The position numbers and the translations under genes were made by a program. This document shows, one piece after another, positions 1 through 64,000 of a stretch of DNA of 64,000 bases. Positions within the stretch are counted from its first letter, which is position 1, and each line of letters starts with the position of its first letter. The notes below the pieces were generated by a model. It did not search any database. It was not told the origin of the DNA and was given only the letters and a program-made list of their open reading frames with translations. The DNA is from Bacteroidota bacterium (GTDB taxonomy: Bacteria; Bacteroidota; Ignavibacteria; Kapaibacteriales; UBA2268), in assembly GCA_004322215.1 (NCBI GenBank), contig SCSM01000044.1:1-64000 (forward strand). Reading direction: 5' to 3'.

Positions 1-86
1 TTACTCCTCTTAACAAGGAAAATATAATTGAAACAGTTTACCTTAATCAAGAGCAACTATACTTAAAGGAAATGTTCAATTTGTAA
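1..86 (+). CDS. C-terminal end of an unidentified protein (partial)
   Basis: An open frame enters from the left edge (frame 3) and stops at TAA, giving 27 residues that end in LKEMFNL. It is rich in Glu, Asn and Leu. The fragment is too short to assign a family. I call it a gene end because the frame is open to the edge and the following DNA has no better frame; that is weak evidence. Confidence 0.4.
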   Translation, partial: TPLNKENIIETVYLNQEQLYLKEMFNL

Positions 87-281
87 TAAATTTTCGGGTG
101 TCCCAGTGCGGAAGTCAGGAAAAATAAGATAATCCTTAATTGTTGATATTGTTTCACTTTATTAAAATTTTGATTTACATATCCTAAAATAGTGTAAACT
201 CTCATATTTTTTACTCTTATGAGTTCATAATTTCTTAATTTTGGAGATGTATGAACTGTAAAAACCTATGCAGCATAGATT

Positions 282-2591
282 ATGATTAAAAGAAAAATCA
301 ATATAAAAAAAGTATTGGTACCGAGTGACAGCATTGCGATAGTAGTGATATTAATCGGATTGCTGATCGCTTTGTTTCTGTCGGAATTGGCAATTCGGCT
401 GATTGGCATTTCCATAATGATACTAGGTTCCGTTGCTTTGTTTATGTTAATTTCGCAAAGATTATCCGAAATAGTGGAATCGAATAAATTCAAGGCATCT
501 ACTCCTGCACCGAATTATCATATTACTATTAAAAAAGATACTGCTGCAAAGAGGCAGACAATTGAAAACTTCGAAGAAACCTTTACAGGCGAAGAAGTGA
601 AACCGGGCGACACCGCAAAACCGGAAATCGAAGAATATATGACTGCTGAAGAGGGTTTCAGGATTTTAGCAAAAAAAGATAAATCAGAAGATTCTGTTGG
701 TGTAAATGAGCCGCAAATAAAAACGACTGAACAGAAAATTGAACCGGTCGCGAAACCACGCATTAGTCCTGATAATTTTGAGTTTGAAGAGGATATATCC
801 GGAATAAAAATTATCGGAATCACAACGGTTGAAAAAAAAGCCGAAGAAAAGCCAGTGGCGAAAGCACCTCAATTATTTGAAGAAAAAATTCAGGAAGAAC
901 AGGTTATTCCTACAGAAAAACTTGTTGAAGATTTGAAAGAAACAATCAGTAAAACTTTCATAGAGCAGCAGGAAGTAAAATCCCCCGAACCATCTTATAT
1001 AAAGCATGAAAAAACAGTTGGAATTAAACCAATATATGATACCCGGGAATACAAAGAGAAATATAAGGAAAAACACCTCGATATACCGATTTCCGAATTG
1101 ATTGAAAATGAACCGATTTTCGGGCAAGAACCGAGAAAGGAATTTCAATATTTCTTATCGAAGGCATTGACAATTATTCGTTCTGTTACAATTACACGAA
1201 CTGCAACTTTCATAATGGTAAATGCTGAAAAAGGAGAACTTATCCTGGAGCAATTTGTTACTGATTTTCCTCCGGCAATTACCAAAAAGAGAAAGTTCCC
1301 AATCGGTAATGACATTGTAAGCCAGATTGTAAAGAATTTAAAGCCGGAAATTCTGACAGAAATAAATCCTGCAGCGGAAATGGATTTAATTCCTTATTAC
1401 AGGCAGCCGGTTGGAACCAGCTCTTTTATCGGTGTTCCGGTTTTCTATGATAATTCGATTATAGGAATTATATGTGCTGATTCAGATGTTACTGATTCTT
1501 ACGATGCAAATACAGTAGGATTCCTGGGACATTTCACTAAGCTGATTGGCTCGTTGCTGCACAGCTATGTAGAAAAACATGACCTAAAGCAGAATTCGAG
1601 AACATTGCAGGCAATTAACAAATTCCGTTCGATAAGTTCCAACAGGAATGCAACTGTGGATGATATAATCGAATCGGTAGTTGATGCAGCTTCGGGTGTA
1701 TTTGAATTTTCGAGTATCGGTATTTGCACTTATGATGAATCACTTAAAAAGTGGGCAATTAAATCCTTCCGGTCAAAAGATGAAAATGAAGAGAGTATCA
1801 AGGGAACAATAATTAATGTAAAATATTCCCTGGTTGGTAAATCAATGACTTCAAATAACACAATATATGTTTCACCGGTAGATGATAATGTAATAAGATA
1901 CAATTCTGAAGAATCGCAAGGAGCAAAAGGTTATTTTGTATCTGTACCATTGAAAACATTTACAAATAATTATGGTGCTTTGTTTGTCGAGGGTGTTAGT
2001 TCGTCAAACATGACTTCTTATGATGTTAGTGTCCTGGAAACATTGGGTGAACATGCCGGGGCAGCACTCGAACAGATACAATTTTACAAGGTATTACAAT
2101 TCAGTTCTTTGATAGATATATCGACCGGTTTGTATAATCCTCCGGCTCTTTATCAGCGGCTTGAAGAAGAATATATGCGAAGCAGGGAAATCAAAACTAA
2201 ATTCACTTTCTTGCTGCTTCACTTTGATAAATATGCTTCCTTCGACCCGGAAAAATACCAGGACAGGGCTGAACGTATGCTTGAACATATTACTAAAATC
2301 ATACATAAACATATTCGCAGCTTTGACATTTTCGGCAGAGTCGATGCTACTACATTAGGAATTATACTTATTGGGACAAATCTCAATGAATCGAAGATAT
2401 GGGCAGAAAAAGTACGTTCTGAAATTGCGACTTCCGAATTTATTATTAACACAAAACGCTTCAATATTACAGTCAGCATGGGTATTTCCGAATCTACCAA
2501 AGCCGAAAATGTCGAAGAATTAATATCAAATACACGTAAGGTTCTTGAAATATCTGCCGGAAAAACAAACTGTGTTACCGTGTTTACATAA
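282..2591 (+). CDS. Membrane GAF-domain protein with degenerate GGDEF-like C-terminus
   Basis: The 769-residue protein has two hydrophobic helices near the N-terminus (about residues 17-58), then a long charged Glu/Lys-rich linker to about residue 280. Two GAF-like domains follow (about 285-435 and 443-605), and the last 165 residues resemble a diguanylate cyclase fold. At the place of the GGDEF signature (about residue 683) the sequence reads FGRVDATTLGIIL, so the catalytic Gly-Gly-Asp/Glu-Glu-Phe is missing, although the later VSMGIS strand is present. The likely role is an inner-membrane-anchored sensor that no longer makes c-di-GMP; this is inferred. It lies 6 bp upstream of the RNase R gene, so the two are probably co-transcribed. 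The start is ATG 282; Shine-Dalgarno pairing is weak. Confidence 0.75.
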   Translation: MIKRKINIKKVLVPSDSIAIVVILIGLLIALFLSELAIRLIGISIMILGSVALFMLISQRLSEIVESNKFKASTPAPNYHITIKKDTAAKRQTIENFEETFTGEEVKPGDTAKPEIEEYMTAEEGFRILAKKDKSEDSVGVNEPQIKTTEQKIEPVAKPRISPDNFEFEEDISGIKIIGITTVEKKAEEKPVAKAPQLFEEKIQEEQVIPTEKLVEDLKETISKTFIEQQEVKSPEPSYIKHEKTVGIKPIYDTREYKEKYKEKHLDIPISELIENEPIFGQEPRKEFQYFLSKALTIIRSVTITRTATFIMVNAEKGELILEQFVTDFPPAITKKRKFPIGNDIVSQIVKNLKPEILTEINPAAEMDLIPYYRQPVGTSSFIGVPVFYDNSIIGIICADSDVTDSYDANTVGFLGHFTKLIGSLLHSYVEKHDLKQNSRTLQAINKFRSISSNRNATVDDIIESVVDAASGVFEFSSIGICTYDESLKKWAIKSFRSKDENEESIKGTIINVKYSLVGKSMTSNNTIYVSPVDDNVIRYNSEESQGAKGYFVSVPLKTFTNNYGALFVEGVSSSNMTSYDVSVLETLGEHAGAALEQIQFYKVLQFSSLIDISTGLYNPPALYQRLEEEYMRSREIKTKFTFLLLHFDKYASFDPEKYQDRAERMLEHITKIIHKHIRSFDIFGRVDATTLGIILIGTNLNESKIWAEKVRSEIATSEFIINTKRFNITVSMGISESTKAENVEELISNTRKVLEISAGKTNCVTVFT

Positions 2592-2597
2592 TATTAA

Positions 2598-4754
2598 ATG
2601 GAAAAAATAACATTAACTGAAGAAATATTAAAAGTCCTTCGTGATACGAATGGTTCAATAAAATTATTGGATTTATCAAAATTACTCAATATAAGATCCG
2701 ATTCCGGTGACTACCAGCAACTCAAATCCTTACTGAAAGAATTAAGCAAGTTAAAGATAGTCAGGAAATTACCAAAAAGAAAATATATTTTACCTGATTA
2801 TTATGATAGTGCCGAAAACACCGGGGTCCTGAAAATTAAAGATGACAGGGCTTATGTTGAATTTACTAATGAAAATTATAAAAAAGTATTTATCCATAAA
2901 AAGCATCTGCATACTGCATTCGAAGGCGATACTGTACAGGTTAAAATATTAGGAATAAAGCAGGGATTTAAGGTAAGCGGTGAGGTGATTAACATTCTCA
3001 AACGCACTCAGCATTATATTAACGGAATAATTGAATTTGACAATAATATTTTCTTTTTATTACCGGAAAATGAAAAATACTATGTTGATTTCATAATACC
3101 TAAGAATAAACTGAATGGTGCTAAGCATAATGACAGGGTAAGAGCATTATTTTTAGCATGGGATGACAGGATGAAAATACCTTTGGCAGAAGTTACGGAA
3201 ATCCTGCAAGACAAACCTGCTAAAATTGCAGATTTTGACTCAATTGTTTATGAATTTAATCTGCCCGGTAATTTTAATTCAGAAGTAATTACAGAAGCAG
3301 AAAAAATGGCAAAACCGGTTTCTGCTGAATTAATCAAAACGCGTCTCGATTTGAGGAAAGAATTAATTATAACCATTGACCCGGTTGATGCTAAAGATTT
3401 CGATGATGCTCTTTCCCTGTCAATCCTTGAAAACGGGAATTTCAAACTTGGAGTACACATTGCAGATGTCAGTCATTATGTAAGAGAAAAAACTGTCCTC
3501 GACTCTGAAGCAAGTTCCAGGGGAAACAGTATATACCTTGTTGACAGGGTTATCCCAATGCTGCCTGAAAAGCTGTCTAACGAAATATGTTCACTTCAGC
3601 CGAATAAGATACGCCTGGCTTATTCGGTATTCATGGAATTCACCAAATCGGGAGTTTTAAGAAATTACGAGATACATGAATCAGTAATAAAAAGCAAAAA
3701 AAGATTCAATTATGATGAAGTTGATAAAATTCTTGTTTCGGGAGAAGGATTACATTCGAAACTGATTTTATCGTTAAATCAATTGGCACAAACATTAAGG
3801 CAAAAGAGATTCTCGCAAGGCGGAATTGATTTCGATACTTATGAAATAAAATTTCAACTCGACAATGGAATACCGGAAAATGCAATAATGAAAAGAAGCA
3901 CCCCAGCGACTATGCTCGTTGAAGAATGTATGCTGGCTGCAAACCAGGTTGTAGCAAGTCATATTAAATTTCTATCAAATAATCCTCCTTACTCTCATAT
4001 TCAAAAATCCAAAAAATTGTTGCCTTTTATATACAGGGTTCATGAAGAACCAGAGCCCAAGAAATTGAAGGAGGTTTTTGCATTTTTTAAATTGCTGCGT
4101 CCATCCGTTCCTATTCATGGGACCTCATCAAAGGACATTAATAATTTTCTTGAAAGATTTAATGATTTACCGGAGAAAACCGTAGTCCATCAGATGCTAC
4201 TCAGGTCGATGTCTAAAGCAATTTATTCTGAAAATAATATAGGTCATTACGGTTTGGGATATTCCGATTATACTCATTTCACTTCGCCGATAAGAAGATA
4301 CCCGGATTTGATTGTTCATAGATTGCTAAAGGAATATACCAAAGATAAAATTAAAAACGATAGAATAAAATTTCTCGAATATGAAACGAAATCAATATCC
4401 GTTCATTGCTCGGACAGAGAGAGAATTGCAGTAGAAGCCGAAAGGGCTTCAGTCAAGCTGGCACAGACAATATTTGCAGCAAATTACCTCGGAATAGTTT
4501 TCAACGGAACTATTTCAGGAGTTGTTAATTTCGGAATATTTGTTTTACTCGATGACATATATGTTGAAGGATTAATTCATGTTCGGGATTTATACGGTGA
4601 TTTCTATGAATTTGATGAACAGCATTACAGGTTGATTGGCAAAAAGAAAAAAAATACATTTAGCATAGGGAAAAGAATAAAAGTAAAAATTGTGAATGTA
4701 AACATTGACGATAAGAAGATCGACCTTGCATATATATCCGATAAAGTAAAATAA
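2598..4754 (+). CDS. rnr: Ribonuclease R (RNase II family 3'-5' exoribonuclease)
   Basis: This 718-residue protein has the RNase R layout: an N-terminal winged helix (about 1-60), cold-shock/OB domains (about 70-220), the RNB catalytic domain and a C-terminal S1 domain (about 640-715, with the GIFVLLDDIYVEGLIHV pattern). The catalytic aspartates are visible in IDPVDAKDFDDALS near residue 255. The later signature HYGLGYSDYTHFTSPIRRYPD is intact. The enzyme degrades structured RNA 3' to 5' in the cytoplasm and takes part in rRNA, tmRNA and mRNA quality control. Length is normal for the family. It follows the GAF protein by 6 bp and precedes riboflavin synthase by 56 bp. Confidence 0.95.
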   Translation: MEKITLTEEILKVLRDTNGSIKLLDLSKLLNIRSDSGDYQQLKSLLKELSKLKIVRKLPKRKYILPDYYDSAENTGVLKIKDDRAYVEFTNENYKKVFIHKKHLHTAFEGDTVQVKILGIKQGFKVSGEVINILKRTQHYINGIIEFDNNIFFLLPENEKYYVDFIIPKNKLNGAKHNDRVRALFLAWDDRMKIPLAEVTEILQDKPAKIADFDSIVYEFNLPGNFNSEVITEAEKMAKPVSAELIKTRLDLRKELIITIDPVDAKDFDDALSLSILENGNFKLGVHIADVSHYVREKTVLDSEASSRGNSIYLVDRVIPMLPEKLSNEICSLQPNKIRLAYSVFMEFTKSGVLRNYEIHESVIKSKKRFNYDEVDKILVSGEGLHSKLILSLNQLAQTLRQKRFSQGGIDFDTYEIKFQLDNGIPENAIMKRSTPATMLVEECMLAANQVVASHIKFLSNNPPYSHIQKSKKLLPFIYRVHEEPEPKKLKEVFAFFKLLRPSVPIHGTSSKDINNFLERFNDLPEKTVVHQMLLRSMSKAIYSENNIGHYGLGYSDYTHFTSPIRRYPDLIVHRLLKEYTKDKIKNDRIKFLEYETKSISVHCSDRERIAVEAERASVKLAQTIFAANYLGIVFNGTISGVVNFGIFVLLDDIYVEGLIHVRDLYGDFYEFDEQHYRLIGKKKKNTFSIGKRIKVKIVNVNIDDKKIDLAYISDKVK

Positions 4755-4780
4755 ATTTTGAATTTTGAATTTTGAATTTT
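4754..4780. repeat. Short tandem repeat, unit aattttg, nearly 4 copies
   Basis: Between the rnr stop and ribE, the heptamer aattttg occurs three times exactly and a fourth time with one change. It is probably slippage-prone intergenic DNA. It also argues against a ribE start inside it. Confidence 0.7.
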
Positions 4781-4810
4781 AAATTGAAAAAAAATAATTC
4801 TGGTATAAAT

Positions 4811-5452
4811 ATGTTCACAGGAATAATTGAAGATATAGGAAAAATAAAAAGTATTAAGCCGGTTTCCGGCAGTTACAGGATTACTATTGAATCAAAAGTA
4901 ATTACAAATGATTTGAAGATAGATGATTCGGTTTCACTGAACGGTGCCTGCCAGACAGTAATACAAAAAACCGAATCTGATTTTACAGTCGAGGCGGTTG
5001 AAGAAACAATAAGAAAATCAACACTTGGCAAATTCAAACCGGGGCTTAAAATCAATCTTGAAAGAGCTATGAAGATTGGTGACCGGCTCGGAGGGCATCT
5101 TGTTCAGGGACATGTGGATTGCATCGGAAAAGTACAGACAATTCAAAGTGAAGGAACAGGAAAGCTGCTTTGGATTGAATACCCGTCTGAATTTGCAAAA
5201 TATGTTGTTCCTGTCGGTTCTATCTGCATTGACGGAGTCAGCTTGACTGTAGCTAAAAAAGAGAATCACCGCTTTATGATTTCTATCATTCCTCACACAT
5301 GGAAAATGACAACTCTCGGTGAGTTAAAAACAGGAATTGAAGTCAATCTCGAATTTGATATAATCGGAAAATATATTGAAAGCATGACTGAACAAAAATC
5401 AACAAAAGAAAAGACATATTTAGAACAATTTATTGACCAGCCGGAGTTGTGA
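4811..5452 (+). CDS. ribE: Riboflavin synthase, alpha subunit
   Basis: The 213-residue protein begins with the family hallmark MFTGIIEDIG and contains two lumazine-binding domains; the second opens with GGHLVQGHVDCIGKV. The enzyme dismutates two 6,7-dimethyl-8-ribityllumazine molecules to riboflavin and a pyrimidine, the last step of riboflavin synthesis, usually as a trimer. I chose ATG 4811 because MFTGII is the conserved N-terminus; an in-frame ATG at 4772 would add 13 Asn/Lys-rich residues encoded partly by an intergenic repeat. The C-terminal tail after the second domain is Lys/Glu-rich. No other riboflavin gene is adjacent. It is probably transcribed together with rnr. Confidence 0.95.
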   Translation: MFTGIIEDIGKIKSIKPVSGSYRITIESKVITNDLKIDDSVSLNGACQTVIQKTESDFTVEAVEETIRKSTLGKFKPGLKINLERAMKIGDRLGGHLVQGHVDCIGKVQTIQSEGTGKLLWIEYPSEFAKYVVPVGSICIDGVSLTVAKKENHRFMISIIPHTWKMTTLGELKTGIEVNLEFDIIGKYIESMTEQKSTKEKTYLEQFIDQPEL

Positions 5453-5550
5453 TTCTGAATATCATTTCCTAAATTTTGAATTATTTTGTAAGTTAAAAAT
5501 TCAATTAATCACGTAAAATATAATTTGTAAAACAAAAAACGGATATTGTA

Positions 5551-6945
5551 ATGAAAACAAGAATTGAAAAAGATTCGATGGGTGAAATTGAAGTTCCTGC
5601 CGATGTTTATTATGGGGCGCAATCGGCACGGTCGCTGATTCATTTTGACATAGGAATCGAAAAAATGCCTCGTGAGGTCATTCGTGCTATGGGTACACTT
5701 AAAAAGGCATCTGCACTTGTTAATGCCGAGCTCGGTGTACTTGCAAAAGACAAAGCTGAATTGATAGTCAAAGCTGCTGATGAAGTGATTGCAGGTAAGC
5801 TGGATGCACACTTCCCTCTTTCAATTTGGCAGACCGGCTCAGGCACACAATCGAACATGAACTCAAATGAGGTTATTTCAAACAGGGCTATTGAGATTGC
5901 GGGCGGTGAAATAGGCAGTAAGAAACCGGTTCATCCGAATGATGATGTCAACAAATCGCAAAGCTCGAATGATACTTTTCCAACTGCGATGCACATAGCC
6001 GCCGCAGAGGAAATCAATCTACGGCTTATTCCTGCATTGACGACTTTAAGAGATACACTACAGAAAAAATCCGAAGAATTTAATGATATAATAAAATCAG
6101 GCAGAACTCATTTGATGGATGCAGTTCCAATAACTCTTGGACAGGAGTTTTCAGGTTATGTGCAGATGCTTACAATGGGAATCGAAAGACTTAAACTCGT
6201 TCTTCCGGGTTTATACGAACTTGCACTTGGGGGTACAGCAGTTGGAACCGGCTTGAATGCACACAAGGATTTTGCTAAAAAAGTTGCTGCTAAGATTGCT
6301 GAACTGACTGGACTTCCATTTGTATCGGCACCAAACAAATTCGAGGCACTTGGAACACATGACGCTCTTGTTTTTGCACATGGAGCAATGAAAGCAATTG
6401 CAGCTTCTTACTTTAAAATTGCAAATGATGTCCGCTGGCTTGCTTCCGGTCCACGCTGTGGATTAGGTGAATTGAACATTCCCGAAAATGAACCGGGTTC
6501 ATCAATTATGCCCGGCAAGGTCAATCCTACTCAATCTGAGGCAATGACAATGGTTGCTGTGCAGGTTTTTGCGAATGACGTTGCAGTGAATTTCGGAGGA
6601 GCATCAGGCAATTTTGAACTGAATGTATTTAAGCCGGTTATTATTTACAATTTCCTTCAAAGTGTCAGACTGTTGTCCGATACAGCGAGAATGTTCAACG
6701 AGCATTGTGCTGTAGGCATCGAGGCAAACCGTGACAAATTGAATTATTACATGAACAATACATTGATGCTTGTGACAGCATTGAATCCACATATAGGTTA
6801 TGACAATGCTGCAAAAATAGCAAAGCATGCACATCATAACAATACATCATTGAAAGATGCGGCTGTGACACTTGGAATATTAACCGAAGCACAGTTCGAT
6901 GAGTATGTAAAACCGGAGGAAATGCTGGGTCCGAAGCTCAAATAA
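5551..6945 (+). CDS. fumC: Fumarate hydratase, class II
   Basis: The 464-residue protein is a class II fumarase, interconverting fumarate and L-malate in the citric acid cycle without an Fe-S cluster. Visible signatures are [48 protein letters not shown] near residue 185 (active-site region) and the superfamily signature [13 protein letters not shown] near residue 316. The Gly in MPGKVNPTQ and the GTQSNMN motif favour fumarase over aspartate ammonia-lyase, which normally has MPAKVNP. Full length. A strong hairpin terminator follows, so it is probably a single-gene or last-gene transcript. Confidence 0.95.
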
Positions 6946-6975
6946 TTTGACGTTAATATAATTTATTATTAGTTT

Positions 6976-7013
6976 AAAGCTGTTCAAAATGACAATTATG
7001 AACGGCTTTTTTT
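6976..7013 (+). terminator. Rho-independent terminator after fumC
   Basis: An 11-bp stem (aaagctgttca pairing with tgaacggcttt, one G-T pair) with a 12-base loop is followed by a run of T. It lies 30 bases after the fumC stop and just before murB, so it separates the two transcripts. Confidence 0.85.
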
Positions 7014-7026
7014 ATACTTGAAAAAT

Positions 7027-8043
7027 ATGGAAATATTAGAAAATTATTCTCTGAAAAATCTTAATACTTTTGGTATTGATGCCAAAGCTGATTACTATGT
7101 TTCAATTCGAAATGAAGAAGAGATTGAAGAATTAGTAAATACCGGTATTATTCAAAATAATAAATTCTTCATTCTCGGCGGCGGCTCGAATATATTATTT
7201 GCAGATAACTTTAAGGGTTTGGTCATTGACATAAATATCAGAGGCATTAAGATTATAGAATCAAAAGAAGATTCCATATTGATAGAAGCCGGCGCAGGTG
7301 AATTCTGGGACGATTTAGTCACCTTATGTCTGAACAACAAATTCTATGGATTAGAAAATCTTGCATTAATCCCGGGTAAGGTTGGAGCCGCTCCTGTTCA
7401 GAACATAGGGGCTTATGGTGTAGAGCAAAAGGATTTTTATGATTCATTGTCGGGGTACAATCTTGAATCGCAAAAGAATGAAACTTTAAATTATAATAAA
7501 TGCAGATTCAATTACAGAGATTCGGTTTTCAAACTTGAATTAAAAAATAAATTTATAATTACACAGGTCAGATATAAGTTAAATAAATCGGAAAATTTGA
7601 ATTTATCTTATAAAGAATTATCTCAGGAAATAGATAAAGTTAATGTTGAAAAACCTGATGCAAAACTCGTATATGATACAGTGAGAAGATTGAGAACAAG
7701 TAAACTGCCTGATTACAGACTTCTCGGAAATGCAGGTAGTTTCTTTAAAAATCCGATTATCAGTGAAAATAATTTCAATAAACTGAAAGAAAGATATAAT
7801 GATATAAAAGGATTCAATCTTCCTGATGCCAAAGTTAAGCTTTCTGCGGGTTGGCTTATTGAACAATGCGGATGGAAAGGTAAACGAATCGGAAATACAG
7901 GCGTATCGGAAAAGCATGCACTTATTTTGGTCAATTTCGGTAATGCAACAGGAAAAGAAATATTGGAACTAAGTGAAAAAATAAGGCATAAAGTCATCGA
8001 GAAATTTGAAATTGAGTTGGAAAATGAAGTTCTTATAATATAG
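7027..8043 (+). CDS. murB: UDP-N-acetylenolpyruvoylglucosamine reductase
   Basis: The 338-residue flavoenzyme reduces UDP-GlcNAc-enolpyruvate to UDP-MurNAc with NADPH, the second committed step of peptidoglycan synthesis in the cytoplasm. Sequence marks are the FAD-binding FILGGGSNILFAD, IPGKVGAAPVQNIGAYG, the YRDS loop near residue 162, the catalytic Ser in GSFFKNP near residue 237 and a C-terminal Glu in LENEV. The YRDS loop and length fit type I (E. coli-like) MurB. I prefer ATG 7027 over a TTG at 7018 because 7027 gives the usual short N-terminus before the conserved NTFGI motif. It stands apart from other cell-wall genes. Confidence 0.95.
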   Translation: MEILENYSLKNLNTFGIDAKADYYVSIRNEEEIEELVNTGIIQNNKFFILGGGSNILFADNFKGLVIDINIRGIKIIESKEDSILIEAGAGEFWDDLVTLCLNNKFYGLENLALIPGKVGAAPVQNIGAYGVEQKDFYDSLSGYNLESQKNETLNYNKCRFNYRDSVFKLELKNKFIITQVRYKLNKSENLNLSYKELSQEIDKVNVEKPDAKLVYDTVRRLRTSKLPDYRLLGNAGSFFKNPIISENNFNKLKERYNDIKGFNLPDAKVKLSAGWLIEQCGWKGKRIGNTGVSEKHALILVNFGNATGKEILELSEKIRHKVIEKFEIELENEVLII

Positions 8044-8097
8044 TGATAAAAATAGTGAATATAAAAATATTACATTATAAAATTCGTACCTGTGAAT

Positions 8098-8403
8098 ATG
8101 GATATATTAAAGGAAATAAAAGACAATATAATTCAAGTTGAACCCGAAGCAGAAGTGTATTTATTCGGGTCCAGGGCAAGGAATGATTATAAAGAAGACT
8201 CAGACCGGGACTTGCTTATTCTATTACCTGGCGAAGTCAATTATCCCAGAAAAACTGAAATAATAATTTCACTTTTTAAACTCGAATCAGATTATAATAT
8301 AATATTTAATCGAATTATTCATAGTAAGGACTTTTGGGAAAATAATCACGTATTTAAACAATCCCCTTTTTATGAAAATGTACAAAGAGATTCGGTTTTA
8401 TAA
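8098..8403 (+). CDS. Small nucleotidyltransferase-domain protein (MNT / pol-beta superfamily)
   Basis: The 101-residue protein has the minimal nucleotidyltransferase core: GSRARNDYKEDSDRDLLILL (about residues 23-42) contains the GSxAR helix and the two metal-binding aspartates of the DxD motif. Such proteins often transfer AMP to a partner and are typically paired with a HEPN-domain protein in toxin-antitoxin modules. No HEPN gene is visible on either side. The stop is 2 bp before the MEMO-family gene, so the two are probably co-translated. ATG 8098 is used; a GTG two codons upstream is an alternative. Confidence 0.8.
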   Translation: MDILKEIKDNIIQVEPEAEVYLFGSRARNDYKEDSDRDLLILLPGEVNYPRKTEIIISLFKLESDYNIIFNRIIHSKDFWENNHVFKQSPFYENVQRDSVL

Positions 8404-8405
8404 TA

Positions 8406-9632
8406 ATGGATGATAACCTTATACTACCGCAACTGAGACAGGACCTGCTATACCAGGAATTTGAGGTGGAAGGTATGAAGATGTTCATCCTTTATGACCC
8501 GAAGGAGTATGCTCTTCAGCCCATTGAACTACCAATAGAATTTCTTCCATTGCTTCAAATGTTTGATGGAAAAACTCCAATCAATACATTATTTGATGAA
8601 CTTGATAAAAATATAAAATCTGAACAAAATCACGAACCAATAATTCAACTTATTGAGGTGCTGGATATTCTTGGCTACCTTGACACAGTAAAGTTCCATG
8701 CTATCAAAAAGGACATTGATGAATATTTAGCAAATCCGGTAAGACCGCCGGTCTGTGCAGGAAATTCCTATCCAAAAGAACCGGATGTTTTAAGATTTGA
8801 ATTAGATGCATTGTTAAATTCAACAAGCCCGAATGGTATTAGAAGCGGAGCCAAAGCTATAGTTGTACCGCATATTGATTTCAGGATAGGGAGCATTGCC
8901 CATGAAGCATATTCAGCCGGCTATCAGGCAATTCGTGAAACCGATGCAGATTTATTTGTAATATTCGGAACTGCACATTATGGGAACTCGGATTTATTCA
9001 TGTTCAGCAGGAAAGATTTTGCAACACCTTTTGGTATCGTGAAAAACGACACAGAATTTCTCGATGATTTATTTAAAGTACTACCATATAAACCTGTGAT
9101 TGACGAATTGACTCACAGGAACGAACATTCAATCGAATTGCAACTGGTACTTCTTCAACATCTATTTGCTGATAGAGATTTTAAAATTTTACCGATACTT
9201 ACCGGTTCTTTTTTCAATTATATTAATGAAAATAAAAATCCGGGAGATGATGTAAAATTCAGTCAGTTTATTACAAATCTAAAATCAATAATAGAAAAAA
9301 ATAACAAGAAAGCCGTATTTATAGCAAGTGCTGATTTAGCACATATTGGGAGAAAATTCGACGATAAATTCGATGCTGAACCCGAGCTACAACAATTAGA
9401 AAAGGAAGATAAACAATTAATCGAAAAACTTGAGGGACTTGACACAGATGGATTTTTCAGTTTGATTTCAGCTAATGGTGATTCGCGAAAAATCTGCGGT
9501 TTATCTCCAATTTATACTTTACTCAAAATCGCTAACCCAAAGAAAGCCCAATTTCTCAAATACTATCAATGGAATGAAACTGAAACAAAATCTGCAGTCT
9601 CATTTGCAAGTTTGTCATTTTATAATTCTTAG
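8406..9632 (+). CDS. MEMO1 / AmmeMemoRadiSam system protein B family
   Basis: The 408-residue protein carries a MEMO1 domain from about residue 115 to the end: RPPVCAGNSYP, VVPHIDFRIGS, VIFGTAHYG, HRNEHSIELQL and FIASADLAHIG. The fold is related to class III extradiol dioxygenases, with conserved His residues around a metal or pseudo-metal site. The first 110 residues are an extra N-terminal region rich in Leu, Ile and Asp. In many prokaryotes MEMO1 proteins are encoded with AMMECR1 and radical-SAM partners; neither is seen here. The exact biochemical role of the family is unsettled. It follows the nucleotidyltransferase by 2 bp and converges on the TPR gene. Confidence 0.85.
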   Translation: MDDNLILPQLRQDLLYQEFEVEGMKMFILYDPKEYALQPIELPIEFLPLLQMFDGKTPINTLFDELDKNIKSEQNHEPIIQLIEVLDILGYLDTVKFHAIKKDIDEYLANPVRPPVCAGNSYPKEPDVLRFELDALLNSTSPNGIRSGAKAIVVPHIDFRIGSIAHEAYSAGYQAIRETDADLFVIFGTAHYGNSDLFMFSRKDFATPFGIVKNDTEFLDDLFKVLPYKPVIDELTHRNEHSIELQLVLLQHLFADRDFKILPILTGSFFNYINENKNPGDDVKFSQFITNLKSIIEKNNKKAVFIASADLAHIGRKFDDKFDAEPELQQLEKEDKQLIEKLEGLDTDGFFSLISANGDSRKICGLSPIYTLLKIANPKKAQFLKYYQWNETETKSAVSFASLSFYNS

Positions 9633-9701
9633 TTTGTAATTATTGAAAAGTATTGTTGATAAAATTTATGGGCAGTAAATTTTCATTATCTGCTAAATTC
9701 A

Positions 9702-11168
9702 TTATGATGATTGATGTTTCTCTTTAATTTTGAAGTAAGATAATTTTGCATAATGCCTGAATTCATTAAGGTCCTTATCACTAATCAAAGGAGTCAAATC
9801 ATATTTATATTCTGCTTCCTTTAATGGATTTAAATACAGAGCAATCCCGTAATAAAATGCAGAGCGTCTTACAGAATCGAGCTTAGCATAAGTTTTTGCA
9901 AGCCAGTAATATCCATCGGGCCAATCGTGAGCAAATTTTATCGTATTTTCAAATGCCGATTTGGCTTCTGAATATTCGCAATTTTCATAATATGTGATAC
10001 CGATGTCATACCAAATTTCGGCATTGTACGGCTCTAATTCTGTTACTCTATAATAGCACTCGATTGCTTCAGTGTACCTGCCCTGGTTATATAATAAGTC
10101 ACCCTTTGCATACCATATATCGGGATTCTTTTTTTGTATTTCAATTGCTGCATTATAATCCTCAAGTGCTCTTGGGAAATCCTCGAGTGCATCGTAACAT
10201 ATTCCCCTGCCGAAAAAAGATTGGTAATGTCTCGGATTCAATACTAATGCATTAGTGAATATATTAATGGCTTTCGAATAATAGCCAAGGTCACCGTAAA
10301 TGCTTGCCAGGTTATGCAGAGTATCTACATCAGCAGGTTCTAGCGTTAATGCTTCATTATAGCTTTCTATTGCTTCCTTGACTTTACCGAGACTGGCATA
10401 CGAGTTTCCACGATTATGCAATGCAAGGAAAAAATCTTTTTTGATTGCTAAAACAGTGTCGTAACACTCGATTGCCTGATGATACTTTTCAATAGTATGA
10501 AGTATTACACCTTTATTATGCCAAAGTGCAAAATCGAAAGGTGAATCGTCAATTGATTTATCATAATACAATAAAGCATTTTCATAGTTTGATATTGAAT
10601 GATAACAAAAAGCAAGTTCCTGGAGACAATCATGTTTCAACTCGTTCGAACCTTCCAATAGCAAATATATTTTTATGGCATCCTTGTATTTTCTTTCTGA
10701 TTGCAATATATATGCCTTCTGAAATAAGAGGTCTTCGTTGCCGGGTTCATTGAGCATAGCAATCTCAATGCATTTCAATGCCTCATCTGTTTTATGAAGT
10801 TGGTTTAATGTAACTGATTTGTGAAACAGTGCTTCTGTATCTTTAGGATTGATTGATAAAATTTTATCGAGAATATCAAGTGCTTCTTCATAATTTTCAA
10901 GGTTATTCATTATCATACTCATCTTTAGATGGGCATCAGTGGAGTATGGTTCGAACTCAATCCATAGCTTACATAGTTCGAGTGCAATAGGAAATTTTTC
11001 CTTTTCGATGCAATACTCGACTAATACTTCGAGCTGTTCAGGGTCGGGAACCGAACTTCTGTTTAATTTTCCGCTTTTAAGTGCATGAGTTATATTTAAA
11101 AGCTGCCGTTCCAAATCCTCAGGATTCGGACCTTTTTCAAAATCATCCATGTAATCTGCTAAGCTCAT
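9702..11168 (-). CDS. Tetratricopeptide repeat protein
   Basis: The 488-residue soluble protein is almost wholly TPR: from about residue 40 onward at least ten 34-residue helix pairs can be read, with typical A/G-x-x-x-A and P-x-x-x-A spacing (for example ALEDYNAAIEIQKKNPDIWY). There is no signal peptide or membrane helix. It is likely a cytoplasmic scaffold for protein interactions; the partner is unknown. The start is ATG 11168. It lies downstream of a terminator that ends the neighbouring small membrane-protein gene, so it is probably transcribed separately. Confidence 0.85.
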   Translation of the reverse strand: MSLADYMDDFEKGPNPEDLERQLLNITHALKSGKLNRSSVPDPEQLEVLVEYCIEKEKFPIALELCKLWIEFEPYSTDAHLKMSMIMNNLENYEEALDILDKILSINPKDTEALFHKSVTLNQLHKTDEALKCIEIAMLNEPGNEDLLFQKAYILQSERKYKDAIKIYLLLEGSNELKHDCLQELAFCYHSISNYENALLYYDKSIDDSPFDFALWHNKGVILHTIEKYHQAIECYDTVLAIKKDFFLALHNRGNSYASLGKVKEAIESYNEALTLEPADVDTLHNLASIYGDLGYYSKAINIFTNALVLNPRHYQSFFGRGICYDALEDFPRALEDYNAAIEIQKKNPDIWYAKGDLLYNQGRYTEAIECYYRVTELEPYNAEIWYDIGITYYENCEYSEAKSAFENTIKFAHDWPDGYYWLAKTYAKLDSVRRSAFYYGIALYLNPLKEAEYKYDLTPLISDKDLNEFRHYAKLSYFKIKEKHQSS

Positions 11169-11255
11169 GCTAATAAAATAATATATTTTACTTTAATTTA
11201 ATATAACATTTGCAATATAAGTATCTTTAAAATATTATTATCCACAAATTTTTAC

Positions 11256-11285
11256 AAAAAAAATGCCGTCTAAACGGCATTTTTA
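11256..11285 (-). terminator. Rho-independent terminator after the small membrane protein
   Basis: The stem aaaaatgccgt / acggcattttt with a 4-base loop (ctaa) lies directly after the stop codon at 11286, with an eight-base U run on the minus-strand transcript. Confidence 0.85.
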
Positions 11286-11681
11286 TTAATAGCTTCTTAA
11301 AAAAGCCGTCCCAGCAACTAAGAAAACAATTATAATAATAAGTATATAAAGTCCTATCAATACAAGATAAATCAGAATTAAAACTTTATATATGAAAAAA
11401 AATCTTGATTGCTTTTCAATTGCCTGGTGAAGAAACATAGGGTCATTGTTATATGAATAACTTTTAAATGCGTCAGAAGACTCCCTTAATCTCATTCCTG
11501 CAAATATCACAGGTATTCCTATAGCAGCACCTATGATTGTAATACAGGAAATTGCACCTCCAATAATTGCAATAATGCCGAGGAAATTCATATCCCTGCT
11601 CATTTTTACAATTAAAGCACTAAATGCTGCTTCTACAACTAAATTTTGTTGTTGATAACCTTGCTGAGTCACATCTGACAT
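11286..11681 (-). CDS. Small integral membrane protein of unknown function
   Basis: This 131-residue protein has a cytoplasmic-looking N-terminus, a long hydrophobic stretch (about residues 32-65, Ile/Gly/Ala-rich, possibly a helical hairpin), a polar middle (RLRESSDAFKSYSYNNDP) and a second hydrophobic stretch (about 93-127). It resembles DUF5362-type small membrane proteins, but I cannot assign a function. The start is well supported by a strong Shine-Dalgarno (gaggagggg) just before ATG. A terminator follows directly, so it is probably monocistronic. Confidence 0.75.
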   Translation of the reverse strand: MSDVTQQGYQQQNLVVEAAFSALIVKMSRDMNFLGIIAIIGGAISCITIIGAAIGIPVIFAGMRLRESSDAFKSYSYNNDPMFLHQAIEKQSRFFFIYKVLILIYLVLIGLYILIIIIVFLVAGTAFLRSY

Positions 11682-11789
11682 ACACCCCTCCTCATATTAA
11701 TTATGAAATTAGAATAAAAGAAATTTAATTTATTATAATTTATCCGATTATAAATTATTCAAATCAAAATAATATAATTTTAAAGGTTT

Positions 11790-13988
11790 CTATATTTTAA
11801 CTTCGTTCAACGGCAATGTAATCTGAACGATATTCATATTGTCCGGTTCTAACGAATCAATTGTCATTGTTCCGTTTAAAATTCTTATATTCGAAGCAGC
11901 TACAGCCAGATTAAACAAAATATCATTTTTATCTTCTTTCAATGCTTCGAATATGGAGTCTTTGTGCTCTTTATATAATTTAATCATATCATTCAACAAT
12001 TGATTCGATTCGCATATTAGCTGTATGTCTGTTACACCTTCGTAAGTATTCTCAGCTGAAGAAATCTGGAATTTAATGCTCGTGGAATTTATCGAGAGGG
12101 TTCCGAACAAATTAATAAATGTTTCGGCAAGTAAATTCACATTTGCAACTGCAGTTGAGCTTTTTACATCATCTGCCAGATTAAAATTCACAGAAATGTC
12201 AGGTGTATTAATTTCCTTGAAGCTTTTTATTGCTGAATTTAATACAAATAATAATGATACTCTCGATATATCTTTTCCTGACTGGTCACCCTTAACTACT
12301 TCAATCAGGTCAGATGTAAATGAAAACAAGTCTTCCGAACTTTCATTCGCAAGCTGAAGATAGCTGTCATGTTCTGCCTGGTCATCATAAGCTTTTTGTG
12401 TTAATAGCTGTATATAACCAATTATTGAGGTAATCGAATTACGAAGTTTATGACTAAGTTTTATGATAAAATAATTACGGGTTTCATTAGTTTCACGAGT
12501 GTACTGTTCCACTACCTCAATTTGTTTTGTTCTTATCCTTGCCTCTTCTTCGGCAAGTTTTTCAAGTGTTACATCTCTACCGATTGAATAAATTAGTGAA
12601 TCTTTTTTTGAAACAGTAAAACTGAAATTCAGCCATTTATTACCTGATTCTCTGGTATCCATTAGTAAATCAAGACGCGTTGTGAAATCATCATCATAAG
12701 AATTTACAGAATCAAACATCTCCCGCAATTCTATTCCGTCAATACATAAAGAATTTATGTTCTTACCTATCATCTCATCTGGTTGGTATCCGAATACAGC
12801 CACAGAAGCAGGATTCATTGATTTCCAGAATCCGCTAAAATCCATCACTGCAATTATATCATTAGAAGTATCAAGAATTCTTCTTTGTGAACGGGTCATT
12901 CTTTCTGCCAAATCAATTGCTATTGCTTTCCTCGTTGTCGTAACAAGAACGAATCCGAATAACACAAAGCTCAAAACCAATGAAATTACGAATGATAAAA
13001 TCGGAAGTATCTGCTGAAATTGTCCGCCGAAATTAGGGATGGTGGCAAACCTGACTTTTATTTCCCTATCAGCGATTTTAAGTGTTTTCTCTGCTTTTAA
13101 TTCCGGATTTGATGTTTTCATCAATCCGAAATTTTTCGATGAATAAATCGTTTCTTCATTACCTTTAAAATCTGTATCTACAAATTCAAACATAATACTG
13201 GTATCGCTGGGAACTTCTTCCCTTAATGCATCAGTAAAAAATTCCTTTGAATTTAATTCAAGAATAACTACTCCTTCAAAAAAATCGGTGTTATACCCGA
13301 AAGCCCCTAAACTGCCTTTCTTGTGAACAATCGGAGACACAAGAAATATTTCGTTTGTATCGGGCCTGATAAACTTAAAAACAGGGGTTGCTATCATTTT
13401 ATTTTGTTTTTGGGCTTTTGTTATTGCATCGTAAGTAATCTGATTCGTTGCAAAATCATAACCACTGATATGCATATTCTTTTCAGATGGTACTATAAAC
13501 GCAGCAGGCATGTAAAATTCCCTATTCCCAACAGGATAGACCTTGTAATCATACAAACCCTGGGATTGTGTAAAATGTATATGTTCGGCTAATAGTGAAC
13601 TGTCTATTTTAGGTACGTACATCAAGCTTATTATCGAAGAATAAGTTTTAACAGGTACTGAACCATACAGCACAAAATAGTCTCTTACAACCTGAACAAG
13701 ATTATCATATAATCCTCTCATTGATTGCAATACCTGATAAGAATTTTGTACTTTTAGTTCGACTCTTGACATAACTGAACTGTTTGCTTTATCGAACGCT
13801 GCTGTTTTATCTGACTGAACTTTGTCAGCAACAAAAATCCAAATGAACACACTTAGAACTAAAAACAAAATCAAAACAATGAAAGCAGGATATGTTTTCT
13901 TTAAATCGAAAACTATCTTCCTTTGTGAAGCTGCCTGCTTTAAAATGGATTCATAAGATGATTCTGTGAAATTTTGACTTTTTGACAT
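11790..13988 (-). CDS. CHASE-PAS sensor histidine kinase-like protein with degenerate ATPase region
   Basis: The 732-residue membrane protein has a first membrane helix at about 32-53, a periplasmic CHASE domain (about 90-300, with YPVGNREFYMPAAFIVP and GYDFATNQITYDAI), a second helix at about 328-352, a PAS domain (about 372-480) and a HisKA-like region with LSHKLRNSITSIIGY near residue 512. The last 170 residues sit where an HATPase_c domain should be, but no DxGxG, N-box or GxGxG motif can be seen. Either the ATPase is very divergent or this protein only binds signals and dimerises. A stand-alone receiver gene lies directly upstream on the same strand (69-bp gap) and may be its partner. 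Confidence 0.8.
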   Translation of the reverse strand: MSKSQNFTESSYESILKQAASQRKIVFDLKKTYPAFIVLILFLVLSVFIWIFVADKVQSDKTAAFDKANSSVMSRVELKVQNSYQVLQSMRGLYDNLVQVVRDYFVLYGSVPVKTYSSIISLMYVPKIDSSLLAEHIHFTQSQGLYDYKVYPVGNREFYMPAAFIVPSEKNMHISGYDFATNQITYDAITKAQKQNKMIATPVFKFIRPDTNEIFLVSPIVHKKGSLGAFGYNTDFFEGVVILELNSKEFFTDALREEVPSDTSIMFEFVDTDFKGNEETIYSSKNFGLMKTSNPELKAEKTLKIADREIKVRFATIPNFGGQFQQILPILSFVISLVLSFVLFGFVLVTTTRKAIAIDLAERMTRSQRRILDTSNDIIAVMDFSGFWKSMNPASVAVFGYQPDEMIGKNINSLCIDGIELREMFDSVNSYDDDFTTRLDLLMDTRESGNKWLNFSFTVSKKDSLIYSIGRDVTLEKLAEEEARIRTKQIEVVEQYTRETNETRNYFIIKLSHKLRNSITSIIGYIQLLTQKAYDDQAEHDSYLQLANESSEDLFSFTSDLIEVVKGDQSGKDISRVSLLFVLNSAIKSFKEINTPDISVNFNLADDVKSSTAVANVNLLAETFINLFGTLSINSTSIKFQISSAENTYEGVTDIQLICESNQLLNDMIKLYKEHKDSIFEALKEDKNDILFNLAVAASNIRILNGTMTIDSLEPDNMNIVQITLPLNEVKI

Positions 13989-14057
13989 ATCACATCATTT
14001 GTATGTTAATAATTTATTTTAATTTTATACGAATTTGTAAGGATAATTAAATTATCA

Positions 14058-14450
14058 TTACATTTTCTGTTTTTTATTTTCAATAATTTGTTTAACCAAA
14101 TTGGCAAAAGTAGTCGTATCGACCGGCTTGGAAATATAATCGTCAAAACCAATTGCTAAATACTTTTCTCTGTCCGACGGATGAGCAAAACCTGTAACTG
14201 CGATAACAGGAACTCTCCCTCCATCCGGCTGATTTCTTATTACACTTAATATTTCGGTACCGTTCATATCGGGTAATAATATATCCACAATAATACATAA
14301 TGCAGAATTTGTATTCAACCAATCAACTGCAGTTTTACCATCCTCAAATTCCTGAATCTGGTAACCTGCTTTATTCAATAAAATGCCAAACATCTTCCTG
14401 ATGGCTTTATTATCTTCAATCAAACATATCGGGTTATTTGCTGTACTCAT
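14058..14450 (-). CDS. Stand-alone response regulator receiver protein
   Basis: The 130-residue protein is a CheY-like receiver domain with nothing added. The acidic pair is at Glu12-Asp13 (LIEDN), the phosphoacceptor Asp56 is in IIVDILLPDMNG, Thr86 in VTGFA and Lys108 in ISKPV, so phosphorylation should be possible. There is no output domain, so it probably acts by protein contact. The atta-gggat Shine-Dalgarno-like sequence precedes ATG 14450. It lies upstream of, and on the same strand as, the CHASE kinase-like gene, which is the obvious candidate partner. Confidence 0.9.
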   Translation of the reverse strand: MSTANNPICLIEDNKAIRKMFGILLNKAGYQIQEFEDGKTAVDWLNTNSALCIIVDILLPDMNGTEILSVIRNQPDGGRVPVIAVTGFAHPSDREKYLAIGFDDYISKPVDTTTFANLVKQIIENKKQKM

Positions 14451-14573
14451 ATCAATCCCTAAATTACTTTAAAACTAACTATTAATAATACATCAATTAA
14501 ATTTTAATTTCTAAATTATTTTATTCACACACTTATTAATATTATTAAAATAACAAAAATGGTGTAAAATTTA

Positions 14574-15956
14574 TTACTGAACAATCATTATTTCTACTCT
14601 TCTGTTACGTTTTCTTCCTTCTTCATTCCTGTTATCACCAACCGGAACACGTGCGCCGTCCCCTCTCGGGAATAACCTTCCTTTCGATATTCCCCTGCTG
14701 ACCAAATACTGCACGACCTGATTGGCTCTGTCTTCGGAACGTTTTTGGTTCTGCGAAAAGGTTCCCTGGTCATCTGAATGGCCAACAATACGTACAGTTG
14801 AACTTGGATTTGCTTTCAAATATTCCGCTACATTGTCCAGATATTCCCTGGCATCTCCTGTCAGAGAAGTAGAAGCAGAACTCGGGAAGAAATATGTTTT
14901 TCTCTGACCGGCTCTGATGGTAATCTTTCTCTGTGGCTCTGTCGTAGTATTTACCTTTTCTACAACGTCAATAGTGGATTTCTCCGCAACTTCCTCACTT
15001 ACCTGTGAACGTTCCACCGGTTTTGCTTCATAAGCAAGCAATACCTCATCAACTCCTCCGAAGAATGGTCCGTTTTCTCGTCTCGATGTGGCGTAAGCAT
15101 CAGGAGGTGGTTTATAATTAGCATCGAACATCAAAGTATCCTTTGTTACTTCATCCGGACCAAGCTTGATAAACAAACCGATTTTTGCGTATAGCTGATT
15201 TCTCGATGAATTGAAATTTGACATCACATTTGTCCCTCCATTCAAGGTAATATAGGGACTAAATAGCAATCTGAACTTATGATTTATATCTGCTACTAAA
15301 AATTCATAAGCGATACCGAAATGAAATCCAATCCTGATTTTTGTATTAGTCATCAAATTTCTTCTTTCCTGGTCAATATTACCCGTATTTTGAAATTTAA
15401 GTTTATTAACCAATTTTGACGATATGCAATAATCAAAATCTAAACCACCTAAAGCATAGAATCCAGGAGCACTAAAATTATATCTTGCTGATGGAGAAAC
15501 GGATATATAATTGAAATCAGTTATTGCTTCATATTCCTCGTGTGTAGAATCTTCACTTGGGTCTGTCACTGCACTTCCTCTCCTGAAATCAATCAATTGC
15601 AAAGACAATGATGCTCCCCAATCAGAACCTTTCGGATTCCACTCTCCAAATATTCCTGCCATATATCCGCTTCCGGAACCTGAAGGGAAATTTATAAGCG
15701 AATCTGGAAAGGGAATTGTAGCTTCATAAACATGTTCAGTTAACGGCAGTTTCAATTTACCGAAATAATAATTACCGCTGTATCCCACATTAGCACCAAA
15801 CCACCAGTCTCCAAGACCTCTGTTAATAACCAAAGTATCTTTGGAGGGTAATGGTATAATTTCCCTGAAATCGCCCATATTCTGAGAAATCAAAGGCAAT
15901 TTCAAAAGCAGATAAAATAATATTATTACAATTACTTTTATTCTAACCATTCTCAT
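14574..15956 (-). CDS. OmpA-family outer membrane protein
   Basis: The 460-residue exported protein has an N-terminal signal peptide (hydrophobic residues about 6-24, ending LISQN), a beta-rich middle that looks like an outer-membrane barrel (about 30-280), a linker with proline and charged residues, and a C-terminal OmpA peptidoglycan-binding domain (about 345-460). The domain shows VRIVGHSDDQGTFSQNQKRS, the ANQVVQYL helix, and the closing NRRVEIMIV. It should tether the outer membrane to peptidoglycan through meso-diaminopimelate. It is the last gene of the minus-strand surface-protein region, 133 bp after the WD40 gene. Confidence 0.88.
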   Translation of the reverse strand: MRMVRIKVIVIILFYLLLKLPLISQNMGDFREIIPLPSKDTLVINRGLGDWWFGANVGYSGNYYFGKLKLPLTEHVYEATIPFPDSLINFPSGSGSGYMAGIFGEWNPKGSDWGASLSLQLIDFRRGSAVTDPSEDSTHEEYEAITDFNYISVSPSARYNFSAPGFYALGGLDFDYCISSKLVNKLKFQNTGNIDQERRNLMTNTKIRIGFHFGIAYEFLVADINHKFRLLFSPYITLNGGTNVMSNFNSSRNQLYAKIGLFIKLGPDEVTKDTLMFDANYKPPPDAYATSRRENGPFFGGVDEVLLAYEAKPVERSQVSEEVAEKSTIDVVEKVNTTTEPQRKITIRAGQRKTYFFPSSASTSLTGDAREYLDNVAEYLKANPSSTVRIVGHSDDQGTFSQNQKRSEDRANQVVQYLVSRGISKGRLFPRGDGARVPVGDNRNEEGRKRNRRVEIMIVQ

Positions 15957-16089
15957 TTTCTATTTATTAATATTGAATTATTTAATTTCATTTATAATCC
16001 AACATTTTACTATTTCAAATTTATGTTTTTTTTCATAACAATAATATTTCAGATTAAATAATTTACTAATATTATAATTTTTTATTTAA

Positions 16090-18015
16090 TTACCTAACTA
16101 TAACAAAATATTTTAAATTAAATTCAGATGGAGCAATTAATACCAAAAAATAAATTCCGGGTTCCAAAAAGCCGGTATTTATGCTTAAATGTTGCAATCC
16201 GGCAGAAAAGTTTTTATCCAAAATATCATTAATAACATTACCTTTTTCATCATAAATCTTTAATATATGTCTGCCTTTTTCAAGAATATTCAAATCAATT
16301 TTCAATTCTGCTTCAGCCGGCTGAGGATAAACAGTCATAGCCAATGCCGATTTGGAGAATTGAATCTGCCTCGATGTATTTCCTTCACAAGTCGAGGATA
16401 ATGTTATTGAACCATCATCCTTATCAATATGATAATCATTACTGTTCAGTACTTTAAAATCAAGTATATTTAAATTACCCGAAATTTCCGAGCCAAATAA
16501 TGACAATGCGAGGAAATTTGCCAGTGTGTCGGATAATTGCTTTGAATTTACTAATATTATGGCAGTATCAACATTATTCATAGGCGATGCTGATACTGAT
16601 GAATCCCTGAAATCGAGAATCCGGCTTGGATACTCAAGCGTTAACTTATAATCAATAAACTTTTCTTGTGGCTTTGGAATGTCACTTAGTTCATCGGCTA
16701 ATAATTGCATCCTGAAAAATTCTCCTGTTTTGGAATAAATATCCGGTATCTTAACCTTCAATGGATATTTTACTATACTAACAATTGAATCTTCATAATG
16801 GTGCGGTTTAAAATTCTTCCACAGCTTAATCGAACCGTCACGACCTGCCGAAATTATGGTATCACTTGTACTGGAATATCCGCAGGAAAGGACTTGTGCA
16901 CCATGATTAATCGGAATCGTTGCTTCACTGCTGTTTTGGACATACCACTGTCTCATTGTACCATCAAGGGAACCTGAAAGTATAACTCTCTCGTCATTAT
17001 TATAGTTAACCTGTCGTATTTGCCCTGTATGCCCTTTCAGTGTATCAGTAATGATGCCGGTATTCATGTCGTAAATTCTAACAAGCCCGTCAACACAACC
17101 GGTAACCATATATTTATTATCACTCGAACATATTGAAGACCAGACAAGTCGGGAACCGCTTCTGTCCTCACTGTCGAATTTCCTGATTAATGATTCATTA
17201 ATAACATCATAAGCATAAATATCTCCGCTGTATGTCGAAAATAGAAGGATTGTTCCATCATTTGAAAATGAACATGTATATATATTTGAGTAATCATCAG
17301 AATGAAATGATGCAATTGTGTCTCCGGTTATAACTGAAAATAACATTAAATAACCGTCATAAGAACCAGCTTCAAATAAAGACATAGCAGGGTTTACGGC
17401 ACATGATTTTACAATATTTTGAAAATATCCTTTCCCAAAAATTAATGTAGTATGGTTAATTCTGTCCCATAATATTGCAGAAGAGTCAAAGGCAATAATA
17501 ATAGAATCAATGCCATGAAATTGATAAGCACCATATATATACTGGTTACTTAATTTTATTGAATCTATTACAGCTTTAGAAGAAATATCCCAAATTTTAA
17601 CAAGTGAATCCCCACCGGATGATAATGCAAATCTTCCATCGGCTGATAAACTGACAGTCCTAACCTCGGAATTATGAGCATTTGAAATTTCCCATAATAA
17701 TTCAGGGTCATCATTAATATCACTAACAATACGGAACTTTAATTTCAATGTATCTAATAACGGTATTTGCCAATTATAAAATTTTGTTGATAATGAATCG
17801 GCGATGAGTTGCCAACTACTACCTTCATTATTGGAATAAAATAGTGAAATGACAGAATTAAACTGTGCATTATTCCATTCTATTCTTGTTATTCTTCCGG
17901 TTAATAGAGTATCTGTAGGTCTTGGTCTTATAAAATTGACTTGAGAATATAAAAATGAAGTGCAAATGATTAAAAGTATAAAATAAATAATTCCCTTTAA
18001 TATTACATTTTTCAT
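16090..18015 (-). CDS. Secreted WD40-repeat protein with T9SS C-terminal sorting domain
   Basis: The 641-residue protein starts with a signal peptide (hydrophobic IIYFILLIICTSFLYS), then an Ig-like domain (about residues 25-95), then about seven WD40-type blades (for example DSLVKIWDISS, GLVRIYDMNTG and GTMRQWYVQ, with GHTGQIRQVNY in one repeat), a linker, and a type A T9SS sorting domain in the last 80 residues (VYPQPAEAELKIDL to KYFVIVR). It should be exported across the outer membrane by T9SS and attached or released. The WD40 propeller suggests protein binding. ATG 18015 is used; two earlier ATGs at 18039 and 18036 would add eight or seven residues. It is 30 bp from the preceding T9SS gene and probably in one operon with it. 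Confidence 0.85.
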   Translation of the reverse strand: MKNVILKGIIYFILLIICTSFLYSQVNFIRPRPTDTLLTGRITRIEWNNAQFNSVISLFYSNNEGSSWQLIADSLSTKFYNWQIPLLDTLKLKFRIVSDINDDPELLWEISNAHNSEVRTVSLSADGRFALSSGGDSLVKIWDISSKAVIDSIKLSNQYIYGAYQFHGIDSIIIAFDSSAILWDRINHTTLIFGKGYFQNIVKSCAVNPAMSLFEAGSYDGYLMLFSVITGDTIASFHSDDYSNIYTCSFSNDGTILLFSTYSGDIYAYDVINESLIRKFDSEDRSGSRLVWSSICSSDNKYMVTGCVDGLVRIYDMNTGIITDTLKGHTGQIRQVNYNNDERVILSGSLDGTMRQWYVQNSSEATIPINHGAQVLSCGYSSTSDTIISAGRDGSIKLWKNFKPHHYEDSIVSIVKYPLKVKIPDIYSKTGEFFRMQLLADELSDIPKPQEKFIDYKLTLEYPSRILDFRDSSVSASPMNNVDTAIILVNSKQLSDTLANFLALSLFGSEISGNLNILDFKVLNSNDYHIDKDDGSITLSSTCEGNTSRQIQFSKSALAMTVYPQPAEAELKIDLNILEKGRHILKIYDEKGNVINDILDKNFSAGLQHLSINTGFLEPGIYFLVLIAPSEFNLKYFVIVR

Positions 18016-18045
18016 TATACATTTTACATTAATCATCATTAATAA

Positions 18046-19371
18046 TTATCTTATCAACTGTAATTTCACTACAGCACGAGAGATTTCGATTGACGGGTCT
18101 TCTATTGGATATGCAATGAAAATTACATCATATAAGCCCTGCGATGCATATTGTGAAGCTTTAAAATTATATTTGTGAGTCCCAACCGAAGTTTCAATTC
18201 CTGTAATCATTTCTCCTTTCTCATTCTTCAGCTTTTCCAATTCCCTGCCTTTAGCATCATAAACAGTTGCTGAAAGCATGACATTGTCTTCCAGGAATAC
18301 TTCAATTGTAGTTTGGTCGTTAAATGGGTTCGGATAAGGATGTGCCTTTGTAATAACAGCATTTGGAATGTGTGTACAACCCTGTGCAAGATAGCGTAGA
18401 GAATCGGAAAAAAAATTAACATAGTAGAGCCGGTAACAATAATCTGCTGAACGGTATTTAACAGTATCAAAACTGTAATCATATCTTTTACCTGGAGATT
18501 TTGTTCCAAGACCTATTAATCCTTTCTCGAGGTCACTCGGACCATCGAATCTTGCAATTGTTTGCCAAATGGCAGAGTCATTTGTATCAGAAACCCAGGG
18601 ACCCATCAATGCTCTTTGCAAAACGAAACCTAAATTATACGCTTCCTTTTTCGTTGACCACCAGATATGCACTCTTTTCTTTCCGGCATATTCGACAACA
18701 AAAGAATCGAGAATGAATTCGGGTTCAGGTGTGCTGTCAATGCGATATGATACAGTATTAAACATACCGTCATCCATTTCAACATTATCATTCTCATGAT
18801 ATTTAACAACACTTGGTGCAAGAAGCGAATCCTTGCTGATTTTATAAGCACATGCCTGGTAATAATATTGCGGATTAAGCCAGGAAAATGCTTTTGGAAT
18901 CATTTTACCAATTGATTTCGAAGCAAGCATAAACTGACCGATTAAAATTGTTGTATCTGTCGGAATTGGCTGTGCGAATACATATTCTTCAGGTCCTGCC
19001 ATCGTTATGCTAATCCTGCCCGGATATACGTTGGCTGTAATGTAGTAATCGGTAACAGGTAATTGTCCACCCCCTGAAAAAGTAGCAAGTTTGAATTCAC
19101 TCGACCCGGGAATATATTCAATAGTACAACTGTCCGGATGAATGGGGAAACTTGTATCTGAAATTGAAATCTCAAAAGTACAGTTGGCAAACCTGTCCCA
19201 TTTATCGGAGCTTCGTTTCAATCTCAGGTCAAACATAATCGTATCGGGCTTAACCTGGATTACATTATCTATTGTTACAATGCCAAGTGTATCTACGCTC
19301 TGTGCCTCAAGTTGAAAAAAGGTTAGAAAAAAAAATAAAGTTATAAATAATATGTATAAAATCTTTTTCAA
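18046..19371 (-). CDS. Secreted protein with cohesin-like N-terminal domain (tentative) and T9SS sorting domain
   Basis: The 441-residue protein begins at a TTG giving a clean signal peptide (Met-KKILYILFITLFFFL...), although an earlier TTG at 19392 would add seven residues. After the signal, about residues 30-165 form a beta-rich domain with a pattern like cohesin or similar beta-sandwich domains (FDLRLKRSSDKWDRFANCTF, then a GQFMLAS strand); this assignment is tentative. A second beta-rich region (about 220-350) resembles fibronectin-like domains before T9SS tails. The C-terminus has HPYPNPFNDQTTIEV and ends VVKLQLIR, a type A sorting domain. It follows the dockerin-bearing gene by about 50 bp and precedes the WD40 gene, probably one operon. 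Confidence 0.78.
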   Translation of the reverse strand: MKKILYILFITLFFFLTFFQLEAQSVDTLGIVTIDNVIQVKPDTIMFDLRLKRSSDKWDRFANCTFEISISDTSFPIHPDSCTIEYIPGSSEFKLATFSGGGQLPVTDYYITANVYPGRISITMAGPEEYVFAQPIPTDTTILIGQFMLASKSIGKMIPKAFSWLNPQYYYQACAYKISKDSLLAPSVVKYHENDNVEMDDGMFNTVSYRIDSTPEPEFILDSFVVEYAGKKRVHIWWSTKKEAYNLGFVLQRALMGPWVSDTNDSAIWQTIARFDGPSDLEKGLIGLGTKSPGKRYDYSFDTVKYRSADYCYRLYYVNFFSDSLRYLAQGCTHIPNAVITKAHPYPNPFNDQTTIEVFLEDNVMLSATVYDAKGRELEKLKNEKGEMITGIETSVGTHKYNFKASQYASQGLYDVIFIAYPIEDPSIEISRAVVKLQLIR

Positions 19372-19420
19372 ATCAGTATTTAATAAAATCAAAAAATTGA
19401 TTAAATAAATAAATTAGTAA

Positions 19421-21493
19421 TTACGGAACAAGTGTACTTCTACCCCGGTTATTCCATGAGAAATTCAAATCTCTTGTGTTAACAATCCCGCTCAAATTAA
19501 TATCCTTAGTCAAATACCCTTCATAATCCCTGTCATCCCAAGTCAGAACAAAATCATTGTTATCAATTATTCCATCATTATTAACATCGCCTGCAATCAT
19601 ACCGAACAACAATGAGCCGTCAGTTTTTTTACCGAGTGGCTTTACTGCATTAGCTCTACCAAGTAAAATCTGAGGGTCAGTAAAATCGACATAAGTTCCG
19701 TTTACCCTGGGATATATTCCAACAGGATTCTCAGTCGCAATTGAAAGATGGTTCCTATGTCTTACAACAATATAATAATCACCGGCATCCATTTTCGCCT
19801 TAGTAATAACTACAGGTGATTTCCCATCAAGGTCAACAACATCGCCGTTCATCTTCAACAAACATGTTCTGTAAGCCGGATTCGGGTCATTCATATTTCT
19901 TCTGAATTCAATAACAATATAATCAACAACCGAATCAGGAATTGATGATAATATTGTAAATTGCCTGTCCGGATCAAGGTTATATGGATAAATGTTCGGT
20001 GGTTGTAATGGTAACAGATTTTTGATTCTTAAATCTTCTGCCATAGAACCGAATCTATAAGGACCTTCTAATAACAAGGACGCGGATAATTCAAGTTTTC
20101 CGCCTCTGCTTAAGCCAACACCATATTCACCTATTGAATACAATCTCTGCTTTGAATAAGCCCATTGATTTAAATTATCCAATTGGGGAGGTTCGGGATT
20201 TTGTAAATCAGTCCAGGCACCACGGTCCCATTTTTGTAATTGTAAAGAGATAAAATCACTTCTCAAGGATTGAGTTTCATCAAGAGTATCAGTTACTGAT
20301 ACAGTATGTCTCCAACCATACCCGAAATCCATATTAATCCTGTCGATGGGGATAAAATTTCCGTCCAGTGCAGATATTTGATAAACACGTTTGACTTTCA
20401 TATCGCCGCCGATAATCGGGGGGAAGGTTCTCGGCTTAATCCTGAAAGTCAACTCTTTCATCCCAAAGGATGAGGCAGAGTCCGGGAATAATGCCCATGT
20501 ATAAGGATTATTAAAAATTATTTTCAAACTGTCAAAATGCAGAAGTGTCCTTCTGAAACTTCCATCTATTTCGGCATCGGCACCATCAAAGAAAGGGTCT
20601 CTTAATGTTGTCAATGTTAAAATAAATTTGTTATTGGAATCAGGTTCTGTTCTTATAGGAGATTTAAGATATAAGGTATCATTTACAACAATGTTCCTTG
20701 TAATAGTTATTCCTTGTGTAGTTTCATTTCTAAGGTTTAGCAATTTTGTCGAATCGGTTGGGATTTCACCGGTTGTATTGGCAATTGAACCGTTTCCTGT
20801 ATACTTTACTGATACATGTCCTTCAAAAACCGGTTCGTTTCTCAAAGAACCATTGATATGCCTTACAATCCAGGTAGAATCAACCATGTTGAAATTATCC
20901 GCGGCAGAATTTCTTAACTCACCATTTGTGAGTTCAAGTTTTGAATTAATTTTGAATCCACCACCCCTGATAATATCTGCTCCCTGGGGATTATCAATGT
21001 TTAAATTACTGTACTGGCCATTCCCCTCAATATCCTGCTGACGCAAATTCCCGTTTAGACGCACATCTTTAGAGCCATATATTCTTGAATTATTAAAAAC
21101 AGATGCATGGGCATTCACTTCTTGTCTATCTGCTTCGAAAGGCACACTATCGGCAACAATAAGCGAATCCATTGTTGTAAGTGGAATCCTTCTACCATCA
21201 CTCAATTGAAGAGAATCAACATATTTTTTTGCAATGTATCGTAAAACTAATTGATTAAAAACAATTGTCGGAACAGCTTGTTCAATTCCGGGCGAGTTTC
21301 TTTTTTCGAGGAATTCGAACCTTCCGCCCATAGTATCGTTAAGGTTTTTAACTTGTCCCCATTTCAATTTAATTGTACCATTATTGTTGATTCTGCCACC
21401 GGTATTATCCAGAGTGTATGCCTGTGGAAATACATCAACGCTTGCTGCTATCAAGAATAAAATGAATACAATATATTGAAATTTAAAACTCAT
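19421..21493 (-). CDS. Large secreted protein with C-terminal dockerin-like repeats
   Basis: The 690-residue protein has a signal peptide (FQYIVFILFLIAASVDVFPQ) and a long beta-rich body with Asn/Gly-rich strands. Near residues 635-685 it has a dockerin type I-like pair: AGDVNNDGIIDNNDF and KDINLSGIVNTRDLNF, each a 12-residue EF-hand-type calcium loop. The C-terminus ends GRSTLVP with no T9SS tail. Its N-terminal region (NTGGRINNNGTIKLKW) resembles that of the next upstream secreted protein (NAGGTYAAGTNGIIRMRG), which suggests kinship. It should be exported and may dock to a cohesin-like partner; the adjacent T9SS protein is a candidate. A terminator separates it from the upstream gene. Confidence 0.8.
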   Translation of the reverse strand: MSFKFQYIVFILFLIAASVDVFPQAYTLDNTGGRINNNGTIKLKWGQVKNLNDTMGGRFEFLEKRNSPGIEQAVPTIVFNQLVLRYIAKKYVDSLQLSDGRRIPLTTMDSLIVADSVPFEADRQEVNAHASVFNNSRIYGSKDVRLNGNLRQQDIEGNGQYSNLNIDNPQGADIIRGGGFKINSKLELTNGELRNSAADNFNMVDSTWIVRHINGSLRNEPVFEGHVSVKYTGNGSIANTTGEIPTDSTKLLNLRNETTQGITITRNIVVNDTLYLKSPIRTEPDSNNKFILTLTTLRDPFFDGADAEIDGSFRRTLLHFDSLKIIFNNPYTWALFPDSASSFGMKELTFRIKPRTFPPIIGGDMKVKRVYQISALDGNFIPIDRINMDFGYGWRHTVSVTDTLDETQSLRSDFISLQLQKWDRGAWTDLQNPEPPQLDNLNQWAYSKQRLYSIGEYGVGLSRGGKLELSASLLLEGPYRFGSMAEDLRIKNLLPLQPPNIYPYNLDPDRQFTILSSIPDSVVDYIVIEFRRNMNDPNPAYRTCLLKMNGDVVDLDGKSPVVITKAKMDAGDYYIVVRHRNHLSIATENPVGIYPRVNGTYVDFTDPQILLGRANAVKPLGKKTDGSLLFGMIAGDVNNDGIIDNNDFVLTWDDRDYEGYLTKDINLSGIVNTRDLNFSWNNRGRSTLVP

Positions 21494-21544
21494 TTTTAAA
21501 ATTAGAATAATCTAAATATTAATTTCAACAAACCTAATTATATT

Positions 21545-21586
21545 TAAAAAAAATTATGGGGTGGCAGTCAACAAAGCCACCACCCC
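21545..21586 (-). terminator. Rho-independent terminator after the 739-residue secreted protein
   Basis: On the minus strand a 7-bp GC stem (ggggtgg / ccacccc, at 21558-21564 and 21580-21586) is followed by an A/T stretch and eight U. It comes right after the stop at 21595 and before the dockerin-bearing gene. Confidence 0.75.
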
Positions 21587-21594
21587 AAAAATAA

Positions 21595-23811
21595 TTATTC
21601 ACCTATTTCTATAACTTCCTGGTTTTGTACTGTACCTGCGTTTGTCAATTGGGCTGTGCCGAGAACGGCTGTATCAGCACCAAGTGTACTTATCCAGATA
21701 CCATGCAAATCTCCGACTGCTCTCGATTTATTATCACCAGCATCGGCGAATGCATTAGCTGCGGCGTTGAAGTTCCTGATACCGGCATTGTATCCGGCAA
21801 TCTGACCGCTTAAATTTGTATGGAAATTGTATCCTGCTCCGTTATCTTCATTACCGACAATAAGTACGGCATTTGGATATGGTGTCGGAAATTCCGGAGG
21901 AGAAGCAACATTGCTCGATATTGTTATCTGGTTAGCTGCTGCTACGCCACCGGGATAAGCTGTAGCTTCCCTGAGTGTGTTATTCGTATTGACTTCGTCA
22001 GCACCACCGCCTGTTCCCCATGCCGGACCATCGATACCGACATAAACAAGGTGACGTACAAGAGCATTATCGTTTGCTGATGGCAACACACCTTCGTCCC
22101 ATGTATTCGGGTTTGTCCAACGTCCGTTTGCAATCGTAATGAACAAAGTTGAAGTACCCATTATAATGTCTGAATTGGAAGTAACTTCACTAATTGTGCC
22201 ACCACCTGAACCAGCAATAAGGTTAACACCGGAACCGCCTGTCAAATTAACATAACGCGGATTTGCAGCACCACTCCTGGTTGCGGGAAATCCTGCGATT
22301 GTAATTTTTTGTTTCGCCTGACCGGCATCGTAACCCTCGAAAAATCTCATTCTATCTTCATTAGCACCCGTAAATTCAGAAGCAACATATCCTACTCTTA
22401 AAGTAGAGATTGTACCTGTTCCTGTAAATGATTCGCGAACAGTTCTCACTACATCGGTTGTAGCCGAAAAATCATTGAGCAGTGTCGGTTGCAATGCGGG
22501 AAGCACATCCAGCTGCATCGTTGTCGGTGCTGCACTAAATGTAATTTGGGTCTGTTCATTGTTGAATTTCAACATTGCACCGGTGGGTAATGTACCATAA
22601 TAACGCATCTTTCCCTGAATGAACACGTCATTGTTTGCAGAACTGTAAGTAACTGTCGGCGCTCCTGCACTTCTGTATAAATTAAACACATTCGGGTCAG
22701 CAATTGCAGAACCCATAATGACGTTTCCACCGCTTACAACAAGGTTATCACCTCTCATAAACATACTTCCGTCAGGAGTTTTTGTTCCTGCATTATGAAA
22801 TTCAAGATTACCATACAAATACTCGGGATTCCCGGGGATTCCGTCATTATTAGCTTGTGGAATTTGTGCTGCAGCGCCCTGGTAATCAACCGTAGAGGTT
22901 GTTGCAAAAGTCATGTTTGTACGGCTGCCAACAGCTACCTGGTTTGTGAAAGTACCCGGTATATCGAGCCGTGCTGTAACCGGCGTTGCGGCGTCATAAC
23001 CAACATTTAATCTTCCGGGTGTAGCACCACTTTGTAATGTAAGAGTACCATTCATCGTACATATACCGGTTGACATCAGATTAAACAAAGAATTTGCACC
23101 TGTATTTTGAACAAGCACAGTAGCACCTGCGTTTATATCCAACGTTCCGGTTGAAGTCGTTTTGAAGTAAGCATTATTAATAGTAATATCGCCTGCACAG
23201 CTCGAAGCACCCGTTCCAATAGTAAAGTTCGCATTACAGGTTAAATCTGCTGCAGCATTCGAAGTCAAATTACCGCTTGCATATACTGCCGCGTTATTAA
23301 CTTTAGTGCCATCGAGTAAATCCAAATTAATGTAATGATTTGTTGCACCCGATTCATCGCCTTCACCATAAACAACCTGCGGAACAATCGGCTGAGTACC
23401 ATTACCGTCATAATGGAAAAAGCCCGCATAAGTTCTTGCACCACCACCAGATGGGTCATATACATTGAATACGTAAACATCTGCCAAAACGTTTTTTGTA
23501 CCTCCGAAATAGTACAAATCTGTGTACCATCGTGCCTGAACGTCCTGTCCACCTGCAACTCTCACCCACTCAACTCTCGCAGGAATTCGAGATGCGGCTG
23601 CAGCTCCCAGGGGATTTGCTCCATCGAACAAACCCGGGTCGGTTGCATTTCCACGCATACGGATGATTCCATTAGTTCCTGCGGCGTATGTTCCGCCTGC
23701 ATTATTAGTGAAATGCGGCACCGGCTGCGAGTATGCCTCAAGTCCTGTCAAAAGCAATAGTACTATTGCCAATGCAGAAGCAAGATAGTGATTAAAATAA
23801 CCTTTTTTCAT
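21595..23811 (-). CDS. Secreted beta-rich protein with G8-like NGRW..TW segment, ends VIEIGE
   Basis: The 739-residue protein starts at ATG 23811, chosen because gggagg lies seven bases upstream and the product begins with a signal peptide (MKKGYFNHYLASALAIVLLL...). The body is Ala/Gly/Asn/Thr-rich beta structure, probably a solenoid or stacked sandwiches. Near residue 575 it has NGRWTNPNTWDEGVLPSAND, the same kind of segment that opens each repeat in the giant protein upstream. The C-terminus GTVQNQEVIEIGE matches the end of that giant protein (IFNDGVIEIGE), and neither has a T9SS tail with YPNP. Function unknown; surface or extracellular location is likely. It is followed by a terminator. 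Confidence 0.78.
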   Translation of the reverse strand: MKKGYFNHYLASALAIVLLLLTGLEAYSQPVPHFTNNAGGTYAAGTNGIIRMRGNATDPGLFDGANPLGAAAASRIPARVEWVRVAGGQDVQARWYTDLYYFGGTKNVLADVYVFNVYDPSGGGARTYAGFFHYDGNGTQPIVPQVVYGEGDESGATNHYINLDLLDGTKVNNAAVYASGNLTSNAAADLTCNANFTIGTGASSCAGDITINNAYFKTTSTGTLDINAGATVLVQNTGANSLFNLMSTGICTMNGTLTLQSGATPGRLNVGYDAATPVTARLDIPGTFTNQVAVGSRTNMTFATTSTVDYQGAAAQIPQANNDGIPGNPEYLYGNLEFHNAGTKTPDGSMFMRGDNLVVSGGNVIMGSAIADPNVFNLYRSAGAPTVTYSSANNDVFIQGKMRYYGTLPTGAMLKFNNEQTQITFSAAPTTMQLDVLPALQPTLLNDFSATTDVVRTVRESFTGTGTISTLRVGYVASEFTGANEDRMRFFEGYDAGQAKQKITIAGFPATRSGAANPRYVNLTGGSGVNLIAGSGGGTISEVTSNSDIIMGTSTLFITIANGRWTNPNTWDEGVLPSANDNALVRHLVYVGIDGPAWGTGGGADEVNTNNTLREATAYPGGVAAANQITISSNVASPPEFPTPYPNAVLIVGNEDNGAGYNFHTNLSGQIAGYNAGIRNFNAAANAFADAGDNKSRAVGDLHGIWISTLGADTAVLGTAQLTNAGTVQNQEVIEIGE

Positions 23812-24109
23812 TAAAAAATCCTCCCAATAATCCATAAATTTTTTAATTATTTAAACTTAATTAAATTTTTTTCTTTCTTATTTAAAAAGCACACTCCTTG
23901 TACCTTAATACAAATTTAATTAATTGCAAATCATTTTACAATCAGTATAAATACTTAAATTAAATTAGTATTTAACAATGAAAATATGTAAACAAAATCC
24001 CCGATAATCCTCCAATTCAAATTAGTTAAACATTTTATTTCCATTCTATTAGTAATTACTTGGTCTTATTAAACTTAACATATAAAATATAGAAATTCGT
24101 CAATTTTCA

Positions 24110-27100
24110 TTATTCTCCAATTTCAATAACACCATCATTAAAAATTGATGATGCATTAATTACATTTCCTCTAACATGTAGTGCATCAATTAAAGTACTA
24201 ATATTCAAATTCGAACTTTGATTCATCAAATTCAATCTTACATAAACAGGTGCAGTTACATTTTTTGTGCCATTTCTCAGCAATACATTACCATACCCGA
24301 GTGCGTCAGGTAATCCGAATGGATTGGGTAAAATAGTTTGTAATGCACCATAGAAATCCATTGTACTTGTTTCCGAAAGAAAATAATAACCGAAATTTGT
24401 CAGTGTATTATTTGGGAATGTACCAAGATTCGAACTTAAAATTCCGTTATTATCCAATATAAATGCACCTGTTCCTGTCGTCGAATTAATCGAATTTGCC
24501 TGCATATCGAGTTGTGAATTATTGATAACAAGCAAACTGTCTAACTGCGGATTTGCAGTGTTAAGAGTAATTAAGTGATTCAATCCTATTTCCACAACAT
24601 CTTTGTTATCCATTGTAGTTGCATTAGGAATATCATCAACCTGTGGGCATACAGGAGGAAGATGAGTTGAATTGAAAGTCCATGTTGTATTCAATTCCCA
24701 ATTACCAGTAGCCACGCTGTAAAACCTTCTCGGTGATTTTTCTCCAATATAAAAATCTCCCAAGCCGGCCCATTTTGTTGCTCCGGCTGATAATTCCACA
24801 CTTGCTAAACCGACATTCCAATTTAAGTCCGCTCCATTCCTTTCAGACCACAACGGTACTTCAGCAGGCACGCTCATCCTTCTGACAACAGCATTTGCAG
24901 TATTTACAGTTGCAAGTTCGGTTGGCGGAAATTCCAGATTTACATTGGCGGTTCGACCACCGATAGCAAATGTTCCGCCACTAACGGGATTTAAGCTCCA
25001 GTATCTGGGAACACTGTGCAATGGGTCCATTCTGTTACCCGAATTTGGCGAATAAGGAACAGGTGTTATATTTATTCCATCAACTGCTCCCGATGTTCCA
25101 CCTGCTCCTATCATCGTTATCGTGGCAGGCGTATAACTTGTTCCGTTGCCAATTTCATACGTGTAAGAGCCGGCATCCGTTGGAATAACCTTCTGCAAAT
25201 ATCCGTCAACATATCCAGTACCTGTTCTGTTTACAATTCCGCCGTTTTGAATTATTACTTTCCTGTCAGCATTCCTTACATTTATGATAGAATTTGATGA
25301 TAAATTCATTGTATGGGAAACATAAACCTGTGCTGTAGGCGAAGCCGTATTCTTTGTTACATATATATAACCTCCTGCAAGGTCTAAATCATAATAATTT
25401 ACTCCATCCTGATTTTCGAGAGCCAGTGTATGATTCGAAGGTCCATTAAATATGAAATTCTTTGTCAATGGATTTGTCTTTGTTGTGTTCAGCAAAACCA
25501 TATCTCTGTCAAGCCGTATACTTCTGCTTCCGAAATTTAATGTCCCGTTGATTAATCTTAAATCTTCACTTATATTCAAGTATGGGTCAGGACTTCCTGC
25601 CGCATCGTTACTGAGAAATATTGTATTTGTAGGTGCAATATTATTAATTGTAAGAGAAATAATATTATTTGGTAATCCTCTTCCGGACACCTGACCGCCG
25701 TTAATACCGTTATAAATATATCTGCCGTTGCCGAAAGTTGGGATATTTGTTGATAGAATCGCGCCGGCAGAACCATCTGCTGTTATGCCGCTGACATGAT
25801 GCATTCCGAGTGATGTAGAATCTTCCATAGCAAACGTATTCGTTCTTATCGAACCGAATTGTCCCTGAACATATAAAGCTCCCGGATTTCCGACATTCTT
25901 TTCAAGATATAATATTCTTACATCAGGTGTATAAGTTTCAGGAACTGTGATAGTTCTGCTGTTACCGATATGAACAATATCGCTCACTCCCGGGACAGTA
26001 CTTACCGGCGTTGTCTTTATTGTGTAGCTGTCCAAAGACCAAATCGCTAAATTTGTTGCATCCCATGTACCGTCACTATAACTCCAGTAAACATAACCCG
26101 ACGGTTCACCTGCTACAAAATCTCCGTATTCATTATTATTTGAAGATGTAACATAAGTAGCCGTTCTTGCAGTTGTGCTTGTTTTTTTCCATACCCCGAC
26201 TGCAGGTAGAGCAGGAGTATATAAATGATGCTCGTAATATGTTGTTGGACCCGCAACCGGGTCACCCGGTAAATATGTCGTTGTCAAATTATATGTTCTT
26301 GTTGCACCAAGATTAAATCCATTAGTTGAAATCGTCCAATACCGGTGAACATAATTAGTCAGCTTTATAGGCGGGTCTGCAATAGCTGAATGGTCAACCA
26401 ATGATGTAATTGCTCCGACTAATCCGTTAGTACCTCCTGTACCGACTGCTTCGAAAGTAACAGGTCTGTATTCGGTACTTAATGTTGCCCCGATTGGGAA
26501 TAGCAAACTCTTGGCTCCAGTCGGGAAATACCTGTACATCAAACCGTCAACATGTCCCAAGCCATTTCTTAATACCTGCGGGTCAGTTCCGGCAACATTT
26601 GAATTTAATTCTACGAATTTATTATTATTTCGTGCATTGATATTTACAACATTGTTATTTGGAAATTCAAGCGAATTTCTTATCACTAAATTAGAATTAG
26701 CTGTATTGCCGAGGTAAAGCTCACCACCCGGTTTATCAACTTTCATTCTGTATAACTTCAATCCACCGCTTTCATTATTTGTGATTGTCTGGCTGTTAGA
26801 CTGATTGAAAACCAGTAGCCAGGGGTCAGACTGAGTGCCGCCGGGGTCATAGTAATAACCGTCATTCAATAAATTACCACTTAATTCTACTGTATTTGTA
26901 TTCAAACTGAATGTATGGCTATTGTCAATCGTTAAATTATTCTTAATATTGAATACTTGTTCTGCAATGTAGGTCTTTACACCGGGTCTTGTTGCATGAA
27001 CATCCCAAACAGGCATATTACCACCTACTTTTATCGGTTCTGTGGGAGTAACAACCGGCATTGTCGGATGACCTGTTTGAATTGTACCCGAAACCATTCC

Positions 27101-30100
27101 CAATCCATTGTCAGCAGCACCTTTTACTATCTTAAAATCAGTAGAAGCTCCGGTTGTTCCTGATGCAACATCAATAACTCCACCCAACATTGAAAAAGTC
27201 GAAGATGTTTTACTTATATCAAATCCGGTTAGAGTAGCATCTGTATTTCCATAAGTCATGACAGTAAAAGTACCTGAATTCAATGAGAAATTTATTCTGT
27301 CGCTTGCACCGCTTCTTGTAAAGCATCCAGCAACGTTAACCACACCACCGTTTTGATTATAAGTCGTTCCGGTATTATATTGGAAATACTCATTCGAAGC
27401 ATTTCCTACATTCAGATTTCCCCCGTTAATATCAAACCTTGTATTTACATTAGATATTAAATCGTCTGATGTTGAGACTGAACCGCTTAATATGTTCAAG
27501 CCGGTGTATGGCTGCATACTTACTACGTTATTTCCACCAGAAAGCCATAGATTTCCAGTCTGTATATTTGTCAATATTCCCTTATTCAAATAGAATAAAT
27601 ATTCAGGTACACTGCCTGTTTGGGCAGCAAAAGAATTTGTTGCGACGAGAAGTGTATCTGAAAATCCATTCACTTTGTCTAAGATTACAGGACCCATCGG
27701 CGCCCAATTCCCCTCACCGCTGATTGTGGATGATGAAGCAGTAATTGTAGAACTCGACGGACTTGTAAATTTCAATACGGAATAATTATTAGCATCTGTG
27801 AATAAATCCACTGCATTAACAACAGTTGATATATTGCTTAAGTTTTTAAATATTGAAAGCGTGTCTTTATTATTACCTGAGCCGGCAGCCCTGACCTCTC
27901 CATCAGTCAGTACACCAAGATTACTGTATATTGTCAGTGATTTATTTACCGGTGCATTTCCAAACTGAAGCACCCCTGATAAAGCACTTGCTGTATTCGA
28001 AGAACCGCCGATTTGTAATGAATCAATCAAATCGCTTGAAATATTATAAGTCAAAGTATGACCATCAATAATTACAGTATCACGGTTGTATATCTGCCCT
28101 GGATAATACGCAGAAGGAACACCGGTATGATTTTCATTCGACCAGTTTGAACCTACATTCCAATTACCTGTATTTCTGCTCCAGAAAATTCTACCCGTGA
28201 AAAATCCCGATGCCTCGCCTGCTGTCCAATCACCATCATAGTATAATGAATTTGTTATTGATATTGGCGATGGATTTGCAATCGGATTAACACCCAAATT
28301 GATTTCCCAGAAATTATTCGTTTTAAATAATCCGGGTATATACAGAGATTGATTTCCATTTATATCGGCAGGAACATAAGTAAAGCTCATCGAATTGGCA
28401 GTAACATTAGATATTCCATTTGTAAGTACATTCCAGTATTTACCTAATATGTTATCAGACATCCTGTTCGGATGTAATCCTGCTCTAAGCTTCAAAGCAA
28501 CAGAAGGACTAACTGTATAGGTGCCGGTTAAACTTATACTTGCAGGGTTGTAAGTTGTACCTATACCCACCGGGAAGAAATAAGACTTTGCACCCGCAGC
28601 ACCTGTATATTGTTTAATAATACTTCCCATGGTCGATGAACCTTCAGATAATATCATTCTTGTTCCGCTGAAAACACCAGTGCCGGGGCTGATTGCCAGC
28701 GCACTTGGACCAAAAATCAAATCATAATTCAGTGGTCTTAAATAATTGTCTTTATTGAAAGTCAATTGATTATTAATTGTTGTGTTTCTTTGCAATTGCA
28801 CTGTGCCGCTTGGTTTATCGAGAACGACATTATAAAAAGATGTTGAACTCGAACCTTTTATATTTTGTGTCAAAGTACTGTCGAAAGTCAATGCCCCCTG
28901 AACACCGCCACCAAAAGCATTTTGATTATTATTATTAATAAATTCACCCTGCAATCTCAAAGATTGTGTATTTGAATTATATGTACCGTTTGTAAGCAAA
29001 ATGGAATCCTTAACGATTTCCCCGATTGTTTGGGTAACTGTCGAACTTGAATTTAACGTATTAACAGTTATTGAACCGATTCTTGTCGGAATTGCATCAC
29101 CAGTATTTTGAGTAAAAGTATTTAAAAATGTATTATTTACAATATTAATAGTATAATCCTGGACTTCCCCGGCATCAGCCCTGTTTATGCATGGGTCAAG
29201 AGTAGCATTGCTGTTCCTCGCTACAAGCCGCATATATGTCGTTCCTGCAACAGTGTTGGCAGGAACTGTAAATGTAATATCTGCAGAATAAGAACTATCG
29301 ATATCGAATTGTCTTCCTGCTGCACTCGGATACCTCTCGGTTGCAATGTTTTCTAATAAACCGTCAAAGTCCTGGTCAAACCAAAACATACTGTAATAAG
29401 AACCGGGTGAACCGGTATTTGCAATTACAACTCTCATTGTATATTGCGAACCGGCTATTAAAGTAATGCACTTATCAGGGAAATATCTCCATGCATTTAA
29501 ACTTTGCCGGTTATCAAAATGCTCAAATAAAGGAATACCGAAAGTTGCTCCGGGAGATACTCTTACACTGGCGATGTAGCCGGAACCGGAATTAAATCCT
29601 GTACCCGAACAATACCTGAAATCAATATTATTATAAGTCTGGCTTATTCTGCCTTTAGCAGTAAATTCATAATTGCCAGTTATATGTCCATTGTAATTGA
29701 AATTCCTCGATATTGTTGCACCGTTATATTCCCTCTCCAAATTACCTCTTGCAGTATTTGAATGGAAACCGTCTTCAGCCCCTGTTTCTACGATTCCACT
29801 ATCCTTCAATTCAAATACACTAGCCCTAATTACATTTGTACCAAGAATTAATTTACCTCTGCCACCGGAAGTTGTTTCGACAGTAACCGAACCAAGCCGC
29901 TGTTCGTGGAACTCCGGATTACCTGTAAAGCTTGGCCATCCATTACCGATATTAGCATCGAGTGTAACAGTTTTACCATCGCCAATCATAGCAATATCAA
30001 GTCGTCTCATCGGGTATTTGCCAACCTGCGTAATTCCGTCTAAGAAAGTTCCGTTATTTACTGCACTCGAGTAACCAACAGTTGACCATGTATTAGAATC

Positions 30101-33100
30101 TGTCCAATTACCATTTTGTCTGCTGTAATAGTAAGTAATTCCCGGACCTTGCTGTGCAAGCACCCAATCACCATTTAAAATTCTATTGTTTATCGTCAAT
30201 CCTAAATTCAAAGTTCCCAGCGGATTTGCCGTAGAGATATTATATCCCATTGTCGAAATAGTGGTAGCATTCGGTGAATACGTGGCTCCGCCGGCACCAG
30301 TCTGGTTTCTGTCACCGCATGTGCTTCCCGATGCATCATTAAAAGTTGCACTTGGAGGCCTTAGTCTTTGCCAATCTGTTGTTAACGGACCTTTCCAGAA
30401 AGCAAAATCGAAGCACATGATTAATGCTCCTCCGGGAATGTCCTGAGGATTCAAATATTGACCATTTACAGCAATTACCCTGTCGCCACGAACCCAGCCA
30501 TTCAATTCAGGACTTACCATTCTCCAATATTTTGTTATTGCCCTTTCCGGAGGATAACTGTATGGCGGAGGACCTACTGTGGTCAAATCTGCAATATCCG
30601 GCTGAAGAAATCCTAATACCTGTATTCCGCAATATCCTGCAACATCGTTTGCAGGTGTTCCGGATAATCTAATTGTAAACGGATTATATTGATTCCCTAC
30701 ACCTACCTCAAATGTAATTCCCGTGCCTCCACCCGTTGTAGCATTTCCAACTGCACCTTCAGGAATCCATTTTCTCATTTCTCCATTAACATGACCTATT
30801 CCGGTTCTTGTAACAGTTGCAGCATTGACAATTGTCATAATCCATTCACCCTGATTATAATCAGGTCCTGTTAAAGAACTCGAGCTCGGACTCATATCAA
30901 TATAAGCCAGATTTCCTGCCGAAAAAGTAAGATTTGTATTTACAGTTATCATTTGACTGAATCCAACCACTGTCGGTATAAACAAAATTCTCGAGTTCAG
31001 CGTTGCATTATTTACAGCCAAATTGTTAAAAGTAATATCGTTTAATGCAGTAACTGTTTGTGAAGACCTTCCGATAAAATTGAAAGTGCCTGTTCCTGAA
31101 CCGAATGTTCCTACTCCATCTATTCGCCAATTTCCGACAAGAGAAATGCTGTTGGCTCCTGATGCAAGTGTCCCCTGCTGAATATATAAACTATCAGATA
31201 TGGTATTGCTGGCATTTGATAATGTTACAGTACTGCCCAATCCTTTAGCAACTGTAAGGGTTGCAATAACACCCGGTAATCCATTACCTGTTACCTGTAC
31301 GGCAGCGCCGGTATAAACAAAATTTCCCCGGTTATGATTGTTATAATTGTAACTTCTGGTTGTAACCTGGATATTACCAGTTGCACCTGCATTTGTAATA
31401 CCTGCAGCATCTCCAATACTCATTGTTCCATCTTTGGTCAAGCGGAATTCACCTGTTCCGCTTAAAATATTCGCCCCGCAAATCAGTACACCGCTTGAAT
31501 CAATTGTAACTATCCCACCTGCAGTAATTGGAGACGAATTTAGTGTTATCGTTTTACTGTTCCCGATATAAACAAGAGCATCGTTAGTAGGGGGTATAGC
31601 AGATACCGGTCCCGAATAACTCTGTGTTGACCAGCTTGATGCATTTGTCCAGTTATTGTTATCAATACTGTAAAAACTTAATTGTGTCGGTTCCCCTATT
31701 ATGAATGTGCCCCATTGTGATAATTGTTTGTACTCGGTTGTTGAAGCTGTTCTTGTGCCGGTCAATGGTGAACCGAATCTGTTTGGAGCAACCCATGCAC
31801 CCCCTGAATAAAGCCGTGTTTCAAAATAAAGCGGGTCAGCACCATTTCTCAAATCGCCATTCGGGTCGGCTCCGTTGATAAAACTGTTTATTATATTATA
31901 AGTCATCGTACCGAGTGTGAAAGTGCTTCCGCTTGGAATTGCAGAAGTCCATTGTCTTCTTACATTTCTTGCATCGCTCATTCCGCTTCCGGCAGGATTA
32001 ATTCCTACTGTAACCGGTGAAGTAGTGTTTGTTAACGTATCGGCAGTAACACTAACCAAACCTGCTGTGCCGCCACTTCCATTGAATGTAAGTGTCGTTG
32101 GAGTATATCTCCTGTCATACCCAACTTCAAATAAAACCGAACCAAGTGCAGGGTCAACATATCTTCTCAGGGTTCCGTCTATATGCCCGGGAGCTGCTCC
32201 GGGTCTCGTTAATACCGCTACCTGGGGAATAGTAGCATGGCGTCCCCTGCTTCTAACATTCCCTAAAGGTAAACTTAAAATATTTATTATTATTATTCCA
32301 TTATCAGATGTTGTACCTACTGCTGAAGCATCAACATGATTATAGTTATTCACTGTCATTTTGTAAAATGTCTCATTTCCGGCAAGATATCTTTGCATGA
32401 TTTGTGTGTTCGTTCCTGCAAAATCGACAGTTGAGCCGCCTGCAGAAAAAGCACCACCCTCGTTAGTCCAATTTCCAAGCAAAGTCATTGTCGTTGGTGT
32501 TACAGTCGAAGAAGACATAGTCAAATTAGAAGAAGTAAGGAAAGATATATTTCCCTCAATTCTAATATCATCCAGGGGCTGAATATTTCCCGGACCCGAA
32601 ACAATCAAATGATGAAATGGATTTTCAAATTGATTTCTCGATGTAATTGTATTTGTAAATGACAATACGGGAGAATTAAAATCAACAGTTGCAGTTGACG
32701 GGTCAAAAATTCCACCTGTATTAATCCAATTTCCAGCAACTTTCATATCGAAATAATTGGATGCAAAGGTCGAACTTTCGAGCGTTAGCAAATTAGTAAC
32801 ATTAAATGTAGTCGAAGCAAGTGTTGAATTAAGTTGTTTAATTCCGGTACCTGCAATTTTAAGATTATAATATGATAAATTTACCAAATCATTGACGGGT
32901 GATGCAGGTCTGCACTGTATATTCTGCACACCCCCGTTTTTCTTGAATATTACATTAGAGCCATCGGTAAAGAACTTCTGTGTTGCCACACCTATAAAAT
33001 TCAATGTGGAAATGTCGAAATCCTCTATGATATTAATATCTCCTGAATTTTGAAAAGTAACATTAGTTCCTGCTGCCCGATTACCTCTGATGGTTAAACT

Positions 33101-34885
33101 ATTGTACTGCGAGACAGCAGGGTCTGAGCCGCTGCTTGGTATCGTTACATTTCCAGTACCGTCAAAAGTTATCGTTCCCGATGTAAATGTATTCGTCAGA
33201 TAATTTATAGGATAAGTTGTCCTTACAATCAGTTCACCGCCTCTCATTGTGAATGTTCTGCCGGAACTATTTCCATTAATTGAAAAACCACCTATATCCA
33301 ATGAGCCGATATTTATAACAAGTGAATCACTAATATTAACATTCTTGCTTAAAGTTACCGTTCTTCCGAATGCCTTATCACAGACTACACTTCGCACAGG
33401 GGATGGGACTGCATCTCCGGAAAACTGGTCAAGTGTTGTACTGATGTACTTATAAACAGCATTCTGACTGAATAATCTCGTTAATGTCTGAACATTACCA
33501 CCGGTAGGTCCGGTTGCAGATGAATTAATTCCGTATTGTCCACCTAACTCAAGTCCTCCGTCATCTTCAACTCTGAAAATATTACCTGCAACTGCATCAT
33601 CTGTTTCAAATCTCAGAATACCACCAGCTTCAACCGATAATTCACCGACATTGGATACGGGACCAGTAATCCTTACTTTCATATTAATTCTTACCCTGTC
33701 CGATTGCTTGTTTGGTGCTGTCGTTGAGGCAGGTCCCCCGAAGCTGACTTTTGACCATGTGCCCGGTGTATTATAATCCCCGTTATCAGTGATACTGTAA
33801 TACGTAGCTCTGCCTGTGGCATCTTCACCGGTTGTCCAATCGCCATCGATTGTACTTACCTGCTGAGAATAGAAAAACCGGTTATTAAAATCAGACACAT
33901 TGACTACACCAGGGTCAACACGCCAATATCCGCTCGGATTCGGATAAGATGGATTGAACCACAATACCTTATACTCGCCAACGTTACCAGCTTCTTCAGA
34001 TGCATCCCAATTAAATAATACATTAGCACCATTTGTATTAATTGCAATATTTTGCGAAGTAACAAGCCAATATTTTCTGAGTGAGACATTATTCTTTTCT
34101 ACCATTGGATGTTCATTATTTATTGCCTTAATCGCTATCTGGCATCCAGAAGTTAATGTCCCGCTAATTAAATTCATCTCTGCCGAAGTGTAAACATCAC
34201 CTGTTGAACCAGGTGTCCCCAACGGGAATCTCAGAGTTGGCAACGGTAAAGTAGCGGTAGGGTCAATTTTTCTTACTAATGAGCCGCTGTTTATACCTTG
34301 TGAATTGTATATACATTGAGTCTTGCTAAATACTTTTGTTGTACCATAATCAGAAAAGAACATTGCATTTATGCCCATAGTCAGGTTATAAACACCAATA
34401 TCAACAACAGCATTTGCAATTAACCGCAAAGCATTGTTAACCACAATCTCATTGCCTGTATAAACATAGCCCCCGGTCTTATCAATTACCCATTCATAAA
34501 ATGTTACTGTAGCAGACGGACTCGTTATTGTTTGCGATGTAGGTCCGTAAAAGGTAATCGTAGTCGAATTCGTAGTAAAATCAATCGGACTGTTTAATAT
34601 TAAATTTCCTCCGAGAGTAAATCCCTGGTCAAGGTTCACAGTACCATTATTTGTCAGATTCCCCGAAATTCTCAAATAGCTATTGCCAACCTGCCTGATA
34701 ATACTTGTCGCATTTGTAACGGAGGTATTCATGTTCACCTGAACCTGTGCTCCGGTGCTTAAATAAAAATTTGAATTGCCGTTAATATATAATTGGGAAA
34801 TTGCTTCTTGCGCAGAAAAACAAAAAAGAAAAATCAGAAATACAATTCCTAATGAAATTGACTCCCATTTTTTTATATTATACAA
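24110..34885 (-). CDS. Giant modular secreted protein (3591 residues) with GEVED domain and six long repeats
   Basis: A signal peptide (GIVFLIFLFCFSAQEAISQ) is followed by beta-rich repeats. Six boundaries, near residues 360, 1070, 1585, 2235, 2930 and 3390, share a pattern G-D-W/F-x-x-G-E...YYS..NGNW...TWS and then a D-x-V-x-I-G strand, resembling a G8 domain. Each of the first six segments holds one copy of a GHVDG-x-x-x-R-x-x-P...FPVG-x-G...Y-x-P pattern (for example GLGHVDGLMYRYFPTGAKSL, GIGHVNGEMRKWIP), often ending in a KYW strand; the first and fourth copies are the most diverged. A GEVED-type domain lies at about 1780-1915 (closing AGEVQDYTINI). The C-terminus is VIEIGE, shared with the next gene. 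The start appears to be TTG 34885, since there is no ATG/GTG before a stop 27 bases upstream; Shine-Dalgarno is weak. Probably a surface or matrix protein; function inferred only from architecture. Confidence 0.8.
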   Translation of the reverse strand: MYNIKKWESISLGIVFLIFLFCFSAQEAISQLYINGNSNFYLSTGAQVQVNMNTSVTNATSIIRQVGNSYLRISGNLTNNGTVNLDQGFTLGGNLILNSPIDFTTNSTTITFYGPTSQTITSPSATVTFYEWVIDKTGGYVYTGNEIVVNNALRLIANAVVDIGVYNLTMGINAMFFSDYGTTKVFSKTQCIYNSQGINSGSLVRKIDPTATLPLPTLRFPLGTPGSTGDVYTSAEMNLISGTLTSGCQIAIKAINNEHPMVEKNNVSLRKYWLVTSQNIAINTNGANVLFNWDASEEAGNVGEYKVLWFNPSYPNPSGYWRVDPGVVNVSDFNNRFFYSQQVSTIDGDWTTGEDATGRATYYSITDNGDYNTPGTWSKVSFGGPASTTAPNKQSDRVRINMKVRITGPVSNVGELSVEAGGILRFETDDAVAGNIFRVEDDGGLELGGQYGINSSATGPTGGNVQTLTRLFSQNAVYKYISTTLDQFSGDAVPSPVRSVVCDKAFGRTVTLSKNVNISDSLVINIGSLDIGGFSINGNSSGRTFTMRGGELIVRTTYPINYLTNTFTSGTITFDGTGNVTIPSSGSDPAVSQYNSLTIRGNRAAGTNVTFQNSGDINIIEDFDISTLNFIGVATQKFFTDGSNVIFKKNGGVQNIQCRPASPVNDLVNLSYYNLKIAGTGIKQLNSTLASTTFNVTNLLTLESSTFASNYFDMKVAGNWINTGGIFDPSTATVDFNSPVLSFTNTITSRNQFENPFHHLIVSGPGNIQPLDDIRIEGNISFLTSSNLTMSSSTVTPTTMTLLGNWTNEGGAFSAGGSTVDFAGTNTQIMQRYLAGNETFYKMTVNNYNHVDASAVGTTSDNGIIIINILSLPLGNVRSRGRHATIPQVAVLTRPGAAPGHIDGTLRRYVDPALGSVLFEVGYDRRYTPTTLTFNGSGGTAGLVSVTADTLTNTTSPVTVGINPAGSGMSDARNVRRQWTSAIPSGSTFTLGTMTYNIINSFINGADPNGDLRNGADPLYFETRLYSGGAWVAPNRFGSPLTGTRTASTTEYKQLSQWGTFIIGEPTQLSFYSIDNNNWTNASSWSTQSYSGPVSAIPPTNDALVYIGNSKTITLNSSPITAGGIVTIDSSGVLICGANILSGTGEFRLTKDGTMSIGDAAGITNAGATGNIQVTTRSYNYNNHNRGNFVYTGAAVQVTGNGLPGVIATLTVAKGLGSTVTLSNASNTISDSLYIQQGTLASGANSISLVGNWRIDGVGTFGSGTGTFNFIGRSSQTVTALNDITFNNLAVNNATLNSRILFIPTVVGFSQMITVNTNLTFSAGNLAYIDMSPSSSSLTGPDYNQGEWIMTIVNAATVTRTGIGHVNGEMRKWIPEGAVGNATTGGGTGITFEVGVGNQYNPFTIRLSGTPANDVAGYCGIQVLGFLQPDIADLTTVGPPPYSYPPERAITKYWRMVSPELNGWVRGDRVIAVNGQYLNPQDIPGGALIMCFDFAFWKGPLTTDWQRLRPPSATFNDASGSTCGDRNQTGAGGATYSPNATTISTMGYNISTANPLGTLNLGLTINNRILNGDWVLAQQGPGITYYYSRQNGNWTDSNTWSTVGYSSAVNNGTFLDGITQVGKYPMRRLDIAMIGDGKTVTLDANIGNGWPSFTGNPEFHEQRLGSVTVETTSGGRGKLILGTNVIRASVFELKDSGIVETGAEDGFHSNTARGNLEREYNGATISRNFNYNGHITGNYEFTAKGRISQTYNNIDFRYCSGTGFNSGSGYIASVRVSPGATFGIPLFEHFDNRQSLNAWRYFPDKCITLIAGSQYTMRVVIANTGSPGSYYSMFWFDQDFDGLLENIATERYPSAAGRQFDIDSSYSADITFTVPANTVAGTTYMRLVARNSNATLDPCINRADAGEVQDYTINIVNNTFLNTFTQNTGDAIPTRIGSITVNTLNSSSTVTQTIGEIVKDSILLTNGTYNSNTQSLRLQGEFINNNNQNAFGGGVQGALTFDSTLTQNIKGSSSTSFYNVVLDKPSGTVQLQRNTTINNQLTFNKDNYLRPLNYDLIFGPSALAISPGTGVFSGTRMILSEGSSTMGSIIKQYTGAAGAKSYFFPVGIGTTYNPASISLTGTYTVSPSVALKLRAGLHPNRMSDNILGKYWNVLTNGISNVTANSMSFTYVPADINGNQSLYIPGLFKTNNFWEINLGVNPIANPSPISITNSLYYDGDWTAGEASGFFTGRIFWSRNTGNWNVGSNWSNENHTGVPSAYYPGQIYNRDTVIIDGHTLTYNISSDLIDSLQIGGSSNTASALSGVLQFGNAPVNKSLTIYSNLGVLTDGEVRAAGSGNNKDTLSIFKNLSNISTVVNAVDLFTDANNYSVLKFTSPSSSTITASSSTISGEGNWAPMGPVILDKVNGFSDTLLVATNSFAAQTGSVPEYLFYLNKGILTNIQTGNLWLSGGNNVVSMQPYTGLNILSGSVSTSDDLISNVNTRFDINGGNLNVGNASNEYFQYNTGTTYNQNGGVVNVAGCFTRSGASDRINFSLNSGTFTVMTYGNTDATLTGFDISKTSSTFSMLGGVIDVASGTTGASTDFKIVKGAADNGLGMVSGTIQTGHPTMPVVTPTEPIKVGGNMPVWDVHATRPGVKTYIAEQVFNIKNNLTIDNSHTFSLNTNTVELSGNLLNDGYYYDPGGTQSDPWLLVFNQSNSQTITNNESGGLKLYRMKVDKPGGELYLGNTANSNLVIRNSLEFPNNNVVNINARNNNKFVELNSNVAGTDPQVLRNGLGHVDGLMYRYFPTGAKSLLFPIGATLSTEYRPVTFEAVGTGGTNGLVGAITSLVDHSAIADPPIKLTNYVHRYWTISTNGFNLGATRTYNLTTTYLPGDPVAGPTTYYEHHLYTPALPAVGVWKKTSTTARTATYVTSSNNNEYGDFVAGEPSGYVYWSYSDGTWDATNLAIWSLDSYTIKTTPVSTVPGVSDIVHIGNSRTITVPETYTPDVRILYLEKNVGNPGALYVQGQFGSIRTNTFAMEDSTSLGMHHVSGITADGSAGAILSTNIPTFGNGRYIYNGINGGQVSGRGLPNNIISLTINNIAPTNTIFLSNDAAGSPDPYLNISEDLRLINGTLNFGSRSIRLDRDMVLLNTTKTNPLTKNFIFNGPSNHTLALENQDGVNYYDLDLAGGYIYVTKNTASPTAQVYVSHTMNLSSNSIINVRNADRKVIIQNGGIVNRTGTGYVDGYLQKVIPTDAGSYTYEIGNGTSYTPATITMIGAGGTSGAVDGINITPVPYSPNSGNRMDPLHSVPRYWSLNPVSGGTFAIGGRTANVNLEFPPTELATVNTANAVVRRMSVPAEVPLWSERNGADLNWNVGLASVELSAGATKWAGLGDFYIGEKSPRRFYSVATGNWELNTTWTFNSTHLPPVCPQVDDIPNATTMDNKDVVEIGLNHLITLNTANPQLDSLLVINNSQLDMQANSINSTTGTGAFILDNNGILSSNLGTFPNNTLTNFGYYFLSETSTMDFYGALQTILPNPFGLPDALGYGNVLLRNGTKNVTAPVYVRLNLMNQSSNLNISTLIDALHVRGNVINASSIFNDGVIEIGE

Positions 34886-34980
34886 TATTATATTTTTTTC
34901 TATGTTCTTTATCTAAACACTCCCTGGATTCAACCTCAAAAAACACTTATTCTTCATTTCCGAAAATAATTCGGAAAATA

Positions 34981-36774
34981 TTAACTCATCTTATGTATAG
35001 AGACATAAGTTTTACCGGAGCCGTTTTTAATACTCTGGTTTGCTCCGGTATCCTGAAATACCCTTATCGTTACTACCTGCCCTGCAGTCAATGGTATTAT
35101 ATCACTCACAACTGGAGCACAATTATATAATAAATAACCATTATCGAAATTCTCTGCAACCTGTAATATATTCCCCTGGGCGTACAAAACTCCATCAATA
35201 AATATCGCAATTGAAATGACTGAACCGTTTGCGGGAGTTCCTGTAATTTCAAATTCTGTTCTTGCATTAACCTGGTAATAGCCTTCTTCCTTAGCTGTAA
35301 AATTATTTGTTGTAATATCAAATTCAGCTTGTGAGTCATAATTCTCAGCATCAAACGGGATTGTAGCCCAGGTTGCTGTTCCGCTTGATATAGAAGTAAG
35401 TGTATTCAGATAACCCCTTGCCCTGCTCTGGTGATTAAAATCAATAACCCCGACACTTCCAGGTTCTGTATGTATCCTGAGCATTTTATTAACATCTGAA
35501 TAGTTCCCGGTCAAAGACAGTCTTGCTGCATTACTGATTTCATAATTATCATTGTCTCCATTATTTATTCCTGCAGTAATATCCTGTCCTCCCGATAAAT
35601 TGTATCTTTGCGACGCATCTCCGGTTCCGCTTTGAATAATTATAAACGGTGCATTTTGGTTAGCAGAATTATTATCGTTAATTGATACCAATGCACCATC
35701 ATTCATTAAAAAACTATTTGCAATAAGAGTATTTGTCGCATCATATCTTAATGTCTGTCCGCTTGTTCCGGAAGGTAAAGAACCCGAAGGTGTTGTCCAA
35801 CTCAATAAACCTGCACCGTCAGTAGCTAAAAATTGTCCGGGAGAACCGTCTGCAGAAGGCAATGTATAAGTTACATTTGCAGTTTGCGGCTGTGCCTTGA
35901 ACGCAGTGTAGTCAATGCCACCCGGTTCCGCGAACCTTAGTTCTGCTGCCGTTGCACTATTAGATAAAAGCAGATTCCCGTCAAACAATTCAAGTTTTTG
36001 ACCGGGAGTACTTATACCGATACCGATATTATCAGTAGTATTATATACAACCCCGGCACCTACAGTCCACCCCGCACTGCCACCGCTGATTGTTGTCCAG
36101 CTTAATAATCCCGCACCATCTGTAGTTAATACCTGTCCATTTGTTCCATCCGCAGCAGGAAGCGTATATGTTACATTTGCTATTTGTGCTTGTGCCTTAA
36201 ATCCGGTATAATCTATACCCCCCGGCTCGGCAAATCTCAGTTCCGTAGCAGAGGCAGTATTAGATAATAAAATATTTCCGTCATTTACTTCAAATCTTTG
36301 TGTGGGATTATTTGTTCCAATACCGAAATTCCCACCACTTAAAATTCTTGCTCTTTCCAGATTGTTTGTCCTGATTACAAAATCCTGAATATCAGTAGTT
36401 CCGATAAAATCATTTGCAGGATTTGTACCTGCATTACCTGTCAGTGACCAGTAACTTCCAGCCAGGATATAAACCCAGCCGGTTCCATTATAGTAATAAA
36501 ATCCGGGTGTATTATCAGTTTGGTAAATCAACAATCCTGTAACAGGAGTTGCCGGTCTTTGTGCCTGAGTCATTCTTGGAGCCAGAAAACCCATCGAGGT
36601 CGAACGTAATTCCAAAATTGCTGAAGCATCAGGGTCAGTGCATCCTATACCCACATTATTCTGGGATTCTGCAATTTCAAATCCGCAAAAAAACAGAAAT
36701 AGTATTGTTAAAATTGTGTTCCATTTGTTTAATTTAAAATATATTGAAGCACAATTATTTTTAAACTTAGCCAT
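34981..36774 (-). CDS. Secreted tail-fibre-like repeat protein with C1q/TNF-like C-terminal domain
   Basis: The protein (597 residues from ATG 36774; 615 from ATG 36828) has a signal peptide ([19 protein letters not shown]) and starts with [19 protein letters not shown], a motif of Bacteroidota exported and tail-fibre-like proteins. Two near-identical ~75-residue segments follow, each with [14 protein letters not shown] or [14 protein letters not shown] and GLLSWTT. The last 135 residues fit a C1q/TNF-like jelly roll ([20 protein letters not shown], closing [10 protein letters not shown]), a fold that usually trimerises. It is likely a trimeric surface fibre. The later start is preferred because it places the signal peptide nearer the N-terminus, but the first ATG has a better-spaced gggtg. 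It sits just upstream of the giant protein gene (95-bp gap). Confidence 0.78.
35791..36330. repeat. Two direct repeats, about 240 bp each, spaced 300 bp, inside the C1q-like gene
   Basis: Copies lie at about 35791-36030 and 36091-36330, both beginning tgttgtcca on the plus strand and encoding [13 protein letters not shown]...GLLSWTT. They are diverged in synonymous positions, so the duplication is not recent; recombination between them would drop 100 codons in frame. Confidence 0.8.
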
Positions 36775-36990
36775 TTCCAATACTTCCCATTCGGGTTTGA
36801 TTAATTTAGCCAGTGTAACAACATCCATTTTTCACCCGTTTTAATTTATTTATTAATTTCATTTTCTATTTTTTATAATTTTATGTAAATATAATAATCA
36901 AGATACACTTATACCACATTAAAATTAATCTAAAACATTTAAAAATTCAATACGTATTTATACCTAAAATTCAAAACCCAAAGATAAATT

Positions 36991-37656
36991 TCAATTTTTG
37001 CCAAAATCATTCCTCGAATAAACATACCTGACAAGTTCTGCAGTATTTTTCACACCAAGCTTTTCCATCAAATTTGCCCTGTGTGACTGAACAGTCCTTA
37101 CACTAATAAATAATTTATCGGCGATTTCAGGACTTGTATAACCACTTGCTACAAAGTTCAGAATTTCCTGCTCCCTTTTTGATATTAATACCGGTGAACT
37201 ATCACTTTCATGGTAAGGAACAAACTTTTTATTCAGCAGGTTTAATATGTTTTTACTGAAAACCCTCTCCCCCAGAACCACATTTCTAAGGGATGAGTCC
37301 AAATCCCTCGCTGAAATATCTTTAGTCAAATAACCATCTGCCCCGGCAGATAATGCACTTTCTATATGTACTGAATCTTCAAATGCAGTTAAAATAACTA
37401 CATACACTTCAGGACACATATTTTTAATCATTGAAGTTGCCTCGATTCCATCCATCTTAGGCATTAATATGTCGAGAACAGCTATATCCGGTTTATGTAT
37501 TCTTACAAGTTCAACCGCCTCTGCGCCATTTTGGGCTTCGTCAATAACAACCAAAGACTTATTAAGACTCATCAACCTTCTTAATCCTGCCCTAACAACT
37601 TCATGGTCATCTGCTATTATTATTCTAATTTCTTCAGTACCTGACCTTATGTCCAT
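36991..37656 (-). CDS. NarL/FixJ-type response regulator
   Basis: The 221-residue protein has a receiver domain (acidic pair Asp16-Asp17 in IADDHEV, phosphoacceptor Asp62 in AVLDILMPKMDG, Thr90, Lys112) and a C-terminal LuxR-type helix-turn-helix (about 155-215, LISKREQEILNFVASGYTSPE and VRTVQSHRANLMEKLGV). All key residues are present, so it should be a phosphorylation-controlled transcription factor. No kinase gene is immediately adjacent; the four-PAS kinase at 40-42.4 kb and the CHASE protein at 12-14 kb are candidates. It lies upstream of the exported-protein locus on the same strand, which makes it a possible regulator of that locus; this is inference. Confidence 0.93.
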   Translation of the reverse strand: MDIRSGTEEIRIIIADDHEVVRAGLRRLMSLNKSLVVIDEAQNGAEAVELVRIHKPDIAVLDILMPKMDGIEATSMIKNMCPEVYVVILTAFEDSVHIESALSAGADGYLTKDISARDLDSSLRNVVLGERVFSKNILNLLNKKFVPYHESDSSPVLISKREQEILNFVASGYTSPEIADKLFISVRTVQSHRANLMEKLGVKNTAELVRYVYSRNDFGKN

Positions 37657-37803
37657 TATTTTCTTTATTTTTTATTATACTATTTGATTGTTTTTTGTTA
37701 ACGATTCGCAATAAATAAATATAACTAAATTACTTTTGACGATTTAACAATAATTCAATTTTAGGCAAACCTAAATTTTATAATTATTATATATTTAATA
37801 TAA

Positions 37804-39747
37804 TTAAACGACCTCATTTAATTGGCTAATCCATAATTCAAGTTCTGCATCGCTTGGCATCCTCCAATCCCCCCTTGGTGATAAACTCACTGTTCCGACT
37901 TTTATTCCGTCAGGTAAACACGAGCGTTTAAATTGATTTTTAAAAAACCTGTCAATAAAAACTTTCAGATATTGTTTAACTTCATTATCTGAATATTTAT
38001 TTTCAAATGCAATTTCTGCAAGAAATTTTATTTTTTGTGGTGAGTAACCAAATCTTACAAAATAATACAGGAAAAAGTCATGTAATAAATACGGTCCGAT
38101 AGACTTTTCTGTGTCCTGTATATTTCCTTTTTCATCTTTTGGTAAAAGTTCCGGTGATATCGGTGTATTGCTAATATCAAACAAAACATCTTTGACTTCG
38201 CCTTCAAACTCATTTTTTGCCGTCCAATCAATAATGTATTTCACAAGAGTCTTCGGGACACCTGAATTTACAGCATACATAGACATATGGTCGCCATTAT
38301 AAGTACTCCAGCCGAGAGCAATCTCTGACAAGTCGCTTGTTCCGATTACGATACCTTTACATTCATTTGCATAATCCATCAGTATCTGTGTTCTTTCCCT
38401 TGCCTGTGAATTTTCAAAAGTCAGGTCTCGGATTTCAGGATTATGGCTGATATCTTCGAAATGCTTATTAACCGATTCATTAATTGGAATTGATTTATAT
38501 GTAACATTCAGAAGTCCGGTCAAATGTTCCGTATTGACGAAAGTTCTTTCACTTGTACCAAATCCAGGCATTGTAATAGCATGAATATCGGAATATTTCA
38601 TTCCAAGTTTCTTAACAGTTTTTACAGCTACTATCAGCGCAAGCGTTGAATCCAATCCACCGGATACACCAATTACCAATTTTGGCTTGTTCAAATAAAG
38701 TAGTCTTTTGGAAAGTCCCGCAGTCTGCAAAGCAAATATTTCTTTACAAACTTCATTTATTTTTGATTCATCCGACGGGATAAAAGGAGCAGGACTTACA
38801 AATCTTATTAATTCTTCATCTTTAAGTTTCTCGATTTTAACATCAATGAATCTGAAATTTTGGAAAATGTTATTAGAAGCAAAAGAATTATTTTTAATTC
38901 TTTCATGATTTAATCTTTCAACATCAATATCCTTTATCAAAATCTGGGTGTCAAATCTGAACCTGTCCGATTCGGCAAGTATTATCCCATTTTCCGCCAT
39001 AATCGAATGACCTGAAAATACGAGGTCAGTGCTGGATTCACCTGGACCACACCCTGAATATATATATGCAGCAAGACATCGGGCAGATTGTGATTCTACA
39101 AGTTTCCTCCTGTAATCAGCTTTCCCGAGAACCTCGTCTCCTGCCGATAAGTTCAAAAGAATATTAGCTCCTGCAAGTGCCTGGTTAAAACTCGGAGGCA
39201 TTACACTCCATAAGTCTTCACATATCTCTATTCCAACAAAACAATCATTATATCCATTTATTCTGAATAATAAATCAGCCCCAAAAGGAATTTCATTTTC
39301 ATCCCAGCTTATAGTGTTTATAGTTCTGTCAAATTCAGACGAAAACCATCTCTCTTCATAATATTCATTAGTATTACATAAATAAGTTTTTGGAATAATT
39401 CCTGATATTTCTCCTGAATTTATCACAACAGCACAATTAAACAGTTTTCCATTAACGGATATTGGTGCGCCTACTACAATTAAAATATTCTTCTTCTTTG
39501 TGAATTTAGCTATTTTATCAATGGATTTTCTGACTGACTTCAATAATGTATTCTGGTAAAATAAATCAGCACAAGTATACCCTGTCAATGATAATTCAGG
39601 GAAAAGTACAATCTGGCATTTTTTTTCTATGGCTTTTTCAATGCTATTTATGATATGTTCGGTGTTGAAATCAACTGCCCCTACATTATGCTCGGGTGTA
39701 ACTGCTGCAATCCTCAAATAACCATAAAAAGTCAAATTTTTCTTCAT
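37804..39747 (-). CDS. nadE: Glutamine-dependent NAD(+) synthetase
   Basis: The 647-residue protein joins a nitrilase-type glutaminase domain (catalytic triad Glu51 in FPELSLTGY, Lys near 137 in IIPKTYLCN, Cys near 177 in GIEICEDLW) to an ATP-dependent NAD synthetase domain with the PP-loop SGGLDSTLAL near residue 362. It amidates nicotinate adenine dinucleotide to NAD with ammonia from glutamine, the last step of NAD synthesis. Length and the two domains match the long NadE type. The start is ATG 39747. Flanking genes are unrelated and separated by gaps of 147 bp and 216 bp. Confidence 0.96.
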   Translation of the reverse strand: MKKNLTFYGYLRIAAVTPEHNVGAVDFNTEHIINSIEKAIEKKCQIVLFPELSLTGYTCADLFYQNTLLKSVRKSIDKIAKFTKKKNILIVVGAPISVNGKLFNCAVVINSGEISGIIPKTYLCNTNEYYEERWFSSEFDRTINTISWDENEIPFGADLLFRINGYNDCFVGIEICEDLWSVMPPSFNQALAGANILLNLSAGDEVLGKADYRRKLVESQSARCLAAYIYSGCGPGESSTDLVFSGHSIMAENGIILAESDRFRFDTQILIKDIDVERLNHERIKNNSFASNNIFQNFRFIDVKIEKLKDEELIRFVSPAPFIPSDESKINEVCKEIFALQTAGLSKRLLYLNKPKLVIGVSGGLDSTLALIVAVKTVKKLGMKYSDIHAITMPGFGTSERTFVNTEHLTGLLNVTYKSIPINESVNKHFEDISHNPEIRDLTFENSQARERTQILMDYANECKGIVIGTSDLSEIALGWSTYNGDHMSMYAVNSGVPKTLVKYIIDWTAKNEFEGEVKDVLFDISNTPISPELLPKDEKGNIQDTEKSIGPYLLHDFFLYYFVRFGYSPQKIKFLAEIAFENKYSDNEVKQYLKVFIDRFFKNQFKRSCLPDGIKVGTVSLSPRGDWRMPSDAELELWISQLNEVV

Positions 39748-39963
39748 TTAAATTTTATTTTCCCTTTGGATAATATAAAGTTACACAAAAATAAGCATAA
39801 ATGAGTAAATAATAACACTTAACTTATTATTTTTCAAGTAATCATTTCATTTAATGTAACAATAAATGAAACCGTTTAATTTTAAACTTGATTCTGATTA
39901 ATTTTATGTTTTGAAAAGCAGGATTAGTTAGTTAGTATTGATTAATTTTTATAATTCCGATAA

Positions 39964-42408
39964 TCATACATAATCAACCTGATGCGGAACATATACAGTT
40001 ACCTTTGTGCCTTTATAAAGTTCACTTTCAATATTTATTTTTCCTTTCAATTCCTCGACACAAGTCTTTACTATAGTCAGTCCGACACCGAAACCGGTAC
40101 TCGTACCTATATTAGTTCCCCTGAAAAAAGAATCGAAAATATAAGGTTTTTCAGAAGGAGGTATTCCAATTCCATCGTCAATAATTTTAAATTCCATTCC
40201 ATCATCACATTCACCCAGTTCAAGTCGAATGTCTTCATTCCCGGGAGAATAATTAATCGAATTGAGCAGCAAATTTATCAGTATAGAATGAATCATTATC
40301 TCATCGGTTTTTTCATGCTTGAAATCACCTTCTATAACCAGCTCGATATTATGAGCGAATTTATCTATAATTTGTACCTCTTCGATAACCTGCTCACATA
40401 ACCTTTCAATATTGCAATATTTTAATTTAGTCCTCATCGAACCTTTATCACTTTTACCTACTAACAGCACATTCTCCAGCATTTGAGTCATGTTCTGAAC
40501 AGAGCTTTGTATCATCTCGATTTTTTCTCCGAATTTCTCACCATCGCGAATATTATAATATTTTTCGAGTAAAAAAGTGGAAGTCATAATGATAGTCAAT
40601 GGAGTACGATACTCATGGGATATCATAGAAATGAACCTTGATTTCAGTTCGCTCAATTCCCTCTCTTTGTTCCATGCATCGGTGATATTATCTTTAGCAT
40701 CGGTTAATTTTTGCTCCGCTTCTTTTCTCAGTTCAATTTCCTCATTCAGTTCCTGGAGGGACTTCCTGAGCATAGCAGTTCTTTCCATAACCTTGTTTTC
40801 AAGACTGCGATTTAATTCATTAATTTCTTCTTCTGCTTTTTTTCTTTCGGTAATATCATCGAGTATTTTACAAAATATAGTTCTGTTTCCGGTTTGTATC
40901 GGAAAAATCAGTGAAGTGATAACTTTCATCGAACCGTCGGATAACTCAATGTTCCGTTCTACCCATTTCTTTTCCCACGGATATATTCCGGTTTCTATAT
41001 AGCTGAGAAATGAATTTTTCAGATTTTCATACAAATCAGGATTTCTGTTATCCTTTGGAGCAAGTGAATAGAAAAGGTCATAAACGGTTTTCCCGAGTAT
41101 TTTAGCGATTTTAAAACCTAATATATTTTCCGTCGCTTTATTACAATCTATTATTTTTCCTTTGTCATCTATCAAAACCAAGCCATCGAGAGATTGCTCA
41201 AACATACACCTGAACTTCTCTTCGCTATCTATCAACGCTTCTTCGGCAAGTTTCCTGTCTGTTATGTCTTCTAAAAAACCTTCGTAATATTCTATATTAT
41301 TTTCATCTTCGATAATTTGGGTTTTATCCCTTACCCAAATAATGCTTCCATCAATTTTTTTTAATGGAATAACAAAATCATATACTTGCCCTTTCTTTTT
41401 TATTTTTGAAAGAGTTTCTCTTCTTAAACCTTCATCCGGGTAAACTGTAAAGGTATTTTGTTCAAGTAATTTTTCCCTGCTCGGATATCCAAGCATCTCT
41501 ACAAGTGCCGGATTTGCTTCCAATATAGTACCGTCCTTTCTGGTTCTGTATAAACCAATCGGCAATCTTTTGAAAAGACTTGTATATAGTGCTACACTCC
41601 TCTTTACTGCTTCTTCCACCTCTTTCTTTTCAGTAATATCCTCAGAAAAACCTAACAGGAAAATCGGCGAGTCATTTTCATCATATATAGGAACTTTAAT
41701 TGTATGCAAGTATTTCCTGCCTAACTTTCCATCGATGAGTTCTTCGGGAATATCAATCACTTTTCCTGATTTGAGAACCTCGTTGTCTTTTTTCCTGAAA
41801 AATTCTGCCTGTTTTTTAGGGAAAAAATCAAAATCGGTCTTTCCTAATGTTATCTCAGATTCCAAACCGAAAATTTGTTCACATTTCCTGTTCCATAAAA
41901 CAAATTTTCCCTCTTTTGCATCTTTTACAAAAACTGTTACCGGAAGATTATCAATTATTCCCTCAAGAAACCTTTTAGTTTTATTTAGTTCATTTTCGAG
42001 TTCATGTAATTCTTTTTCATTTTTTAATGTAATCCTATATAAGTTTTCACCTTTTAACTTCATCAATTCAACATTTTGTTTAAAAGTCACTGAATGGCTT
42101 TTATCAATTTTAAGTATTACATTTTCCCCGTTATAAACTTTAGAATTTATTAATTTTTTTAATTTTTTCTTGAATTTTTCAATGTCGGTATCTTTAAGAA
42201 ATGAGAAATAATTTTTCCTGATAATTGCATCATATTTTATACTAAATATCTCACAAAATTTTTCGTTTGCAAATAATATATTCCCATCCAAATCAATAAC
42301 TACTGAAATGCATTTATCAAAAGAATCTATAATTCCTTTAAATGTTTTTGTGTCAGGAATGACCTTATGCCGTTGATTTGAGTTTTTTTCTGAATGCATA
42401 CCATTCAT
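39964..42408 (-). CDS. Soluble four-PAS sensor histidine kinase
   Basis: The 814-residue protein has no membrane helix. It holds four PAS domains (about 25-130, 145-265, 275-390, 400-530; for example DNLPVTVFVKDAKEGKFVLW and KRLPIGLYRTRKDGTILEANP), then a coiled coil, then HisKA with SMISHEYRTPLTIIM near residue 605 and a complete HATPase domain with LLLNSINYSPG, IDDGIGIPPSE and TGFGVGLTIV. It is therefore a full cytoplasmic kinase sensing several internal signals. It has no receiver, so a separate response regulator is needed; the NarL-type regulator at 37 kb is the nearest. The start is ATG 42408; an ATG three codons in is possible. Confidence 0.93.
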   Translation of the reverse strand: MNGMHSEKNSNQRHKVIPDTKTFKGIIDSFDKCISVVIDLDGNILFANEKFCEIFSIKYDAIIRKNYFSFLKDTDIEKFKKKLKKLINSKVYNGENVILKIDKSHSVTFKQNVELMKLKGENLYRITLKNEKELHELENELNKTKRFLEGIIDNLPVTVFVKDAKEGKFVLWNRKCEQIFGLESEITLGKTDFDFFPKKQAEFFRKKDNEVLKSGKVIDIPEELIDGKLGRKYLHTIKVPIYDENDSPIFLLGFSEDITEKKEVEEAVKRSVALYTSLFKRLPIGLYRTRKDGTILEANPALVEMLGYPSREKLLEQNTFTVYPDEGLRRETLSKIKKKGQVYDFVIPLKKIDGSIIWVRDKTQIIEDENNIEYYEGFLEDITDRKLAEEALIDSEEKFRCMFEQSLDGLVLIDDKGKIIDCNKATENILGFKIAKILGKTVYDLFYSLAPKDNRNPDLYENLKNSFLSYIETGIYPWEKKWVERNIELSDGSMKVITSLIFPIQTGNRTIFCKILDDITERKKAEEEINELNRSLENKVMERTAMLRKSLQELNEEIELRKEAEQKLTDAKDNITDAWNKERELSELKSRFISMISHEYRTPLTIIMTSTFLLEKYYNIRDGEKFGEKIEMIQSSVQNMTQMLENVLLVGKSDKGSMRTKLKYCNIERLCEQVIEEVQIIDKFAHNIELVIEGDFKHEKTDEIMIHSILINLLLNSINYSPGNEDIRLELGECDDGMEFKIIDDGIGIPPSEKPYIFDSFFRGTNIGTSTGFGVGLTIVKTCVEELKGKINIESELYKGTKVTVYVPHQVDYV

Positions 42409-42659
42409 TCTTTCTTTAATTTTTTTACCTCAGCCACAAATATTGTTTATTAGAAATAACTAATTATTTATAACTTCTTGAAAATCATTACAATAATCGT
42501 ACCGTTTTTTTTAATTGAATTAGTAATTGTTAATGAGAGTGGATTTATAATATATACAATTGCAGTTTTTTATTATATTTTAATTACTCATAGTGCATTT
42601 AAATAGATTATGAATAAGTTAATTTATTATTATATAATGTACTTAAATCAAATTAATAA

Positions 42660-43787
42660 TTAATGATTTATTTCATTATACAGCGATAAAATATCATTAG
42701 CAAAACTTTCCCATGTGTATTTTTGTTTAAATTTTTCAATATTGGATGAATATTTATCATATAGTTTATTATCAAAGTATTCCCTGACATTATTTTTAAT
42801 TAAATCAATATCCGCATAAGGTATAACTGTTCCTGTTCCGAATGGCTCGATAACTTCCCGCAACCCTCCTACGTCAGTTGTAATAACAGGTAAACCGAAA
42901 TTATAGGCAACGCCGATTATTCCGCTTTGAGTTGCACTTCTATAAGGTAAAACACAAACGTCTGCTGACGAAAAGTAAGGTGCCACATCATTATCACTTA
43001 CATATTGATTGATAAATTTTACCCGGTCACCAACTCCTGATTGCCTGATTAAATCAAAGTACTCTTTCTCATTACCATAAACCTCACCAACTGCAAGAAG
43101 ATAATAATCATTCGTTAATTCACCGACTGCCCTTATTAGTAAATCCAACCCTTTGTAATTTCTAATTAAACCAAAAAATAGAATCACCTTCTTATCTGCC
43201 GGAATGTTAAGAATTTCCCTGGCTTTGTCTTTTGGGAACTTCGCTCCGAAATGTTCATAATTCGGATGAGGATGTTTCCGGAATATTGATTCAGGTTTTA
43301 CACTCAACAAATCCTTTTTTACGGAATCGGCGAGAACAATGAATCCGTCGCATCTGTTTAGGAAATATTTAATCAATGAAATGTCACCCGGTTTCTTTTC
43401 ATGTGGAATGACATTACTAAGTATGCTTATTGTCTTGATACCTTTTTTCTTTAATTTCTTACTTACATACCCTAATGCCGGAGCAAAGAATGGAAGCCAG
43501 AAATCCATCAATAATAAGTCGGCATTGTAATTTTCAATTTCTCTTACAGTTTTGAAAAAACTGATTGGATTAATCGAATCAAGAATTTTAATTGATGGAA
43601 TTTTATCGGCTGTATCTTTATCGTTTACAAATTGTGTTTTCCCCGGGAATAGAATATTCGGGTACAATCTTTTGAAATTGAATGCCCGAATTTCGTTACC
43701 TTTTTCCAATGCCCTGTAAACACAGGCGTTGAATTGGGAAATACCTCCACGATAAGGATAAAATACAGATAAAAAAGCAATTCTCAT
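42660..43787 (-). CDS. Glycosyltransferase family 4
   Basis: The 375-residue protein is a GT-B fold glycosyltransferase: N-terminal acceptor domain (FLSVFYPYRGGISQF near residues 5-19), then a C-terminal donor domain with KVILFFGLIRNYKGLDLLI, VLPYRSATQSGIIGVAYNF and GLPVITTDVGGLREVI, the last holding the E-x7-E-like sugar-nucleotide site. It probably works in cell-surface polysaccharide or glycoprotein synthesis. The substrate cannot be read from sequence. It is divergent to the SAM methyltransferase gene, with a 111-bp shared intergenic region, a common arrangement in glycan clusters. Confidence 0.9.
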   Translation of the reverse strand: MRIAFLSVFYPYRGGISQFNACVYRALEKGNEIRAFNFKRLYPNILFPGKTQFVNDKDTADKIPSIKILDSINPISFFKTVREIENYNADLLLMDFWLPFFAPALGYVSKKLKKKGIKTISILSNVIPHEKKPGDISLIKYFLNRCDGFIVLADSVKKDLLSVKPESIFRKHPHPNYEHFGAKFPKDKAREILNIPADKKVILFFGLIRNYKGLDLLIRAVGELTNDYYLLAVGEVYGNEKEYFDLIRQSGVGDRVKFINQYVSDNDVAPYFSSADVCVLPYRSATQSGIIGVAYNFGLPVITTDVGGLREVIEPFGTGTVIPYADIDLIKNNVREYFDNKLYDKYSSNIEKFKQKYTWESFANDILSLYNEINH

Positions 43788-43898
43788 TTCTATAATTTCT
43801 TTTAAAAATTAAAATTTATAAATTGCATAAAAGTCATATTAATTTTATTATGGTTATTTTCTAAAGACATATTTATACAAAAATACTAATTATAATTA

Positions 43899-44714
43899 AT
43901 GAATAACATACTTGATTCAGTTAACGATTCAAATGAAATTATAGATTCAGCAAAATACTATTGGAGTTATCAATATAAGTTATCAAGAAATGTTATCGTT
44001 CCATATTTAATTAAAAACAAAGTTGAACTGAAAAATTCAACCGTAGTAGAAATTGGATGTGGCGAAGGCGGTGTATTAACAGGATTTGTTGAAGCAGGTG
44101 CTGTCAAAGCACTTGGAACAGACATAGACCCGGGACGACTGAATATAGGAAAAAAAATTGCTGAATTAGCAAATCATAATATTGAATTTAAAACTCATAA
44201 TATTACTAACGATAAACCGCTCGAGGAATGGAATGGTAAAGCAGACCTTGTTATTCTCAGAGATGTTATTGAACATCTCGATGATACAAAACAATCATTA
44301 CTTAACCTGAAGAATTTTATGAAAAATCAAGGCTATCTTTATATTACTTTTCCTCCTTATCATACTCCATTCGGTGGACATCAGCACATAATTAAGAAAT
44401 TTTGGGGAAGATTTCCTTATATACATTTGCTGCCAAATTTTATTTTCCATAATTTAATTTCATCGGGACATCCTTATGATGTCGCAGAAATAAAACGCTT
44501 GCAAAAAATCAGACTGACCGTAAATAAATTCACAAAAGCCGCTACTGAAGCCGGACTTCATATTGTTAAGTCGGAGTATTATTTACTCAGGCCTGTATTT
44601 AAAATTAAATTCGGTTTACCACCGGTAAAGTTAACGCCAATTTCATTTTTGCCATTAATCAAATCGGTTTTTAGCCTGGAAGCTTCATATATACTTAAAA
44701 GAATTGAAAAGTGA
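43899..44714 (+). CDS. Class I SAM-dependent methyltransferase
   Basis: The 271-residue protein shows motif I VVEIGCGEGGVLTGF (about 51-65), an acidic GTDID end of strand 2, and LVILRDVIEHLDD, the post-motif of class I methyltransferases. It probably methylates a small molecule or a surface glycan; the C-terminal part is Leu/Pro/Lys-rich and lacks a membrane helix. The gene is divergent from the GT4 gene and upstream of a 73-residue gene with its own promoter. The substrate is unknown; methyltransferases of this form accompany glycan genes. Confidence 0.88.
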   Translation: MNNILDSVNDSNEIIDSAKYYWSYQYKLSRNVIVPYLIKNKVELKNSTVVEIGCGEGGVLTGFVEAGAVKALGTDIDPGRLNIGKKIAELANHNIEFKTHNITNDKPLEEWNGKADLVILRDVIEHLDDTKQSLLNLKNFMKNQGYLYITFPPYHTPFGGHQHIIKKFWGRFPYIHLLPNFIFHNLISSGHPYDVAEIKRLQKIRLTVNKFTKAATEAGLHIVKSEYYLLRPVFKIKFGLPPVKLTPISFLPLIKSVFSLEASYILKRIEK

Positions 44715-44786
44715 TTATTGAATAATTCAAATAAGTTTCTTATTTTGCATAAAATTAGACAGAATAGAAAAAAAATTATAAAAAAT

Positions 44787-44813
44787 TAAAGTTTTTGGGA
44801 AATGAGCCGATAA
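44787..44813 (+). promoter_or_regulatory. Perfect sigma-28 (FliA) promoter
   Basis: TAAAGTTT (44787-44794), 11 bases, then GCCGATAA (44806-44813) match the FliA consensus TAAAGTTT-N11-GCCGATAA at all 16 fixed positions. The start codon of the next gene is at 44860, giving a plausible 5' leader of about 40 bases with Shine-Dalgarno aaggag at 44848-44853. Confidence 0.85.
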
Positions 44814-44859
44814 TTATTCAAAAGATAGATTTATTACTCCAATATATAAGGAGAGAGAG

Positions 44860-45081
44860 ATGACGATAGATAAATTAACAGAACAAGATGTAAATGTGAC
44901 TGAAAAGCCACCGATTACAGTTCAGAATGAAATTCAGAAAGATGTAATCAAAGAAGCAATCGGTGCTGAAAGCACTCAAAAACAGCTATTGCAGGTGCTG
45001 GCAACTGCACAACCGCAACAGCAAATACAGCAAACTGCAAAAGACCAGATTGAAAAAGGATTTCTGGACATTAAAGTTTAA
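44860..45081 (+). CDS. Small polar protein driven by a sigma-28 promoter (YjfB-like motility protein?)
   Basis: The 73-residue protein is Gln/Lys/Glu-rich with no signal peptide or membrane helix. It has a helix-forming run (QKDVIKEAIGAESTQKQLL), a Gln-rich stretch (TAQPQQQIQQTAKDQ) and ends FLDIKV. The two-part helix-Gln-rich-DIKV form resembles the short YjfB-type 'putative motility protein' family, but I cannot confirm it by alignment. A perfect sigma-28 promoter and a strong aaggag Shine-Dalgarno precede it, so it belongs to the motility regulon in all likelihood. An FkbM methyltransferase gene starts 47 bp later with no visible terminator between them. Function unknown. Confidence 0.75.
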   Translation: MTIDKLTEQDVNVTEKPPITVQNEIQKDVIKEAIGAESTQKQLLQVLATAQPQQQIQQTAKDQIEKGFLDIKV

Positions 45082-45128
45082 ATTTTCATTATTCAAAATA
45101 CATTAAAAACAGGAGTGTATTTTCTATA

Positions 45129-45875
45129 ATGAAAATTAAAGATATTGTACAAAACACACTTAGAAAATTTGGTTTTGAAATACGTAGAACTAATGCCTCG
45201 ATTGAAGTTTTTTCTTTACAAAAACTTTTAATAAAAAAAGAAAATCCAATTATTTTTGACATTGGCGCCTGCCATGGTTCAGTTGCTATGACTTACAATG
45301 AACTTTTCAAAAATCCTTCTATTTATTGCTTTGAGCCATTTTCAGAATCTTATTATATTTTGCAGAAGAATGTAAGTAATTTCTCAAATATTAAATGTCT
45401 GAATTGTGCTATTTCTGATAAAAAGGGTAAAGCAAATTTAAATGTTAATAAAAATTCAGCTACAAATTCATTACTCCAATCTGACGATAGAGGGGAAGAA
45501 TTTTGGGGTAAAAAATTATATGATACTGAGACTGTTGTTAATGTTGATACAATTACAATTGATGAGTTTATACGAGATATTTCAGTTCCACACATTGATA
45601 TATTAAAAATTGATGTACAAGGTGGCGAATATGAAGTATTTTGCGGTGCAAAAGAATCATTATCAAATCAAAATATATCACTGATTTATTCCGAAATGAT
45701 TATGTGCCCTACTTATAGAGGACAGCATAAAATCAGTGAATACTTTACAATGCTCGATTCATTCGGCTATCAATTCCTCGATTTTTTTAATCCTGTAAGA
45801 AGGCACAATCAGCTTATCCAGGCAGATGTAATATTCCTGAACAAATCTATAATGGAAAATATTATAAATTACTGA
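45129..45875 (+). CDS. FkbM-family methyltransferase
   Basis: The 248-residue protein shows FkbM-type class I methyltransferase marks: IIFDIGACHGSVAM (motif I, near residue 40), CFEPFSESYYIL, and IDILKIDVQGGEYEVF (near residue 157) followed by GAKESL. These enzymes make methyl ethers on sugars and polyketides. Its position 47 bp after the sigma-28-controlled small gene without an obvious terminator means it could be expressed with motility genes, for example to methylate a flagellin glycan; this is inference. The stop lies in a 13-bp tandem repeat. Confidence 0.9.
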   Translation: MKIKDIVQNTLRKFGFEIRRTNASIEVFSLQKLLIKKENPIIFDIGACHGSVAMTYNELFKNPSIYCFEPFSESYYILQKNVSNFSNIKCLNCAISDKKGKANLNVNKNSATNSLLQSDDRGEEFWGKKLYDTETVVNVDTITIDEFIRDISVPHIDILKIDVQGGEYEVFCGAKESLSNQNISLIYSEMIMCPTYRGQHKISEYFTMLDSFGYQFLDFFNPVRRHNQLIQADVIFLNKSIMENIINY

Positions 45876-45898
45876 TATAAATTACTGATATAAATTAC
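45864..45898. repeat. 13-bp tandem repeat at the end of the FkbM gene
   Basis: The unit ataaattactgat occurs twice exactly (45864-45876 and 45877-45889) and a third time for nine bases. The FkbM stop codon lies within the first copy, so changes in copy number would not lengthen the protein. Confidence 0.85.
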
Positions 45899-45907
45899 GA
45901 ATAAAAA

Positions 45908-47992
45908 TTACTTAAACACATCAGACGCAAATTCCTGGAAATTGAGTGCTGAACTTACCTTACGTGCAGCATCATAGTATTTATTGGCATTTCCCGATTT
46001 ATTTTTGTCCATTAAAATAGCAATATTAGATAGTGTCAATAATCTTAATTCGGGAGGTAATGATAATGCTTTTTGAGAGGCATCTGATAGAAATGCCATT
46101 GCCTTATCATTTTGTTTTTTTATAGAAAAAAGAATTGAACAAACATTATAGACAAAACTTTCCCCGACAATGTCAGGATTCTTCTCGAGCATGTCTAATG
46201 CAATATTGCAATATTTCTCGGCATTCTCCAATTCACCCGATTCTATATAAGATTTAATTATCATTGCATAAAGTTGCGATTTATCTGAGACTGTCAAACC
46301 GTTTGAATGTGATTCGAGATATGAAATTGCTAAATCAGTCGCTGATTTATAATTTTCTTTGTGATAATAATCAACGATTGTTTTTCTGACTGCTAAGAAA
46401 TCCTCAGTATCATTTTTTGTTTTTTCACTAATTTCATTATTGCTTTGTTCAACCAAGTTCTGTTCCTGGTTAATCATCTGGGATTTTCTCAATAATTCTT
46501 TAAGAACATTCTCTTCGGGATTGGTTCCGGAATCATCCGTTTCCGGCATTTCTATAGATGTATAGTTATCATAATACTCCTGGATAATTCCTGCATTACC
46601 AAATTTTTGTGCTGATTGTGCAGCAATCAGCAGCATTGACTTTGCTGTCTCCTTATCTCCTGATTCGGCACTGTGGGCAGCGAGATATGGAGCGATTTCC
46701 TGCTTCAAAATTTCAGATTCTGCTTCTTCATACCTTTGTCTCAGAATCGAGGCAATCTGACTATGTAAAGCAATATATTCTTCGTACTCGAGAGATTTCT
46801 CAAACAAGTTGTGATAATATGCCTGAGTGAATTCATAAGTTGTCGTTTTTATTCCATACCTCATTTGTGTACCGATACTCCTGATAATACCGGTTCTGTT
46901 CTGCAAGCTTCTTAATTTTTTTATTGCCGTTAATATATCTGTATTTAAAAGCTGTGAAATTATGTATGCAGTAAATTCTCTTCCTTCCATGCTGCATATC
47001 GAAATAACATTGGTTTCTTCATCTGTCAAATTTTTAACAGATTGAGAAAATGCAGTTTGAACTGTTGTCGGAATATTTGAGTCAGTAAAGAAATCGGATT
47101 TCAGATTACCATGGGTATCAAAAGGAGATTTATTTTCGAAGTATTTTATAAATTCATGTAATGACCCCGGAATCCCATCAGTCTGAGCATATATCCACTC
47201 TTCAAACTGCTGATTCACTTTATAATTTTTAAAAGTGGATTTAATGTAATTGTTAATTTGTTCTTTAGAAAATCCTGTTATATCAATATTATAAACTGAA
47301 TTTTTCAGGGATTTCGATTGAGATAAAAAGTTGTTAAATGGAGAAGCATGGCTTTGCAAAATACTTTTCCTGAAAGTAACCACTATTACGAGTGGGATTT
47401 TAGTAATGTTCTGGGCAAAAAGGGACAACAACTCAACAGATTGAATATCGCACCAATGAATATCATCAATGAAAATTACAATTGGAACATTTTCAGCAAA
47501 AGAAACTATGCTGTCATAATATTCACCGGTAACAGTGTTTATCTTACCAAATGAAAGTGAGGATTTGTCTTTTTTATATTGCCTCCAGTCTTTGCTTAAT
47601 TCTTTCACCGCATAAAAAACTTCACCTGCTATTGGTAAGGTTGCAAGAATGGTCATACCAATACTCTTTGCAAATTTTTTCTCCGCAGATTTCTCCTCCC
47701 TTGTTTTTGAAAGGATTTTTTCAATTGCTCTGGAAAATGGAAGCATCGGCTGAAGATTCCCGATTTTAAACGTACCAATCGGAGCATCGCATTGAACGGA
47801 TACTGCAGTTGGAACAGGTTTGGGTCCTGCAACAACCAATTCCTGAAAATAATTCAGTAAATGTGTTTTTCCGAATCCGGTTTCACCGGAAACACAGATT
47901 ATGGAGCCATTCCCTTTTCTAAGTTCATTTAAACACTCACCGAATAATTTTTCATACCCGGGTTCTATTATATTTATTTCATTCAATTTCAT
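45908..47992 (-). CDS. AAA/STAND-type ATPase with TPR C-terminus
   Basis: The 694-residue cytoplasmic protein has an ATPase module: Walker A GETGFGKTHL (residues 36-45) and Walker B VPIVIFIDDIHW near residue 178, as in STAND and cyclase-associated ATPases. About residues 400-690 are helical with TPR-like repeats (AISYLESHSNGLTVS, ENAEKYCNIALDMLEKNPDI). There is no DNA-binding or cyclase domain, so it is not a complete MalT-type regulator. It may be a signalling ATPase that binds a partner through TPRs. It follows the T9SS gene by 3 bp, hence the same transcript. Confidence 0.8.
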   Translation of the reverse strand: MKLNEINIIEPGYEKLFGECLNELRKGNGSIICVSGETGFGKTHLLNYFQELVVAGPKPVPTAVSVQCDAPIGTFKIGNLQPMLPFSRAIEKILSKTREEKSAEKKFAKSIGMTILATLPIAGEVFYAVKELSKDWRQYKKDKSSLSFGKINTVTGEYYDSIVSFAENVPIVIFIDDIHWCDIQSVELLSLFAQNITKIPLVIVVTFRKSILQSHASPFNNFLSQSKSLKNSVYNIDITGFSKEQINNYIKSTFKNYKVNQQFEEWIYAQTDGIPGSLHEFIKYFENKSPFDTHGNLKSDFFTDSNIPTTVQTAFSQSVKNLTDEETNVISICSMEGREFTAYIISQLLNTDILTAIKKLRSLQNRTGIIRSIGTQMRYGIKTTTYEFTQAYYHNLFEKSLEYEEYIALHSQIASILRQRYEEAESEILKQEIAPYLAAHSAESGDKETAKSMLLIAAQSAQKFGNAGIIQEYYDNYTSIEMPETDDSGTNPEENVLKELLRKSQMINQEQNLVEQSNNEISEKTKNDTEDFLAVRKTIVDYYHKENYKSATDLAISYLESHSNGLTVSDKSQLYAMIIKSYIESGELENAEKYCNIALDMLEKNPDIVGESFVYNVCSILFSIKKQNDKAMAFLSDASQKALSLPPELRLLTLSNIAILMDKNKSGNANKYYDAARKVSSALNFQEFASDVFK

Positions 47993-47995
47993 TTA

Positions 47996-49654
47996 TTAGT
48001 TAATCACATTAAATAATTTCGATATATTCTTTCCAAGGAAATTTAATTTTATTATATAAGAACCAGACGGTAAATCTGATGTATTAATTGTTAAATTATT
48101 ATTTCCTAAACTAAAAAATCTATTTTCAAATGCTATCTGATTGCCTAAAATATCCGATAAACTTATGAACACAAAACCATCATTTGGAATGTTAAATTCA
48201 ATGTTAATTTTATCAGAAGCAGGATTAGGATAACACTTATTGATAATAAAATTATTGTTTGGAGGATTATTATCTTCTGCATTTGAAATTAGATGATTTT
48301 TATAATATAAATCCCTGCCGTTTCTGACATTGGTAATAAGAGTCTGTATGTCTGAAAATCCACCTGTTGCTTCTCCCCCATCTGCAGGGCTTGCAAAGTT
48401 AATCATAAAGGCACATATTGCAGTGTCATTCGGATTCATGTTAAAAGGTCCGGTCGCCTGTAATAATCTTAAATCTTCGTTTTCAATGTTAATAGACCTT
48501 TGCTCAGAGGATAAATTATTGTAAAGATTATTCATAATTTCTCCATCTTTGCCAATACTGAATAATATATTTGTTTTTAAACCCAATTGTTCTTCGGGAG
48601 TGTAAAATTGCTTGTCCTTCCTGATGTAACCATTTTGGTCAACAGCAGGAGATTCCAGCAATGAGTTACCAATATAACCAAATCCCTTACCTAATTCTCC
48701 TTTATTAGTCCCACTCCAGGTTATAGTAAGATTTAAAGTTCTATCTGTATTATAAGGTATTGCAACATCATTTACCTGACCTGAATCCGGTCCATCAATT
48801 TTCAAATCATCATCCGAAATCATCCCAATCCAACAATCCTTCAATGAATCTGTTGACATATTTATTAGCTTATACCTAATAATAACCATATCTTTATACA
48901 TCTCATTGTCATATAAATACGCGGTTTGTTCATACTGAATTCTCAAAGGATAACCCGAATCGCGTGAATGTTGTTCGGTACGGCCACTATATTGAAACAA
49001 ATCAGTATCTTTAAAAACACAATGAACATCCTGAGATGAAATGATTGCAGGTCCGGCAGGATTAATAGTTGTTCTTCTGTCCTCCTCGTTAAAAACATAG
49101 AATCCAAGCTTGCCTAAATCCGAATTGTCTTTTTTCCAGAGAGGCCAGTTAACACTACCATCGGGGTCCTTATTGTCACCGGTAACTTTGTCAAATTCAT
49201 CTGAAAAATAAACCTGGTACAATTCCCTTTTGTTCGTAATGATACCATCACCATCTTCAATTCTGCCGACGTTCATCCAATTACCTGCATTACTCGGATT
49301 GTAGGATATATGTGTTAACTTAAAAGTATCTCCGTTATAGAACTTTTTTGCTCCGAAGCAAATACCCATACCATAAATATAGGTATTCTTAGTTCCTCTG
49401 GGCCATGTACATCCGGGTAGCCCTATCGGCTGTTGCTGGAATGGTGATGAATCTTTATGTGCAAGATTTCCTTTATTGAAGAAAGTAAATTCAACATTAC
49501 TTTTTGTTGATTTCCTATAATCCAATATTGGTACACTCCGAAGAATATCATTTGACTGATATTTTACGGGATTTTGTGATGTTTTCGCGACCGATAACAT
49601 AGATGAAGATAAAAAAATAACTCCAAAGACGATAGTAATGAGTCCTCTTTTCAT
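47996..49654 (-). CDS. Secreted protein with T9SS C-terminal sorting domain
   Basis: The 552-residue product starts at ATG 49654, which follows an agagga Shine-Dalgarno and gives a signal peptide (MKRGLITIVFGVIFLSSS...); an in-frame ATG at 49744 would add 30 non-signal residues. The body (about 30-470) is beta-rich, with TFFNKGNLAHKDSSPF and LIRYKLINMSTDSLKDCWIG-type strands, and resembles uncharacterised T9SS cargo. The tail CYPNPASDKINIEF to SKLFNVIN is a type A sorting domain. Cargo function is unknown. The ATPase gene follows after 3 bp. Confidence 0.85.
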   Translation of the reverse strand: MKRGLITIVFGVIFLSSSMLSVAKTSQNPVKYQSNDILRSVPILDYRKSTKSNVEFTFFNKGNLAHKDSSPFQQQPIGLPGCTWPRGTKNTYIYGMGICFGAKKFYNGDTFKLTHISYNPSNAGNWMNVGRIEDGDGIITNKRELYQVYFSDEFDKVTGDNKDPDGSVNWPLWKKDNSDLGKLGFYVFNEEDRRTTINPAGPAIISSQDVHCVFKDTDLFQYSGRTEQHSRDSGYPLRIQYEQTAYLYDNEMYKDMVIIRYKLINMSTDSLKDCWIGMISDDDLKIDGPDSGQVNDVAIPYNTDRTLNLTITWSGTNKGELGKGFGYIGNSLLESPAVDQNGYIRKDKQFYTPEEQLGLKTNILFSIGKDGEIMNNLYNNLSSEQRSINIENEDLRLLQATGPFNMNPNDTAICAFMINFASPADGGEATGGFSDIQTLITNVRNGRDLYYKNHLISNAEDNNPPNNNFIINKCYPNPASDKINIEFNIPNDGFVFISLSDILGNQIAFENRFFSLGNNNLTINTSDLPSGSYIIKLNFLGKNISKLFNVIN

Positions 49655-49765
49655 AGCAATCCTCTTTTTATTAAAATAATTATTTATTCCTCTTACTAAT
49701 TTTATAATTTTCAATAAGAAATTGAAAATTAAATTCTCAATCAATCAATATTCAACTAAAAATTT

Positions 49766-50938
49766 TTAAACATTTTCAATTACCATTGCCACTGCTTCTC
49801 CTCCACCAATGCAGAGTGAAGCCAATCCGTACTTCTTATTATATCTTTTTAAGGCGTATATAAGCGTAGTTAGTATTCTCGCACCTGATGCACCTATTGG
49901 ATGTCCAAGAGCAATAGCTCCGCCGTGAACATTAATTTTCTCAATAGGTATTTTTAGATTTCTCTCAGTAACAATTGCTACAGAAGCGAATGCTTCGTTC
50001 ACTTCGAATAAATCAATATCTTCAATTTTCATTCCAGCTTTTGCTAAAGCTTTTTTAATTGCTTCAGTAGGTGCGGTTGTGAACCATTCCGGCTTTTGTG
50101 CATGAGTGGCATAAGCAATTATTTTTGCCATCGGTTTTTTCCCGAGTGATTTTGATTTTTCTTCGGAGCAAACAATCACAGCCGAAGCACCGTCATCTAT
50201 CGAAGAAGCATTGGCTGCTGTTACTGTGCCATCCTTTTTGAAAACCGGTTTCAAAGAAGGTACTTTATCGAAATTTACTTTTTCCGGTTCCTCATCTTTA
50301 TTAATAGTAATTGGACCTTTCTTGTCTTCGATAACAACCGGAATAATTTCATCGTTATAATAACCATTCTTCTGTGCCTCCAAAGCACGCTTATAACTTA
50401 GAATTGCAAATTCATCCTGGTCTTGTCTTGTAATATTACATTCCGTTGCACATAACTCACCTGCCATACCCATGTGGAAATTATTGTAAACATCCCACAA
50501 ACCATCGTGAATCATCGAATCGGTCAATTCACCATTACCCATCTTATAACCGGTCCTTGCCTTGAACAGCAGGTAAGGTGCATTTGACATTGATTCCATT
50601 CCACCTGCAACAGCGATTTCAGTATCGCCCACCTTGATTGACTGGTCGGCAAGCATTACTGCTTTTAATCCGCTACCGCATACTTTATTTATCGTCATGC
50701 ATGGAACCGATACAGGTAATCCTGCGTAAATGGTTGCCTGTCTTGCCGGCGCCTGTCCGACTCCTGCTGAAAGGACATTACCCATAATGACCTCATTGAT
50801 ATCATCATTGGTCAAACCCGCTCTTTTGATTGATTCGCTTATTGCAATTGCACCAAGCTTTGGAGCAGAAAATGATGATAATGTTCCCATAAAAGCACCA
50901 ATCGGTGTACGAACTGCTGAAAGAATTACATTTCCCAT
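49766..50938 (-). CDS. Acetyl-CoA acetyltransferase (thiolase)
   Basis: The 390-residue protein is a thiolase with active-site Cys87 in INKVCGSGLKAV, His near 346 in GGAIALGHPIGASGARI, and the second Cys near 376 in SLCIGGGEAVAM. It joins two acetyl-CoA to acetoacetyl-CoA or runs the reverse step, in ketone-body, isoprenoid or PHB-type pathways. Length and motifs match AtoB/PhaA-type enzymes. Flanking genes do not show the pathway. A 279-bp gap lies upstream; I saw no clear gene or hairpin in it. The start is ATG 50938. Confidence 0.94.
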   Translation of the reverse strand: MGNVILSAVRTPIGAFMGTLSSFSAPKLGAIAISESIKRAGLTNDDINEVIMGNVLSAGVGQAPARQATIYAGLPVSVPCMTINKVCGSGLKAVMLADQSIKVGDTEIAVAGGMESMSNAPYLLFKARTGYKMGNGELTDSMIHDGLWDVYNNFHMGMAGELCATECNITRQDQDEFAILSYKRALEAQKNGYYNDEIIPVVIEDKKGPITINKDEEPEKVNFDKVPSLKPVFKKDGTVTAANASSIDDGASAVIVCSEEKSKSLGKKPMAKIIAYATHAQKPEWFTTAPTEAIKKALAKAGMKIEDIDLFEVNEAFASVAIVTERNLKIPIEKINVHGGAIALGHPIGASGARILTTLIYALKRYNKKYGLASLCIGGGEAVAMVIENV

Positions 50939-51217
50939 TTTTTATTTCCTTTAACTAAAATTTTATAAAATCATTTTCATCAGAAAATTCATAAACTATT
51001 AATCAAAAATATTAATTCTTTTTATGAAAGAAACAATTTAATTAATTAATTAAAATTTGACAAAAATTAATATATCAATAGTTTCTAAAATGGCTATTTT
51101 GGTCAATAATAATAGATGTGTGGAAAAATATATTTTTTATTATCCAAATAAAAGGTTATAATTTTGAATCCAGGTAATTGGTTAATTTGATAATGATTAT
51201 TTCATTATAATAAAAAC

Positions 51218-51916
51218 ATGGAAATTATTCCATTTGAATGTGGTCCGTTGGCAACAAATTGTTATCTGGTGATAGATGACTTTACAGTAGGGGCAGGTTA
51301 TGAACCTGTCCCTACACTGATTATTGATGCACCACCCGATGCAGCCAATCAATTGTTACCTGTAATTAAAAAAAGAAATTTAAAAATCGAGAAAATAATT
51401 TTAACCCATACACATTGGGACCATACATTAGATACAGCAGAGTTAAAGAGAATTACCAATGCACAGGTTTTGGTTCATAAAGATGATGAATACAGGTTGT
51501 TGAATCCTAATGAAACTACAATTTTCAATCTGCCTTTTGAAATTGAAACTATCAAGCCGGATGGATATTTGGAAGATGGCATGAAGTTATTTTGCGGTTC
51601 ATTGAAATTTGAAGTATTGCATACGCCGGGTCATACTGAAGGAGGAATTTGTTTAATAAATTTCGAACACAAAGTAGCTTTTACAGGCGATACTCTTTTT
51701 TGTGGAAGTGTGGGCAGGACTGACTTCCCGGGCGGTTCATGGGATATATTAATGAAATCAATAGCAGAAAAATTATTATTATTGCCCGATGACATGAAGG
51801 TTTACAGCGGACATGGCAATCCGACTTCAATCGGAGATGAAAAAATGTACAATCAGTTTGTAGGTACAATTAACAGCCATAAGAGTGTTTTTAATGTACT
51901 TGATAATATTAATTAA
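51218..51916 (+). CDS. MBL-fold hydrolase (glyoxalase II-like)
   Basis: The 232-residue protein has the metallo-beta-lactamase motifs THTHWDHTLD (HxHxDH), HTPGHTEGG, GDTLFCGSVGRTDFPGG and YSGHGNPTSIGDE, so it should bind two metal ions and hydrolyse a thioester or similar bond. The N-terminus CGPLATNCYLVID is typical. Residues 24-33 (VGAGYEPVPT) are encoded by a palindromic element that is in frame and sits in the loop between the first two strands. It is followed by lptE after 30 bp. The substrate is not known. Confidence 0.9.
   Translation: MEIIPFECGPLATNCYLVIDDFTVGAGYEPVPTLIIDAPPDAANQLLPVIKKRNLKIEKIILTHTHWDHTLDTAELKRITNAQVLVHKDDEYRLLNPNETTIFNLPFEIETIKPDGYLEDGMKLFCGSLKFEVLHTPGHTEGGICLINFEHKVAFTGDTLFCGSVGRTDFPGGSWDILMKSIAEKLLLLPDDMKVYSGHGNPTSIGDEKMYNQFVGTINSHKSVFNVLDNIN
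51287..51315. repeat. 29-bp palindromic element inside the MBL hydrolase gene
   Basis: Left arm gtaggggcaggtt, loop atg, right arm aacctgtccctac. The 13-bp arms pair perfectly apart from one G-T position. The element is read in frame as ten codons (V24-T33). Palindromes of this general form (AGGGGCAGG...CCTGCCCCT) are recurrent intergenic elements in several AT-rich bacteria; that link is from memory and not tested here. Confidence 0.8.
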
Positions 51917-51946
51917 TAGTTAGAAAATGTTTTATTAATATAAATA

Positions 51947-52471
51947 ATGAATATTTTTTCATTTTTCCGTAATATTTTACTTAACATTCTGTACTTAATT
52001 TGCATGTTTGTATTGGTACAAATTTCAGGATGTTATTCGTTTACTGGTGGTTCGGTTCCTGAACATTTAAAGACACTATACATACCATCAATAAACGATA
52101 AGAGCGGATACGGAAATCCACAATACAGGGAGCAGTTGACTCAATTGCTGGTTGACAAATTCAGAAGTGATGGAACATTCACTCTTGTCGAAAGAAACGG
52201 TGATGCAAGATTGTCAGTCAGCATTAATTCAATCAGGGATGAAACTATGACAGTCAGTCCCGGTGAATTGGAAAAGGAAAAAAAGATAGTCGTTCTTTGT
52301 CAGGTTGAATATTATGATGCTATTAAAAAGCAGGTCATATTCAGCAAAAATTTCACTGCCTTTAACATATACAGCATTGCAAATGCGCAGGCAGAAAGAA
52401 ATCAATCAATAGAAAAAGCCCTGGAACAAATTTCCGATGATATTTTATTGGGAGTAGTTTCGGGCTGGTAA
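51947..52471 (+). CDS. lptE: LPS-assembly lipoprotein LptE-like
   Basis: The 174-residue protein has a long hydrophobic N-terminal segment ending in lipobox VQISG-Cys29, so it should be lipidated in the outer membrane. The mature part starts CYSFTGGSVPEHLKTLYIP, the LptE-like entry motif in Bacteroidota/Chlorobiota, and has the strand pattern ARLSVSINSI. LptE plugs the LptD barrel and helps place lipopolysaccharide in the outer leaflet. It follows the MBL gene by 30 bp and precedes the GT2 gene by 72 bp. The extra N-terminal residues before the lipobox are long for a lipoprotein signal. Confidence 0.82.
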   Translation: MNIFSFFRNILLNILYLICMFVLVQISGCYSFTGGSVPEHLKTLYIPSINDKSGYGNPQYREQLTQLLVDKFRSDGTFTLVERNGDARLSVSINSIRDETMTVSPGELEKEKKIVVLCQVEYYDAIKKQVIFSKNFTAFNIYSIANAQAERNQSIEKALEQISDDILLGVVSGW

Positions 52472-52543
52472 TGATAAAAATATAAATGTTATATTTTTTG
52501 TTAAATATTATTTTTAACAATTGGGTGAGGTGAATCTCTCCGT

Positions 52544-53995
52544 ATGGAATATTTTATACTCTTTATTTACTTCATTTCGTTGACCATCCTTTTTGGGTTT
52601 GGAATCCACGGATTGATAATGCTATATTACTACCACAAAACCCTAAAAATCAAACGTCCGAACACTGAACTCCCGGAGGATGTCCCTGTTGTAACCATAC
52701 AACTGCCTATGTTCAACGAAATGTATGTCATCGAACGTTTAATACGCTCAGTGTGCAACATTAAATATCCAAAAGACAGACTTGAGATTCAAGTGCTGGA
52801 TGACTCGACTGACGAAACTCAGGAGCTTGCCAGGAGCATTGTTGATGACTTTGCCGCTCAAGGCTTCGACATCAAGTATATTCACAGGACAAACCGCCAG
52901 GGATACAAAGCAGGTGCACTGAAAGAAGGGCTTGAAAAAGCACGTGGCGAATTCATCGCTATTTTCGATGCCGATTTTGTTCCCCATGACGATTTCCTTT
53001 ACCAGACTATTCCTCATTTTAATGATGAGAAAATAGGATGCGTTCAGACAAGATGGGAACATCTCAACGAAAATTATTCCTTCCTGACAAGGGCTCAGGC
53101 ACTTGCTCTCGATGGACACTTTGTGATTGAACAGCAGGTTCGTAACAAAGCGGGTTTCTTTATCAATTTCAACGGTACTGCCGGCATTTGGCGTAAAGCT
53201 GCCATATATGATGCAGGGAACTGGCATTCCGATACATTGACAGAGGACCTCGACCTGAGTTACAGGGCTCAACTTAAGGGCTGGAACTTCATTTTTCTGA
53301 ATGAAGTAACTTCCCCGGCAGAGTTGCCTGCTGATATAAATGCTCTGAAAACTCAACAATTCCGATGGACAAAAGGTGCTGTCGAAACTGCAAAAAAAAT
53401 GTTACCGGCTGTCTTGAAATCTGACCTTTCATTGAAAATGAAACTTGAATGTTTCGTCCATTTAACCAGCAACATTGTATTTCCATTTATTATAATCGTT
53501 GCTCTGTTGAATGTACCTTTAGTCGTCATTAAAAACACTGTTGGTGGATTCGACGAGTATTATACACTGATGTCTGTATTTGTTCTTGCTTCAATCTCTA
53601 CTTTCCTGTTTTACATGTATGCACAGCGTGCCATCCATTTGGACTGGAGAAAAAGATTATTGCTTTTCCCTGTATTTCTTGCAGGAAGCATGGGATTTGC
53701 AGTAAATAACACAAAAGCTGTAATGGAAGCACTGCTAAATATAAAATCAGGATTTTCGAGAACTCCGAAATATAAAATTGTTGAAAATGGTGATGATTGG
53801 CGTAAGAAGAAATACGTTCAAAAAAGAATTAGTCCCACAATATTTATCGAACTACTTCTTGCTTTATACTATGTTATCGGAATAGCTATATCAGCTTATT
53901 ATCTCGAAATAGCTGCCATTCCATTCCAGATAATGTTCCTTATGGGATTCGGAACTGTCGGCTATATGTCGCTCAAGCATGCATTGAGTAAATGA
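52544..53995 (+). CDS. Membrane glycosyltransferase family 2 (cellulose synthase-like)
   Basis: The 483-residue protein has an N-terminal membrane helix (about 3-30), a GT2 catalytic domain with VVTIQLPMFNEMYVIERLI, DADFVPHDDF near residue 142, TEDLDLSYRAQLKGW near 231 and QQFRW near 271, and then several membrane helices (about 300-400 and 440-480). These D, DxD, TED and QxxRW residues define a processive or polymerising glycosyltransferase, probably making a glycan at the inner membrane. No PilZ or cellulose accessory gene is adjacent. A terminator follows at 54013. Confidence 0.92.
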   Translation: MEYFILFIYFISLTILFGFGIHGLIMLYYYHKTLKIKRPNTELPEDVPVVTIQLPMFNEMYVIERLIRSVCNIKYPKDRLEIQVLDDSTDETQELARSIVDDFAAQGFDIKYIHRTNRQGYKAGALKEGLEKARGEFIAIFDADFVPHDDFLYQTIPHFNDEKIGCVQTRWEHLNENYSFLTRAQALALDGHFVIEQQVRNKAGFFINFNGTAGIWRKAAIYDAGNWHSDTLTEDLDLSYRAQLKGWNFIFLNEVTSPAELPADINALKTQQFRWTKGAVETAKKMLPAVLKSDLSLKMKLECFVHLTSNIVFPFIIIVALLNVPLVVIKNTVGGFDEYYTLMSVFVLASISTFLFYMYAQRAIHLDWRKRLLLFPVFLAGSMGFAVNNTKAVMEALLNIKSGFSRTPKYKIVENGDDWRKKKYVQKRISPTIFIELLLALYYVIGIAISAYYLEIAAIPFQIMFLMGFGTVGYMSLKHALSK

Positions 53996-54012
53996 TAAAA
54001 TTTTTTATTTTC

Positions 54013-54047
54013 AAGCCCGTATCAAATGTGATTCGGGCTTTTTTTTA
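54013..54047 (+). terminator. Rho-independent terminator after the GT2 gene
   Basis: The stem aagcccg / cgggctt (54013-54019 with 54034-54040) and a T run follow the GT2 stop; the stem is short but GC-rich. Confidence 0.8.
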
Positions 54048-54056
54048 TAAAATTTT

Positions 54057-54803
54057 ATGATGAGATTTCTTACAATATTTTTTTTAATTGCCAATTCGGT
54101 TTGCATTATGACTGCACTGGAAAAACCGGAATATGACCTATATACCCATATTTGCTTTAAGCCGGGCTTGTACTATGACAATACAGAAGAACTCAGTAAC
54201 ATTCTCGCAGAGAATGGATTTCCCGAAATCAAACCCGAAAATGTTTATTACATTGGATTCAATTATGCTTCAAACCATTTACCGTTCCCATTTTATCATA
54301 TTCCGAATATTTTTATGTCATTTGATTTGAGAATTCCTTTTGAGAGAACTGTTGAAAATGGAAATCGGGCAAGTTCATTAAAAACTTATGCATTTTTTCT
54401 CGAATTAGAAGGATTTCACGATTTAATCAATAATATTGCTATCTATCCGATAATTGGTTTTGGTTGTTCGATTACACATCTTGATTTGAGAAATGACTCA
54501 TCAATTGATTTTAAAGATTTTATTACAAAAGCGGGAAACTCGAGATTTACCAAATTCAATTTGCTTTTGAATCTTGGTGGAGGTATGGATTATAAAATCA
54601 ATTTAACAGAAGATTATAAGAAGAAAATTAATTTTATAGTCGGATTGAATATCAGATATTCTCTCAATCTCGATGTATTCGGTATGTATGACAAGCGTTG
54701 GTCTTCGGCAGGAAAATCAATTAATGGTTTACCCGACTATCATGCACCCGGATTATCAATCGAATTGAAATTCGGTTTAGAAAAATTGGAGAAAATTAAA
54801 TAA
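54057..54803 (+). CDS. Exported protein, probable outer-membrane beta-barrel
   Basis: The 248-residue protein starts with a signal peptide (FLTIFFLIANSVCIMT), then alternates hydrophobic and polar residues in short strands with many Tyr, Phe, Asn and Lys (for example FNLLLNLGGGMDYKINL and FIVGLNIRYSLNLDVFG) and closes LSIELKFGLEKL, a pattern of small outer-membrane barrels. No family was recognised. The ATG is immediately after the terminator of the GT2 gene, and the gene converges with the BNR-type T9SS gene. Confidence 0.65.
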   Translation: MMRFLTIFFLIANSVCIMTALEKPEYDLYTHICFKPGLYYDNTEELSNILAENGFPEIKPENVYYIGFNYASNHLPFPFYHIPNIFMSFDLRIPFERTVENGNRASSLKTYAFFLELEGFHDLINNIAIYPIIGFGCSITHLDLRNDSSIDFKDFITKAGNSRFTKFNLLLNLGGGMDYKINLTEDYKKKINFIVGLNIRYSLNLDVFGMYDKRWSSAGKSINGLPDYHAPGLSIELKFGLEKLEKIK

Positions 54804-54814
54804 TAATATTCTCA

Positions 54815-56902
54815 TTATTTAAAAACAATGAATTTACCATAAAGATAAGAATTACCATCCACAATTCTGAAAAAATAGGTTCCATTCTGAAAATTTGAAA
54901 AATTGTATTCTATCTCATGCGCCCCTTCTTCATAAACTTGATTTGTTAATTCAGCAATTTCTGTTCCGGTTAAGTCAAAAACTTTTATAACTATTTTTGA
55001 ACTTTTAGCTATAAAATAACTGATTGTTCCTATGTAGTCAACCGGATTTGGATAAAAATTTAGCAATTGGTTTTTATCAATATTATCATTATCGTTAACT
55101 GAACTGTACTCTCCACCATTAGTAGTTTTGATTATCAAACCATCATCTCCAACAATATAGCCAACATCCTGACTACTAAAACTCATTGAATATAAACCCA
55201 ATTCACTTTGAAAGAATTGCTGGTTCCAATCTTTTCCCCTGTTTGTCGATTTAAAAATTGCACCCCTTCCTCCAATTATAAAACCCACAGAATCATTAAC
55301 AAACGTAATTTCAGATAATCGATAGTTAAATTTTTTAATTAATAACCAATTATCTCCACCATCTGTTGTTGATAGTAAAAATCCATCAACACCATTATCA
55401 CATACAACAAAACCTTCATTTATATTTAAGAAATAAACTGAATTCATCCAATATTTAATGTCATCACCAATATTTAAATACTTCCAACTTTCACCTCCAT
55501 CCGTTGTTTTACAAACGGTACCATCATCACCTACTGCAAAACCAATACTTGGGTTTATAAAAAAAATCGAATATAATTCCTGCCATGCTTTTTTGTCCGA
55601 GATATCTATCCAAGTGTTACCCCCATCAGTTGTTTTAAACAGCGTAGTTGAGCTACAAAGTGCATATCCAAAATTATCATTTAAAAATTTAATTAATTTT
55701 AGAGTGTAGCATTCATTATGTTGAACTTCCCATGACACTCCACCATTTGTTGTTTTATAATTCAAACCAAATCGACCTCCTAAAAAACAAGTAAGGGAAT
55801 TAATACAATATATTGAACTAAAATGATTCACTGTGCTTTTTGGTGTTTGATCTATCCAGGTAAAACCACCATCAGTAGTTTTTAATATATAATTATTAGT
55901 TGGCAAATAACAAGTATTAATGTCAATAGTTGAAACAGAATAAAAAGAAGGATTATACCATTTTTTTAATTTTTCCCATGTTTTACCCGAATCAGTCGTT
56001 TTATTAATAAATCCATATTGCCCAACTGCAATTCCATAACCATTCCTACCAAATTCGACAGATTCATTTGCATTTCTTAAAACAAAAGTCCATGTAACAC
56101 CTCCATCGGTAGTATTAATTATCTTCCCCGAATCACTGACCATAACACCATTATTTTCATCACTGAATGCAATGCTGTTAATTTTTTCATAAAATCTTGT
56201 ATATAATTTTAACCAGTTAGAGCCCCCATTTGTGGTTTTTAAAACGATTGCATCATCACCAACAGCAAAACCAACTGAATCATTTAGAAAGAATATCGAA
56301 TTTAGTTTTCCCATTGATTCATCTTCAAAAATTATTGAGGCATTATTTGAACCCTTAAATTCCAAAATTACTCCATAAAAACTACTGATATAACCTTTTT
56401 TATTTTCAGTAAAACATAGACTATACATGTTTGGTATACCTTGAAGCAACCATATTTGTTTTTGATTCCAGCTATTTCCCCGGTCATCAGTATATGCAAC
56501 CATTCCATAATCTCCGACAGCATAACAAATATCATCATTAAGAAAGCGAACTGAATTAAATTTTTTTCCAGAACTTAATTTTTCAAATTTCCAATTTTTT
56601 CCACCGTCAGATGAATATGCGACATAACCGGAATCACCAACAGCAACAATATCACCTTGACCTGAAATGTCTATTGAATTGAATCTTCTGTTAATCGGGA
56701 TATACATCATTTGCCAGGTTAAACCTTCATCAGTTGATTTCATTATAACACCAGCATGACCAACAGCATAAGTTACATTATTCTCTTTAATTCTGACTTC
56801 TTTTAGTTTATCACCCTGAAATAATGGATTGACCCAAGTCCATTCTGAATATAGAAATCCTGAAGAGATAATTAACGATAGAAGAGTAATCAGATGTTTC
56901 AT
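54815..56902 (-). CDS. Secreted BNR/Ycf48-repeat protein with T9SS sorting domain
   Basis: The 695-residue protein has a signal peptide (ITLLSLIISSGFLYS) and about thirteen KTTDGGxxW or KTTNGGxxW repeats, the BNR/Ycf48 motif of beta-propellers, with F-x-D-x-x-x-G-x-A/V-x-G between them (GFAVGDDGTVCKTTDGG and similar). Two propellers are likely. The last 80 residues (FYPNPVDYIGTISY to YGKFIVFK) are a type A T9SS sorting domain. The sequence suggests a secreted binding or sialidase-like fold without proven catalytic residues. The start is ATG 56902. Confidence 0.88.
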   Translation of the reverse strand: MKHLITLLSLIISSGFLYSEWTWVNPLFQGDKLKEVRIKENNVTYAVGHAGVIMKSTDEGLTWQMMYIPINRRFNSIDISGQGDIVAVGDSGYVAYSSDGGKNWKFEKLSSGKKFNSVRFLNDDICYAVGDYGMVAYTDDRGNSWNQKQIWLLQGIPNMYSLCFTENKKGYISSFYGVILEFKGSNNASIIFEDESMGKLNSIFFLNDSVGFAVGDDAIVLKTTNGGSNWLKLYTRFYEKINSIAFSDENNGVMVSDSGKIINTTDGGVTWTFVLRNANESVEFGRNGYGIAVGQYGFINKTTDSGKTWEKLKKWYNPSFYSVSTIDINTCYLPTNNYILKTTDGGFTWIDQTPKSTVNHFSSIYCINSLTCFLGGRFGLNYKTTNGGVSWEVQHNECYTLKLIKFLNDNFGYALCSSTTLFKTTDGGNTWIDISDKKAWQELYSIFFINPSIGFAVGDDGTVCKTTDGGESWKYLNIGDDIKYWMNSVYFLNINEGFVVCDNGVDGFLLSTTDGGDNWLLIKKFNYRLSEITFVNDSVGFIIGGRGAIFKSTNRGKDWNQQFFQSELGLYSMSFSSQDVGYIVGDDGLIIKTTNGGEYSSVNDNDNIDKNQLLNFYPNPVDYIGTISYFIAKSSKIVIKVFDLTGTEIAELTNQVYEEGAHEIEYNFSNFQNGTYFFRIVDGNSYLYGKFIVFK

Positions 56903-57099
56903 ATTAACACTTTCAAATAATTGAAATTATTAATATAAAATTAATTCTTATTTATTTGAAATGCAAATAATATTATCATACAAAAGAGTATATAATACGA
57001 AGTTAGATAGGATGAGTACCAATAAATTTAGTTCTCAATCTGAATAAAATTTTATTAGAAAATGAAAATTAACTTAAATAAAAATCAGAATTGAATAAA

Positions 57100-59433
57100 T
57101 TATTCCTTTATTTCATAATTCTCTTTACACTCCGGGCATTTCAGGTATTTCAACCAGTTGTCATCAACCTTTTTGAAATGTATTTCAATGTAATCATGTC
57201 CGCATTTTTCACATTTTTGATTGAACGGCTCATGGTTTGAAAGATAGTCGCAATCCGGATAGCGGGAGCATCCCCAGAACTTTTTTTTCGATTTGGGACT
57301 GAACCTTTCGAGAATTATTCCTTCTTTGCATTTCGGGCAACTGATGTTTGTCGAGATTGGCTTAGTTCCCTTACAGTTCGGATAATCTATGCATCCGTAG
57401 AATTTACCGAATTTACTTGTCCGAATGACCATTTGTTTTCCGCAAATATCACAGAATATACCTTCTGCAATTTCCGGCTCTGTTCTTTCCGCTTTTTCTT
57501 CTTTCGGGAGCGGTTTTGTGTTTTTACATTCGGGATAATTAGTGCAGCCGAGAAATCTTCCCCGGCGGCTGACTTTTATCTCCATAGGTGCGCCGCAAAC
57601 GTCGCAGATGATTTCTGGTATATCCGCATGCTCGTTTGCATGATGTAACGAATCTTTGAACGGTGTATAAAAATCATTCATTATTTCGAGATAAGATTTG
57701 GTTCCGTCAGCAACAAAGTCAAGTTCCTCTTCCATATCGGCTGTAAATTTAACATTGAATAAATCGGGAAAATTTGCAACAAGAATTTTGTTTACATCGA
57801 AACCGAGTTCTGTCGGAACGAATGACTTTTTATCCATATTGATATATTCACGGTCGAGCAAAGTGCTTACAATAGCTGCATAAGTGCTGGGTCTTCCGAT
57901 ACCGAGTTCATCGAGCTCTTTAACGAGACTTGCGGCATTGTAACGTGCAGGTGGCTTTGTCTGTGATTTAACCGATTCAACATCCTTTAAATTTAACTTC
58001 ATATCTTTTTTCAGATTTTTTGGTAATGTCGGTGTTTCTTTACCATTCCCATTACCATTCTTATCTTCCTTATCGTCTTCATAAACTGCAAGGTATCCCT
58101 TGAAAACAATTACGGAGCCGGTAATTCTGAACAAATAATCACCGCCTGAAATTTCAATCGAAGTTTGCTCATACACTGCCTCTTTCATCTGAGAAGCAAG
58201 AAATCGGTTATAAATCAATTCGTATAATGCAGCATGGTCTTTATCGAGTAATTTTTTTATTTCTGCAGGAGTATATTCAAGACTTGTCGGGCGAATTGCC
58301 TCGTGTGCATCCTGAACATTTTTCGACTTTGTAGTAAATACTGGTGCTGATTCAGGAAGGTAATCATTGCCGAATGTTTTTTGAATATGTTCTCTTGCTG
58401 CCTGCTGTGCTTCAGGGCTCAAGCGTACTGAGTCAGTCCTCATATAAGTAATCAAACCGACTTCGCCTTCCTTACCGAGTGAAACACCTTCATAAAGTTT
58501 TTGAGCGACAGACATTGTTTTCTTATTCGGAAATCCAAGCCGTCTCGATGCTTCCTGCTGTAAACTGCTTGTTGTAAAAGGTGCTGGAGCTTTCCTGTTT
58601 ACTTGTTTTTTTACAATATCACTGATGGTATAATTTTCTTTTTTAATATTCTCAATTAAATTTTTTGCATCTTCCTCGGAGCGAATGAAATTTAAAGCAG
58701 CAAGTTTTTCATCGAGTTGCTTTTGTGCTTCTTCATTTTCCGCTCTTGCCGAACCTTCAGGATTAACTAAACTTTTACCGTTGATTCCGACAAGTTTTGT
58801 TTTAAATGATTTTTTTCCGTCGGATGCAAATTCACCGAGTATTGTCCAGTAATCAATTGGTAGAAAATTCTGAATTTCATTTTCTAGTTTACATATTAAT
58901 CTCAAAGCAACAGACTGAACTCTGCCTGCTGACAATGATTTAGCGGTTTTATTAATCATTGCACGTGAAACAAATGGAGAAACCTGGTAACCGATTAACC
59001 GGTCCATCACCCTGCGGGCTTGCTGCGACATAAACAGATTCTCATCCAGTTCCCTCAATTCTTTCAATCCTTTTTCAACGCCGGTTTTAGTTATTTCATT
59101 GAAAAGAACTCTTTTTATATTTTGATTTTCATTCTTTACTTCTTCTGCGATATGCCATGCTATTGCTTCTCCTTCACGGTCGGGGTCGGTCGCAAGCAAA
59201 ACACTTTTTGCAGATTTGGAAAATTCCTTTAACTTCTTAATGACCTGGCTTTTGCCCCTGATAGCTGTATAAATCGGCTTAAAATCATGCTTGACGTCAA
59301 CACCAAGACGAAATGAAATAAGGTCTTTAATATGTCCAACGGATGCTTCGACAATATAATTTTTACCTAAATATTTATTTATGGTTTTTGCTTTCGCAGG
59401 TGATTCTACTATTACAAGTGTTTTATCTGACAT
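57100..59433 (-). CDS. topA: DNA topoisomerase I (type IA) with four zinc fingers
   Basis: The 777-residue protein relaxes negative supercoils by cutting one strand. It starts with the TOPRIM domain (LVIVESPAKAKTINKYLG, then ATDPDREGEAIAWHIA), has the active-site Tyr in LITYMRTDS near residue 329, and ends with four C4-type zinc ribbons (for example CDVCGAPMEIKVSRRGR and CDICGKQMVIRTSKFGK) from about residue 608. Length and order match bacterial TopA with an extended Zn tail. The start is ATG 59433. It is a single gene with unrelated neighbours. Confidence 0.96.
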   Translation of the reverse strand: MSDKTLVIVESPAKAKTINKYLGKNYIVEASVGHIKDLISFRLGVDVKHDFKPIYTAIRGKSQVIKKLKEFSKSAKSVLLATDPDREGEAIAWHIAEEVKNENQNIKRVLFNEITKTGVEKGLKELRELDENLFMSQQARRVMDRLIGYQVSPFVSRAMINKTAKSLSAGRVQSVALRLICKLENEIQNFLPIDYWTILGEFASDGKKSFKTKLVGINGKSLVNPEGSARAENEEAQKQLDEKLAALNFIRSEEDAKNLIENIKKENYTISDIVKKQVNRKAPAPFTTSSLQQEASRRLGFPNKKTMSVAQKLYEGVSLGKEGEVGLITYMRTDSVRLSPEAQQAAREHIQKTFGNDYLPESAPVFTTKSKNVQDAHEAIRPTSLEYTPAEIKKLLDKDHAALYELIYNRFLASQMKEAVYEQTSIEISGGDYLFRITGSVIVFKGYLAVYEDDKEDKNGNGNGKETPTLPKNLKKDMKLNLKDVESVKSQTKPPARYNAASLVKELDELGIGRPSTYAAIVSTLLDREYINMDKKSFVPTELGFDVNKILVANFPDLFNVKFTADMEEELDFVADGTKSYLEIMNDFYTPFKDSLHHANEHADIPEIICDVCGAPMEIKVSRRGRFLGCTNYPECKNTKPLPKEEKAERTEPEIAEGIFCDICGKQMVIRTSKFGKFYGCIDYPNCKGTKPISTNISCPKCKEGIILERFSPKSKKKFWGCSRYPDCDYLSNHEPFNQKCEKCGHDYIEIHFKKVDDNWLKYLKCPECKENYEIKE

Positions 59434-59575
59434 CTTATTCTCCGAACTTCATAAATTTCAATTTTGAAAAAAAACGAATTGCAAATATACAAAAGTTATC
59501 TTTTTAAAAGAGACTTTTCACGATTTTGTATTACGTTAAATGCTGAAAACGTGATTGAGAAATTTTTATTTCTTT

Positions 59576-61237
59576 TCAGGTTTGATTTCCCGGAATTGTA
59601 AAATTAAATATACTCCCCTTACCTTTTTCACTTTGTACCCAAATCCTGCCGCCATTTTTTTCAACAAAATCTTTGCATATCAAAAGTCCTAATCCTGTGC
59701 CTTTTTCGTCGTTTGTCCCTGCAGTTGATTGCCTCACATCCACTCTGAATAATTTATCGGAATCTGATTTATCCATACCAACACCGCTATCAGTTACAGA
59801 TAATTTAATAAATTTTTCTTCATCATTGTCGGGAAAATCGACAGATAAAATTACTGAGCCCCCTTGTTTTGTATATTTAAGTGCATTTGAAATCAGGTTT
59901 CTGATTACAGTCGAAATCATATAGTAATCGGCATAAACAAAAGTATTTTCTTTAATCTCAATATGTAGTTCAATCCCTTTATTCTGTGCTGTAATTGACA
60001 ACAGGTTTAATGTTTCAACTGCTGTTTGATGCAAATCAAATCTTATCTTATTTATTTCTATTTTATCACTTTGACTTCTTGCCCAGGTCAAAAGGTTTTC
60101 TAATAATTGCAGTAAATTCCTCGAATTTATTTTTATATTTTCGATTAATTCCTTCTTTTCGTTTTCATCAAACGATTCCCAACTCGATGATAAAACTTCC
60201 GCTGTCATTATAAATGTTGCTAATGGATTTTTCAAATCATGCGCAATTATCGAGAAGAACTTATCCTTTGCATTATTCAATTCCTTGAACATTGCTTCAG
60301 AACGAATCAATTCTTTTTCAGCTTTCCTCTTTTCGGTTACATCTTCGACTATTCCTTCATAATAAATAATTTTTCCAAATTTATCTCTTACGCACCTTGC
60401 AAATTCATTAACAAATACCTCTGTATTATCTTTCCTTTTATATGAACTATTATAATTTATTACCTCGCCTGAACTTTCGATTGTATCTTTAAATATTTTC
60501 CTTTTTTCCAATGTCTCAAAGCCCTCTTTTTCCAGATTGATTTTGTGTAATTCTTCAAAAGATACAAATCCAAGCATAGAAATTAGATATGGATTTGCAT
60601 ACAGAATCTGACCATCAGGCGTTGTTCTATATATTCCGATTGGTACATTTTCCATGAATTGTCTCAGGTTTTCTTCGCTTTCGGCAAGAGCTTTCTCGAT
60701 TTCAACTCTTTTGCTTATATCATTTATCAAACCGGTTACATACCTGACACCTTTTATTAAGATTGACGATATTGATAATTCGATTGGGAATACTCTACTA
60801 TTTTTGTCTATTGCAATCAACTCTACAGTATTACCAGCGATAGAACTTTTTTCTGATTGCTTCAATGCTGTCATCAATTCCGAATATTCACTCATTTTCT
60901 CTCCGGGAACAATAAGTGAAAAAATATTTTGATTTGTTGCTTCTTCTTTTTCAAAACCGAAAATTCTTTCTGCGGCTTGATTCCAAAATAAAACTATATT
61001 ATCATCATTAATTATTATGAACGCACTCCTCGTTGTATCTGTTACGATTCTTAATCTTTCTTCAGATTCTTTTAAAGAATTTTCAGCTTCTTCCCTGAAT
61101 CTTATTTCATTTTTTAATTTATCATTTATTTTTTTTTGCTGTGCCATTACAAAATATGAAATTATGGCAGCAAGTAATGTACTGAAGATAATTGTTATTA
61201 TATGAGATTCCCATAGAATTAATTTCGGAAAAATCAT
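59576..61237 (-). CDS. PAS sensor histidine kinase, membrane-anchored
   Basis: The 553-residue protein has one clear membrane helix in the annotated form (ITIIFSTLLAAIISYFVM, residues 14-31), then two PAS domains (about 65-180 and 185-305), HisKA with FFSIIAHDLKNPLATFI, and a complete HATPase domain (RNLISNALKYT, VTDSGVGMDKS, GTGLGLLICKDFVEKNGG). It is a complete kinase. The frame stays open 96 bases upstream of ATG 61237 without ATG, GTG or TTG, and that stretch encodes a further hydrophobic helix, so the true start may be an ATT at 61324. A partner regulator is not adjacent. Confidence 0.9.
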   Translation of the reverse strand: MIFPKLILWESHIITIIFSTLLAAIISYFVMAQQKKINDKLKNEIRFREEAENSLKESEERLRIVTDTTRSAFIIINDDNIVLFWNQAAERIFGFEKEEATNQNIFSLIVPGEKMSEYSELMTALKQSEKSSIAGNTVELIAIDKNSRVFPIELSISSILIKGVRYVTGLINDISKRVEIEKALAESEENLRQFMENVPIGIYRTTPDGQILYANPYLISMLGFVSFEELHKINLEKEGFETLEKRKIFKDTIESSGEVINYNSSYKRKDNTEVFVNEFARCVRDKFGKIIYYEGIVEDVTEKRKAEKELIRSEAMFKELNNAKDKFFSIIAHDLKNPLATFIMTAEVLSSSWESFDENEKKELIENIKINSRNLLQLLENLLTWARSQSDKIEINKIRFDLHQTAVETLNLLSITAQNKGIELHIEIKENTFVYADYYMISTVIRNLISNALKYTKQGGSVILSVDFPDNDEEKFIKLSVTDSGVGMDKSDSDKLFRVDVRQSTAGTNDEKGTGLGLLICKDFVEKNGGRIWVQSEKGKGSIFNFTIPGNQT

Positions 61238-61419
61238 ACTCTTAACGAATTCAAATACGGTTATGATTACACAAAATCCGAGGATTTTAAGTAGAAGTGA
61301 CTTTATGTCATTTGCAGATATAATGACAAACCTCTATGCTAAACAAAATTTTATCAAACAATAAATTAAAAATAATAAATCCATTTTTCAAGGTATTTAA
61401 TCCCTTATATATTTTCAAT

Positions 61420-62523
61420 CTATCTGACAATAACTAATTTATTTGATTTCACAACTGATTGAGTTGAAAATTGGTATTCATAAATACCAACAGGTAAACT
61501 CCCAAGATTAAACTGAGGCCTGTTTTCGCCTTGTTTAAAATCAGCATTTTCAAGTAATGTAAGCATCAGATTCCCATTTAAGTCAAAAATTCTAAGTGAA
61601 ACTTTTGAATCGTTCTCTAATCTAAATGGGATTGTTGTTAAATCATCTGTAGGATTCGGACAAACAGGCAAGAGTACAATACATCCGCATGTATCCTGAT
61701 TGATTTCGACATTAGTTACCGGTTGCCCGTCCCATCCGGCAAGACGTGCAAGAAGCCACCAAACGGCATTGCCCTTAAGCTTGCAATTCAAGGGGTGAGA
61801 CATCATACAATCACACTCTTCGCACTCGAATGGATTTCTCGAACACCACTCTTCTGCCCAATTGCGTACCTCATCACCAATCTTGTAACGGCAGGCATCA
61901 TCGCCGCTTTTATCGAGATAATAGTTTCCATCAGGGTCATAGCTTTCGATATCGGCAAAGTCATATAGTATTTTCCCGTTCTGTTTGCAGTATTTTCTTA
62001 TTATTTCATTTCTGACATTAACATTTCCATTAACTCCGGTTCCATTTAAATGCGCTGTCATATAAATGAATTTTACTTTTGGGTATTCATTTTCAAGGTC
62101 ATTTAAAATTTGGCAATAAGTATTGATTATTGAAGTATCCATATCGAAAACACAGCACCAGGACCACATAATGATATTTACACCAGAATTAGAATCGAGA
62201 TGCTGCCTGATTTCATTAGCAAATTCAGGATTCGATAAATCTTTCCAGAAAACTGTATCATTAATTAATAATGAGCCCTGCCCCATATTAAAAGCAAAAA
62301 TGTTATTTTTACTTCTTAAAAGTTCCATTCCGGCAATCAATTCATTTCCATGTGCGGTTGTACCATAAGCAATATTAAAGGATTGTCTTGCAGAGTCAAT
62401 ATACTTTACAGGAACTTTATTTATCCTGCATGAATTATGGTCGGCTATTATTGCCTGTTTTTGTGCAAACACTCCTTCTAATGTAAAATTTATTATAATC
62501 AGTAATAGTATTATATTTTTCAT
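61420..62523 (-). CDS. Secreted protein with T9SS sorting domain, SGNH-like (tentative)
   Basis: The 367-residue protein has a signal peptide (IILLLIIINFTLEGVFAQ) and a globular part with ADHNSCRINKVPVKYIDSA, WSWCCVFDMDTS, YMTAHLNGTG and several cysteines (EECDCMMSHPLNCK), which suggests an SGNH-like or other hydrolase; the typical GDSL motif is not visible. The C-terminus PVCPNPTDDLTTIPF to KSNKLVIVR is a type A T9SS sorting domain. It should be secreted. The start is ATG 62523. Confidence 0.72.
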   Translation of the reverse strand: MKNIILLLIIINFTLEGVFAQKQAIIADHNSCRINKVPVKYIDSARQSFNIAYGTTAHGNELIAGMELLRSKNNIFAFNMGQGSLLINDTVFWKDLSNPEFANEIRQHLDSNSGVNIIMWSWCCVFDMDTSIINTYCQILNDLENEYPKVKFIYMTAHLNGTGVNGNVNVRNEIIRKYCKQNGKILYDFADIESYDPDGNYYLDKSGDDACRYKIGDEVRNWAEEWCSRNPFECEECDCMMSHPLNCKLKGNAVWWLLARLAGWDGQPVTNVEINQDTCGCIVLLPVCPNPTDDLTTIPFRLENDSKVSLRIFDLNGNLMLTLLENADFKQGENRPQFNLGSLPVGIYEYQFSTQSVVKSNKLVIVR

Positions 62524-62754
62524 TTACTTCAACTCCAAAAAATTAGTTTTATCTAACATCTAAAAATATGGAATTTCAGCGATTAAATCAATAATAAAAA
62601 TTATTAAAGTATATATTTTACCAGTGAAAAAAATTAATTTCCCATAATTGAATTAAATTTTCAACTACTTTAAAGTCATTGTTTATTAATTGAAATACCG
62701 ATATATTTGTATTCTTTGATTTTACGCAAATAATAAATATTAGATAATTTCAGC

Positions 62755-62760
62755 GGAGGA
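62755..62760 (+). promoter_or_regulatory. Ribosome binding site deciding the secD TTG start
   Basis: ggagga lies seven bases before TTG 62768 and is one of the stronger Shine-Dalgarno sequences in the window; no ATG is near in this frame. Confidence 0.75.
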
Positions 62761-62767
62761 GTTTTAA

Positions 62768-64000
62768 TTGAAAAAGTACTTTGGAAAAATATTGATTATA
62801 GGCATTCCTATAATCGCTGCTTTTATTCTTCTTTATCCCACTTATGACGCTTCAAAGCTCGAAGAAAAAAAGCAGGAAGTATATAACAGAGCAAAAAAAG
62901 ATACATCAGCCACAGATTCACTTACTCGTCTCGAAAGATTTGAGGATAAATACGGCAAAGACCTTGAATCTGCAAAAAATAAAAGATTGAAACTCGGTTT
63001 GGACCTTCGCGGAGGAATGTATGTTACTCTCGAATGTGATATTGTAAAACTAATCGAAGAATCTGCACAAAGGGAAACTGTCGATGACATTTTCAACGAG
63101 GTAATCGATAAGACCAGGCAGGATGCTAAGATGAGCGATGAGTCTGTGATAGATATTTTCCTGAATAATTTTAATAAGATTGCTCGTCCGAGAGGTAAAT
63201 CTTTGATTTCCTATTTTGATATTGGTGATTTACGTGAAGCTTCGGAAGATAAAATCGTAGAACGCCTAAAAAACAACGCTGAAAATGCAATTGACCAGGC
63301 ACAGGAAGTAATCAGGCAAAGAATTGACAAATACGGTATTTCGGAACCGACAATACAAAAACAGGGCTCCCGAAGAATTATGCTTGAGTTACCTGGAGTC
63401 AATAACGAAATTGAAATGAGAAAACTTCTCCAAACAACTGCTCGTCTTGAATTTAATCTCGTAAAAAATAATAAGGAAATCGTTAAAACTTTTGCCAGGA
63501 TTGATAAACTTTTAAGTGATAAAACTAAAAGAGCAAAAGGACTCTTACCTGATACATTGTCCGAATCTTCAAACACTATATCAAAAGATACTGCAATCGC
63601 CTCAACTAAAGATATTTCCAAAGCCAAAAAAGAGTCTATTGCAAAGAATAAAAAGAAAAGTCAAAAAGATGTGAAAACTGAAGTTAAGGATACTGCCGCA
63701 GCAATCGCAACCGACACTGCAAAGAAAGCTACTGACACGTCTGACCCTTATGCCGGATTATCCGAAGAGGAAAAAAGCAAACGATATTATGAAGACCATC
63801 CCTTTACGACATTGTTTCAAACCTATTATGTAACTGATGACGGAAGAGGAGGCAGGTCACAGCCGATTGCTTATTCATTGCCATTAGACCAGTATCCCGA
63901 AGGTGAATATAACTTTGTAATTCCCGATCAAACTTTAAAGAAATTTAATAATATAATGGCAAGACCGGAGGTTAAAGCTTTAATTCCTTATGACCTGAAA
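62768..64000 (+). CDS. secD: Protein translocase subunit SecD (N-terminal part, cut by window edge)
   Basis: The frame runs 411 codons to the right edge without a stop. It starts at TTG 62768, has an N-terminal membrane helix (ILIIGIPIIAAFILLYP) and the SecD family motif LGLDLRGGMYV near residue 80, followed by IRQRIDKYGISEPTIQKQG (the P1 domain). SecD, with SecF, uses the proton motive force to pull exported proteins across the inner membrane. Within the periplasmic region about residues 240-335 form a Lys/Asp/Thr/Ser-rich low-complexity insert (TKDISKAKKESIAKNKKKSQ and ATDTAKKATDTSD) not expected in E. coli SecD. It is partial. Confidence 0.93.
   Translation, partial: MKKYFGKILIIGIPIIAAFILLYPTYDASKLEEKKQEVYNRAKKDTSATDSLTRLERFEDKYGKDLESAKNKRLKLGLDLRGGMYVTLECDIVKLIEESAQRETVDDIFNEVIDKTRQDAKMSDESVIDIFLNNFNKIARPRGKSLISYFDIGDLREASEDKIVERLKNNAENAIDQAQEVIRQRIDKYGISEPTIQKQGSRRIMLELPGVNNEIEMRKLLQTTARLEFNLVKNNKEIVKTFARIDKLLSDKTKRAKGLLPDTLSESSNTISKDTAIASTKDISKAKKESIAKNKKKSQKDVKTEVKDTAAAIATDTAKKATDTSDPYAGLSEEEKSKRYYEDHPFTTLFQTYYVTDDGRGGRSQPIAYSLPLDQYPEGEYNFVIPDQTLKKFNNIMARPEVKALIPYDLK

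Follow-up and report, generated by a model that had tools for sequence, protein, structure and literature searches.

We found that a small stand-alone gene in the window (the whole stretch of 64,000 nucleotides of DNA that was analysed) is preceded by a perfect sigma-28 type promoter site, and that its 73-residue product is probably a late flagellar protein of the host, as judged from sequence comparison. The site consists of a −35 element, TAAAGTTT (44787–44794, forward strand), an 11-base spacer (44795–44805) and a −10 element, GCCGATAA (44806–44813). It matches the consensus at 16 of 16 bases with a spacer of 11, and the ATG at 44860 lies 46 bases past the −10 element, exactly as the first-pass annotation had claimed. 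A ribosome-binding-site-like AAGGAG can be read off the sequence at 44848–44853. The E. coli sigma-28 consensus TAAAGTTT-n11-GCCGATAA is in print in PMC2859248. By its sequence, the site at 44787–44813 is a promoter of the sigma-28 (FliA) type, and we infer that FliA transcribes from it.

Such a site is hardly produced by base composition. In an order-1 Markov simulation with the same dinucleotide make-up (1,600 runs of 64 kb), perfect matches appeared in none of the runs, and matches with at most one and at most three mismatches appeared 0.006 and 1.34 times per run, respectively. The window contains two matches with at most three mismatches against the 1.34 expected. The other one (29926–29952, three mismatches) lies within an ORF of 3591 aa on the reverse strand (24110–34885). 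Therefore, the earlier statement that no other copy is found upstream of a gene in the window holds; the sole additional match is intragenic.

The site also recurs upstream of related genes. We compared 33 upstream regions of family members, which are related to each other and not independent; 27 came from genomes found by the single-sequence search and six from the 21 loci in named genomes. The other 15 loci were excluded, 14 because they lie on contigs already counted and one (L117) because too little upstream sequence was available. In 13 of the 33 regions, no more than 3 of 200 dinucleotide shuffles equalled the best match, which always had a spacer of 11 under a score that penalised other spacers by one. 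In these 13, the site ends 17–53 bases before the ATG. All five of G000–G003 and G015 are among them, and thus the nearest orthologues (G001, G002, G003 and G015) all keep the site. When seven upstream regions, picked because they bear the site, were aligned (the row of G018 ends one base off), TAAAGT-T, that is, seven of the eight columns of the −35 element, and CCGAT of the −10 element were invariant and most of the spacer had diverged. The absence of perfect matches from 1,600 simulations and the recurrence before 13 of 33 family members indicate that the promoter site is not a product of chance. The remaining 20 regions showed no recognisable sigma-28 site in the dinucleotide-shuffle test, although one of them (G033) was taken upstream of an internal ATG and hence represents the wrong region. 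Thus, either part of the family is not under sigma-28 control, or the consensus has drifted in these members.

The ORF itself (44860–45081, forward strand) encodes a Gln-rich protein of 73 residues that ends in DIKV and has homologues in related genomes. The dN/dS ratios among four congeners are 0.03–0.13, showing that the ORF is under purifying selection; for pairs that include G015, silent sites are saturated. Conservation in the family alignment is strongest at the C-terminus (A60, Q63, G67, L69, D70 and K72). The C-terminal peptide of the family is mostly G-[FY]-L-D-[IV]-K-[IV]; in the window protein it is GFLDIKV (residues 67–73, codons at 45058–45078, forward strand). The N-terminal part is poorly conserved and was modelled with low confidence. 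No signal peptide or membrane segment was seen by eye. The AlphaFold2 model is poor (mean pLDDT 54.3), with helices at residues 21–35, 39–50 and 53–65. The protein has a variable N-terminus and a probably helical middle part. The sensitive profile search proposed earlier for the 73 residues recovered a conserved family in relatives and no significant match in Pfam, NCBIfam or PDB. Neither of the first two databases yielded a match of the window protein up to an E value of 1, and a PDB search with the family profile gave no match up to E 10. Among 26 family members, only scattered single-member matches were observed in Pfam and NCBIfam, none of them significant; the NCBIfam scan hit seven families, one member each, with a best E value of 0.013 and names unrelated to motility. 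Nothing on the family was found in the literature, where searching by name cannot reach an unnamed protein.

Distribution of the family follows that of flagella. With the single sequence as query, the ORF was recovered from 27 of 60 genomes, its own among them. Of these matches, 26 formed the alignment A1; G033 was omitted since an internal ATG had been taken as its start, and the G012 member was entered from an internal ATG. A profile search found the family in 30 of the 60 genomes, 26 of which had gone into the profile and therefore match it necessarily. FlhA is present in 48 of the 60, the host genome included. The family occurs in 30 of the 48 FlhA-positive relatives and in none of the 12 FlhA-negative ones. 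Within the host's own taxonomic family, 27 of 32 FlhA-positive and none of four FlhA-negative genomes carry the small ORF, and in genus g3, FlhA-positive G005 has a member and FlhA-negative G029 does not. No member was detected in 18 of the 48 FlhA-positive relatives. Outside the host's taxonomic family, 3 of 16 FlhA-positive genomes carry a member, G051 clearly, G050 and G057 weakly. Across the phylum, the profile matched 10 of 395 genomes, nine of them in the host's own order; a match in G124 lies inside a frame of 1032 residues and is probably spurious. The 21 loci in named genomes, found with the ten-row alignment A2, are labelled Ignavibacteria, Ignavibacteriae, Bacteroidetes, Candidatus Kapabacteria or Kapaibacterium, plus rarer labels: Chloroherpeton thalassium twice, and Desulfobulbaceae and a plain 'bacterium' once each. 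By these labels, the host belongs in the vicinity of Kapabacteria/Ignavibacteria. The member on the contig labelled Desulfobulbaceae (L111) may reflect mis-binning or transfer. On these sequence data, the family is conserved and lineage-restricted.

Flagella are uncommon in Bacteroidota. The host genome (47 contigs totalling 4.2 Mb, completeness 96.7%) encodes a FliA/WhiG-type sigma factor (TIGR02479, 205 bits against a cut-off of 189.6). FlgK, FlaG, FliM, FliL and FliS are above Pfam cut-offs, and four Flagellin_N matches correspond to three flagellins and one FlgL-like ORF. FliD, FliW and a MotB/MotD-type protein have strong NCBIfam matches, yet under the cut-offs of those models. FlhF was matched as an SRP54-type domain and FlhG as a MinD/ParA-type domain. 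The flagellar operons were read in eight stretches, and gene names without a listed model match are our reading. The operons read are FlhF-FlhG-[187-aa ORF]-FliA, FlgI-FlgJ-FlgN-FlgK-FlgL-MotA, flagellin-FliS-FliD-FlaG, FliL-FliM-FliN-FliO and MotB-FliW-CsrA. Thus, the search for fliA that had been proposed found it above a curated cut-off together with many flagellar genes, and FliA, FlhA, the flagellins and the further genes bear out the suggestion that the organism is motile or of motile ancestry; motility of the host would follow from these genes. Flagellar and chemotaxis genes have been reported from a Candidatus Kapabacteria MAG (PMC7509429), and the flagellar genes of a related MAG are not in one cluster (PMC6338057). 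The 187-aa ORF between FlhG and FliA contains a hydrophobic stretch (L094 4399–4962, contig C34 of the host genome) and has a counterpart of 202 aa in G022 (L124). Its position recalls that of FlgV in other phyla, as described in PMC11607428.

We also looked at sigma-28 sites elsewhere in the host genome. With at most one mismatch, three matches were seen against 0.37 expected (scaled from the window simulation): the site at 44787, one located 22 bases before the MotB/MotD-type gene, and one antisense within an ORF of 537 aa. The site before the MotB-type gene, with one mismatch, is the next-best intergenic match of the genome. The antisense match was counted against the regulon reading; in E. 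coli, 30 of 52 FliA sites are intragenic (PMC4183435). Weaker sites lie 70 bases before a flagellin (two mismatches, spacer 12), 212 bases before FliS (three mismatches) and 42 bases before FliL (three mismatches, spacer 12). The expectation of further sites before flagellar genes was thus borne out for the MotB-type gene, a flagellin, FliS and FliL, but not for the two-flagellin tandem on contig C25, whose strand bears no consensus site. Genome-wide, matches with at most three mismatches are not enriched (118 seen against 88 expected, and the reversed control pattern gave 209). In the 60 related genomes, TAAAGTTT-N11-RCCGATW occurs exactly 19 times versus six for the reversed pattern. Six of the 19 precede the small ORF or its orthologues, the window's own site included. 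Five lie within flagellar operons as read: one each before a flagellin, FliD and a FlaG-like ORF, one between FlhG and FliA, and one following a FliD-FlaG pair. One precedes an HDOD-like ORF, and seven are unassigned or probably due to chance.

Besides its promoter, the small gene has no fixed surroundings. It stands alone amid changing neighbours in the 26 of 29 fetched neighbourhoods in which the nearest neighbours were read (the small gene was not located in L189–L191). Comparison with 24 flagellar proteins of the host genome revealed no flagellar gene in the 29 neighbourhoods. The sole match, 76 residues of a 675-aa ORF against the MotB-type protein, was taken for an OmpA-like domain. CheW-like, CheY-like and STAS-like ORFs were seen by eye near the small gene in at least a few neighbourhoods. 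In the window, a gene for an FkbM-type methyltransferase (45129–45875, forward strand) begins 47 bases downstream of the small ORF with no terminator-like site found between them; transcription from the sigma-28 promoter may run on into this gene. This methyltransferase has no relative in the 29 neighbourhoods, and G001, G002, G003 and G015 have a different gene at its position; therefore, it was either gained in the window or lost in those four genomes. A GT4 glycosyltransferase gene (42660–43787) is found near the small gene in G000–G003 and G015 and is adjacent to it in G030 and G051 (46% and 34% identical, respectively); besides the window, six of the 29 neighbourhoods have a relative. This link to the small gene may be old, and we regard it as a lead only. 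As far as these genomes tell, the small gene is unlinked to flagellar genes yet travels with flagella.

Because the site recurs, the ORF is under purifying selection, the family co-occurs with FlhA and flagellar genes including FliA are present in the genome, the assignment of the small protein to the late flagellar regulon, first made from the promoter, is supported by comparison. Other explanations were weighed against it. The small protein might be exported by the flagellar type III apparatus. The late promoter, the lack of a visible signal peptide and the poorly conserved N-terminal part with its low model confidence are consistent with export, but the same features would fit a cytoplasmic protein, and we consider export unlikely.

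The small protein had also been compared to YjfB-type motility proteins, and a divergent member of the YjfB family (PF14070), homologous to that of Bacillus and Clostridia, would resemble it in its similarly small size, its late flagellar association and its C-terminal D-phi-K-phi. The YjfB of A. noterae (80.5 bits on PF14070) precedes ORFs read as FlaG, FliD and FliS, and the G051 member has a sub-threshold PF14070 match (E 0.068; E 0.22 at the same place in the genome search). However, no significant sequence or profile match connects the two, and the window family is longer and Gln-rich. None of the other 25 of 26 family members matches PF14070 at E 1, the best of the 26 reaches 13.6 bits against a cut-off of 27, and the window protein has no match. 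PF14070 was above cut-off in none of the 60 relatives (nine genomes sub-threshold) and in none of the 395 genomes of the phylum (10 sub-threshold), and a viral scan found no YjfB relatives. In hhalign, only four columns (LDIK) were aligned with two YjfB proteins, with probabilities of 0.9% and 0.7% (the A. noterae sequence lacks its last residue in this alignment, A4). Full shuffles equalled the scores of the YjfB proteins on the family models 23 to 78 times in 500, and shuffles with the last five residues kept did so 30 to 109 times in 500; with two sequences of 80.5 and 49.7 bits on PF14070, this comparison is a weak test. Membership in YjfB thus fails both the PF14070 cut-off and the profile comparison, and we judge it improbable.

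The small protein could also be the anti-sigma-28 factor FlgM of the lineage. It is small and belongs to the sigma-28 regulon by its late promoter, as FlgM does, and the Pfam model PF04316 is above cut-off in none of the 60 genomes (nine sub-threshold, best E 8.5e-4, none in the host genome). However, neither Pfam nor NCBIfam gave the small ORF a FlgM match, and none is listed for the 26 members (PF04316 or TIGR03824). The host genome contains a better candidate in a late operon, an ORF of 95 aa located after FlaG and a 115-aa ORF. In NCBIfam, this 95-aa ORF matches FlgM TIGR03824 alone, with an E value of 0.0084 that falls short of the cut-off. An 84-aa ORF at a comparable position in G012 (L131) shares 50% identity with it across 48 residues and has no FlgM match itself, so that the candidate stays unproven. 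No alignment was obtained between the candidate and the 73-aa protein (111–311 of 500 shuffles equal the score). Since this better, though unproven, candidate exists, we rejected the FlgM identity of the small protein, which appears very improbable. The 95-aa ORF (L096, reverse strand, between FlaG and SSB) is not detected by PF04316, and the Pfam model may miss the FlgM of this lineage. Lastly, that the site is a chance match before a gene unrelated to flagella fits the 20 of 33 upstream regions without a site and the non-flagellar neighbours, but is scarcely credible given its recurrence in the nearest relatives around a diverged spacer, the co-occurrence with FlhA and the second intergenic site before the MotB-type gene.

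Thus, we return to the late flagellar reading. Sigma-28 (FliA) would transcribe the stand-alone small gene together with the late flagellar genes. The product of about 73 residues would be an accessory factor of late flagellar assembly, of the filament or of motor function, and its C-terminal peptide would bind a flagellar partner. Transcription by FliA, action in the flagellum and the peptide as a binding element are what we infer from the comparisons, and we hold the whole explanation, from promoter through stand-alone gene to an accessory protein docking by its C-terminal peptide, to be likely. The promoter resembles those of E. coli in all 16 bases and the spacer, and a FliA/WhiG sigma factor is encoded here as well (PMC2859248); unlike in E. 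coli, it stands in a far-removed lineage in which several late genes carry weaker sites or lack them. A small accessory flagellar protein is also known from spirochaetes and Firmicutes, FlgV (bb0268). According to PMC11607428, two membrane helices are predicted for FlgV, and its gene is always part of the flagellar superoperon, whereas the small ORF shows no membrane helices by eye and lies outside such a superoperon.

We propose, with a little less than even confidence, a new, lineage-restricted family of flagellar proteins in Kapabacteria-type bacteria, founded by this ORF, in which a C-terminal peptide docks onto a conserved flagellar partner. This family would control late assembly or modulate the filament or motor, a task for which other organisms may use unrelated small proteins such as YjfB. 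The enterobacterial sigma-28 promoter code is kept to the letter in an uncultured, flagellated lineage on the side of Bacteroidota. Reading of the promoter code can reveal short regulon members that protein-family searches overlook, and the small-protein family is a clear target for studying the role of small accessory flagellar proteins.
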